Source: a bacterium (GTDB taxonomy: Bacteria; Armatimonadota; Zipacnadia; Zipacnadales; Zipacnadaceae). Taken from it: DNA of 36,880 bases. The stretch lies in contig JAUVXR010000026.1 in assembly GCA_030603495.1 (NCBI GenBank), positions 1 to 36,880 of the forward strand. The letters run 5' to 3'. This document shows, one piece after another, positions 1-36,880 of the stretch. The notes beneath the pieces are model-generated. The model was not told the origin of the DNA. It was given only the letters and a program-made list of their open reading frames with translations, and searched no databases. A program made the translations under genes and the position numbers. Position 1 is the first letter of the stretch. Every line of letters starts with the position of its first letter.

Positions 1-468
1 CCCTGAGTAGCTGATGTTGGTGATATCGGGGCAGCGCAGCAGGTTGAGCAGAAAGCGGGCTACCCCCAGGGTCCCGCGCACCGTCACGGTAAACTCCACC
101 GAGCTGCCACTGACACTGAACTCAGACATCTGGGCCCCTGCCATGATGTACTTGTTAATGGCGTGGAAGCGGTCAAAGAACTGCCCGCCGCTGTTGTCGG
201 CATCGGTGACGAAGTCCACCTTGGCCGCAATAGGGTCTAGCTCGCTCTGCTTTTGCAAGATTTCGCGCTCGTCACCACGCACCTCGTCGGCGATGACCGT
301 TTGTTCGTCCAGATCCTGTTGAGTTTGGTCTATGGCCGCCTTCAGGCTGTTGAACCTAAACAGCCAAAAGCCCACCGCCGCTATCAGTAATATTACTGCG
401 CCAGCGGCCAGCTTCTTGTTGAAACGAGCTATAGCAAAATGTCTGGGCAGCAGGTCTATCTTTAGCAC
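1..468 (-). CDS. pilN: Type IV pilus assembly protein PilN (partial, C-terminus outside window)
   Basis: The frame is open from a GTG at 468 to the window edge (156 codons, no stop), so the C-terminus lies outside. The start follows a GAGGAG Shine-Dalgarno sequence and sits 16 bases after the pilM stop. The protein begins with a short cytoplasmic tail carrying IDLLP, matching the INLLP-type motif by which PilN docks on PilM. A single membrane segment follows (about residues 18-36), then a charged coiled-coil stretch (about 38-85) and the beginning of the periplasmic ferredoxin-like PilN domain. In the family, PilN links the cytoplasmic PilM ring to PilO and the secretin alignment complex. Co-transcription with pilM is expected from spacing. 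Identification rests on the motif, topology and pilM neighbour. Confidence 0.85.
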   Translation of the reverse strand, partial: MLKIDLLPRHFAIARFNKKLAAGAVILLIAAVGFWLFRFNSLKAAIDQTQQDLDEQTVIADEVRGDEREILQKQSELDPIAAKVDFVTDADNSGGQFFDRFHAINKYIMAGAQMSEFSVSGSSVEFTVTVRGTLGVARFLLNLLRCPDITNISYSG

Positions 469-484
469 GGTAGGCTCCTCGTGG

Positions 485-1594
485 TTAGTCCGGCAGCATA
501 TCGCGCATTGCCAGGCCGGCGGCTACCGTCGTCACGGGACCGATATCTCGTAGGTATGCTTCGCTTAGACTCGCGCTGTCATAAATCAGGTACTGGTAAG
601 GATTAGCCGGCTCTGCCGCTACCCCGGTCTCGCTTTCGACTAGCTCAGCCAGGCCCGGAATAACCGCCGAGCCACCCGCCAGGAAGATGCGGGCGATCTG
701 CTCCCCGGGATGCTGTCGCCGGTAGAAGTCCAGCGTGCGGCCTAGCTCGGTAATCAGCTCGAACAACGGCTCGGAAATCACCTGCTGGATAGCTTCTTTG
801 GCGCGCTGGACCTCTGTGGCCTCGCCCATGTCCGTGCCCGACAGCTCGCGCGCGTCGGCGAACTGGCGCTTGGCCTGCTCGGCCTGCGCCTCGTCGCCGG
901 TGAGCCCCTGGCGGATAGCCGCCGTCAGCGTCTGGCCGGCAGTGGGTATGGCGCGGACGAAGTCCAGATAGCCACGGCGTACCACGCCGATTTCGGTCTG
1001 GCTGGCCCCGATCTGCGCAATCACCACTGTCTGTTCATTGTACCCATTTGTGCTGACGTTAACCAGCGCTCGAGCCGCTGCGAGCGGCTCAACGCCAATG
1101 TGGATCGGCTGCAGGCGAGCATCAGTGATCGCCGCGACATGGGCGTTGACCATGTCCTCCTGGGCCGCGGCCAGCAGCACGTTCATTTCGTCGCTTTCCC
1201 CGCCCTCGTCTGCATCAATGACCTGGTAGTCATAGATGACTTGGTCTATGGGGAAGGGGACCTGGCGGTCCAGTTCGTAGTCCATCGCGTCACGCAGCTC
1301 GCGCCCAGACATCTGGGGCATGCTGGCTACGCGAACGGTTACCGAGGTGTTACCACCCACGGAAGCGACCACATCCTTGGTGGTAAATCCACAGGTGCGG
1401 ACCATATCAGCCAGCGCTTCAGAGATCGCTTCGCCGTCAACCACCACTCCCCCGGATACGCTTCCCGCCGGCGTCGGCACGCTGGCTGGTCTGCCAATTA
1501 CCTGCAGACCTTCTCTGGTCTTGCGCAGTTGTACGGCCTTTATTGCTTCGCCCCCGATGTCCAACCCCAGTGCATTGGTAGCACCACGTGCCAT
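485..1594 (-). CDS. pilM: Type IV pilus assembly ATPase-fold protein PilM
   Basis: PilM is a cytoplasmic actin/FtsA-like protein that binds ATP and the N-terminus of PilN in the inner-membrane platform of type IV pili. The N-terminal GLDIGGEAIKAVQL segment is the phosphate-1 motif of the actin fold, and the C-terminal FLAGGSAVIPGL segment is the adenosine-binding motif. Length from the ATG at 1594 is 369 residues, typical for the family. That ATG is preferred because AAAGGAG lies six bases upstream; an in-frame TTG at 1612 would put this ribosome site inside the gene. pilN follows after 16 bases. A strong sigma70-type promoter lies at 1654-1682. Confidence 0.93.
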   Translation of the reverse strand: MARGATNALGLDIGGEAIKAVQLRKTREGLQVIGRPASVPTPAGSVSGGVVVDGEAISEALADMVRTCGFTTKDVVASVGGNTSVTVRVASMPQMSGRELRDAMDYELDRQVPFPIDQVIYDYQVIDADEGGESDEMNVLLAAAQEDMVNAHVAAITDARLQPIHIGVEPLAAARALVNVSTNGYNEQTVVIAQIGASQTEIGVVRRGYLDFVRAIPTAGQTLTAAIRQGLTGDEAQAEQAKRQFADARELSGTDMGEATEVQRAKEAIQQVISEPLFELITELGRTLDFYRRQHPGEQIARIFLAGGSAVIPGLAELVESETGVAAEPANPYQYLIYDSASLSEAYLRDIGPVTTVAAGLAMRDMLPD

Positions 1595-1653
1595 CGCTGA
1601 CTCCTTTGCCAAATCTGGCGCCAGCTACTATCGCTCCCTAATAATATACGAGC

Positions 1654-1682
1654 AGTTTAGCCTAGACGCCGCTTTTTGTCAA
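1654..1682 (-). promoter_or_regulatory. Sigma70-type promoter for pilMN
   Basis: Read on the minus strand there is TTGACA (1682-1677), a 17-base spacer and TAAACT (1659-1654), about 60 bases before the pilM ATG. The -35 box is a perfect consensus. It is divergent from the ftsEX promoter only about 30 bases away. Confidence 0.7.
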
Positions 1683-1714
1683 GGCGATCGGGCTGGGCAG
1701 TAGCCCGGCTCAAG

Positions 1715-1743
1715 TTGCCGCATTGGACGCTTTTTGCTATAAT
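1715..1743 (+). promoter_or_regulatory. Sigma70-type promoter for the ftsEX operon
   Basis: TTGCCG (1715-1720), a 17-base spacer and a perfect TATAAT (1738-1743) lie about 75 bases before the ftsE start. No other clear promoter is seen before the downstream peptidase genes, so it probably drives ftsE through at least ctpA. Confidence 0.7.
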
Positions 1744-1818
1744 GTTTCGGAGGAGCACCGGTTTGAGAGCACCGTTCGCGGTCTACGACGGACTACCGAC
1801 CGAAGCTAGGATGCCTGG

Positions 1819-2505
1819 ATGATACATCTGCAGTCAGTCAGCATGATATATCCTGACGGGACGGAGGCGCTGCGGGACGTTGATCTGCTGATCGAGCGAG
1901 GGCAGTTTGCCTTTATCACCGGTCACTCGGGCAGCGGCAAGTCAACACTGCTGGGTTTGATATATCGGGATATGGTTCCCACTGCGGGCAGCGTGATTGT
2001 GGACGGGCAGGACGTGGCTAAGCTGCCGCCGCGGCGGGTGCCGTTCCTGCGTCGCAAGGTGGGGGTGGTGTTTCAGGATTTTGGGCTGCTGCCCCAGAAA
2101 ACCGTATGGGAAAACGTCGGCTTCGCACTGGATGTGGTCGGGGCCAGCCGGCGGGAGAAGCACCGGAAAGTGCCCATTGGCCTGGAGCTGGTTGGGTTGG
2201 CGGATAAGGGTGACGCGTTCCCTCACCAGCTCTCGGCGGGAGAGTGCCAGCGGGTTAGCATTGCCCGGGCTCTCGTCAACGGCCCGTCTATCTTGCTGGC
2301 CGACGAGCCAACTGGCAATCTGGATCCCGACACCTCGTGGGAAATCATCCAGCTTCTGCTCAACATCTGCCAACAGGACACAACGGTGGTGATGGCCACT
2401 CACGACCGCGAGATAGTGGACCGGACCAACTGCCGCCTAGTCCAGTTAGCGCAGGGCAGGATCGTCCGGGATGCCAAAGAGGGCGGCAAGTACGATGCGC
2501 CTTAA
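1819..2505 (+). CDS. ftsE: Cell division ATP-binding protein FtsE
   Basis: FtsE is the cytoplasmic ABC ATPase of the FtsEX complex, which uses ATP to switch on extracytoplasmic peptidoglycan hydrolases. The 228-residue protein has Walker A GHSGSGKST (residues 35-43), a Q-loop region VVFQDFGLLP, the signature LSAGECQRVSIARAL and Walker B ILLADEPT, followed by the H-loop MATHDR. Length and the FGLLPQKTVWENV segment fit FtsE rather than a generic transporter ATPase. The ribosome site before ATG 1819 is weak. ftsX begins inside the end of this gene, a translational coupling arrangement usual for ftsEX. A small variation is LSAGEC where LSGGEQ is most common. Confidence 0.95.
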   Translation: MIHLQSVSMIYPDGTEALRDVDLLIERGQFAFITGHSGSGKSTLLGLIYRDMVPTAGSVIVDGQDVAKLPPRRVPFLRRKVGVVFQDFGLLPQKTVWENVGFALDVVGASRREKHRKVPIGLELVGLADKGDAFPHQLSAGECQRVSIARALVNGPSILLADEPTGNLDPDTSWEIIQLLLNICQQDTTVVMATHDREIVDRTNCRLVQLAQGRIVRDAKEGGKYDAP

Positions 2506-3397
2506 CACCATCGAGTTCCTCCTGCACGAAGGCTGGGATGCTGCGGTCCGCAATGGGCTAGTAACATTGGCGGCAATCTCCAACGTGGCCGTGGCCTTGC
2601 TCATACTGGGCGGCTTGGTCCTGTTTGGCATGAACGTAGAACACATGGCTTCCCTCCAGGCGGAGGCGGCGGTCATTGTCGTCGAATTGGCCGAGGGTGC
2701 CGACGCTGCTGCGGTCGAAGAGGCCCTGTGGAACGAGAGGGTTAAGAACATAGAGCCCATCAATGCCGAGGAGAACCTGCAAAGAACAATCGAGGGAATG
2801 GGGCTGGGGCTTATGGAGAGTTCCGAAGCTTCGGCCGAGCTCATGATCGAACTATTGGGAGCAAATCCCTGTCCCGCTTCGCTGCAGATAAAACCGATGG
2901 ACCCGCAGGACATTCCCGAATTGGCTCGGCAGGCGGAGGGCGTCGAGGGCGTCGCGATGGTGCGCTATGCGCGGCAGGTTACCGATAAGCTGCTCACGAT
3001 GGCGCGGGGAATTAGGATATCGGGCGTTGTGGTGGGTATAGTGATGGCTGTCGCCACTCTTCTGGTCATCAGCACGACTATTCGGCTGACCATTCACGCC
3101 CGCCGCGACGAGATTCGTATAATGCAATTGGTGGGTGCGACCAACTGGTTCATCCGCGTTCCCTTCGTCATCGAGGGCGTGCTCGACGGCCTAGCTGGTG
3201 GTGCCATAGCGGCGGCGATAGTGCTGCCGATCTACAGCTACATCGAGCAGTATGTGGGCCAGAACTTGCAGTTCATTGATCTGATATACTCAGCACAGGC
3301 GCTGGTGCTTTTTGCCGTGGCACTGGTGCTATGTGGTGTAGTCTTTGGTGCGGCTGGTAGTCTGATGGGTCTGCACCGGTACCTGCGCCAGGTTTGA
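2495..3397 (+). CDS. ftsX: Cell division protein FtsX
   Basis: FtsX is the membrane partner of FtsE; its large extracytoplasmic loop binds coiled-coil hydrolase regulators such as EnvC or PcsB. From ATG 2495 the protein has 300 residues: a short cytoplasmic N-terminus, a first membrane segment (about 20-45), an extracytoplasmic domain of roughly 120 residues, then three further membrane segments near the C-terminus, which is the FtsX topology. The RRDEIRIMQLVGAT segment between segments 2 and 3 is the typical FtsX/MacB-like coupling helix. The gene overlaps ftsE by 11 bases. An in-frame ATG at 2471 is an alternative start; 2495 gives the usual short N-terminal tail. Confidence 0.93.
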   Translation: MRLNTIEFLLHEGWDAAVRNGLVTLAAISNVAVALLILGGLVLFGMNVEHMASLQAEAAVIVVELAEGADAAAVEEALWNERVKNIEPINAEENLQRTIEGMGLGLMESSEASAELMIELLGANPCPASLQIKPMDPQDIPELARQAEGVEGVAMVRYARQVTDKLLTMARGIRISGVVVGIVMAVATLLVISTTIRLTIHARRDEIRIMQLVGATNWFIRVPFVIEGVLDGLAGGAIAAAIVLPIYSYIEQYVGQNLQFIDLIYSAQALVLFAVALVLCGVVFGAAGSLMGLHRYLRQV

Positions 3398-3473
3398 ACT
3401 GTGCAGCAGTAGGCAATTGGGCGGTTGTGTCATTGTAATGGTACATTCACACAAGCAAGGAGTGACTGCCAGG

Positions 3474-4640
3474 GTGCGTTTAGTGTTCAGTAAGAAAGCT
3501 GCCTGGGCATTAGCGGTCGCCGTCGGGGTGGTCCTGTTGGTCGGAACCGTCCCAGCACCAGCGGCTGCCGGCAGATTGGACAAGCTCAAGCAGAAGCTCA
3601 GCCAGTACCTTTCCGGGCGGGAAGCAACCAGAAAAGACCTGGGCGCTATAAAGGCCAAGCAGGAAGAGGCACGCGGTGAGCTGACCGTGGCTCAGCAGGC
3701 GATGGAGCAAGCGCAGGTCAGGCTTCACCAAGCCCGGGATGAGCTGGACAAGACTAAAAGGCAGGTTGCCGAGACGGAGTTGGAGCTGGCCGAGACCAAG
3801 GCCCGGCTGGAAGAGCACCAGGCACAGATGCAGAAACGGCTGCTGGCGGTCTACCGCGCGGGTGAGCCGCAATACCTGGAGGTAGTCTTCTGCGCTACCT
3901 CGTTCGCCGACTTTGTCAGCCGGGCAGAATTCGTTCGGCGCATCGCCGCAGGTGATGAGAGTCTGCTGATTAGGCTGGTCAGTGAGAAGCAAGCCTTCGA
4001 GCGCCAGAAGGCGAAGCTTGAAGCCCTTCAGGCCCAGCAGGCGGTCAGAGAGGCGGAGCTACGGCAGCAGCGCGATCTGGTGGCGGCACGGGAGGCCCAG
4101 GCCGAGGGCGTATACAGCAAGCTCAGAGATGACCGAGCGGCCGCCGAGCGCGAGTTGGCATTGGTGGAACAGGAATATGACCAAATCGCTCGGGAACTGG
4201 CTGCGCTGAGTCGGCGTGGGGGACAGTACCAGGGAGCTTTTCAGGGCGGGATGCTACGGCCGCTCTCAGGTGGAGTAGTGACCAGCCGGTTCGGCTGGCG
4301 CATGCATCCGATACTCAAGAAACGCAAGCCGCACAAGGGTATTGATGTTGCCCGCCTGCCGGTGGGCACGCCGATCAAAGCAGCGGCCGATGGCGCGGTG
4401 ATTTTCGCGGGCTGGAGTCGGACAGCCGGTAAGATGGTCCGAATTGACCACGGCAGTGGGATGGTAACGCTTTATGCCCATTTGTCGAAATATGCGGTCA
4501 AGAGCGGCCAGGTGGTCAAGGCCGGACAAGTCATCGGCTACCTGGGCGGCACGGGCACGTTGTCCACCGGCCCCCATCTACATTTCGGCATCTGCCAGAA
4601 CGGAACATGGCTGAATCCTGAGAAGTTCGTTCCCTTCTAG
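3474..4640 (+). CDS. EnvC/PcsB-like coiled-coil M23 metallopeptidase, copy 1
   Basis: Predicted exported peptidoglycan hydrolase or hydrolase activator working with FtsEX. A signal peptide (positively charged RLVFSKK, hydrophobic core, APAAA cleavage region) leads into about 200 residues of Q/E/K/R-rich coiled coil interrupted by the conserved EPQYLEVVFCATSFADF hinge found in PcsB/EnvC-type proteins, and then a C-terminal LytM/M23 domain. The zinc-ligand motifs HKGID and HLHFG are both present, so unlike E. coli EnvC this domain may itself cut peptide cross-links. GTG 3474 is chosen because it leaves a clean signal peptide and has AAGGAG 11 bases upstream; ATG 3438 is possible. Copy 2 follows directly. 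Confidence 0.88.
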   Translation: MRLVFSKKAAWALAVAVGVVLLVGTVPAPAAAGRLDKLKQKLSQYLSGREATRKDLGAIKAKQEEARGELTVAQQAMEQAQVRLHQARDELDKTKRQVAETELELAETKARLEEHQAQMQKRLLAVYRAGEPQYLEVVFCATSFADFVSRAEFVRRIAAGDESLLIRLVSEKQAFERQKAKLEALQAQQAVREAELRQQRDLVAAREAQAEGVYSKLRDDRAAAERELALVEQEYDQIARELAALSRRGGQYQGAFQGGMLRPLSGGVVTSRFGWRMHPILKKRKPHKGIDVARLPVGTPIKAAADGAVIFAGWSRTAGKMVRIDHGSGMVTLYAHLSKYAVKSGQVVKAGQVIGYLGGTGTLSTGPHLHFGICQNGTWLNPEKFVPF

Positions 4641-4733
4641 GATTTGGGATTGCGCGGGTGAACGCGGTGGTGGGGTAAAGCGTCAACTGGACATAAGCAT
4701 GGCCTACACGGGTTTGTGATAAGGATGTACCTG

Positions 4734-5882
4734 ATGCAGCGAAAGTATTTGATGACAATAATGGCTGGGATTATCAGCGCGGTACTGCTGGTGGGGATGG
4801 CTGCTGTTCCGGCGCAGGCAGGCACGCTTGCTGATCTCAGGAAGAAGTGGAGCAGTTTCTCATGGCGCGAGCAGAAGGTTAAAAAAGAGCTGCGCACGGT
4901 CAAACAGGAGCAGCGTGCCGCGCAAGACCGGCTGGTTAGCGCCCAGCAGGAGTTGGAGCAGGCTCAGGGCCGGCTACTTCAGTCGGAGGCTGAGCTGCGC
5001 AATACCAAGCAGGAGATTGCCGCGACTGAGCGCCGACTCGCCGAGACGGCGGTGCAGCTGGCCGGTCATCAGGAGCAGATGCAACAGCGCCTGCTGGCGG
5101 CTTACCGCTCGGGCGAGCCGCAATACCTGGAGGTAGTCTTCTGCGCTACTTCCTTTGCTGACTTTGTTGACCGGGCGGAGTTTATGCGGCGGATCGCGGC
5201 TGGTGATGAGAGTCTGCTCACCAAACTGGTCAGCGAGAAGCAAGCCTACGAGCGCCGGGGAGCCGAACTGGCGGCCCAGAAGGCCCGGCAGGAAGACCTG
5301 CGGACCCAGATAATCGAGCAGCGGAATGTCGTGAGGGAGCGTAAGGCGGCGGCGGACGGGGCACTCAGAAAGGCCACTGGGGACCGGGCCGAGAAGGAAC
5401 GATTATTGCGGCAGATGGAATGGGAGTCGAAGCAGATCGAGCAAATGATTGCTCGGCTCCAGCGCGGAGGTGATCTGCGCTATTCGGGGAACTGGAGTGG
5501 AACACTCAAGTGCCCAATATCGCGCAGCTACCACATATCCAGCCGGTACGGCTGGCGGATTCATCCCATCACGCATACCCGTCGCTTCCACGATGGCGTA
5601 GACTTGGCGTGCCCTGCGGGCACGCCGATCCATGCCGGTGACAAAGGGATAGTGATCCATGCGGACTGGAAGGGCGTCTACGGCAAGACCGTCCTTATTG
5701 ATCACGGCAGCGGTATTTCGACGATGTACGCACACTGCTCACGGTTTGCAGTGAGCAAAGGCCAGACGGTCAAGCGGGGGCAAGTCATCGGCTACGTGGG
5801 CAGTACGGGCTGGTCCACGGGGGCGCACCTGCATTTTGGCGTGCGCAAGTATGGCAAACCAATAGATCCGATGAAATTCTGA
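4734..5882 (+). CDS. EnvC/PcsB-like coiled-coil M23 metallopeptidase, copy 2
   Basis: Tandem paralogue of the preceding gene with the same order: signal peptide (hydrophobic core then PAQAG), long coiled coil with the EPQYLEVVFCATSFADF hinge, and a C-terminal LytM/M23 domain with HDGVD and HLHFG zinc-ligand motifs. The hinge-region DNA is identical to copy 1 over 35 bases, while the rest has diverged, most visibly in the second half of the coiled coil and at the start of the peptidase domain. ATG 4734 is preferred, with AAGGA eight bases upstream; GTG 4716 and ATG 4725 are in frame too. It should act extracytoplasmically on peptidoglycan under FtsEX control. Different substrates or growth stages for the two copies are inference. 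Confidence 0.88.
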   Translation: MQRKYLMTIMAGIISAVLLVGMAAVPAQAGTLADLRKKWSSFSWREQKVKKELRTVKQEQRAAQDRLVSAQQELEQAQGRLLQSEAELRNTKQEIAATERRLAETAVQLAGHQEQMQQRLLAAYRSGEPQYLEVVFCATSFADFVDRAEFMRRIAAGDESLLTKLVSEKQAYERRGAELAAQKARQEDLRTQIIEQRNVVRERKAAADGALRKATGDRAEKERLLRQMEWESKQIEQMIARLQRGGDLRYSGNWSGTLKCPISRSYHISSRYGWRIHPITHTRRFHDGVDLACPAGTPIHAGDKGIVIHADWKGVYGKTVLIDHGSGISTMYAHCSRFAVSKGQTVKRGQVIGYVGSTGWSTGAHLHFGVRKYGKPIDPMKF

Positions 5883-5906
5883 ACTCCTGGAGGGTAGCAA
5901 AGAGTT

Positions 5907-7256
5907 ATGGATAAGACTGTTTTTCGTTTTCGAGTGTGGCTAGTAGTGCTAATCGGCCTGCTGGTGGTCGGTTCGTTTGTGGGTGGTGCGGGGGTGATGA
6001 ACCGGTTGTCGGAGGAGCCGATCCTGGGCCTGGTGGGCCGAGTAGCGCAGATTGTGCCGGGGATCTTCGAGGTAGAACACGGCCCGCGGATAAAGGCGTC
6101 CACTGATCTCCAGCCGCTGGCGACTTTCTGGCAGGTACGGGAACGCATTCTCCAGGACTATGTGGACACCATTGAGAACCCGACTGAGCTTACCTACGGA
6201 GCTATCCGAGGGATGGTCGCGGCGCTGGGAGATCCCTACAGCCGGTTCATGACGCCCGACGAATACGAGGAGTTCCAGGCGGAAGCCACGGGGCAGTTTG
6301 AGGGAATCGGTGCCATTCTGAAGGAGCAGACCGTCGGCGATACAGACGTTAGGGAGGTTGTGATCGTCTCCATTTTTCCCCACGGGCCGGCCGCGGAAGT
6401 TGACATTCGACCCGGGGATGTGGTACTGGCAGTTAACGGCGAGTCGGTGGAGGGTATGGGGGTCAGGCCGGTTGCCGATATGATTCGGGGGCCGGATGGC
6501 ACCCAGGTCACACTTGCCCTCCGCCGCCAGGGCCGGGAAGAGTCTTTCCCGGTTACCATAACTCGGCGCCGAGTTAAGCTGCCGCCGCCAGAACACGAGG
6601 TCCGGGAGGGGGATATTGGCTACATGTGGCTGCAATACTTCAATATACAGGCCAGCGCGGACTTGGGTGAGTCGATTAAGGAGCTGCTCGATCAAGATGT
6701 CAAAGGTCTAGTCCTCGACTTGAGCGATAACGGTGGCGGGTTGCTGCAGCAGGCCATTGCGGTGACCAGCCTCTTCTACGACGAGGGGCCGGTTCTCTAC
6801 GTCAAGGAGCGCGACAGCGAACTACAGCCTTGCGCAGCGCTGGCCGGGCGAGCGGTTGTCCCCCCTGACATACCGATCGTTGTGCTGGTCAATCACGCCA
6901 GCGCCAGTGCCTCGGAAATCGTCGCAGGGGCCCTTCAGGACACCGGACGGGGCACCATCGTCGGTCAGAATACCTTCGGGAAAGCCAGGGTCCAGACCGT
7001 AATCAAGCTCAACGACGGCTCCGCTCTGGCCCTGTCCACGGCGGGGTATCTGACGCCTAACAAACGCGATCTAAGCAAGGAGTATGAGGAGGGCAAGCGA
7101 GGGGTCAAGCCGGATCTGGTCTTCCCCGACTATGATCGGGACGAGGCCGGGGAGGCGCAGTCACTCGCTGAGTGGTTCGAGCAGGAACACAATAAACAGG
7201 TAGATCTGGCTATAGGCGTACTCGAGAGGATTATTGCGGGTGAACCAGTCGGCTAG
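5907..7256 (+). CDS. Carboxy-terminal processing serine protease, S41 family (CtpA/CtpB-like)
   Basis: A membrane-anchored protease that cleaves envelope proteins near their C-termini. An N-terminal membrane anchor (about residues 9-30) is followed by the typical DPYSRFM segment, a PDZ domain (about 125-215, IRPGDVVLAVNGE) and the S41 domain. The serine-lysine dyad fits S334 in SASASEI and K359 in FGKARVQT, with Q363 four residues later; the 25-residue spacing equals that of Bacillus CtpB and E. coli Tsp. Length (449) is usual. The gene starts 24 bases after copy 2 of the M23 peptidase, in the ftsEX-peptidase-ctp order seen in many Gram-positive relatives, suggesting a role in turnover of division or cell-wall enzymes. 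Confidence 0.93.
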   Translation: MDKTVFRFRVWLVVLIGLLVVGSFVGGAGVMNRLSEEPILGLVGRVAQIVPGIFEVEHGPRIKASTDLQPLATFWQVRERILQDYVDTIENPTELTYGAIRGMVAALGDPYSRFMTPDEYEEFQAEATGQFEGIGAILKEQTVGDTDVREVVIVSIFPHGPAAEVDIRPGDVVLAVNGESVEGMGVRPVADMIRGPDGTQVTLALRRQGREESFPVTITRRRVKLPPPEHEVREGDIGYMWLQYFNIQASADLGESIKELLDQDVKGLVLDLSDNGGGLLQQAIAVTSLFYDEGPVLYVKERDSELQPCAALAGRAVVPPDIPIVVLVNHASASASEIVAGALQDTGRGTIVGQNTFGKARVQTVIKLNDGSALALSTAGYLTPNKRDLSKEYEEGKRGVKPDLVFPDYDRDEAGEAQSLAEWFEQEHNKQVDLAIGVLERIIAGEPVG

Positions 7257-7326
7257 AGTAGTAGGTTAAGTCTCCGGGCTGCAATAAGCCGCTAGGGACA
7301 ACCGCAATCCGGGACGGGCAGGGGAA

Positions 7327-8358
7327 ATGGCAATGAGAGAGCGCGAATCACGGGACCGCCGCTACGAACGACTGCAGGCCGCCCTGCGGGCCTACCGGGC
7401 GGCCTTGCTGTTGTCGCTGATTCTGATTCTTATCCTCACTTCGATTCTGTTGGCGGGCCGGGGTCGGTTCGCGCGAGCGATTAAGATTAACGGGAAGGTG
7501 GCCGTCCTGGTGCGTAACAAGGCCGCGGCTGATGAGGTCCGCAAGCGGCTGCTCAAGGCAGGTAAGGACAATTTGCCCGGGCAGGCCTCCTTCAAGGAGC
7601 AGTGGGAGGATGTGTCGTGGCCAGTTGAAGGTCGGGAGGTCCTGCCCATAGGCAAGGCCCTGGATGTGCTGGGGTCCCAGGTCACGGTTCTAGTCGGGGC
7701 AGCGGCCATTGAGGTTGATGGGCAAGAAGCAGTGGTCCTGGAGACCAAGGGACTGGCCGATGCAGTCTTAAGGGAAGTCAAGCGCAAGTACATCTCGGAA
7801 GGCGACGTGGTGCTAGACGTCAAATTCCGCCAGGATGTGCGCGTTGCCGAGGTCGCGCGGCCGGCTGCGGAGATCCTCACGGAAATAGGGACTGCTGTTG
7901 AGCAACTCACGGCGAGTCGTACCACGCCCAAGACCTACGTGGTCAAGCAAGGCGAGTATCCCTGGCAGATCGCTCAGCAGCACGGTATGTCTGTGGCGGG
8001 ACTGTACTCGCTTAACCCTGGAGTGAAAGGGCGGTACCTAGTTATTGGAGAAAAGCTGACAGTTGCGGCGCCGGCTACGCCGCTGACAGTCGTGACGGTC
8101 AAAGAACAGACTACGATCAAAGAACTGCCGCCAGAAACCCAGGAGATTCCAAGAGATAGTCTGCCCCGGGGCGAGAGGCAAGTGGTACGCGAAGGCCAGG
8201 CCGGCAAGAAGAAGGTTTGGCACAGGGTGGTTTACGAGAATGACCGGGCCATTCGTACCGAACCCATCAAGGGTGTGGAGATCGAAAAGCCTGTGCCCAA
8301 GGTAGTAATGGTCGGCACGGGGCCCGCAGCAGAGGAGAGGAGCGGGTCTGCCGACTAG
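7327..8358 (+). CDS. Membrane-anchored LysM and G5 domain protein
   Basis: The 343-residue protein has one N-terminal membrane segment (about 26-43), about 150 residues resembling the leader region of clostridial G5/M23 cell-wall proteins (INGKVAVLVRNKAAADEV), a LysM domain (about 203-247, beginning TYVVKQGEYPWQIAQQHGM) and a G5 domain (about 253-330, with the GKKKVWHRVVYEN strand pattern). LysM binds N-acetylglucosamine polymers in peptidoglycan and G5 is an adhesion-type domain often found beside wall hydrolases. No catalytic domain is present, so it probably anchors or localises something at the wall. It is the last gene of the ftsEX run. An AGGGGA site precedes ATG 7327; ATG 7333 is a close alternative. 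Confidence 0.8.
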   Translation: MAMRERESRDRRYERLQAALRAYRAALLLSLILILILTSILLAGRGRFARAIKINGKVAVLVRNKAAADEVRKRLLKAGKDNLPGQASFKEQWEDVSWPVEGREVLPIGKALDVLGSQVTVLVGAAAIEVDGQEAVVLETKGLADAVLREVKRKYISEGDVVLDVKFRQDVRVAEVARPAAEILTEIGTAVEQLTASRTTPKTYVVKQGEYPWQIAQQHGMSVAGLYSLNPGVKGRYLVIGEKLTVAAPATPLTVVTVKEQTTIKELPPETQEIPRDSLPRGERQVVREGQAGKKKVWHRVVYENDRAIRTEPIKGVEIEKPVPKVVMVGTGPAAEERSGSAD

Positions 8359-8429
8359 CGCTGACTGCGTCCTCTACTTTTCCTCCGACACTTAGTTGCT
8401 TCGCGATCTATACACACGTGGGTGAACCG

Positions 8430-9356
8430 ATGGACAGCGACACATCCCGACGGAACGAGGGCAGTGTGCCTGAGGTTAAGGAACTACTGGCGGCCACAGC
8501 TACGCAAGTGGACGAGCACCTCCCCCGGTATCTTCCCGCAGGGGATAGGTTCGGCGCGCAGATTGTCGAGGCGATGCATTACAGCTTGCCGGGCGGCAAG
8601 CGCCTGCGGCCGGCGATTGTGATGGAGTCTGCCGAAACGTTCGGCCTGCCCGGCGCCGAGGTCCTGCCCACGGCGTGTGGCTTTGAGTTATTCCACACGG
8701 CGACACTGATCCACGACGACCTGCCGGCCATTGATAACAGCCCGCTGCGCCGGGGCCGGCCCTCATGTCACACTGCCTTTGATGAAGCGACGGCGGTGCT
8801 GGCCGGTGATGGGCTGATAATCGCCGCCTACAGCGCTCTGGCTGCCCAGGAAGAGGTGGCAAGGGTACCTGCGGGAGCGATTGTGCGGGTAATCGGCGAG
8901 TTCTGCACTTTCACTGGGGCTACCGGGGTGATTGGTGGGGAGGCGGCGGATATCCGTGGCGAGAAGCAGCCGCTGGACCGGGTGCTGCTCGAGTACATCC
9001 ATCTCCACAAGACTGCGAAGCTCTTTGAGGCTGCCACGCGGGCCGGCGCGATCCTCGCCCAGGCGCCCGAGGAGCAGATCGAGTTGATCGGCAGCTACGG
9101 CCGCACACTGGGCCTGCTCTTCCAGGTTACCGATGACATACTGGATGTGACCAGCTGCGCGGCGACATTGGGCAAGCCGGTAGGCTTGGATGACCAAGCG
9201 GGCAAGCAGACCTATCCGGCGCTGGTGGGTGTGGACGGCGCGGGTCAATACGCTGAGCAGCTGGCAACGCAGGCCCGAGAGCTGGCCGAAGACTTGCCCG
9301 CCAACAGCGAGTTCTGGCAGGGCTTGATCGCACTAACTCTTGAGCGGCGGACCTAG
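8430..9356 (+). CDS. Polyprenyl diphosphate synthase (farnesyl/geranylgeranyl type)
   Basis: Condenses isopentenyl diphosphate with allylic diphosphates to make C15-C20 isoprenoid chains in the cytoplasm. Diagnostic segments are GGKRLRP near residue 55, the first aspartate-rich motif DDLPAIDNSPLRRGRP, and the second one VTDDILDVT followed by KPVGLDDQAGKQTYP. The protein has 308 residues from ATG 8430, which has GGTGA five bases upstream; a GTG at 8418 is in frame. Two residues lie between the two aspartate pairs as in short-chain IspA-like enzymes, but chain length cannot be fixed by eye. ispH follows after 45 bases, so both isoprenoid steps are probably co-expressed. Confidence 0.9.
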   Translation: MDSDTSRRNEGSVPEVKELLAATATQVDEHLPRYLPAGDRFGAQIVEAMHYSLPGGKRLRPAIVMESAETFGLPGAEVLPTACGFELFHTATLIHDDLPAIDNSPLRRGRPSCHTAFDEATAVLAGDGLIIAAYSALAAQEEVARVPAGAIVRVIGEFCTFTGATGVIGGEAADIRGEKQPLDRVLLEYIHLHKTAKLFEAATRAGAILAQAPEEQIELIGSYGRTLGLLFQVTDDILDVTSCAATLGKPVGLDDQAGKQTYPALVGVDGAGQYAEQLATQARELAEDLPANSEFWQGLIALTLERRT

Positions 9357-9401
9357 TTAAGGGTGTCATCACCGGCGCTCGACTGCCACGAGGTACAGCC
9401 C

Positions 9402-10289
9402 ATGGAAATCAGCATAGTACAAGAAGCGGGCTTTTGCTTTGGTGTGCGCCGAGCGATACGACTGGCCCGCGAGGCGACCGGGGAGCACGACGTAGTCTAT
9501 TGTCTGGGGCCGCTCATTCACAACCGCCAGGTCGTGGATAAGCTAGCCCACCTGGGACTGGAGGTTGTCGCCGACATTGCCGACGTGCCCGACGGAGCCG
9601 TAGTCATGATCCGGGCCCACGGTGCTGGGCCGCAAGCCTATGAACAGGCCCAGGCACGTGACGTCCTGATTATTGATGCAACCTGCCCCTTCGTTGACCG
9701 CGTACAGCAGAAGGCCCGGCAATTTGCCGACCTCGGCTACGAGGTGCTCGTCCTGGGCGAGGCAGATCATCCCGAGCCTCGGGCGATCGTCGAGCACGCG
9801 CGAGGGCAGGCGGCTATTGTGGAGGGCCCCCGGGACGTGGAGAGCCTGGAGCTTAGTTCCCAAGTAGCGATAGTTGCTCAGACCACCCAGCGGCTGGACA
9901 ACCTCCAAGCGCTGGCCGCGGCGCTGCTCCCGCGGGTGCGCGAACTGGTTGTGGCCAACACCATCTGCGAGGCCACCAGCACGCGCCAGGAGATGTCACT
10001 GGCCAAGGCCGAGGATGTGGACCTAATGATCGTTGTGGGTGGTCATCACAGTGCCAACACCTGCCGTCTCGCCCAGATCTGCCAGGTCAGCGGCACACCC
10101 ACCTACCACATCGAGACAGCTCAGGAGATTGACCCGCAGTGGCTAGCCGAGGCGGCCAAGGTGGGGGTAACGGCGGGTGCTTCCACACCGCCGGAAGCCA
10201 TCGCGGCGGTTGCCGAACGTCTCCAAGAAATTGCCGACAATCCCGAAGGATGCTTGCATCCCCACAAGGAGCGAAACAATGATCGCTAG
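9402..10289 (+). CDS. ispH: 4-hydroxy-3-methylbut-2-enyl diphosphate reductase IspH (LytB)
   Basis: Last enzyme of the MEP pathway: a [4Fe-4S] protein reducing HMBPP to isopentenyl and dimethylallyl diphosphate. Cluster cysteines are visible at C12 (GFCFGVRRAI), C95 (DATCPFV) and C189 (NTICEAT). Substrate-binding histidines fall at H40, H73 and H123, and the catalytic glutamate at E125 in ADHPEP; these match the E. coli enzyme within a residue or two. The SANTCRL segment replaces the more usual SSNS/SNT pattern but keeps serine and asparagine. ATG 9402 is chosen because it has GAGG eight bases upstream and puts the first cysteine at position 12. The 3' end overlaps the next gene by 11 bases. 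Confidence 0.95.
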   Translation: MEISIVQEAGFCFGVRRAIRLAREATGEHDVVYCLGPLIHNRQVVDKLAHLGLEVVADIADVPDGAVVMIRAHGAGPQAYEQAQARDVLIIDATCPFVDRVQQKARQFADLGYEVLVLGEADHPEPRAIVEHARGQAAIVEGPRDVESLELSSQVAIVAQTTQRLDNLQALAAALLPRVRELVVANTICEATSTRQEMSLAKAEDVDLMIVVGGHHSANTCRLAQICQVSGTPTYHIETAQEIDPQWLAEAAKVGVTAGASTPPEAIAAVAERLQEIADNPEGCLHPHKERNNDR

Positions 10290-11220
10290 CTTCGACGAAG
10301 TACTGGAGAGAGTAGCCTCTGAGCCCATTCGTACGTTATCAGTTGCCGTGGCGGCCCAGGAGGCTGTGCTGCAGTCGGTCAAGCAGGCCCTCGATCGCGA
10401 GATTGCTACGGCACTGCTGGTTGGCGACCAGGGCGAGATTGAGCGGATCGCCGACAGCATTGACCTGGACCTTAGCGAGGTGCCCATCATTAATGAACCT
10501 GATGACCTCGCGGCGGCACGGAAGGCGACGCTGGCCGTTCATGAAAGGCGCGCCGAGTTGCTGGTGAAGGGCCATATCCATACCGATGACTTCCTGCGGG
10601 CGATATTGGACAAGGAAACGGGTCTGCGTGCAGGAGTGATAATGAGTCACGTATTTATCATGGAAATACCTTCCGCGCAGCGGCTGCTTATGGTTACAGA
10701 TGGTGCAATGAACATTGCGCCGGATCTGGAAACCAAGGCGGAGATCATAATGAATGCAGTCTACCTGGCTCACCTGTTGGATAATCCTTGTCCCAAGGTC
10801 GGCGTGCTGGCTGCGGTGGAGCTGGTCAATCCCAATATGCCCGCTACGCTGGACGCTGCATCCCTGGGCGTTATGGCGCGGCGTCGGCAGTTTCCGGAGT
10901 GCGTTGTGGACGGCCCGTTTGCCATGGACAACGCCGTTTCTGTCGAGGCGGCGCGGATCAAGGGTATCCCCGGTGAGGTGGCGGGGCAGTGCGACATTCT
11001 ATTGGTACCGACAGTTGAGGCAGGCAACATTCTGGTCAAGACGTTCAGTTTTTTGGCCGGCGGGCGCACTGCTGGTGTGCTGATAGGCGCGCAGGCTCCC
11101 GTGGTGCTGACCTCACGAGCAGATAGTGCCGAATCCAGGCTATTCTCCATCGCCTTGGGCATGATGATGCACAATATGCAGCGCACCTCCCGGCTCAAGA
11201 TCGGTCGAGTGCATTTCTAG
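10279..11220 (+). CDS. Phosphate butyryltransferase / phosphate acetyltransferase family protein
   Basis: Transfers an acyl group between CoA and phosphate (butyryl-CoA + Pi to butyryl-phosphate + CoA, or the acetyl equivalent). The 313 residues span the whole family fold: ALLVGDQGEIERIA near the N-terminus, KGHIHTDDFLRAILDKETGLR, ITDGAMNIAP-like VTDGAMNIAPDLE, and the C-terminal CDILLVPTVEAGNILVK and FLAGGRTAGVLIGAQAPVVLTSRADS segments, which are typical of Ptb. ATG 10279 has a perfect AAGGAG seven bases upstream; this site lies inside the end of ispH, so translation is probably coupled. No butyrate kinase is present in the window, so whether it makes butyrate or recycles acyl-CoA is open. 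Confidence 0.88.
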   Translation: MIASFDEVLERVASEPIRTLSVAVAAQEAVLQSVKQALDREIATALLVGDQGEIERIADSIDLDLSEVPIINEPDDLAAARKATLAVHERRAELLVKGHIHTDDFLRAILDKETGLRAGVIMSHVFIMEIPSAQRLLMVTDGAMNIAPDLETKAEIIMNAVYLAHLLDNPCPKVGVLAAVELVNPNMPATLDAASLGVMARRRQFPECVVDGPFAMDNAVSVEAARIKGIPGEVAGQCDILLVPTVEAGNILVKTFSFLAGGRTAGVLIGAQAPVVLTSRADSAESRLFSIALGMMMHNMQRTSRLKIGRVHF

Positions 11221-11353
11221 AACGGATAGTGGTTAGTCAAAAGCGAGTCGGGGCCAGCCGGTAGTTGCTTGGTCTGGTTGGGAGGAATAGTGGTAGACCG
11301 TGGCGAAGCTTTGGCCCGCAACGTGAAGACTATATATCTGGTGGTGAGGATAA

Positions 11354-12238
11354 ATGTTCAAGCTCAGCGTAATTACCGATGAAATATCCCAGGATATTGA
11401 GCGGGTTGTCGCGGTTGGTACCGAGTACGGTCTGACTGCGCTCGAGCCCCGCTCGGTTTGGGATAAGCCGCCCCAGGAGCTTACCGACGACGAGGTCCGC
11501 AATATTAAGCGAGCCGCCGACGATGCCGGCATGACCATCGCCGCAATCGCCTCGCCGTTCCTGAAGTGTGACTTAGGCGATGAGCAGCAGTACAACACGC
11601 ACCTTGAGTATCTGAAGCGATTCTGCGACGTGGCCCATATGTGGGACTGTCAGATCATCCGCGGCTTTACCTTCTGGAAGACCGGGCCAGCCAGTGCGGT
11701 CTGGCAGCAGATCATTGACGCCTTCGAGAAGCCCCTACAGATCTGCGAGCAGGAAGATGTGTACATTGGCATTGAGAACGAAGCATCCACGCATATCGCC
11801 ACGGCTAAGGAAGCAGCAGCACTGTATGAGGCGATCAACCATCCGCGCCTGCGGGCGATCTGGGACCCGGCCAACGAGGTCTTTGCTGAGGAGGGCGAGT
11901 TGCCCTTCCCTGATGCCTGGGAGCGGATGAAGCCGTGGCTGATACACGTCCACATCAAGGACGCGGTCAAAGATGCCGACGCCCCCGAAGGAGCACGCTG
12001 CGTGCCGGTGGGCGACGGCGGCTACATTGACTATCCCGGCCAATTCCAGGCGCTGCTCGATATGGACTACGAGGGTGCCTGCTCGCTGGAGACACACTGG
12101 CGGCCCGATGCGGAGCTGGATTCTGATCTGCTGAATCGCCCTGGGGGTGCGGCCTTCTCTGCCGGTGCCGAGGAAGCCAGCCGCATCTGCTTGGAGAAGA
12201 TTCACGAGATCTTTAGCGGACTAGGTATCGAGCTGTAG
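11354..12238 (+). CDS. Sugar phosphate isomerase/epimerase family TIM-barrel protein
   Basis: A 294-residue member of the xylose isomerase-like/AP endonuclease 2 superfamily, which isomerises or epimerises sugars and related polyols using a divalent metal. Candidate metal ligands are in GIENEAS (Glu), WDPANE (Asp), HVHIKD (His) and SLETHW (Glu), the usual barrel order. A GAGGA site lies just upstream of ATG 11354. A weak promoter-like TTGGCC, 16 bases, TATATC sits at 11311-11338, so it may be transcribed separately from the gene before it. The substrate cannot be predicted; no sugar operon surrounds it. Confidence 0.85.
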   Translation: MFKLSVITDEISQDIERVVAVGTEYGLTALEPRSVWDKPPQELTDDEVRNIKRAADDAGMTIAAIASPFLKCDLGDEQQYNTHLEYLKRFCDVAHMWDCQIIRGFTFWKTGPASAVWQQIIDAFEKPLQICEQEDVYIGIENEASTHIATAKEAAALYEAINHPRLRAIWDPANEVFAEEGELPFPDAWERMKPWLIHVHIKDAVKDADAPEGARCVPVGDGGYIDYPGQFQALLDMDYEGACSLETHWRPDAELDSDLLNRPGGAAFSAGAEEASRICLEKIHEIFSGLGIEL

Positions 12239-12294
12239 CGGCGGGGCTGGGCTCCGACGTGACATTGTTGCTCCTCCTCTCTCGGGAACCATTT

Positions 12295-12322
12295 GGCCAT
12301 AGGAAAGGTCCAAAGGCCATAG
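12295..12322. repeat. Pair of 8-base direct repeats upstream of the secreted propeller gene
   Basis: GGCCATAG occurs at 12295-12302 and again at 12315-12322, exactly 20 bases apart, about 60-90 bases before the 12383 start. Two helical turns of spacing would suit a regulator binding one face of the DNA. Short repeats of this size can occur by chance. Confidence 0.3.
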
Positions 12323-12382
12323 CACGTTGTTCTAGTACGCGGAAGCACTAAGGCGAAGCTTGGTTGCTTGGAGGGATGACTG

Positions 12383-13966
12383 ATGCGGAAGTGCGTGATA
12401 GTCAGCAGCCTCGCCTTGGCGGCAATAGCCTTTGTCTGGATCACCTCTACCTGGTCGGAAGAAAACACCAGTGCCCGGCCCCCAGAGACTTCCTCCGCCC
12501 GGTCCATAGAAGAGGTAATCCAGGAGAACCTCGATTGTTGGCGGTTCAAGCCGGGTGAAGAAGTCTTCCTTAACCGGAGCGCCCATCCGGTGTTCCAGGT
12601 GGCCCTCACTGCGGCGCCCGACGGTCGGCTTTTTCTCGCCTGGACTGAGGGCCGCCGAAACACGCGGCTGGTAGTGGCTGGCTCCCCGGACGGCGCAGTA
12701 TGGGCGACGAAGATCACGCTGGACCTCCAGACAAACCATGTCCCGGCGGTGGCGATTGCCGCGAACGCCGCTGGCGAGGTCGTGGTGGTTTGGCCGGACA
12801 CCATCAACTGCTGGGCCGTGCATCGTTCGTCCAGCGGAAAGTGGACTGAGCCCAGCGTGGTAGGGGAGCCCCAGCCCGAAATCCAGAGGAACACCGCCGG
12901 CTCCGTCGCTCTGACCGTGGATCCCGACGGCGCCTTCTGGCTGCTGGCTCTGGTTGGTCAGTGGAGAGAATTGCCACCGCCGCGGCTGTGGAAAAGAGAA
13001 GCGGGAGGGGCCTGGGTGGAAGCGTCTGCGCCCGAGTTCGAACCGTACCGCATGCAGGCATCGCTGGGTCACCGTGGCGGGCTGCTCAGTGTGGCGCGCG
13101 GTCATCTGGTCCGGGGGGCCCGAGGTCAGGGTTGGCACAGCGTCACTGCCTTGCCCTGGGAGCCTCCGCCGCCGAAGGTCTCGCGAACTCTCGCCCTGTG
13201 GATCCGGCCCGCTGGTCGTGCGGAGGCACTGGTTTGGTCGTTGGACCAGGGGCACTGGAGCACACATCTCGTCACCTCGCAGGACCTGGAGCAGTGGTCC
13301 CAGCCTGCATTTCTCGGCTGGATTACCCGACCGGGTGCTGCAGCGGTGGCCGCAACCGAGGCCGGAGTCTACGCGGCTACCGTCTTTGAGCCGTGGTGGT
13401 GGGACCGTGTGCAAAGGGAGGGCCACGTACCAGTGACCTGGTCCAGCCCCCGGGTCTTCCGAATCGACGAGCGGCTCACCCGGGACACCGACGGCGACGG
13501 CCTGACCGACATCACCGAGGAATGGCTGCTGACCGACCACCAGAACCCGGACACTGATTTCGACGGCACTCCAGACGCGGAGGACCTCGACCCGCTGGCG
13601 ACCACGGTGCCGGACACGGAAGAAGCGCGCATCTGCCAGACTGTATTCGCTGAAGTGTGGCGAGGCGGGGAATACCCTGTGGTGGTAGTGGCTCCCCAGC
13701 GCCAGGTATTAACTGACCACTCGAACCGCGTGCTGTGTTTGACTGAAGAGGAGGCGGAGGCCTACCGTCTCAAGTACGAATGGACTGCGCCGCCCCTGAA
13801 ATTCCTGACAGTCGAGGACATTCGGGTCAACGAGCAGGAGGGGACCGCCACCGCCAGGTGGGAGCTGTACTCCGCGCCTAAGGCCGCCCAGGGCGGCGAA
13901 TTCGAACTCGAGAAGCAAAACGGCGAGTGGGTAGTAACTGGCCAGCCATCGCGCTGGGTCAGCTAA
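12383..13966 (+). CDS. Secreted beta-propeller-like protein with calcium-binding thrombospondin type 3-like segment
   Basis: A 527-residue exported protein of unknown function. A short signal peptide (RKC then a hydrophobic stretch) precedes repeated beta-strand units of the type seen in sialidase-like propellers, such as PDGRLFLAWTEGR, AAGEVVVVWPDT, PDGAFWLLALVG and RAEALVWSLDQG (about residues 60-360). Around 370-412 is an aspartate-rich stretch (DTDGDGLTDITEEWL, then DTDFDGTPDAEDLDPLA) matching thrombospondin type 3/dockerin-like calcium loops. A C-terminal domain of about 110 residues looks like a small NTF2- or lipocalin-like fold ending GEWVVTGQPSRW; this is a guess. GGAGG lies seven bases before the ATG. 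No sialidase catalytic residues were identified. Confidence 0.75.
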   Translation: MRKCVIVSSLALAAIAFVWITSTWSEENTSARPPETSSARSIEEVIQENLDCWRFKPGEEVFLNRSAHPVFQVALTAAPDGRLFLAWTEGRRNTRLVVAGSPDGAVWATKITLDLQTNHVPAVAIAANAAGEVVVVWPDTINCWAVHRSSSGKWTEPSVVGEPQPEIQRNTAGSVALTVDPDGAFWLLALVGQWRELPPPRLWKREAGGAWVEASAPEFEPYRMQASLGHRGGLLSVARGHLVRGARGQGWHSVTALPWEPPPPKVSRTLALWIRPAGRAEALVWSLDQGHWSTHLVTSQDLEQWSQPAFLGWITRPGAAAVAATEAGVYAATVFEPWWWDRVQREGHVPVTWSSPRVFRIDERLTRDTDGDGLTDITEEWLLTDHQNPDTDFDGTPDAEDLDPLATTVPDTEEARICQTVFAEVWRGGEYPVVVVAPQRQVLTDHSNRVLCLTEEEAEAYRLKYEWTAPPLKFLTVEDIRVNEQEGTATARWELYSAPKAAQGGEFELEKQNGEWVVTGQPSRWVS

Positions 13967-14015
13967 GGCCGGTGGCGCGACAACGAAAGGGCGCTTTCAG
14001 AGGCTTGCGACGAGC

Positions 14016-14044
14016 GGGCGGATGTTCCTGCGGAACATTCGCCC
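14016..14044. repeat. 13-base inverted repeat, REP-like palindrome or terminator
   Basis: Arms at 14016-14028 and 14032-14044 pair with one mismatch around a three-base loop. The right arm ends ATTCGCCCCTACA, a form I recall from dispersed bacterial palindromic repeats; only one copy is in this window. It lies 50 bases after the 12383-13966 stop and has no T-run, so a repeat element is about as likely as a transcription terminator. Confidence 0.5.
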
Positions 14045-14154
14045 CTACATTTAGCGGTGGTCCGGGCTAGTTGGGTGTCTCGTCTGTCGCCAGTCGCTCC
14101 CGTTGCTTGACACGAGGTTCTTTCTCTCATTAAGCACCATTCGGGCTGCACACG

Positions 14155-14195
14155 AAAAAAAGGCCCACCCTCAGCAGTGGCTGCGGGAGTGGGCC
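14155..14195 (-). terminator. Rho-independent terminator of the outer-membrane protein gene
   Basis: On the minus strand, GGCCCA (14195-14190) pairs with TGGGCC (14167-14162), with extra GC pairs inside the stem, and is followed by seven Ts (14161-14155). It lies 30 bases after the stop of the minus-strand gene at 14225. Confidence 0.8.
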
Positions 14196-14224
14196 ATAGA
14201 TTACTGCTCGACGACTGCGGCAGT

Positions 14225-14737
14225 CTAGAAGCGGCGGCCAACACCGATGCGGGGGCCGTCAATGTCGTCACCACCGAAGTCGGTGCCGAAGACGTACCGT
14301 GCTTCTACGAACCAGGCTGGCTGACCGAACTGATCCGGGCTGCCGAACTCGGTGCCAGCTACCCCATGGTAGCCGAGGTCGCTGTCGCTGTAGCCGTTGG
14401 CGTCCAGGTCGTACCAACCTAGACCGACGCCGTAGTATGTGGCCGGATTATTCTCCATGCGCCACAGATAGCTGGCGGCGAGGGACATAACGTTAATGTC
14501 GTCGCCCATTGCTGTGGTGGAAACGTAGTCGAAGCTGGCCAGGTAGTCCCGCGAAATCCAGTCAGCCCCGAAACCGATGTCGCTGCCTGCGTCCCCGAGA
14601 TCATACCATCCGGCGTGCAGGCGCCATGCCTCGAAGGCGTCCTGATCGTACGTTTGGCCGTAGTAGCCTTGCCCGTAGGCGAGGCCGCTCAGCAAGAGGA
14701 CGGCCACCACTATCATCGCGACGCTGAGCTTGTGCAT
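14225..14737 (-). CDS. Small secreted protein, probable outer-membrane beta-barrel
   Basis: A 170-residue protein with a clear signal peptide (MHKLSVAMIVVAVLLLSGLAYGQ) and a body rich in alternating aromatic and glycine residues, for example GVGLGWYDLDANGY and AWFVEARYVFG. It ends GPRIGVGRRF; a terminal phenylalanine is the classic signal recognised by the Bam machinery. About eight short amphipathic strands could fit an OmpA/OmpW-like barrel. A strong AGGAGGGG site precedes the ATG at 14737, and a terminator follows, so it is a single-gene unit. No enzyme motif is seen. Alternative: a soluble periplasmic beta protein. Confidence 0.75.
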   Translation of the reverse strand: MHKLSVAMIVVAVLLLSGLAYGQGYYGQTYDQDAFEAWRLHAGWYDLGDAGSDIGFGADWISRDYLASFDYVSTTAMGDDINVMSLAASYLWRMENNPATYYGVGLGWYDLDANGYSDSDLGYHGVAGTEFGSPDQFGQPAWFVEARYVFGTDFGGDDIDGPRIGVGRRF

Positions 14738-14866
14738 CCTTTTCCCCTCCTTTGTTGGGTAAAGAGTTTGTGTGATCTATCAGCAATAGGGCACATTGGC
14801 CCTGCGCATCCCGGAGTGACAGATGTCGAGCCGCTTGCTAGAGCGAAATTGTGTGGCGTCGCACCA

Positions 14867-15610
14867 TCAGAAGAGGCTGGTCACGCTGACGCCCCACCCC
14901 GTCTCCGAGCTAACCTTGCCTACGTCCAGCGATAGCCAGGGCACTGGGAAGTAGCGCAGTACGCTGTTGACATCCTTGCCGTCGTGTTCAATCTGCACGA
15001 GTGCGTGGGGGTAAGGAACGAAATCAATCCCGCCAAACAGGCCGTCGAGCGCGCCACCATTGCGTTCAGCCTTACCATACCCGACGTTAACGTTCATGTT
15101 CGACAGTGGCGAGACCGACTCAGTCGCCAGCCCCGTGGGCTGGCTGATCACTATGTAGTTGACCCGGTTCATCTTGTCCGCTATGTCGAAAGTGCCGATG
15201 GCCATGGTCGGAGCGACCGGGTTATTGAACAATCCGCCCAAATTGGTCTCGTACTTGAGATTGACCACGGTTTCGCTGATGTAGGTGGTCTCAGCATTAA
15301 TCTGAGGCACATTCGTCATTCGGGCGGCACCGACCTCGAGAGTTGGCATCACGCCGACAGTGACTGCGTAGACTCTGCGATCGTTAGCGCCGAACTTGAT
15401 CTCGTGCACCGAGCCCGTTAGCTGTTGCGGCGGGGAGATCACCGCGCTGGGGGTGCGGACTAGTCCGGTGAAGCCAAACCAGGAGGCAGTAGGCTCCTGC
15501 TCTGCCGCTGGGGCTTGCCAGGCACCGTACGTAAATCCCTGAGCCCAGCAAGTCATGCTCATGGCTAGTACTAAAGCTGCGACTAGTGCAACTGCTAGAC
15601 GATGGTGCAT
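14867..15610 (-). CDS. YjbH-like outer-membrane protein
   Basis: A 247-residue protein with a signal peptide (cleavage near CWAQG) followed by the GLVRTPSAVI segment that resembles the G-L-I-N-T-P-T motif starting YjbH-type (DUF940-like) barrels involved in exopolysaccharide export. The rest alternates short beta strands, such as VYAVTVGVMPTLEVGAARM and NMNVNVGYGKAE, and the protein ends VTSLF with a terminal phenylalanine. ATG 15610 has GAGGAG nine bases upstream; TTG 15619 is in frame but not needed. It is shorter than E. coli YjbH (about 700 residues), covering only one barrel-sized part. A sigma70-type promoter lies at 15666-15694. No yjbEFG partners are nearby. Confidence 0.65.
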   Translation of the reverse strand: MHHRLAVALVAALVLAMSMTCWAQGFTYGAWQAPAAEQEPTASWFGFTGLVRTPSAVISPPQQLTGSVHEIKFGANDRRVYAVTVGVMPTLEVGAARMTNVPQINAETTYISETVVNLKYETNLGGLFNNPVAPTMAIGTFDIADKMNRVNYIVISQPTGLATESVSPLSNMNVNVGYGKAERNGGALDGLFGGIDFVPYPHALVQIEHDGKDVNSVLRYFPVPWLSLDVGKVSSETGWGVSVTSLF

Positions 15611-15665
15611 CACGCTCAACTCCTCTGGGAACGGTACGCCGGATTAAATGTCCAAACTACTAAAG

Positions 15666-15694
15666 AGTATATCCATAACGAATAGACAGGTCAA
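15666..15694 (-). promoter_or_regulatory. Sigma70-type promoter for the YjbH-like gene
   Basis: Minus strand: TTGACC (15694-15689), 17-base spacer, TATACT (15671-15666), about 55 bases upstream of the start at 15610. Confidence 0.7.
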
Positions 15695-15829
15695 GTATTT
15701 GGCAGTTGCAGATTCTGGAGTCAAGTAGTGTAGCAGCGTGCCCAGAGGTTACTGAAGCTACAGCAGAGAAGAGATGATCGGCAGGACCCGGTACTGCACA
15801 AGCTGTGTGATATTCCAGGAGGGCGGAAA

Positions 15830-17188
15830 ATGACCACTTCCAGTCTGAGGAGGGCAGGGGTGACGGTGATCGTTTTGGCCACTGTGAGTCTGGTGGCGGC
15901 AGCGCCGGTGCCCACACCTCGTCTCATTCGCGCTGACGCTACCTACCTCCAGGTGACCTGGGACGGTCAAGGCCAGAACTTTCAGGTGGTGGCGACTGCG
16001 GCTGACGGCTCCGACAGCCAGCGCAGTCCAATTGTCAACCGCGGGCCGGTTACGCTGGTTAATCTGGCGCCCGCTACGAAGTACCTGGTGAAGGTGCAGA
16101 CGGTGGCGTTTACTGTCGAGACGCCGATCCAGCCAGCGGCGGGCGCTGCTCTGCGGGTGGTGGGAGAAAGCCCGCCGCTCGAGGTTGTGACCCAGCCATG
16201 GCAAGCTCGGGACTGGTCGGACTTGCGCCTGTGGCCGTCGCGCCATGCTGATTCGTTCGCGGCCGGAGCAACTCATCCGGCACTGGCGGCTCACGCCGGG
16301 GAGCTACTTCTGGTCGAAGCGCACCACGAAGGCCTGTACGTGTCGCGGCTAGACAGCGATGACCTACGGGTTATCGCCCAGCAGCAACTGTGCAGCTTGC
16401 CGGGACAGCAGGTAGTCAATGATGTGGATGCTGCCGTCATCGGCGAGATATTGTGGGTTACCTGGATCACCCAGGCCCGGGGTACTGTCCGCGCCACCAA
16501 TGGAGTACAGATGCTGCTCAGCTACGATCTGCAAACCGGCGCGGTCAACCCGCCGGTAGAGTTGCACCGCGCGCTGGGCTGCGCCTTGACTACGCTTAAT
16601 GGACGTCTGTGGTTGTTGTGGCGGACAGAGGACTTGCCAGGGACCACTCTGGTGGCGCGCTATGAGCCGGGGGACGGTGTCCAGGAGCCGCAGGAATGGT
16701 CGGTGGAGCGGGCTACGTGGGCGGAAGCAGCGCCGGTCAACCTGGGGGCGGAACTGTTACTCGCGGGCCTGAAGTCGGTGGGGTCCATCCAGCCGCCGAC
16801 GGTTGGCCGAAGGCCGTACCAGCTCTGGGCGGCTAAGTTCGATGGCCAGCGTTTCTATGAGTTGAGGATGCTCCGGGGGACAGGTGATTACTCTTCGCCC
16901 AGCGGTGGGGCGCTCAATAACGCCATCGTTATGGCCTACGCCAACAGCCCGGGTGAGGGGAGGGATACAATGGAAGGCTCGGACATTGACATCACTCTGA
17001 GCACGGGCCCCGCCCGGGTTTCCTCGGTCTCATACATTCACGACGGGACCTATAACCTTGCTCCAGACGTAACCCGGCTGGGAGATGCGCTCTTCGTGGC
17101 GTACAACAAATGGTCGGGCAGTCCTGAGGGCTCCTCGAATTCGATCAACTACGGTACCTTCATCGGCAAGATCGAGCTTAAGTTCTAG
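15830..17188 (+). CDS. Secreted fibronectin type III-like and beta-propeller protein
   Basis: A 452-residue exported protein of unknown function. The signal peptide (TVIVLATVSLVAAAP) is followed by a fibronectin type III-like module at about 30-105 (RADATYLQVTWDG at its start, LVNLAPATKYLVKVQ near its end). The remainder carries spaced strand-turn units such as GELLLVEAHHEGLYVSRL, GEILWVTWITQARG, LNGRLWLLWRTED and GDALFVAYNKWSG, consistent with a propeller similar in style to the protein at 12383-13966. AGGAGG lies eight bases before the ATG. The stop codon shares the palindrome CTAG with the stop of the convergent radical SAM gene. Confidence 0.72.
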   Translation: MTTSSLRRAGVTVIVLATVSLVAAAPVPTPRLIRADATYLQVTWDGQGQNFQVVATAADGSDSQRSPIVNRGPVTLVNLAPATKYLVKVQTVAFTVETPIQPAAGAALRVVGESPPLEVVTQPWQARDWSDLRLWPSRHADSFAAGATHPALAAHAGELLLVEAHHEGLYVSRLDSDDLRVIAQQQLCSLPGQQVVNDVDAAVIGEILWVTWITQARGTVRATNGVQMLLSYDLQTGAVNPPVELHRALGCALTTLNGRLWLLWRTEDLPGTTLVARYEPGDGVQEPQEWSVERATWAEAAPVNLGAELLLAGLKSVGSIQPPTVGRRPYQLWAAKFDGQRFYELRMLRGTGDYSSPSGGALNNAIVMAYANSPGEGRDTMEGSDIDITLSTGPARVSSVSYIHDGTYNLAPDVTRLGDALFVAYNKWSGSPEGSSNSINYGTFIGKIELKF

Positions 17189-18189
17189 GATGTCAGCCCT
17201 GTCTCGGCTGTCCCGGAATTCTCTTCTTGCTCCCGCTGATACTCCGAGGTGGCTTTGGCTTTGCGGCGCATCACATCCAGGCTGATGAATTCACAGCTGC
17301 GGCATAGAGCCAGATCGGCGAAGTCCAGGCGGCCGTGCAGGCGGCGCAGGTTATTGAGTTTGTCGTTGCGCAGCCAGAAGTCGGCGATGTCGCCGTCGGC
17401 GATAGTACCCAGGGCCAATTCGCCGTTGATATCGGTGCAGCAGGGCGTCACGGTCAGGTCAGCCAGTATCACCAGGTAGGACCACAGCGCCGGACAGGGG
17501 CGGAGTTCGTCGTCCGGAGAGCCCTCAGTGAACGACAGACCCTCCACCCCGTGGTACTGGCGGAGGGCCTGGATGCGTAGTTCGTCGGCGACTGGCTGCC
17601 ATAGCGCCACGAACTGGTGCATCTGGTCACGGGTCGGCTCCATCAGGATACTCTGGATCACGCCCCGCGGTTTTGGTGTTTCCAGTTCTCCTCTGATTCG
17701 GAAGAAGCCCCGGATATTGGCGGCGACCTCGTCGTAACTGGCGCCACAGCGCACGGCTTCGAAGGTCTCGGCGTCAGCGCCGTCAATCGAGAACACAATC
17801 TCATCCAGACCGGCAGCGATAAGTGCCCGCGCGGCGGGTTCGTCGAGCAGCACGGCGTTAGTGTTTATCTCTACGCTGGGGATACCGATCTGCTTGGCGT
17901 AGCGGATCATCGAGACCAGGTCGCGGTGCAGCAGCGGCTCGCCGAGCAGGAACAGACGGATATGCGCGACGCCCGCAGCGTGGACTTTCTGGGCGATATC
18001 CTGGAACTCTGCGAGGGTCATGTGGCGCAGGGGCCGAGTCATCGCCTCGCGGGGACACATAATACAGTTGAGATTGCAGGTGTTGTTGATCTCCACCTGC
18101 ACCCAGTCGGGCTGTGGGTGGATGGGGCGTAGCCGGTGGCGTTGGGCGCGGACCTTTTCCCTAAATCGAGTGAAGAGACTCTTGGCCAT
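17185..18189 (-). CDS. Radical SAM/SPASM domain protein
   Basis: A 334-residue cytoplasmic iron-sulfur enzyme that cleaves S-adenosylmethionine to start radical chemistry. The first cluster is bound by C38, C42 and C45 in NTCNLNCIMCPRE. Barrel motifs include LFLLGEPLLH (the GGEP position) and EINTNAVLL. The C-terminal cysteines in RPCPALW, TPCCTD and ALCRSCEF form a SPASM auxiliary-cluster region, as in enzymes that mature peptides or modify sugars. It starts two bases after the flippase stop, so the two are surely co-transcribed. GGAG precedes the ATG by five bases. The substrate is unknown; no small precursor peptide was found beside it. Confidence 0.9.
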   Translation of the reverse strand: MAKSLFTRFREKVRAQRHRLRPIHPQPDWVQVEINNTCNLNCIMCPREAMTRPLRHMTLAEFQDIAQKVHAAGVAHIRLFLLGEPLLHRDLVSMIRYAKQIGIPSVEINTNAVLLDEPAARALIAAGLDEIVFSIDGADAETFEAVRCGASYDEVAANIRGFFRIRGELETPKPRGVIQSILMEPTRDQMHQFVALWQPVADELRIQALRQYHGVEGLSFTEGSPDDELRPCPALWSYLVILADLTVTPCCTDINGELALGTIADGDIADFWLRNDKLNNLRRLHGRLDFADLALCRSCEFISLDVMRRKAKATSEYQREQEENSGTAETGLTS

Positions 18190-18191
18190 AG

Positions 18192-19784
18192 CTACTCCAG
18201 CTCTCGGTTAGGCCGCACTCGCTTGGTCAAAGTGGCGACGACCATCGCTCTGACCTGGCGCACCAGACCGGTCCGACGCTCCGCGTACCATAACACGGGA
18301 AGTACCAATACCGAGAAAAATAGCATGCGCAGGGGCATGCGGACCCAGATGCTCGGCTCTGGCCCCAGCAGCCAGGTAGCCGTCACGCCAGAGGTCTTTA
18401 GCGCGATTAGTGTCCACAGTAGGGGTAAATAACAGACCGCCAGCTCTCCCCACAGGAGCCAGCGGCTGTGGTAGTAACGGCGCAGGACAATGTAGAGGGT
18501 CAGGAGGCTAGCCACGGCATAACCCGTGCCAGCAGCTTGAGCGACACTTGCCAGACTGGGCTTGATAGCTATCAGCACTGACCCCACTGTTATGCTGGGT
18601 CTAACGGTCATTACCAGCACCGTCCCGGCCGCGACGACAAGCGCCCCTATGAGCTTGTTGAATATGACCGTCTTTTCCTGATTGAGGGCTATGAGCAGGC
18701 CGTTGGCTGCTATGGGCAGAGCCAGGAATACTGCAGACATCGCTAGAACCTGTGCCGCGTATATCGCTGGCGCGAACTTCGGGATGATGATGTGGACCAT
18801 ATTGGGAATGATGATGAAGAGAAAGCCGGCGACAATGGGCATAATCAACCCGGCGGCCAGGGTCGGTCGCACCACATAGTTGCGTAGCGCTTCGACGTGG
18901 TTGTGGGCGCTGTAGCGTTCCCAGATGCGAGGCATCAGTACGAAACCGGCGGCCTCGGGAATGCGGTACAAGTAAGCTGCAATTCGCCACGCCGTGGTGT
19001 AAAGCCCAAAGCGGTAGAGGTCGTAGTATCTGTAGAGCAGGATGCCATCAACAGTGCGCATTAGAACATCAGCGAATACGATAGCCGCGATGGGCAGGCC
19101 TACCCTTATGAGTCGAAACAGTGTGGCCCCGTCCAGCGCCAACCGTATGCGAAGCTTCGCGGCGAAACTGAGATACAGCAGCGTGAGCAGTGTGCCGGCC
19201 AGCCATCCCCACATCACCCCCGGTAGCCCATAGAATATCGCCCCCCCAATCATCAGCACGAACTGGCTAACACTGGTCAGCGTGGTGGCGACAGCCAGAA
19301 CGCTGTACGTCCCCCACGCGCGCAGGATCGTTCGGTACAGCACCACGATTTGCCCGGCCAGGATGATCCCCGCTCCCACAGCTAAGGTAATGCGAGTGAG
19401 CGGCTCCTTGTCCGGCGCCACCAACGCCCAAAGGAGCATCCCCAAACAGGCCAGGGTTGTCAGCAGCAGCACGATAGTAGCCCCCACGTTTTCCAGGTGG
19501 GCGACATCGTCGTGGTCCTCGCGGCCCAGGGCGGTGGGCAATTCCTTGCCCAGGCCGTGCAACGTACCCAGATGGACGTGGGACAAATACCTGCTGAACA
19601 GGCCGACCGCCTCCATCAGCCCCCTTGCCGTCGGGCCGATGATCCTCATAACCACTACGCCGCGGAACAACCCCAGCAACATTTCAGAGTAGGAGCTGCT
19701 CAGAACCATCGCCAGTCCGGCGGTCACGGACTGGCGGCGTCTTGGTGACATCTGCGAGGGATGGTGAGTGTGGTTGTCGGTCAT
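18192..19784 (-). CDS. Wzx-like oligosaccharide flippase (MOP/MATE superfamily)
   Basis: A 530-residue inner-membrane protein with about 12-14 hydrophobic segments, typical of polysaccharide-export flippases that move lipid-linked sugars across the membrane. The N-terminus (YSEMLLGLFRGVVVMRIIGPTARGLMEAVGLFSRYL) has the family pattern of an early membrane helix followed by a GP-x-G turn, and the middle repeats the pattern (LFRLIRVGLPIAAIVFADVLMRTVDGILL). The ATG at 19784 has only a weak AGGA site; an in-frame ATG 11 codons later is possible. It heads a two-gene unit with the radical SAM enzyme. The cargo cannot be inferred, as no glycosyltransferases are in the window. Confidence 0.85.
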   Translation of the reverse strand: MTDNHTHHPSQMSPRRRQSVTAGLAMVLSSSYSEMLLGLFRGVVVMRIIGPTARGLMEAVGLFSRYLSHVHLGTLHGLGKELPTALGREDHDDVAHLENVGATIVLLLTTLACLGMLLWALVAPDKEPLTRITLAVGAGIILAGQIVVLYRTILRAWGTYSVLAVATTLTSVSQFVLMIGGAIFYGLPGVMWGWLAGTLLTLLYLSFAAKLRIRLALDGATLFRLIRVGLPIAAIVFADVLMRTVDGILLYRYYDLYRFGLYTTAWRIAAYLYRIPEAAGFVLMPRIWERYSAHNHVEALRNYVVRPTLAAGLIMPIVAGFLFIIIPNMVHIIIPKFAPAIYAAQVLAMSAVFLALPIAANGLLIALNQEKTVIFNKLIGALVVAAGTVLVMTVRPSITVGSVLIAIKPSLASVAQAAGTGYAVASLLTLYIVLRRYYHSRWLLWGELAVCYLPLLWTLIALKTSGVTATWLLGPEPSIWVRMPLRMLFFSVLVLPVLWYAERRTGLVRQVRAMVVATLTKRVRPNRELE

Positions 19785-20017
19785 CTAGGGTCTATCCTGT
19801 GACTGCCGATGAAGCAATTGCGCCATCGTGGCTGCAACCCCTAGCAGTGTGAGCGGTGGCGCATCCTGCTCCCGCGCGTACTTATGCAATAAGTAAGCCG
19901 GCCCAGGGGACTAAGAGTGCCTCCAGCAGTAGTCGAGGAGGGTGTGCCGGCTGTACCTGTGACGCTGGTTTATTCGTCACGGCGCGACGGGCGCATCACC
20001 AGATGATAATGTTGCCG

Positions 20018-21019
20018 CTAGACGGCAACCATAGCGCTTTCGAGTATTCTGCTCAGACAGATTATCCCCTCGGCGGTAGCATCAACCACATCAGCAGTGA
20101 TGTCCGAACCCATGCAGCCCTGGAGCCAACTGCCGTTGTCGAGCTGGACGGCCAACAGGTTAGCACCGACCTCTTCGGCGATCCGCTCGTAGTTGGCGTT
20201 GGTAGTTGTCCTGAAGCCGATGGCAGCAGCCCAGCCCAGGAACATGCTCTTATCGCTGCTATAGCGGTCCGGCGCGCAGCTATCGGCAAACTGTAAGTAC
20301 TGATGTCCTCCCTCCAGATAGGCCGATTCGCCGGTGGCTTCGTGAAGCAAGATGAGGAACCCGGCGGCGAGGGCCGGCACATGGTACCACTGCTCGGCGC
20401 GACTTATGTGAACAGCGAAATAATGTGCTAACTCCTCATCAAAATCGGTGACGATTCGATCGGTTTGCTCAGCGACGAAATAGAGTCGAGCTGCGGCGCC
20501 TCCGGGCTGGTTGTCCCAGAGCCATAGGAGGAACCGGGCAGCAGCCTCGGCAGCTTCGATCCGGCCGCCGTACAGGCAGGCGAGGCCGGCGGCAGCCGTA
20601 GACAGGCCATCTTGACGGTCGCCGAGCCCGGCCTCCGGCCCGGCGGTCAAGAAGCCGCCTGTGGTTGGGTGCTGAAGAGTGAGCAGGAAGTCGAGCGCCG
20701 GTACGGAGAGCCCAAAATGGCCCAGGCAATGCTCGCCACAGATCAGCCAGGAGTTGCCCCAGGAATAGAACTGGTTGTGCAGGGCGGGACGGGGGTAGTG
20801 GCCGAGAAAGTCCCCTTCGTCGTCGAGACTGTTCTCGTGGATCCAGGTGGACAGCGCTGCTGCCCGATCGATCTGGCCCATTACAGCATACGCCAGCGGG
20901 ACCTTGTGGTAGGTGGCGAGGCCGTGTTCGAGTGGTTGGAGCGCCCCGTCTTCGCTCTGCTGCGACATTAGCCACTTGGTGGCTTGAATCATCGCGTGTC
21001 GGTAGTTCCTGATATCCAT
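20018..21019 (-). CDS. Alpha/alpha-toroid protein, prenyltransferase/terpene-cyclase-like fold
   Basis: A 333-residue protein without signal peptide, built of repeated helix pairs of the type in squalene-hopene cyclase and protein prenyltransferase beta subunits: QATKWLMSQQSEDGALQPL, DFLLTLQHPTTGGFLT, DGLSTAAAGLACLYGGR and GANLLAVQLDNGSWLQG. The D-G-x-W/Q-x turns fit the toroid. The catalytic DxDD of terpene cyclases is absent, and no zinc-ligand set is evident, so enzymatic activity is uncertain. Other alpha/alpha-toroid enzymes (for example sugar lyases or glycosidases) are equally possible. A good promoter lies at 21112-21140, with the gene probably a single unit. The neighbouring flippase is on the same strand after 233 bases. 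Confidence 0.7.
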   Translation of the reverse strand: MDIRNYRHAMIQATKWLMSQQSEDGALQPLEHGLATYHKVPLAYAVMGQIDRAAALSTWIHENSLDDEGDFLGHYPRPALHNQFYSWGNSWLICGEHCLGHFGLSVPALDFLLTLQHPTTGGFLTAGPEAGLGDRQDGLSTAAAGLACLYGGRIEAAEAAARFLLWLWDNQPGGAAARLYFVAEQTDRIVTDFDEELAHYFAVHISRAEQWYHVPALAAGFLILLHEATGESAYLEGGHQYLQFADSCAPDRYSSDKSMFLGWAAAIGFRTTTNANYERIAEEVGANLLAVQLDNGSWLQGCMGSDITADVVDATAEGIICLSRILESAMVAV

Positions 21020-21111
21020 AACTGTAGGCTCTGGTTGGTTAGTTACCGGGAGTCACGATTGCTGTTCCGGCGGCGGCAGCCCGTGACCGCGGTGGAGTTG
21101 GCGTTGCCAAG

Positions 21112-21140
21112 AGAATACCTCGCCCGCCAGTATATGTCAA
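21112..21140 (-). promoter_or_regulatory. Sigma70-type promoter for the alpha/alpha-toroid gene
   Basis: Minus strand: perfect TTGACA (21140-21135), 17-base spacer, TATTCT (21117-21112), 93 bases upstream of the start at 21019. Confidence 0.68.
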
Positions 21141-21289
21141 CAGCGTGCGTCAACTTCCCAATCGTTGGCGTGCCGCAACATGCGGTCCATTGGGAGGACA
21201 ATTCGCCTGCGGTGTGAAGAACAATCTGTATGTACTATGCGTCGAAGTAAGTGTCACTGCATCCGACTATGCAGACATCACAGGAGAGG

Positions 21290-22036
21290 ATGGAATCACA
21301 GATGTTGACTGTGAAAGATATATTCGGACTGTTTAGGGCGCTAACATTGATCGTGGTGGGTGTGGCCCTGGCGTCGGCGCCCCTTCCCGGCGACGAGGGG
21401 CCAGGTGGCCAGCCAACTACCCCGGATGTGAGCATCACCGGTGAGCTGGCTGCGGTCAATGCCGCAATGAAACAGCAGGATTTCGCGACTGTCTGGCAGC
21501 GCTGCCACACCATCGTGCAGACTGCCAGCATGCAGCCCGCAGAGGCTCTGAGCGGTCCGGAGCACTATGCGGTCGGCCTGGCCCATTACTACCTGGCCGC
21601 GGAGGCCTTTGACAAAGCGATACAGATCGGCGGTCTGGCGCCGGACGATGCTCAGTCCGGCCAGGCGCTCTACGCCCAGATTATGACGCCGCCCGATATC
21701 CTGGTGGTCGGCCGAGGCCAGCGCGTAGACATCGAAGAGCACCTTGCAGAGGGCAAGACAACCATCGTTGACTTCTACAGCAAATACTGCGTCCCCTGTC
21801 TGGCTCTCAGCCAACTGCTGGGGGAACTGGCCGCCAAGCGCCCGGATATCCGTGTGGTCAAAGTGGATATCAATCGGCCGGGAGTGGAGGGCATTGACTG
21901 GGGATCACCGACGGCACAGCAATTCGCCATTCACTCCCTGCCCTACTTCAAGATCTTCGATGCCCAAAGACAGCTCAGCACCGAAGGTGAAGAAGCACTG
22001 AATCTCATTCTGAGCTGGACCGGATTGGAGGACTAA
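21290..22036 (+). CDS. Exported thioredoxin-fold protein with CVPC active site
   Basis: An N-terminal hydrophobic segment (IFGLFRALTLIVVGVALASA) predicts a signal peptide or anchor. After about 100 residues with a helical, TPR-like look (DFATVWQRCHTIVQTAS, HYAVGLAHYYLAAEAF), the C-terminal part is a thioredoxin domain: TTIVDFYSKYCVPCLALSQLLGELA with C167 and C170, then VVKVDINRPG and the cis-proline loop SLPYFKIFDA. It should act as a periplasmic disulfide reductase or isomerase. The start is uncertain: ATG 21290 directly follows GGAGAGG; ATG 21302 and 21269 are in frame. The methyltransferase gene follows after 85 bases on the same strand. Confidence 0.82.
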   Translation: MESQMLTVKDIFGLFRALTLIVVGVALASAPLPGDEGPGGQPTTPDVSITGELAAVNAAMKQQDFATVWQRCHTIVQTASMQPAEALSGPEHYAVGLAHYYLAAEAFDKAIQIGGLAPDDAQSGQALYAQIMTPPDILVVGRGQRVDIEEHLAEGKTTIVDFYSKYCVPCLALSQLLGELAAKRPDIRVVKVDINRPGVEGIDWGSPTAQQFAIHSLPYFKIFDAQRQLSTEGEEALNLILSWTGLED

Positions 22037-22121
22037 GGGGTGTGAAGGTGGCGGGCGCAGGACAGCGCGCCTGACAGTGAGGCGGCAGGTCATTGCCCGC
22101 CGGGGCGGGAACATATCGCCC

Positions 22122-22919
22122 ATGAAGAGTGCGCGTGATCTGGTGCCCACTGGGCCATACCAGGAGCAGTTGCGGCAGTTTGACCTGCGCGAGATTGATG
22201 CCGAAGATACCCACAGCCTGTTTCACCGCAAGTACATGGCCCGGTTGACGCGGGTTATCGAGGTCATCAAGCAGGAACTGGCCCCCGGCTCGACGGTACT
22301 CGAAATTGGCTGCTCGCAGGCCAACGCCAGCCTGCTGCTGGCCGAAGCGGGTTACCGGACCATCGGCCTGGATATCCGTGCCGACGCCCTCCAGTATGCC
22401 CTCAGCAAGTACCAGCACGGCGAGTTTCACTGTGTGACCGGGTCCGCAGAGGCCCTTCCGTTCCCCGCCGAGACCTTCGATGCGGTGATTCTCGGCGAGC
22501 TTCTGGAGCACTGCGCCGAACCGGGCGCGATTCTACGGGAATGTACGCGCCCTCTCAGAAGTGGCGGTATCGTGGTGGTTACCACGCCCAACGGTGACTA
22601 TATCGCCAACCGTAAGCCACTCTATGACCTCGAAGCTGCCGGTAGCACCCAACTAACCAAGTACCAGTTCGGCCCCGCCGGCGAAGATCATCTGTTCGCC
22701 TTCACTCTGACCAGTCTGTGCCAGGTGCTCGCTGCGGCTGGGTTCGAGGTTGTGCAGCGCGGCTACCTCGGCAGCGTTGTCTATTCGGATCGGCTTGGCC
22801 GAATGAAGGGGATGTTTTCCCCGCAGCGGCTGGAGCTGCTCAGCGGGCTGGTGAACAGAACCCCGATGCTTAGCCGCCTGCTTTCTCACACGCTCATTGG
22901 GGTGGGACGGAAGAAGTAG
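22122..22919 (+). CDS. Class I SAM-dependent methyltransferase
   Basis: A 265-residue cytoplasmic methyltransferase. Motif I is VLEIGCSQANASLLLAEAG, motif II ends GLDIRADAL, and the FDAVILGELLEHC and LRSGGIVVVTTPNGDY segments give the UbiE/Methyltransf_11 pattern. The C-terminal part (GEDHLFAFTLTSLCQVLAAAGF) resembles enzymes acting on sugar or lipid intermediates, but the acceptor is unknown. ATG 22122 is preferred over GTG 22077 because the extra 15 residues are not conserved-looking; neither has a strong ribosome site. It may be co-transcribed with the thioredoxin gene. Confidence 0.85.
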   Translation: MKSARDLVPTGPYQEQLRQFDLREIDAEDTHSLFHRKYMARLTRVIEVIKQELAPGSTVLEIGCSQANASLLLAEAGYRTIGLDIRADALQYALSKYQHGEFHCVTGSAEALPFPAETFDAVILGELLEHCAEPGAILRECTRPLRSGGIVVVTTPNGDYIANRKPLYDLEAAGSTQLTKYQFGPAGEDHLFAFTLTSLCQVLAAAGFEVVQRGYLGSVVYSDRLGRMKGMFSPQRLELLSGLVNRTPMLSRLLSHTLIGVGRKK

Positions 22920-22985
22920 CGGAAGAGGGTCTCACCGAAAGAGCACCGTCCCGCACAGCGGAGGCGACTTTCCCCTGGCAGGTGC

Positions 22986-24395
22986 CTACTTCACATCATC
23001 GGGCTGCCAGCCGTTCAGCGGAACGGATAGTGCGCCCTTAAGGGTTAGTGTCTGCGGCGTGCCGGTGCCGTGCATCTGGGAGAGCAGCGCGGGTTCGAGG
23101 CCGCGAGCGCGCAGGCCCTGAATAATCAGGGGCAGGGCCCGCACGCTGTTGATGTCACCGCCGTGCATGAGAATGATGGCGCCGGGTTGGATGTTCGTCA
23201 GACAACGCTGGACAATGCGGCTAACCGGCGGATTGCCCCAGTCGCTGGCGTTGTGGGTCCAGAGCGTGATGATGTGCGAGCGGACGAGCGGGCAGCGCAA
23301 TGCCGTCTCGGTGTAATTCCCGCCCGGGGGGCGTAGGTAGTTCATTACCTGCCCGGTCAGCCGCTCGACTACGGTCTGGCATGCGTCGAGTTCGGCTGCA
23401 ATCTCCTGGTCTGACAGCTCAGAGAGCTGCCGGTGATGGTAGGTGTGGTTGCCAATGAGGTGCCCGGCCTGGGCGATGTTACGCAAGAGCTGTGGGTACT
23501 GCTCGGCCTTCTCGCCCACTACGAAGAAGTTGGCCACAGTCTGCTCTTTGGCCAACACCGCCAGAATGAGCGGAGTAAGCATGGGGCAGGGGCCGTCGTC
23601 AATGGTTATGGCCACCAGCCGTTGGCGCTGATCCCCGTGCAGCATTACCTGGACAGTCGGCTCGTCCAGCCCTGAGTCAACGTTGCTGCCGTTGCGGTCC
23701 AGCGTCTCCTGCCACGGTGAGCCATAGCCGACTCGTGGCTTAGTGTAGGCGCTGGCGGGTAGGGGAGCGAGTGCCGGGTCCCGGCTGGGATCGTTCGGCG
23801 CCAGGTCGAGTATCAGCGGATCATACCGGACCACGCCCAGAGTACGCACCAGGTCGGAATCTGCCTTCCCCGAATCCGTGACCAGCCGGTACGTCTGGCG
23901 GTCTGTTCCCACGGAGAAGACCGGGCGATGGCTCTGTCCTCCGGCATTAGCCTCGCTGGGTACCACTGACCAGACATCCACATGCGCGATGGCTGGATCG
24001 GTCGAAAATGCAGCGTCCAGCGCTGCGGCCGCGTCGGCCTCGATCTCGCTGAGGCGAAACTGGCCGGTCAAGTGGTGGCCGGCCTGGAATTTGAGAAGTG
24101 CGGCCTTGACCCCGTCCACCTCGCCCACTGCCACGCGCAGCAGCCGTTGGTTAAGGGGCAGCTCGCGCAGCTTCCGGGCGATAGTGGCCTCGTCTACCGG
24201 ACAAATCCCCTTGAGGACCCAGGCATCTTTGTCCTGGAGTGGTGCGAGCAGTTCCGCGGGGGGCAGGTCCCCGTGCGGCTGGATGTGCGAGGGGTACTCG
24301 CCCGGCGGGGGCGGGTCCGCTACAGTAGGCAGGACGGTAGCAGCGTTGGTTGTAGCGACTGCGGCTATTATGACGAAGGCGGGCACCAGCCTCAT
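22986..24395 (-). CDS. Secreted polysaccharide deacetylase (NodB domain) with long N-terminal region
   Basis: Hydrolyses N-acetyl groups from sugar polymers outside the cytoplasm. After a signal peptide (LVPAFVIIAAVATTNAA) come about 230 residues that I do not recognise, then a full NodB domain: VAITIDDGPCP (first Asp motif), HLIGNHTYHH (metal histidines), RPPGGNY, WTHNASDW and AIILMHGGD (catalytic His). All five carbohydrate-esterase family 4 motifs are intact. The substrate could be peptidoglycan, chitin-like glycan or exopolysaccharide. ATG 24395 is used; a TTG at 24407 also reads through. Its promoter is at 24488-24516. It is convergent with the methyltransferase. Confidence 0.88.
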   Translation of the reverse strand: MRLVPAFVIIAAVATTNAATVLPTVADPPPPGEYPSHIQPHGDLPPAELLAPLQDKDAWVLKGICPVDEATIARKLRELPLNQRLLRVAVGEVDGVKAALLKFQAGHHLTGQFRLSEIEADAAAALDAAFSTDPAIAHVDVWSVVPSEANAGGQSHRPVFSVGTDRQTYRLVTDSGKADSDLVRTLGVVRYDPLILDLAPNDPSRDPALAPLPASAYTKPRVGYGSPWQETLDRNGSNVDSGLDEPTVQVMLHGDQRQRLVAITIDDGPCPMLTPLILAVLAKEQTVANFFVVGEKAEQYPQLLRNIAQAGHLIGNHTYHHRQLSELSDQEIAAELDACQTVVERLTGQVMNYLRPPGGNYTETALRCPLVRSHIITLWTHNASDWGNPPVSRIVQRCLTNIQPGAIILMHGGDINSVRALPLIIQGLRARGLEPALLSQMHGTGTPQTLTLKGALSVPLNGWQPDDVK

Positions 24396-24487
24396 AAGTG
24401 AGTCCAATAACAGGTTCCGGCCCGAAGTCTCGGTGGCCAGCAGACCTTCACGCCGGAGAATATGTAATAGCGTAACGCTGGCTCACC

Positions 24488-24516
24488 ATTATAAGGCAAG
24501 TCGGCAGCTTCGTCCA
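24488..24516 (-). promoter_or_regulatory. Sigma70-type promoter for the polysaccharide deacetylase
   Basis: Minus strand: TGGACG (24516-24511), 17-base spacer, perfect TATAAT (24493-24488), 93 bases upstream of ATG 24395 and downstream of the htrA terminator. Confidence 0.6.
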
Positions 24517-24547
24517 GTGGCACTGGCGCGTGACAATAGCAGGAGTT

Positions 24548-24584
24548 AAAACAGCGGTGGCCCAGGCAAATCGCCTGGGCCACC
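24548..24584 (-). terminator. Rho-independent terminator of htrA
   Basis: A perfect 12-base stem (24584-24573 with 24567-24556 on the minus strand) closes a five-base loop and is followed by GCTGTTTT. It begins 22 bases after the htrA stop and separates it from the deacetylase promoter. Confidence 0.8.
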
Positions 24585-24606
24585 GGAGATTGGCGGGATA
24601 CAGTCC

Positions 24607-26184
24607 TTACCAGGCCACATCAATATCAACTATCATCCGCATCACTTCGCCTGCCACCAGTCGGGAGACGTGCAGCACTACGTAGGACTTGTCGGCTTTC
24701 TTGGCTGCTGCGAGGGCCTGCTCCCAGTCGTCGAGGCCGCTGACGGCGGTCTGGTTCATCTTACTAATCACATCGCCGGCCTTAATACGGTCTTCTGCGG
24801 CGCTGCCGCGCTTGACATTGGTGACCAGTACGCCGGCGAGCTCCTCGTCGCTGAACTTCTCCCGGTCCTGAGCGGTAATGCTGCGGACGGTCATGCCCAG
24901 GGTCCCGCTGGTGCGCTCGGGTTCTTCTTCCTGTGTGGGCTCAGGCTGTTCCTGGCCGGCGAACCTGGCGGGCATCTCGCCCAGCTTGACCGTGATGGGC
25001 ATTTCCTTGCGGTTACGGATGACCTGAAGAGTTACCGTCGTACCCGGCTTCTTGCGGGCGATGATATCCTGGAGGTCACTAGTGGTGTCTACTCGCTCGC
25101 CGTCTACTGCGACAATGATGTCTTCGAGTGCCAGCTCGCTCTTGGCAGCGGGCGCGCCCTCGTGGATATCAGTGATCAGGGCGCCGTGATCTGTGCCGTA
25201 GTAGTCAGTCAGGTTATCGCTCAGCTCGCGGCCAAGGGATATGCCTAGCCAGCCGCGCTTGACCGTCTTGTGTTCGATGAGTTCGGGTATCACAAAGCGG
25301 GCACTGCTGGCGGAAATCGCGAACCCTACGCCGACGTTGCCGCCGGTCGGCGCAGTGCCTACTATGGCTACGTTAATGCCAATCACCTCGCCGCGCAGAT
25401 TCACCATCGGGCCGCCGCTGTTGCCCCGGTTGATGGCGGCGTCGGTCTGGATGATATCCTTGAGCCCAGTGTAGGGGCTCTGGGGGAGGTAGCGGCCCTT
25501 CGCCGAGATCACGCCGACGGTGACTGTCTGATCCAGCCCGAAGGGGCTGCCCACAGCCATCACCCATTGGCCGACTTTGGCTCCATCTGAGTCCCCCAGT
25601 TGCAGGGTTGGCAGCTTGCGATCGACATCAATCTTGACCACTGCCAACTCAGTTTTCGGGTCGCTGCCGACTACTTTAGCCTCATACTCACGGCTGTCGT
25701 TGTCCTTATCGAAGAGCCGTACCTTTATGCCCGAGGCGTCTTTGACCACGTGGGTATTGGTGACGATGTAGCCATCCTCGCTGTATATCCAACCGGACCC
25801 CAACGAAGCGGGCCCCTTGGGTGGCTCGTCGCTGTCCCTGTCGCCCGGGCTGCGCTGTTCAGGCCGTTCTGGCTCTGGCTGTTCGAAGGGCCGGCGGAAC
25901 CGGTCGAAGAAATCCCTCAACTCATCCGGGATTCCCTGAGAGATACCACGTAGTGGCGGTTTCTCCGCGCTGATGTTGACCACAGCCGGGCGGACTTTGG
26001 CGGCGACCTCGACAAAGCTATCTTGTAGCTCAACCAGTCCTTGGGCCGTAGCGGGCGGAGCAATCTGCTGCTGAGCCGAGGGGCTGCGGAAGACCACCGC
26101 CGCGATGGCGATGCCGACAAGAATGCTCAGCAGAATGATGAGAATGTGCGAATGTCGGTGGGGAAGCAAACTGCTCTTGGCCAT
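24607..26184 (-). CDS. HtrA/DegP-type serine protease (S1C) with two PDZ domains
   Basis: Envelope quality-control protease. One N-terminal membrane segment (about 14-33) is followed by a low-complexity proline/glutamate-rich linker (about 96-125), a trypsin-like domain and two PDZ domains (about 300-395 and 425-520). H145 (NTHVV) and S256 (GNSGGP) of the triad are present, but the acid position reads TELAV, with E179 where the family has Asp (TDLAV). ATG 26184 is used because AGGAGG lies eight bases upstream; an upstream in-frame start at 26217 would bury it. A perfect terminator follows. The 525-residue size is usual for DegP-like members. Confidence 0.93.
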   Translation of the reverse strand: MAKSSLLPHRHSHILIILLSILVGIAIAAVVFRSPSAQQQIAPPATAQGLVELQDSFVEVAAKVRPAVVNISAEKPPLRGISQGIPDELRDFFDRFRRPFEQPEPERPEQRSPGDRDSDEPPKGPASLGSGWIYSEDGYIVTNTHVVKDASGIKVRLFDKDNDSREYEAKVVGSDPKTELAVVKIDVDRKLPTLQLGDSDGAKVGQWVMAVGSPFGLDQTVTVGVISAKGRYLPQSPYTGLKDIIQTDAAINRGNSGGPMVNLRGEVIGINVAIVGTAPTGGNVGVGFAISASSARFVIPELIEHKTVKRGWLGISLGRELSDNLTDYYGTDHGALITDIHEGAPAAKSELALEDIIVAVDGERVDTTSDLQDIIARKKPGTTVTLQVIRNRKEMPITVKLGEMPARFAGQEQPEPTQEEEPERTSGTLGMTVRSITAQDREKFSDEELAGVLVTNVKRGSAAEDRIKAGDVISKMNQTAVSGLDDWEQALAAAKKADKSYVVLHVSRLVAGEVMRMIVDIDVAW

Positions 26185-26332
26185 TTGTACGATCCTCCTA
26201 GCGACTGTAAATCGCATAATCAGTGACCATCTCGGTTTGTGATTTCCATCGTACCTATTGGACGCAGATTGTGGCTAATTTGTTCAGCTAGGTCCGGCCG
26301 CTGTGTGGCGGGAAATCGGGAAACGCCGGGGA

Positions 26333-27103
26333 TTAGTCCGGCCCGCTGGTCCGCCACTGCTTGGCAAGCATCGCCGCGAAGTAGCCCGCACCAAAGCCAT
26401 TATCAATGTTGACCACGACAACGCCGCTGGCGCAACTGTTCAGCATAGCCAGCAGGGGCGCTATTCCGCCAAAGCTAGCTCCGTAGCCGATACTGGTGGG
26501 CACGGCAATCACCGGTGCGCTGACTAGCCCGCCAACCACGCTAGGCAGAGCGCCCTCCATGCCGGCCACCACGATTATTACCGCAGCCTGCTCGAGCATG
26601 TTGCGGTGCTCCAGGAGCCGATGCAAGCCGGCGACGCCGACGTCGTAGAGCGTCTCTACCGGGCACCCTGCGGCTGCCGCAGTGATGCGTGCTTCTTCGG
26701 CTACCGGAATGTCAGAGGTGCCGGCGCTGACCACCAGTACCACGCCGCAAGTGGGTTTGGCTGGCTGGGGCTCGTCCACCTGGACGATACGCGCCGCCTC
26801 GTGATAGACGGCTTCCGGTGCTATCGCTCTTACGGCCTCGTAGATCTCGCTGTTGGCGTGGGTGGCCAGGATAACTGGGGCGCGGCCGTGCATCGCCTTG
26901 ACGATGCCGCTAACCTGCTCAGAGGTCTTCCCCGGGCAGAATATGACCTCCGGGAATCCGGTGCGCAGGGCACGGTGATGGTCCACCTTGGCAAAGCCGA
27001 GGTCTTCAAAGGGCAAGTTGCGGAGCTGTGCCAGCGCTGCCTCGCAGTCGAGCTGGCCAGTCGCGACCTGCTTGAGCAATTCTCGTAACCGTTGTTCATC
27101 CAT
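26333..27103 (-). CDS. larB: Nickel-pincer cofactor biosynthesis protein LarB
   Basis: LarB carboxylates and hydrolyses nicotinic acid adenine dinucleotide, the first step toward the nickel-pincer nucleotide cofactor of lactate racemase and relatives. The 256 residues have an N-terminal helical segment and a PurE-like C-terminal domain with family motifs SAGTSDIPVAEEA, VAGMEGALPSVVGGL, PTSIGYGASFGG and NSCASGVVVVNIDNGFGAG; C224 in the last motif matches the active-site cysteine described for LarB. It starts 17 bases after the oxidoreductase stop, so it is probably translated from the same transcript. No LarC or LarE is in the window. Confidence 0.92.
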   Translation of the reverse strand: MDEQRLRELLKQVATGQLDCEAALAQLRNLPFEDLGFAKVDHHRALRTGFPEVIFCPGKTSEQVSGIVKAMHGRAPVILATHANSEIYEAVRAIAPEAVYHEAARIVQVDEPQPAKPTCGVVLVVSAGTSDIPVAEEARITAAAAGCPVETLYDVGVAGLHRLLEHRNMLEQAAVIIVVAGMEGALPSVVGGLVSAPVIAVPTSIGYGASFGGIAPLLAMLNSCASGVVVVNIDNGFGAGYFAAMLAKQWRTSGPD

Positions 27104-27120
27104 TGGAAATACTGTTTACC

Positions 27121-28134
27121 CTAAAGAGGCAGTGAAACCGGCTCCCCGCGTTCGTGCGACAGCCGAGCGGCCTCGGCGATCTCCACGTTGCGCAGACCCT
27201 CGATGCCGGGAATTGTGGGGTCGGTGTCCGTCCGGATGGCCTCGAAGAACTCCCTGAGCTCTCGCTGCTGGGGATTCTCATACTTCCCTTCGAAGTCGGC
27301 GGGGGCCACGATGGTAGGTTCGTCGTCGCCCTTGCGCTGGTAGGCAAGGTCGCCCCTACTCCTGTCGAACATCAAGGTGCCCTCAGTGCAGAAGATCCTG
27401 CCGTCGTAAATGCCGGTATAGGATGAGTGACCCTCGAGCAGTTGCGCTACGTGACCGTTCTGAAAAGAGATCATGACCGAGGCAAAATCCTCGTAATCAA
27501 TGTCTGTAGGCAAGAACTGTTCCAAACGAGCGAAAACGCTGGTGGCCTCGCCGAGTATACAGCGGATAAAGTCAATCTCGTGCGCGCCAATCTCCAGCAG
27601 TGGCCCGCCGCACTCGTTCCGGCGTATGCGCCAGGACTGGCCATAGGAGCCGCCCCAGGGGCCACCTATGCGGGTGACTTGCATGCCGAACGGCTTCCCC
27701 AGGTTGCCTGCTGCGATGAACTCGATTATCCACACGAACGGGACTATGTAGCGCAGGACCTGGCCGATCATCAGCTTGACGCCATTGAGGCTGGCTGCCT
27801 CGATCATCTGCCGGACGTCGGCGACGTTGAGCGCCATCGGCTTTTCACAGAAGATATGTTTGCCCGCCTGGGCTGCTGCGACAGTCTGCTGTGCGTGTAA
27901 GTAGTTGGGACTAGCAATTATCACCGCATCCAGGCCATCGTGGCCGAGAAGCTCCTCTAACGACGCGGTGATTTCGGCGTCAAGTTCCTGGGCCGTCTCA
28001 CGGGCGTGCTGTTGGTCCGGATCGCAGACAAAGCCCACTTTGCAGTTGGGCAGTTTGTGGGTGACCTGGGCCAGGTGCCGTCCCATCGGGCCGGCACCAA
28101 TCAGGCCAACCGTGAGCAGTTGCTGGTCTGGCAT
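27121..28134 (-). CDS. Gfo/Idh/MocA family NAD(P)-dependent oxidoreductase
   Basis: A 337-residue oxidoreductase acting on sugars or inositol-like compounds. The N-terminal Rossmann domain has VGLIGAGPMGRHLA and the family signature IASPNYLHAQQTVAAAQAGKHIFCEKPMALN with the catalytic lysine in EKP. The C-terminal domain includes GGPLLEIGAHEIDFIRCILGE, the usual substrate-side GxHxxD element. A strong AAGGAGG lies six bases before the ATG at 28134. larB follows; some nickel-pincer enzymes act on hydroxy acids and sugar epimers, so this oxidoreductase could be linked to it, but such pairing may be coincidental. Confidence 0.9.
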   Translation of the reverse strand: MPDQQLLTVGLIGAGPMGRHLAQVTHKLPNCKVGFVCDPDQQHARETAQELDAEITASLEELLGHDGLDAVIIASPNYLHAQQTVAAAQAGKHIFCEKPMALNVADVRQMIEAASLNGVKLMIGQVLRYIVPFVWIIEFIAAGNLGKPFGMQVTRIGGPWGGSYGQSWRIRRNECGGPLLEIGAHEIDFIRCILGEATSVFARLEQFLPTDIDYEDFASVMISFQNGHVAQLLEGHSSYTGIYDGRIFCTEGTLMFDRSRGDLAYQRKGDDEPTIVAPADFEGKYENPQQRELREFFEAIRTDTDPTIPGIEGLRNVEIAEAARLSHERGEPVSLPL

Positions 28135-28205
28135 GGTTCCCTCCTTGTAGCGCTACGTCGGCTTACCGGCGTGCATAGCTGAGCTAGCGATTGCTGCACC
28201 GCTGA

Positions 28206-28418
28206 CTACGCGATGGTTTCGGCGGCAGCCGCCGCCGCTGCCATCTCGGGAGCTTCGTCGCCGCTGGCTTCACGCCGGAACAGGATATTGACGAATGCGT
28301 CCCCGGACATCATCAGTGGCTCCCAGCCGTCTGCCACCAGGTGGCGAATCTGCTCGTTGAAGCGGCCGATCGTACCACCCTCGGGGCGCTGTAAGAGCCG
28401 GTATTCGTAAGTGGGCAT
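28206..28418 (-). CDS. Small DUF4177-like protein
   Basis: A 70-residue protein with the pattern of DUF4177: an initial YEYRLLQ strand, a helix, then LVADGWEPLMMSG and a final FRRE strand. Function is unknown for the family. The C-terminus is an alanine-rich tail (MAAAAAAAETIA) coded by GCC/GCG repeats. GAGGAG lies eight bases upstream of ATG 28418. The gene overlaps the 3' part of the zinc-ribbon membrane protein gene in another frame. Nearest neighbour downstream is the oxidoreductase, 72 bases on. Confidence 0.75.
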   Translation of the reverse strand: MPTYEYRLLQRPEGGTIGRFNEQIRHLVADGWEPLMMSGDAFVNILFRREASGDEAPEMAAAAAAAETIA

Positions 28419-28740
28419 CACTAACACTCCTCTGTGGGACTAAATGGCAGCTTGCCGACCCGGGCAGTGCTATCGCCGGTGTTGTCAGCCCGCTGTGAGT
28501 TACGCGACAGAGCGCCAGAATAATGAGAATGATTAGTATGAGCGTCAAGAACGTACGGACCTCCCGGCCCAGCCGCTGCTTACGCCGGCCGTAGACGTAG
28601 ACCCGGCGATGTTGGCGGCGTTCGTCAAACTGGGCCAGCAGATCGCGCTGGTCTTGGGGAATTTCACTGCCGCAATGAGGGCAGTCAGCTACATCCTGAG
28701 TTATCAAGTTACCGCATTGCTGGCAGCCCACTTTGCTCAT
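28270..28740 (-). CDS. Zinc-ribbon membrane protein with an extended C-terminus overlapping the next gene
   Basis: Reading from ATG 28740 (GCGGAG just upstream), the protein begins with a four-cysteine zinc ribbon (KVGCQQCGNLITQDVADCPHCGSEIP), then a charged linker and one membrane segment (TFLTLILIILIILALC, about residues 75-90). After that come about 65 residues with no family character, of which the last 49 overlap the DUF4177-like gene in a different frame for 149 bases. The true protein may end soon after the membrane segment, with a lost stop or a base change extending it. Function unknown; zinc-ribbon plus one helix is a common small membrane-protein plan. Confidence 0.65.
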   Translation of the reverse strand: MSKVGCQQCGNLITQDVADCPHCGSEIPQDQRDLLAQFDERRQHRRVYVYGRRKQRLGREVRTFLTLILIILIILALCRVTHSGLTTPAIALPGSASCHLVPQRSVSDAHLRIPALTAPRGWYDRPLQRADSPPGGRRLGATDDVRGRIRQYPVPA

Positions 28741-28913
28741 TTTCTCCGCCTCCGCTCGCCACTTGTCATACGACACCTATTACTCATTTCCCTGTGCGTC
28801 AGATAATTCCTCCCTGTCGGCGTGCAAGAGCCTCTCAAGGCGGGGCGACTGGTTAAGAGGGGGTGTAGTGACAAGGGACTGTAACCGCAGCGTAACCAAG
28901 CGCCAAATGTCGC

Positions 28914-28942
28914 TTGACCGCCTAAATGGACAGGGGTATTGC
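28914..28942 (+). promoter_or_regulatory. Candidate promoter for the GGDEF-like gene
   Basis: TTGACC (28914-28919), 17-base spacer, TATTGC (28937-28942), 45 bases before ATG 28988. The -10 box is weak. Confidence 0.45.
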
Positions 28943-28987
28943 TCCGATTAGGGAAGAGACGCGGGTAGGAGCAGCCCGCTCAAAGGG

Positions 28988-30007
28988 ATGTCGGTTAGCA
29001 TGGGGTACCCAGCCCTGAAGTACTATGTCACTAGCGAACAGCCTGGCAGCATCGAGGAACTACGTAGTACCATATCCAACGCCGAAGACCCGAGCTCTCT
29101 GCTCGCAGCTGGCTACGCGGCTGGTGTAGCCTTGGGCAGCGATTTCTGGGCAGCCGCTTCCATAGACTATCCGTCGCCGAGTGTTTGGTTCCATGCCCAG
29201 CGCCCGCTGGGTACAGAGCTGTTGGAACAGCAGACCGCCGACATCAACCGGCAGGCAGGTCTGGCGCGCAGCGACGATGGGGAACTGCCGATACAGATAC
29301 TCCGGCCGCAGCCGATCGCCAGGGCGGTCCAGGACGATGCCCCGCCCGTGGTGGACGAGTTGGCGAACTACCGGGACTTCGTCGTCTTTTCTGCCGCCCG
29401 CCCTCAGGCGTTAGTTCGGGTCGGGGCGTTGCACCCAGATAGTGTGCCCGGATACGAGGAGCTAGCTCCGCTGGTGGAGCTGGTAGGGATTAACTTGGGC
29501 GCCATTGCCCGGCGGTCGGGAAGTCTGGTGGCGACGGAACTTGTTGCCAGTCACCAGGACTGGTCGGAAGAGCAGTTCTTTGAGTTGTTGGACATGATGC
29601 TGGCCGACGTCCACCAGCGCCGGGAGGAGTTGTCGCTCATGGTTATGCGAGCGGCACTGGAGAACAGCGGCGACGGTCTGCTGGTCAGTGAGGAGTGCTG
29701 GCAGCAAGTATGGGGGACGCTACGCGATGGTCTGCGGGAGACGGATCTGCCTTGTCAGTTGCAGCCCGGTTCCTACGTTGTCGCTATGATAGCGACCAAT
29801 CCCCGGGAGGCTATGATTACGGCAGACCGGCTGCGCGGGCAACTACAGGATCTGAGCCAATCGTACGATCTCAGGCTAAGAATAAGCATCGGCATCAGCA
29901 GTTGGTCCGCTGGCCGACCGGGCATCGGACGACTGTTGTGGGAGGCGCGGCAGGCGATGCAAATGGCTGCTGCGTCAGGAGCGCTAAGCCCGTTCGTATA
30001 TGCCTGA
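28988..30007 (+). CDS. Degenerate GGDEF-like protein
   Basis: A 339-residue soluble protein. The first 190 residues have no clear family; a stretch resembling a GAF-like regulatory fold (DFVVFSAARPQALVRVGAL) is possible. The C-terminal 130 residues follow the GGDEF order: a helix, LQPGSYVVAMI where a GGDEF domain has its nucleotide-binding RYGGDEF strand, then AMITADRLRGQL, LRISIGISSW and LLWEARQAMQMAAASG, as in the TVSIGIA and A-x-x-ALY elements. The GGDEF tetrad itself is missing, so it cannot make cyclic-di-GMP and may be a sensor or GTP-binding remnant. The gene is a single unit on the plus strand between minus-strand genes. Confidence 0.65.
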   Translation: MSVSMGYPALKYYVTSEQPGSIEELRSTISNAEDPSSLLAAGYAAGVALGSDFWAAASIDYPSPSVWFHAQRPLGTELLEQQTADINRQAGLARSDDGELPIQILRPQPIARAVQDDAPPVVDELANYRDFVVFSAARPQALVRVGALHPDSVPGYEELAPLVELVGINLGAIARRSGSLVATELVASHQDWSEEQFFELLDMMLADVHQRREELSLMVMRAALENSGDGLLVSEECWQQVWGTLRDGLRETDLPCQLQPGSYVVAMIATNPREAMITADRLRGQLQDLSQSYDLRLRISIGISSWSAGRPGIGRLLWEARQAMQMAAASGALSPFVYA

Positions 30008-30048
30008 GGTAGCCCCGGGCTCTATGAGTGGTCCCGATTGGCTTGTTA

Positions 30049-30079
30049 GAGGGCCCGAGCCGTGCCCGCTCGGGCCCTC
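30049..30079. terminator. Bidirectional terminator-like hairpin
   Basis: A perfect 12-base stem (30049-30060 with 30068-30079) around a seven-base loop lies 42 bases after the GGDEF-like gene, between two convergent genes. There is no T-run, so its strength is uncertain. Confidence 0.55.
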
Positions 30080-30179
30080 CTGCCTTGCCTGAAGACTGTC
30101 ACAACGGTTGGCATGACGACGGGTACAACGCCGTGCGCCCCGGAGACGATAGCTGCTCGAAGCCGATCAGTAGCACGGG

Positions 30180-31034
30180 CTAGCGGGTGACCTTAAGAGC
30201 GAGGTAGCCGACTACGGTGGCGGCTGGGACAATGTCGCCGGAGTTGCTGTAGGTGACAAGCTCGCCCTGTTGTGCGCCCAGTGCCTGGGCCGCGACGAGC
30301 ATCGCTGCCGTCGGACCGTAGCCGCACATAGTGATGCCGTGACGAGCGCGGGCCCGCAGCATCCCCTCCGCATCCAGTTGCTCGATATACCTTACCAGCA
30401 GCATATCCTGCTCGCGAGCCAGTTGCGCCGGCTCCTGGTGCGTCATATCAGTGCTGGCGACTATGACCACGTCCTGCTCCGGGCAGACCTGGGCGATAGC
30501 TTCTCCGATATCCCGCGCTGTTTCCCAGTCCTGGTCCAGCATCATTATGGGAACGAAGCGCAGTGTCTCGCCGTAGAGATGCTGCAAAAAGGGCAGTTGC
30601 ACCTCCAGGCTGTGCTCGTACTCCAATTCGCTGGTGGCATCGCTTAGTACCGGGCAGGCCGCGAGCAGCGCCGACGCCAAGTCGCGGTCAACAGGAGTCT
30701 CGCCCAGCGGTGTGGCCCAGCTACCGACGGTCTGGATGACAGCAGCGCCCAGGCCAGGGCGATGGGCCGGGCCGATCACGATAACAGCGGCGGGGCGACC
30801 ATCCTGGCCCAATTCATAGAAGCCGCAGACCGCCGGTGGCCCTGAGTACATATACCCGGCATGGGGGCTGACCAGGCCGAGTATGCGGCGGGGACCAGCT
30901 TCATCAACTTCCGGCAGGCTTCCCGGGCCGAGCGGATGGCGGTAGCAGGCTTCAATCTCCTCGATGAGAGCCTCGCGACTCCCCGCGTAGAACTGACCAG
31001 CTACTGCTGGTGAGCGCACGTACTCAGTCATCAT
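30180..31034 (-). CDS. AmmeMemoRadiSam system protein B (Memo-like)
   Basis: A 284-residue Memo/class III extradiol dioxygenase-fold protein. The starting RSPAVAGQFYAG, the metal-site histidines H58 (LVSPHAGYMYSG) and H91 (GPAHRPGLG), and C237 (MCGYGPTAAML) match the conserved positions in Memo proteins. In many archaea and bacteria it is found with a radical SAM protein and an AMMECR1 protein, proposed to modify a macromolecule, but the activity is not established. Neither partner lies in this window. GGGAGG is six bases before the ATG. Confidence 0.88.
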   Translation of the reverse strand: MMTEYVRSPAVAGQFYAGSREALIEEIEACYRHPLGPGSLPEVDEAGPRRILGLVSPHAGYMYSGPPAVCGFYELGQDGRPAAVIVIGPAHRPGLGAAVIQTVGSWATPLGETPVDRDLASALLAACPVLSDATSELEYEHSLEVQLPFLQHLYGETLRFVPIMMLDQDWETARDIGEAIAQVCPEQDVVIVASTDMTHQEPAQLAREQDMLLVRYIEQLDAEGMLRARARHGITMCGYGPTAAMLVAAQALGAQQGELVTYSNSGDIVPAATVVGYLALKVTR

Positions 31035-31179
31035 CCCAGACCTCCCCTGGACAGCCTGATTCTAACCCAGCACACTCACTTCATGGGCAGGCAGTTGCCA
31101 CTTGCCACGGCCAGGGCTATCCTGTCCCACAACGCATACTGCTGCGCTTTTCACATTCCAAAGTTTTTGCCGGAGGGGT

Positions 31180-31217
31180 GCGGGGAACCGGCTTTTTTCA
31201 AAAAGCGGGTTCTCCGC
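31180..31217. terminator. Imperfect inverted repeat with T-runs on both strands
   Basis: Two arms of about 18 bases (31180-31198 and 31200-31217) pair with about three mismatches. On the minus strand GCGG-loop-CCGC then TTTTT gives a terminator 26 bases after the proS stop. On the plus strand, a GCCGG...CCGGC stem just upstream ends in six Ts (31193-31198). Confidence 0.65.
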
Positions 31218-31243
31218 ACAAGCCGTTCAAGAGTTTATTGGTC

Positions 31244-32959
31244 TCAGGCCTCTTCAGCCAGTTCTTGCAGTGTGGCGACAGCCCCCGCGATGGGCACTAC
31301 CTCTTCAGCGCTGTCCTGCCGTCGCCTCACTTCTACTTCGCCACTTTCCGCCGTTTTCCTGCCAACGACGACGATCAGCGGGTAGCCGATCAACTCGGCA
31401 TCCTTGAACTTGACACCCGGGCGTTCGTCGCGGTCATCGAGCATGACCTCATAGCCCGCGGCCTCAAGCTGAGTGAGTAGGTCTTCGGCAACTGCGGCCA
31501 GCTTCGCGTTCTCCGGGTCGAGCAGCAGGATGACCACGCCGAAGGGCGCTACCTCCAGCGGCCAGATGATGCCGGCATCGTCGTGGTGCTCCTCGACGAT
31601 CGCCGCCAGCGCCCGGCTCACGCCGATCCCATAGCAGCCCATCACCATCGGCCGCTGCTCGCCGTCCTCGCTGGTGTAGAGCGCGCCGAGGTCCTCGGAG
31701 TACTTGGTGTCCAGCTTGAAGATGTGGCCCATCTCGATGGCGCGCCGCGTCGCCAACCTGCCGGTCTCGCACTGCGGGCAGGGATCACCGGCGGCCGCCT
31801 GGCGCAGGTCAGCGTAGCGGCTCACCGCAAAGTCGCGGCTGACATTCACACCAACCAGGTGTGCATCGGCTTCGTTCGCGCCGACTACGGCATTACCCAG
31901 GAATTCGATTTCGCGGTCGGCGATTATCTCGACTTCGTCGGGCAGCCCCACCGGGCCGCTGAAGCCAACCGGCGCACCGGTAAGCGCGAGTATCTCCTCG
32001 GCAGTGGCCATCCGCAACTCATCCGCGCCGGTCGCGCGCTGGAGCTTGATCTCATTCAGCTCCCGATCCCCGCGCACCAGCGCCGCCACAAAGCGCTCAT
32101 CCGCCCGGTACAGCAGCGTCTTGAGCAGCTTGGTCGGCGGCGTGCCCAGCATCTCGGAAATTGCCTGGATCGTCGTAGCTCCCGGTGTGTCAACTCGCTG
32201 GTAGTCATCTGCTGGCTCTGTCTCGGAGTCAGCTTCCGGCAGCCGGCTGGTGGCGCACTCGGCGTTGGCGGCGTAGTCGCACTTATCGCACACAAAGACG
32301 GTATCCTCGCCGCTGTCGCTCAGCACCATAAACTCGCGCGTATCGCTGCCACCCATCGAGCCGGCCTCCGCCTGCACCACCAGCGTCGCCAATCCCAGGC
32401 GCGCGAAGATGCGCACGTACGCCTCGTACATCGCCTGGTAGGAGCGCGCCAGCCCGGCCTCGTCAATGTCGAAGCTGTAGGCGTCTTTCATGGTGAACTC
32501 TTTGACCCGTATCAGGCCGCCGCGCGGGCGGATCTCGTCGCGGAACTTCGTCTGAATCTGGTAGAGGGTCAGGGGCAGTTGCTTGTAGGAGCTGACGTCG
32601 CGGGCGACGAGGTCGGTGATGACCTCCTCGTGGGTCGGCCCCAGGCAGAACCAGCGGCCGGTGCGGTCCTCGGTGCGCAGCGGCTGGGGCTGGAAGCTGT
32701 CCCAGCGGCCGGTGCGCTCCCACAGCTCTTTAGGCTCGAGCACCGCCATAAAGACCTCCAGGGCTCCGGCGCGGTTCATCTCCTCACGGACGACCTGCTC
32801 GACCCGGCGCAGCACGCGCAGGCCCAGCGGCAGGTAGGTAAAGACGCCGGAGGTCAGCGGGCGGATGAACCCGCCGCGCACCAGCAGCTTATGACTGGGA
32901 ATTTCGGCTTCGGCCGGCGCCTGTCTCAGCGTCGGCGCATAATACTGTGTCGCTCGCAA
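31244..32959 (-). CDS. proS: Proline--tRNA ligase (bacterial type)
   Basis: Class II aminoacyl-tRNA synthetase that charges tRNA-Pro. N-terminal catalytic motifs include LVRGGFIRPLTSGVFTYLPLG, LGPTHEEVITDL and RDEIRPRGGLIRVKEFTMKDAYSF (motif 2); motif 3 is CYGIGVSRALAAIVEEHHDD. Between motifs 2 and 3 is a YbaK-type insertion (about 220-400) that edits mischarged alanine. The C-terminal anticodon-binding domain follows. The 571-residue length is standard. The start is TTG 32959, with AGGAGG seven bases upstream and no closer in-frame ATG. Core gene, single-copy in most genomes. Confidence 0.97.
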   Translation of the reverse strand: MRATQYYAPTLRQAPAEAEIPSHKLLVRGGFIRPLTSGVFTYLPLGLRVLRRVEQVVREEMNRAGALEVFMAVLEPKELWERTGRWDSFQPQPLRTEDRTGRWFCLGPTHEEVITDLVARDVSSYKQLPLTLYQIQTKFRDEIRPRGGLIRVKEFTMKDAYSFDIDEAGLARSYQAMYEAYVRIFARLGLATLVVQAEAGSMGGSDTREFMVLSDSGEDTVFVCDKCDYAANAECATSRLPEADSETEPADDYQRVDTPGATTIQAISEMLGTPPTKLLKTLLYRADERFVAALVRGDRELNEIKLQRATGADELRMATAEEILALTGAPVGFSGPVGLPDEVEIIADREIEFLGNAVVGANEADAHLVGVNVSRDFAVSRYADLRQAAAGDPCPQCETGRLATRRAIEMGHIFKLDTKYSEDLGALYTSEDGEQRPMVMGCYGIGVSRALAAIVEEHHDDAGIIWPLEVAPFGVVILLLDPENAKLAAVAEDLLTQLEAAGYEVMLDDRDERPGVKFKDAELIGYPLIVVVGRKTAESGEVEVRRRQDSAEEVVPIAGAVATLQELAEEA

Positions 32960-32986
32960 GTTGATGCCTCCTGAATCTTATTCGTC

Positions 32987-33014
32987 TTGACCCCCGCTCC
33001 GGCAGTGATATAAT
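32987..33014 (+). promoter_or_regulatory. Sigma70-type promoter for the OLD-family gene
   Basis: TTGACC (32987-32992), 16-base spacer, perfect TATAAT (33009-33014), 55 bases before ATG 33069, which itself has a GGAGGGG ribosome site. Confidence 0.65.
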
Positions 33015-33041
33015 GATACTCGGCTTGGCGGAAATGAACAA
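33013..33041 (-). promoter_or_regulatory. Candidate promoter for proS
   Basis: Minus strand: TTGTTC (33041-33036), 17-base spacer, TATCAT (33018-33013), 54 bases before the TTG start. It overlaps the -10 box of the divergent promoter at 32987-33014. Confidence 0.5.
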
Positions 33042-33068
33042 GTATTCTCAGTTCGGAGGGGATACACC

Positions 33069-34922
33069 ATGAAGCTAAAGGCTGTTGTGCTCAAGAATTT
33101 CCGTTGCTATCACGCAGAGACCCGTATCAAGATAGAGGCTCTCTCCGCCTTTGTCGGCAAGAATGACGTAGGCAAGTCCAGTATCCTAGAAGCCTTGGAC
33201 ATTTTCTTCAATAGCGACGCGATAAAGATGGAGCCATTGGATGCTTGTGTCCACGGCGACCCTGCAGACGTGCGGATTGGTTGCGTATTCACGGACCTCC
33301 CGGATGAGCTGGTGCTGGACGCTACATCAACAACCAATCTGCGGGACGAGTATCTCCTGAACGCGGAAGGCGACCTAGAAATCCACAAAGTATGGAACTG
33401 CAACCCGAAGAAACCGAAGGAATCGGTCTACGCAGTCTGCTCTCATCCGACGGCTGAGCAGGCGGATGACCTGCTTCAGCTTAAGAGGGGCGAGCTCCAG
33501 CAACGGTTGACAGACCGGAGGATCGCCACAGAGGGCGTCAGCCAAAGCGCCAACCCTCCGATGAGGAAGGCTATCTGGCAGGACTTTGATGACCTCCAGT
33601 TGGACACACTCCAGCTGCCATTGGACAAGGAAGACGCGAAGAAGGTCTGGGATAAACTCCAACAGTCGCTTCCGACTTATGCGCTGTTCCGAGCTGACAG
33701 ACCCAGCCGGGATGAAGATGACGAAGTACAGGACCCGATGAAAGCCGCTGTAAAAGAAGCACTTAGGGAAGTGGAAGGGGAGCTTGAGGATATAAAGAGG
33801 GCAGTTCAGGAGCGAGCGAAAGACGTCGCCACGGCAACTCTGGACAAGCTCCGCGAAATGGACCAAAATCTCGCAAGTGAACTCTGGCCAGAGTTCAAAG
33901 AGGAGCCAAAGTGGGCGAACCTGTTCAAGCTCACCCTCACAGCGGACGATCAGATTCCCATAAATAAGCGAGGAAGCGGCGTTCGCAGACTGATCCTGCT
34001 TAGCTTCTTCAGGGCCACAGCAGAGCGAAAGCGCGACGAGGACGAGTCCGCCGGGATTATCTATGCTATCGAGGAACCCGAGACGTCGCAACATCCTCAT
34101 AACCAACGAATGCTCGTGGAGGCCTTAGCTGAGTTGTCCCAACACGAGGCTTGCCAAGTCATTCTGACAACCCACGTGCCAGGTCTTGCCGGGTTACTGC
34201 CAGTGGCATCACTGGGGCACGTCACCATAGATAGTGAAGGGATCGTGGAGGTGCATACGGGCGAGGATGACATTTATGAAGTCATAGCAGAAGAACTCGG
34301 CGTCATCCCTGACAACCGAGTCAGAGTGTTCCTCTGCCTTGAAGGTCCGAACGACATAAGCTTTCTGGAGCACGTCAGCAAGATGCTCCACAATCACGAT
34401 CCCACCTTGCCGGATATCCGAAGCGATCCGAGGGTTGCGTACATTCCACTCGGCGGTCAGAACCTAGTCCAGTGGGTACATCGTCACTATCTAAAGGATT
34501 TCGGACGTCCAGAAGTACATATCTACGATCGGGATGACGACGACCCGCCGCAGTACCAGAATGCTGTCGAGGAAATAAACGCGCGGGATGATGGCTCCTG
34601 GGCTCTTCTGACCCAAAAGCGGGAGATGGAGAACTACCTACACCCTGACGCTATCCGGGAGGTCCTCGACGTTGCTGTCGAGATCTCAGACGACACAGAC
34701 GTTCCGCTGGAGGTCGCGCGTGCCATCCACGAAGCTGAGCCTGACACCAAGCCGTGGGCGGAAGTCGACGACGACAAACGCGGCAAGAAGAAGAGCAAGG
34801 CGAAGCACCACCTGAACACCCAGGCTGCAGAAGCGATGACGTCTGAGCGTCTATGCGAAAGCGATCCAGATGGGGACATCGAAGGTTGGCTACGGCAAAT
34901 CGGAGAGATGATAGAGGAGTGA
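33069..34922 (+). CDS. OLD-family ATP-dependent nuclease (AAA ATPase plus TOPRIM), candidate anti-phage protein
   Basis: A 617-residue protein with an ABC-type ATPase split over the N-terminal 380 residues and a TOPRIM domain behind it. Walker A is GKNDVGKSS (30-38), the signature is NKRGSGVRR (299-307), Walker B is IIYAIEEPE (330-338) and the H-loop ILTTHVPG (365-372). The long insert 220-275 is charged and helical. TOPRIM residues are E425 (CLEGPNDISFL) and D487/D489 (YDRDD), followed by KREMENYL (517-524), a motif of the OLD/DUF4435 type nucleases. Related proteins (GajA of Gabija, AriA/AriB of PARIS, P2 Old) act against phage. No helicase or other partner is beside it. By eye its codons are more A-rich than its neighbours', suggesting transfer. 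Confidence 0.87.
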   Translation: MKLKAVVLKNFRCYHAETRIKIEALSAFVGKNDVGKSSILEALDIFFNSDAIKMEPLDACVHGDPADVRIGCVFTDLPDELVLDATSTTNLRDEYLLNAEGDLEIHKVWNCNPKKPKESVYAVCSHPTAEQADDLLQLKRGELQQRLTDRRIATEGVSQSANPPMRKAIWQDFDDLQLDTLQLPLDKEDAKKVWDKLQQSLPTYALFRADRPSRDEDDEVQDPMKAAVKEALREVEGELEDIKRAVQERAKDVATATLDKLREMDQNLASELWPEFKEEPKWANLFKLTLTADDQIPINKRGSGVRRLILLSFFRATAERKRDEDESAGIIYAIEEPETSQHPHNQRMLVEALAELSQHEACQVILTTHVPGLAGLLPVASLGHVTIDSEGIVEVHTGEDDIYEVIAEELGVIPDNRVRVFLCLEGPNDISFLEHVSKMLHNHDPTLPDIRSDPRVAYIPLGGQNLVQWVHRHYLKDFGRPEVHIYDRDDDDPPQYQNAVEEINARDDGSWALLTQKREMENYLHPDAIREVLDVAVEISDDTDVPLEVARAIHEAEPDTKPWAEVDDDKRGKKKSKAKHHLNTQAAEAMTSERLCESDPDGDIEGWLRQIGEMIEE

Positions 34923-34984
34923 GACGGCGCTGCCGGTGTCCCTAAAAACTCATCGAGCGCAGTTGTGCGCCGGGAGCGGACTAC

Positions 34985-35365
34985 ATGCGGATTCTGCTGC
35001 GAATAGCCAAGGTACTTCTGGTTCTGGTCGGGCTAATAGCAGTCCTGCACTTGACCTGTATACTGTGCAAGCGCCCGCTGGTTCGGCTGATTCAGGTGGA
35101 CGGTATCTCTATGCAGCCCACCTTTGATCCCGGCGAGCGGCTGCTGTTTATCAGACGCCACTTTGAACCAGACAGTATTGTCCTGGCTGACGCGGGCGCC
35201 GATGGCTTAGTCGTCAAGAGAGTCCTCGACTTGACGGATGGCGAGGTCCGTTTGGTCGGAGACAATAGCGAGCACTCTGCCGTGTACGACCTCCCCCGCA
35301 GCGCGGTTCTGGGCGTGTACGTGGGCAAGGTTCCGCTGAAGCTGCCCTGCTGCCAGGCGAGGTAG
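34985..35365 (+). CDS. Short S26-family signal peptidase-like protein
   Basis: A 126-residue membrane protein with one N-terminal hydrophobic segment (about 3-27) and a compact S26/S24 protease domain. S42 in VDGISMQPT and K78 in VVKRVL fit the serine-lysine dyad of type I signal peptidases; VGDNSEHSAVYDLP corresponds to the GDN box. It lacks the large insertion domains of LepB, like the smaller S26 members. It could remove signal peptides or process a particular substrate. GGGAG precedes the ATG. It lies 62 bases after the OLD gene on the same strand and may share its transcript. Confidence 0.8.
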   Translation: MRILLRIAKVLLVLVGLIAVLHLTCILCKRPLVRLIQVDGISMQPTFDPGERLLFIRRHFEPDSIVLADAGADGLVVKRVLDLTDGEVRLVGDNSEHSAVYDLPRSAVLGVYVGKVPLKLPCCQAR

Positions 35366-35399
35366 TCATGGGTACGGTACGGCGAGCGCGCAGACACGC

Positions 35400-35555
35400 T
35401 TAGGTTGCGGCCTCGAGTGCGTGGATTTCAGCAACCAGTTGCTCGGCAGCCTCCGTCATTTTGCTGCGTCGTAGAGGCTCCCCGCAGCGGAAGATGACGG
35501 CGTAGTCGCCGCCACAGGCCAGGCCGATGTCTATCTTCTTTGCCTCTATCCTCCT
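35400..35555 (-). CDS. Small conserved module, copy 1 (no standard start codon)
   Basis: A 51-codon open frame ending in TAA at 35402-35400. Its conserved part reads GLACGGDYAVIFR, followed by an MTEAAEQLVAEIHALE tail. It overlaps the end of the URO-D gene by ten bases. No ATG, GTG or TTG stands in frame near the front; ATA codons at 35549 and 35534 are the nearest possibilities. A closely related copy lies at 36616-36732, with 37 of 39 bases equal over the conserved part. I do not recognise the family. It may be a real small protein with an unusual start, or a remnant. Confidence 0.4.
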   Translation of the reverse strand, partial: RRIEAKKIDIGLACGGDYAVIFRCGEPLRRSKMTEAAEQLVAEIHALEAAT

Positions 35556-36610
35556 CTACCGTCCCACCAATAGGCACGAAACTCTTCCATGGCCCAGGCG
35601 ATGGCCTCAATATTCTCTAAGGGGACATCGGCTTCCAACATCGCCCAGATGCCCAAGCCCCCTTGGGGCAAGCCCAGACTCTTCACCACTTCCTCTATGT
35701 GGCTGCGGATCTGCGTGGGTGACCAGAAGGGGAGTTTCTGCCGGTCCAGGTCGAGCTTGACCGCCATTTTTCCCTTGTAGGCTCGAGCAATGCCTGCGAG
35801 GGTGTTCGCACCGATCTGCGGGTCATGCATCGAGACGCCACACTCGATCAGATCATTCACAATCTCCAACAGGTGACCGTCTGAGGACAGATAGACGTGC
35901 GTGCCGGCCTGGCGACAGGTGTGGAATATCTGCTTGAACATCGGCTTGATATACTGGCGGAACTTGGCCGGACTGATCATCAGCGCCTGTTGGGTGCCGA
36001 TGTCGGTGTGGAAGTGCATGAGGTCTACGCCGATCTCCAGCCACCGGTTGACCAGCTTCATTTCGTAGTCGGTGAGCATCTCAATCAATGCGGGCAACTG
36101 AGGGGCGTCAGTGCCGAAATCAATCATTAAGTTCTCAAAACCCCTCAGGTAATAGAGGCGGTCGAAGAGGCACTCGCCTCTGCCTATGGTAAGCTCGCCC
36201 CGCTCCTTCTGGGCAGCGATCTGTTTGGGGATTTTGTCCCAGTCGCGCTCGCCGAATACCGGCGTCGTGGCATTAACCAGGGGGTCGGGCGCCTCATAGG
36301 TGGCCAGCGCGTCCCAATCAGCTATCGGAGGGTCTACGACCTGGCCCAATATGCCTCCCTGCACGTTCCGCCAGACGCAGCCCCAGTTGTCCGTGGTGTA
36401 TCCTTCCTGGTCCTGCCCGGTGTATTCGTGGCAGTCAATAGTCGCTTTTGCCACATCGCCAAAAACCGTCGGATGACGCAGCAGTATCTCTTTCAATGCC
36501 TCCTTGTACTTATTGCGAGCCGCTGCCGTGAAGTTAATCCAGGTGGGGATCCATTCGGGGTCGCGAAACTCCAGCGTCCTGAGGAAGTTCTCCCGGTCAG
36601 ATATGGGCAT
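35546..36610 (-). CDS. Uroporphyrinogen decarboxylase (URO-D) family protein
   Basis: A 354-residue TIM-barrel protein of the URO-D superfamily, which includes HemE and corrinoid-dependent methyltransferases such as MtaA and CmuA. Typical elements are the N-terminal SDRENFLRTLEFRDPEWIPTWI, GVDLMHFHTDIGTQQALMISPAKFRQYIKPMFKQI and the later HVYLSSDGHLLEIVNDLIECGV. HemE's N-terminal arginine motif is not evident, so a methyltransferase-like role or an unknown one is more likely than haem synthesis. AGAGGT lies just before the ATG, five bases after the stop of module copy 2, so translation is probably coupled. No corrinoid protein is in the window. Confidence 0.85.
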   Translation of the reverse strand: MPISDRENFLRTLEFRDPEWIPTWINFTAAARNKYKEALKEILLRHPTVFGDVAKATIDCHEYTGQDQEGYTTDNWGCVWRNVQGGILGQVVDPPIADWDALATYEAPDPLVNATTPVFGERDWDKIPKQIAAQKERGELTIGRGECLFDRLYYLRGFENLMIDFGTDAPQLPALIEMLTDYEMKLVNRWLEIGVDLMHFHTDIGTQQALMISPAKFRQYIKPMFKQIFHTCRQAGTHVYLSSDGHLLEIVNDLIECGVSMHDPQIGANTLAGIARAYKGKMAVKLDLDRQKLPFWSPTQIRSHIEEVVKSLGLPQGGLGIWAMLEADVPLENIEAIAWAMEEFRAYWWDGRGG

Positions 36611-36615
36611 ACCTC

Positions 36616-36831
36616 TTACTCCAGTGAGTGGATTTCATCCAGGAGAGCTTCGGGGGCTTCGGCCATCTTCACGTACTTGAGCAGCGCCCCGTGGCGGAAG
36701 ATGACGGCGTAGTCACCGCCGCAGGCCAGGCCTGTCCACCGCCGCTGCCTCAATGCCGCGAAGGTGGATACTCGGTGCACAACAGATGCAGGGGTGGGTC
36801 GTCTTCCTCTATCTCTGGGAAACGGCCAACC
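36616..36831 (-). CDS. Small conserved module, copy 2
   Basis: Open frame ending in TAA at 36618-36616, just five bases before the URO-D start. The conserved part (36732 down) reads GLACGGDYAVIFRHGALLKY, then VKMAEAPEALLDEIHSLE, close to copy 1. Codons upstream of it (GRRPTPASVVHRVS...) look unlike a protein and may be out of frame, so the real start could be GTG 36780 or be missing. A frameshift relative to the small frame at 36750-36872 is possible. Function unknown. Confidence 0.4.
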   Translation of the reverse strand, partial: GWPFPRDRGRRPTPASVVHRVSTFAALRQRRWTGLACGGDYAVIFRHGALLKYVKMAEAPEALLDEIHSLE

Positions 36832-36872
36832 TCATCGAGAAAGTGGTTGTCCATATTGTCGTCGTTCACCAT
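36750..36872 (-). CDS. Short acidic ORF at the right edge, possibly the front part of module copy 2
   Basis: From ATG 36872 a 40-residue frame reads MVNDDNMDNHFLDEVGRFPE, continuing with an acidic IEEDDPP stretch and ending at TGA 36750. The residue choice is protein-like, unlike the overlapping frame below it. It could be the true N-terminal part of the copy 2 module, separated by a frameshift, or an independent small gene. The open frame may extend past the window edge. Confidence 0.3.
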   Translation of the reverse strand: MVNDDNMDNHFLDEVGRFPEIEEDDPPLHLLCTEYPPSRH

Positions 36873-36880
36873 GGAGACCT

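Follow-up and report, generated by a model that had tools for sequence, protein, structure and literature searches.

Whether a single gene can carry both sensor and effector of an anti-phage defence, and to which of the known ATPase-TOPRIM systems such a gene would belong, is the question raised by an open reading frame that lies between housekeeping genes in an Armatimonadota bacterium (contig JAUVXR010000026.1; the whole stretch of 36,880 nucleotides analysed is called the window). The ORF at 33069-34922 is intact on the forward strand, with an ATG at 33069 and a stop codon at 34920-34922, it encodes 617 amino acids, and its ribosome-binding sequence, GGAGGGG, was rated good. Residues 1-373 of the protein matched Pfam AAA_15 with an E value of 2e-83 (score 281 bits, cut-off 32.1); an earlier note on this DNA had spoken of an "AAA" ATPase, which we correct to an OLD-type ABC ATPase, not AAA+. 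The same note had described the ATPase motifs and the TOPRIM acidic residues as intact, and this is upheld by conservation among 15 full-length family sequences, the others of which are 38-54% identical to the window protein. Unchanged in all 15 are G30, N32, G35 and K36, the run from N299 to G304, E335 to T339 with H342 and P343 (Walker B/D-loop) and H369 (H-loop) of the ATPase, as well as E425, G426, D429, G462, G463, D487, T515, E521 and Y523 of the TOPRIM domain, where D489 is conserved in at least 90%. The features of the locus are collected in Table 1.

Table 1. Positions in the window of the insert, its gene with domains and motifs, and the flanking context
Feature	Position	Strand	Basis or remark
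proS, left flank, context	31244..32959	-	NCBIfam E 1.6e-229
Approximate insert	32976..34913	+	No congener homology; blastn against L051-L053 and junction sequences
Promoter-like TTGACC-16-TATAAT, TG preceding second hexamer	32987..33014	+	11/12 matches, within insert
Fused OLD-type ABC ATPase-TOPRIM gene, 617 aa	33069..34922	+	
ABC/OLD ATPase domain, residues 1-373	33069..34187	+	Pfam AAA_15; TsOLD 6p74 model match
Walker A GKNDVGKS, residues 30-37	33156..33179	+	G30, N32, G35, K36 invariant
ABC signature element NKRGSG, residues 299-304	33963..33980	+	Invariant, 15 homologues
Walker B IIYAIEEPE, residues 330-338	34056..34082	+	E335, E336, P337, E338 invariant
TOPRIM effector domain (putative effector), residues 400-617	34266..34919	+	Domain modelled alone, pLDDT 90.2; VIA matches
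TOPRIM motif EGPND (E425, D429)	34341..34355	+	E425, G426, D429 invariant
TOPRIM motif DRD (D487-D489)	34527..34535	+	D487 invariant, D489 at least 90%
ENYL element E521-L524, AriB/DUF4435-like third motif	34629..34640	+	
S24/S26 peptidase-like ORF, right flank, context	34985..35365	+	Weak Pfam/NCBIfam matches
URO-D-like ORF, neighbour	35546-36610	-	

The remark that the composition of the gene looks different from that of its neighbours was borne out by measurement, since its GC content is 54.9% compared with 61.1 +/- 2.1% in the 27 other window genes (z -3.0) and its GC3 is 63.9% compared with 73.0 +/- 2.9% (z -3.1), and its AT skew is likewise deviant. Its boundaries could be located because proS is 78-87% identical in three congeners, which made a comparison of the junction possible. 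Homology to the congeners ends at about 32975, close upstream of the ribosome-binding site of proS, and restarts at about 34915, where the gene reaches its 3' end, leaving an insert of about 1.94 kb that has ORF 33069-34922 as its sole gene; on the right, the S24/S26-like ORF is found in the same place, 77% identical, in G006. A search of six congeners, three of them with assemblies less than 85% complete, did not find the ORF, and in three congeners, G001, G004 and G006, the proS junction is occupied by different cargo. In G006 the same gap holds a D12 adenine methylase gene (E 3e-22) and, after it, a gene for a SacI-like endonuclease (18.4 bits, cut-off 19.3), judged by these matches a probable type II restriction-modification (RM) system, and in G001 and G004 it holds other ORFs, distinct from the window gene. 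None of the congener junctions compared is a plainly empty site, and we speak of an insertion because homology is lost sharply and the cargo at the same spot differs. The earlier claim of an insertion between housekeeping genes is thereby upheld, and conservation of the gene at the proS-S26 junction was not seen. The genes flanking it are proS and Memo-like, S24/S26-like and URO-D-like genes, and no partner gene (GajB helicase, AriB or reverse transcriptase) was seen beside it, in agreement with the earlier description of a single gene with no GajB, AriB or other partner adjoining. The proS gene of G004 (L053:1654-3357) is interrupted by a TAA in frame, which may be an error of the assembly.

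In outgroup genera the gene immediately upstream of proS is ispG. Within the genus, ispG 3' tails of about 50 codons are found at the proS junction (G001, G004, G006) and intact ispG elsewhere, and the host genome has an intact dxr-rseP-ispG at G000:C62, away from that junction; a break or an integration at the 3' end of ispG may have given rise to the insertion spot. A repeat of about 110 bp near the insertion was considered as a mobile-element end and ruled out, being the ispG 3' tail. On each side of the URO-D-like gene lies one such tail, 40-48 codons long and oriented alike (35403-35546 and 36616-36735, both on the reverse strand). The other full family member of the phylum (L122, G211:C29, 7267-10475) has an intact ispG (GcpE E 9e-121) about 60 bp upstream of it, the gene whose tail marks the insertion spot in the window.

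The full AlphaFold2 model of the window protein (pLDDT 81.7) had as its best Foldseek matches TsOLD (6p74, E 2e-16), GajA and the retron-Eco8 OLD, and VIA-align superposed it on TsOLD 6p74 over 413 residues (model 2-614) with Z 17.4 and an rmsd of 15.6, a large value which shows that the two domains of the model differ in relative position from those of TsOLD. AriA was absent from the 50 listed structural matches, which is uninformative, as the list is taken up by SMC/Rad50 heads. A maximum-likelihood tree was built from 41 ATPase domains, and several of its branches are long; in it the family forms one clade (support 100/99) and sits with OLD, apart from the ATPases paired with DUF4435 genes and from a DUF4435 fusion (99/94); that fusion, which comes from the same class (L031), falls on the AriA side. 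Grouping the family with AriA was not rejected by the AU test (p 0.196), and the tree favours placement with OLD over AriA. Grouping with non-defence OLD proteins, which the earlier note had named as a refuting outcome, was not seen, the family being a clade of its own, mobile and often RM-associated. In a PADLOC search the AriA models matched the window protein, as did many GajA/Old models. We dropped the AriA match as proof of PARIS since these models look general: judged by their profile lengths of 373 and 304, the two are apparently Pfam AAA_15 and AAA_21.

Residues 375-617 alone matched no Pfam or PADLOC model, and a C-terminal profile run against PDB sequences returned chance matches only. 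The homology of this part had to be established by profile-profile and structure comparison. Modelled alone, it is a TOPRIM domain, whose best structural matches are the OLD TOPRIMs, then PARIS AriB and GajA: VIA gave Z 11.3 for the BpOLD TOPRIM (rmsd 2.9), 8.8 for AriB, 8.6 for GajA and 7.0 for retron Eco2, with unrelated folds at Z 5.4 or less. By hhalign, the TOPRIM profile of the family scored about equally with DUF4435 (69) and OLD (64), unrelated methylase and helicase profiles scoring 15-18. It is the third acidic element that separates AriB-type from OLD TOPRIMs in the aligned sequences. Of the 15 family members 14 have ENY(L/I) and the remaining one ESY; the element also occurs in five of eight DUF4435 proteins, a sixth having ENH, and in none of the 15 OLD TOPRIMs of the comparison set. 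In the alignment the ENYL of the window protein (521-524) falls on the ENY found in DUF4435 proteins and in E. coli AriB (PDB 8ux9_A, SLENYF); moreover, most AriB-type proteins have DRD, like the window protein, which shows the complete AriB-type active-site pattern EGxxD, DxD/E, ENY. Since ENY(L/I) tells AriB-type from OLD TOPRIMs, the earlier likening of ENYL to the DUF4435 nucleases of PARIS AriB is sound, being supported by both the alignment and the motif counts. As to domain models, DUF4435 (PF14491, threshold 27 bits) matched neither the window protein nor 14 relatives nor anything in the host genome, and OLD-like_TOPRIM (PF20469) matched 3/15 relatives and not the window protein. The host genome encodes a second OLD-type protein (G000:C22:8158-8757) with a clear OLD-like_TOPRIM domain (E 1e-19).

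Relatives were found in Omnitrophota, Cyanobacteria, Bacteroidota, Bacillota, Nitrospirota, Elusimicrobiota, Planctomycetota, Fusobacteriota and an archaeon, and on 372 plasmid records, most of the plasmid copies being on conjugative plasmids; in its own phylum the family occurs in 2/291 genomes. It is not phage-borne as far as seen: viral contigs gave no relative, and phage records gave one 63% partial match and two weak ones. A C-terminal remnant (L004, G041:C19:211968-212303), 57% identical over 112 residues and without the ATPase part, is what is left of a decayed gene in one genome from a different family of that class. A relative with 38-39% identity is carried by hundreds of enterobacterial plasmids (L023, L127 and many records). 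In L023 and L127 it lies beside silver-resistance genes, in one of them also adjoining Tn7-like transposition genes; many of the Enterobacter hormaechei plasmid copies are truncated genes, and on Erwinia, E. coli and Pediococcus plasmids (L125, L126, L128) a small recombinase gene is directly upstream. Hitch-hiking, or competition between plasmids, might also account for the hundreds of copies on plasmids.

Relatives also occupy RM operons. The family gene of Nitrospira moscoviensis stands between hsdS and hsdM, the ends of the genes overlapping. In Phycisphaerales and Elusimicrobia an operon that includes an SNF2 helicase gene has the family gene ahead of a Mod-type methylase gene, and other relatives adjoin BanI and a C5 methylase, MmeI, LlaMI, type I hsd, or N6/N4 or DUF1156-type methylases. 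A constant partner gene was sought across 18 compared loci and discarded as an idea, for they share none, only differing RM genes. An RM gene is present within 6 kb in 12/27 family loci versus 3/19 OLD control loci (one-sided Fisher p 0.04), and in 14/27 family loci when annotated cases are included (p 0.013), scored leave-one-out on a small sample from the matches listed, in which L010 and L015 are near-duplicates. The association with RM is thus suggestive and the enrichment modest. In the window there is no RM gene beside ORF 33069-34922; the host genome has N6 methylase genes on four contigs, none of them beside the ORF, and many plasmid relatives lie outside RM loci, with silver-resistance/Tn7-like or recombinase neighbours. 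On Gloeocapsa and Leptospira plasmids (L096, L097), PARIS-type pairs of AAA and DUF4435 genes adjoin a gene for a DUF1156 or site-specific DNA methyltransferase.

What we observe is a two-domain anatomy with conserved motifs, an exact insertion, no partner, a patchy spread across phyla and relatives in RM operons. From this context and these relatives we infer that the gene probably encodes a horizontally mobile single-gene anti-phage defence protein composed of an ATPase sensor and a TOPRIM effector. The N-terminal OLD-type ABC ATPase would act as sensor and lock, and the C-terminal TOPRIM, with its AriB-type ENYL third element, as effector nuclease. At rest, an oligomer of the ATPase would keep the TOPRIM inactive. 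The cue, most likely a phage protein or a state that signals blocked restriction, would alter the ATPase and release the metal-dependent nuclease, and the infected cell would be stopped. By analogy with systems described before, the protein probably serves as an abortive-infection backup to restriction. In PARIS, an anti-restriction protein is sensed by AriA, which then sets the tRNase AriB free (PMC9122126, PMC12409363), PrrC is an ATPase-RNase backup within a type I RM operon (PMC3710099), and OLD-TOPRIM modules have been proposed as backup effectors in BREX loci (PMC12839542). We would name an anti-restriction trigger only tentatively, and RNA, namely tRNA, rather than DNA as the target of the nuclease is a similarly tentative choice. 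That the whole family consists of single-gene 'restriction guards', in which an OLD-type ATPase watches RM and an AriB-like TOPRIM ribonuclease halts translation once restriction is blocked, is a more speculative and rather doubtful extension. Anti-phage phenotypes have been reported for the ATPase-TOPRIM proteins IbfA, HEC-04 and YbjD (PMC12111858, PMC13261556), and in YbjD the TOPRIM domain was dispensable, which calls for caution in crediting the nuclease with all the work.

The main rival to an RNA target is a DNA target, as with P2 Old, and in structure the TOPRIM domain comes closest to an OLD DNA nuclease rather than to AriB, which argues for it. The window protein might accordingly be an ordinary Class 1 OLD exo/endonuclease like P2 Old/TsOLD, with the likeness of ENYL to AriB a convergence among TOPRIM domains, a reading that we hold to be somewhat unlikely. 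It shares with Class 1 OLD proteins (P2 Old, Thermus scotoductus OLD 6p74, E. coli YbjD) the one-gene layout and order of ABC ATPase and TOPRIM, the fold, for which TsOLD and the BpOLD TOPRIM are the best matches, and the half of the ATPase tree, and the few relatives that match OLD-like_TOPRIM point the same way. However, the window protein itself lacks that match, the family is a separate clade with an ENY(L/I) element not seen in the OLD TOPRIMs compared, and it frequently occurs in RM loci, unlike Class 1 OLD genes, for which no proximity to further defence genes is described (PMC10568477). A true PARIS fusion, an AriAB in one chain that is triggered by anti-restriction proteins such as Ocr and cleaves host tRNA, is improbable. 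Single-gene ariAB fusions have been reported (PMC9122126), and the window protein has in common with PARIS an ATPase sensor and a TOPRIM, the strong AAA_15 match, the ENY and D-x-D motifs, a fold comparable to AriB and, in its family, a restriction-linked context; yet its AAA_15 match is far stronger than those of the AriA-type ATPases compared, DUF4435 is unmatched throughout the relatives searched, and its ATPase is placed with OLD rather than with DUF4435-paired ATPases (the AU test leaving the alternative standing), whereas a DUF4435 fusion from the same class does fall on the AriA side. The earlier suggestion of a fused, self-contained defence protein is thus supported as regards a single, inserted, OLD/PARIS-like gene with a probable defence role; by domain definition the protein is not a PARIS fusion.

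Least probable of all, in our judgement, is a role outside phage defence, in which plasmid or mobile-element maintenance or competition, or a DNA-repair or cell-cycle function of an OLD protein, would be carried about by mobile elements. Conjugative plasmids hold most plasmid copies, several have a small recombinase gene directly upstream, and one archaeal class of OLD proteins acts in the cell cycle (PMC12796447), but the distribution is patchy, from the congeners to the phylum, and family genes are embedded in RM operons in several phyla. With respect to other known systems, Gabija GajA is likewise an OLD ATPase-TOPRIM single chain of related fold, but no GajB helicase gene lies beside the window gene and its relatives have no recurrent helicase partner. 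The retron-Eco8 OLD effector, of Class 3 OLD, is also such a chain and among the top structural matches, but no reverse transcriptase gene was seen as a neighbour here. PrrC and RloC are ABC ATPase-nuclease fusions, PrrC being located within a type I RM operon, like the relative in Nitrospira, but their effector is the unrelated HEPN nuclease instead of TOPRIM. HEC-04 and IbfA, likened here by description, follow the same two-domain single-gene plan with reported phage protection (PMC12111858), though IbfA has 518 amino acids and is part of an operon, whereas the window protein has 617 and is encoded by a single gene.

If our mechanism held, restriction guards would be the TOPRIM counterpart of PrrC, with an ATPase lineage other than that of PARIS, and, should the RM link hold, another independent case of a nuclease as restriction backup beside PrrC and PARIS. 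The literature poses as unanswered whether isolated ATPase-TOPRIM genes defend alone and whether fused AriAB are distinct from Class 1 OLD (PMC10568477), questions for which the family offers a clean test case of one gene with no partner and a DxD and ENY active site; relatives in RM operons and on common enterobacterial plasmids could be assayed in laboratory E. coli. Finally, calling 'PARIS' on the ATPase profile alone, by PADLOC AriA models or by AAA_15 in fusion profiles, can mislabel such proteins.
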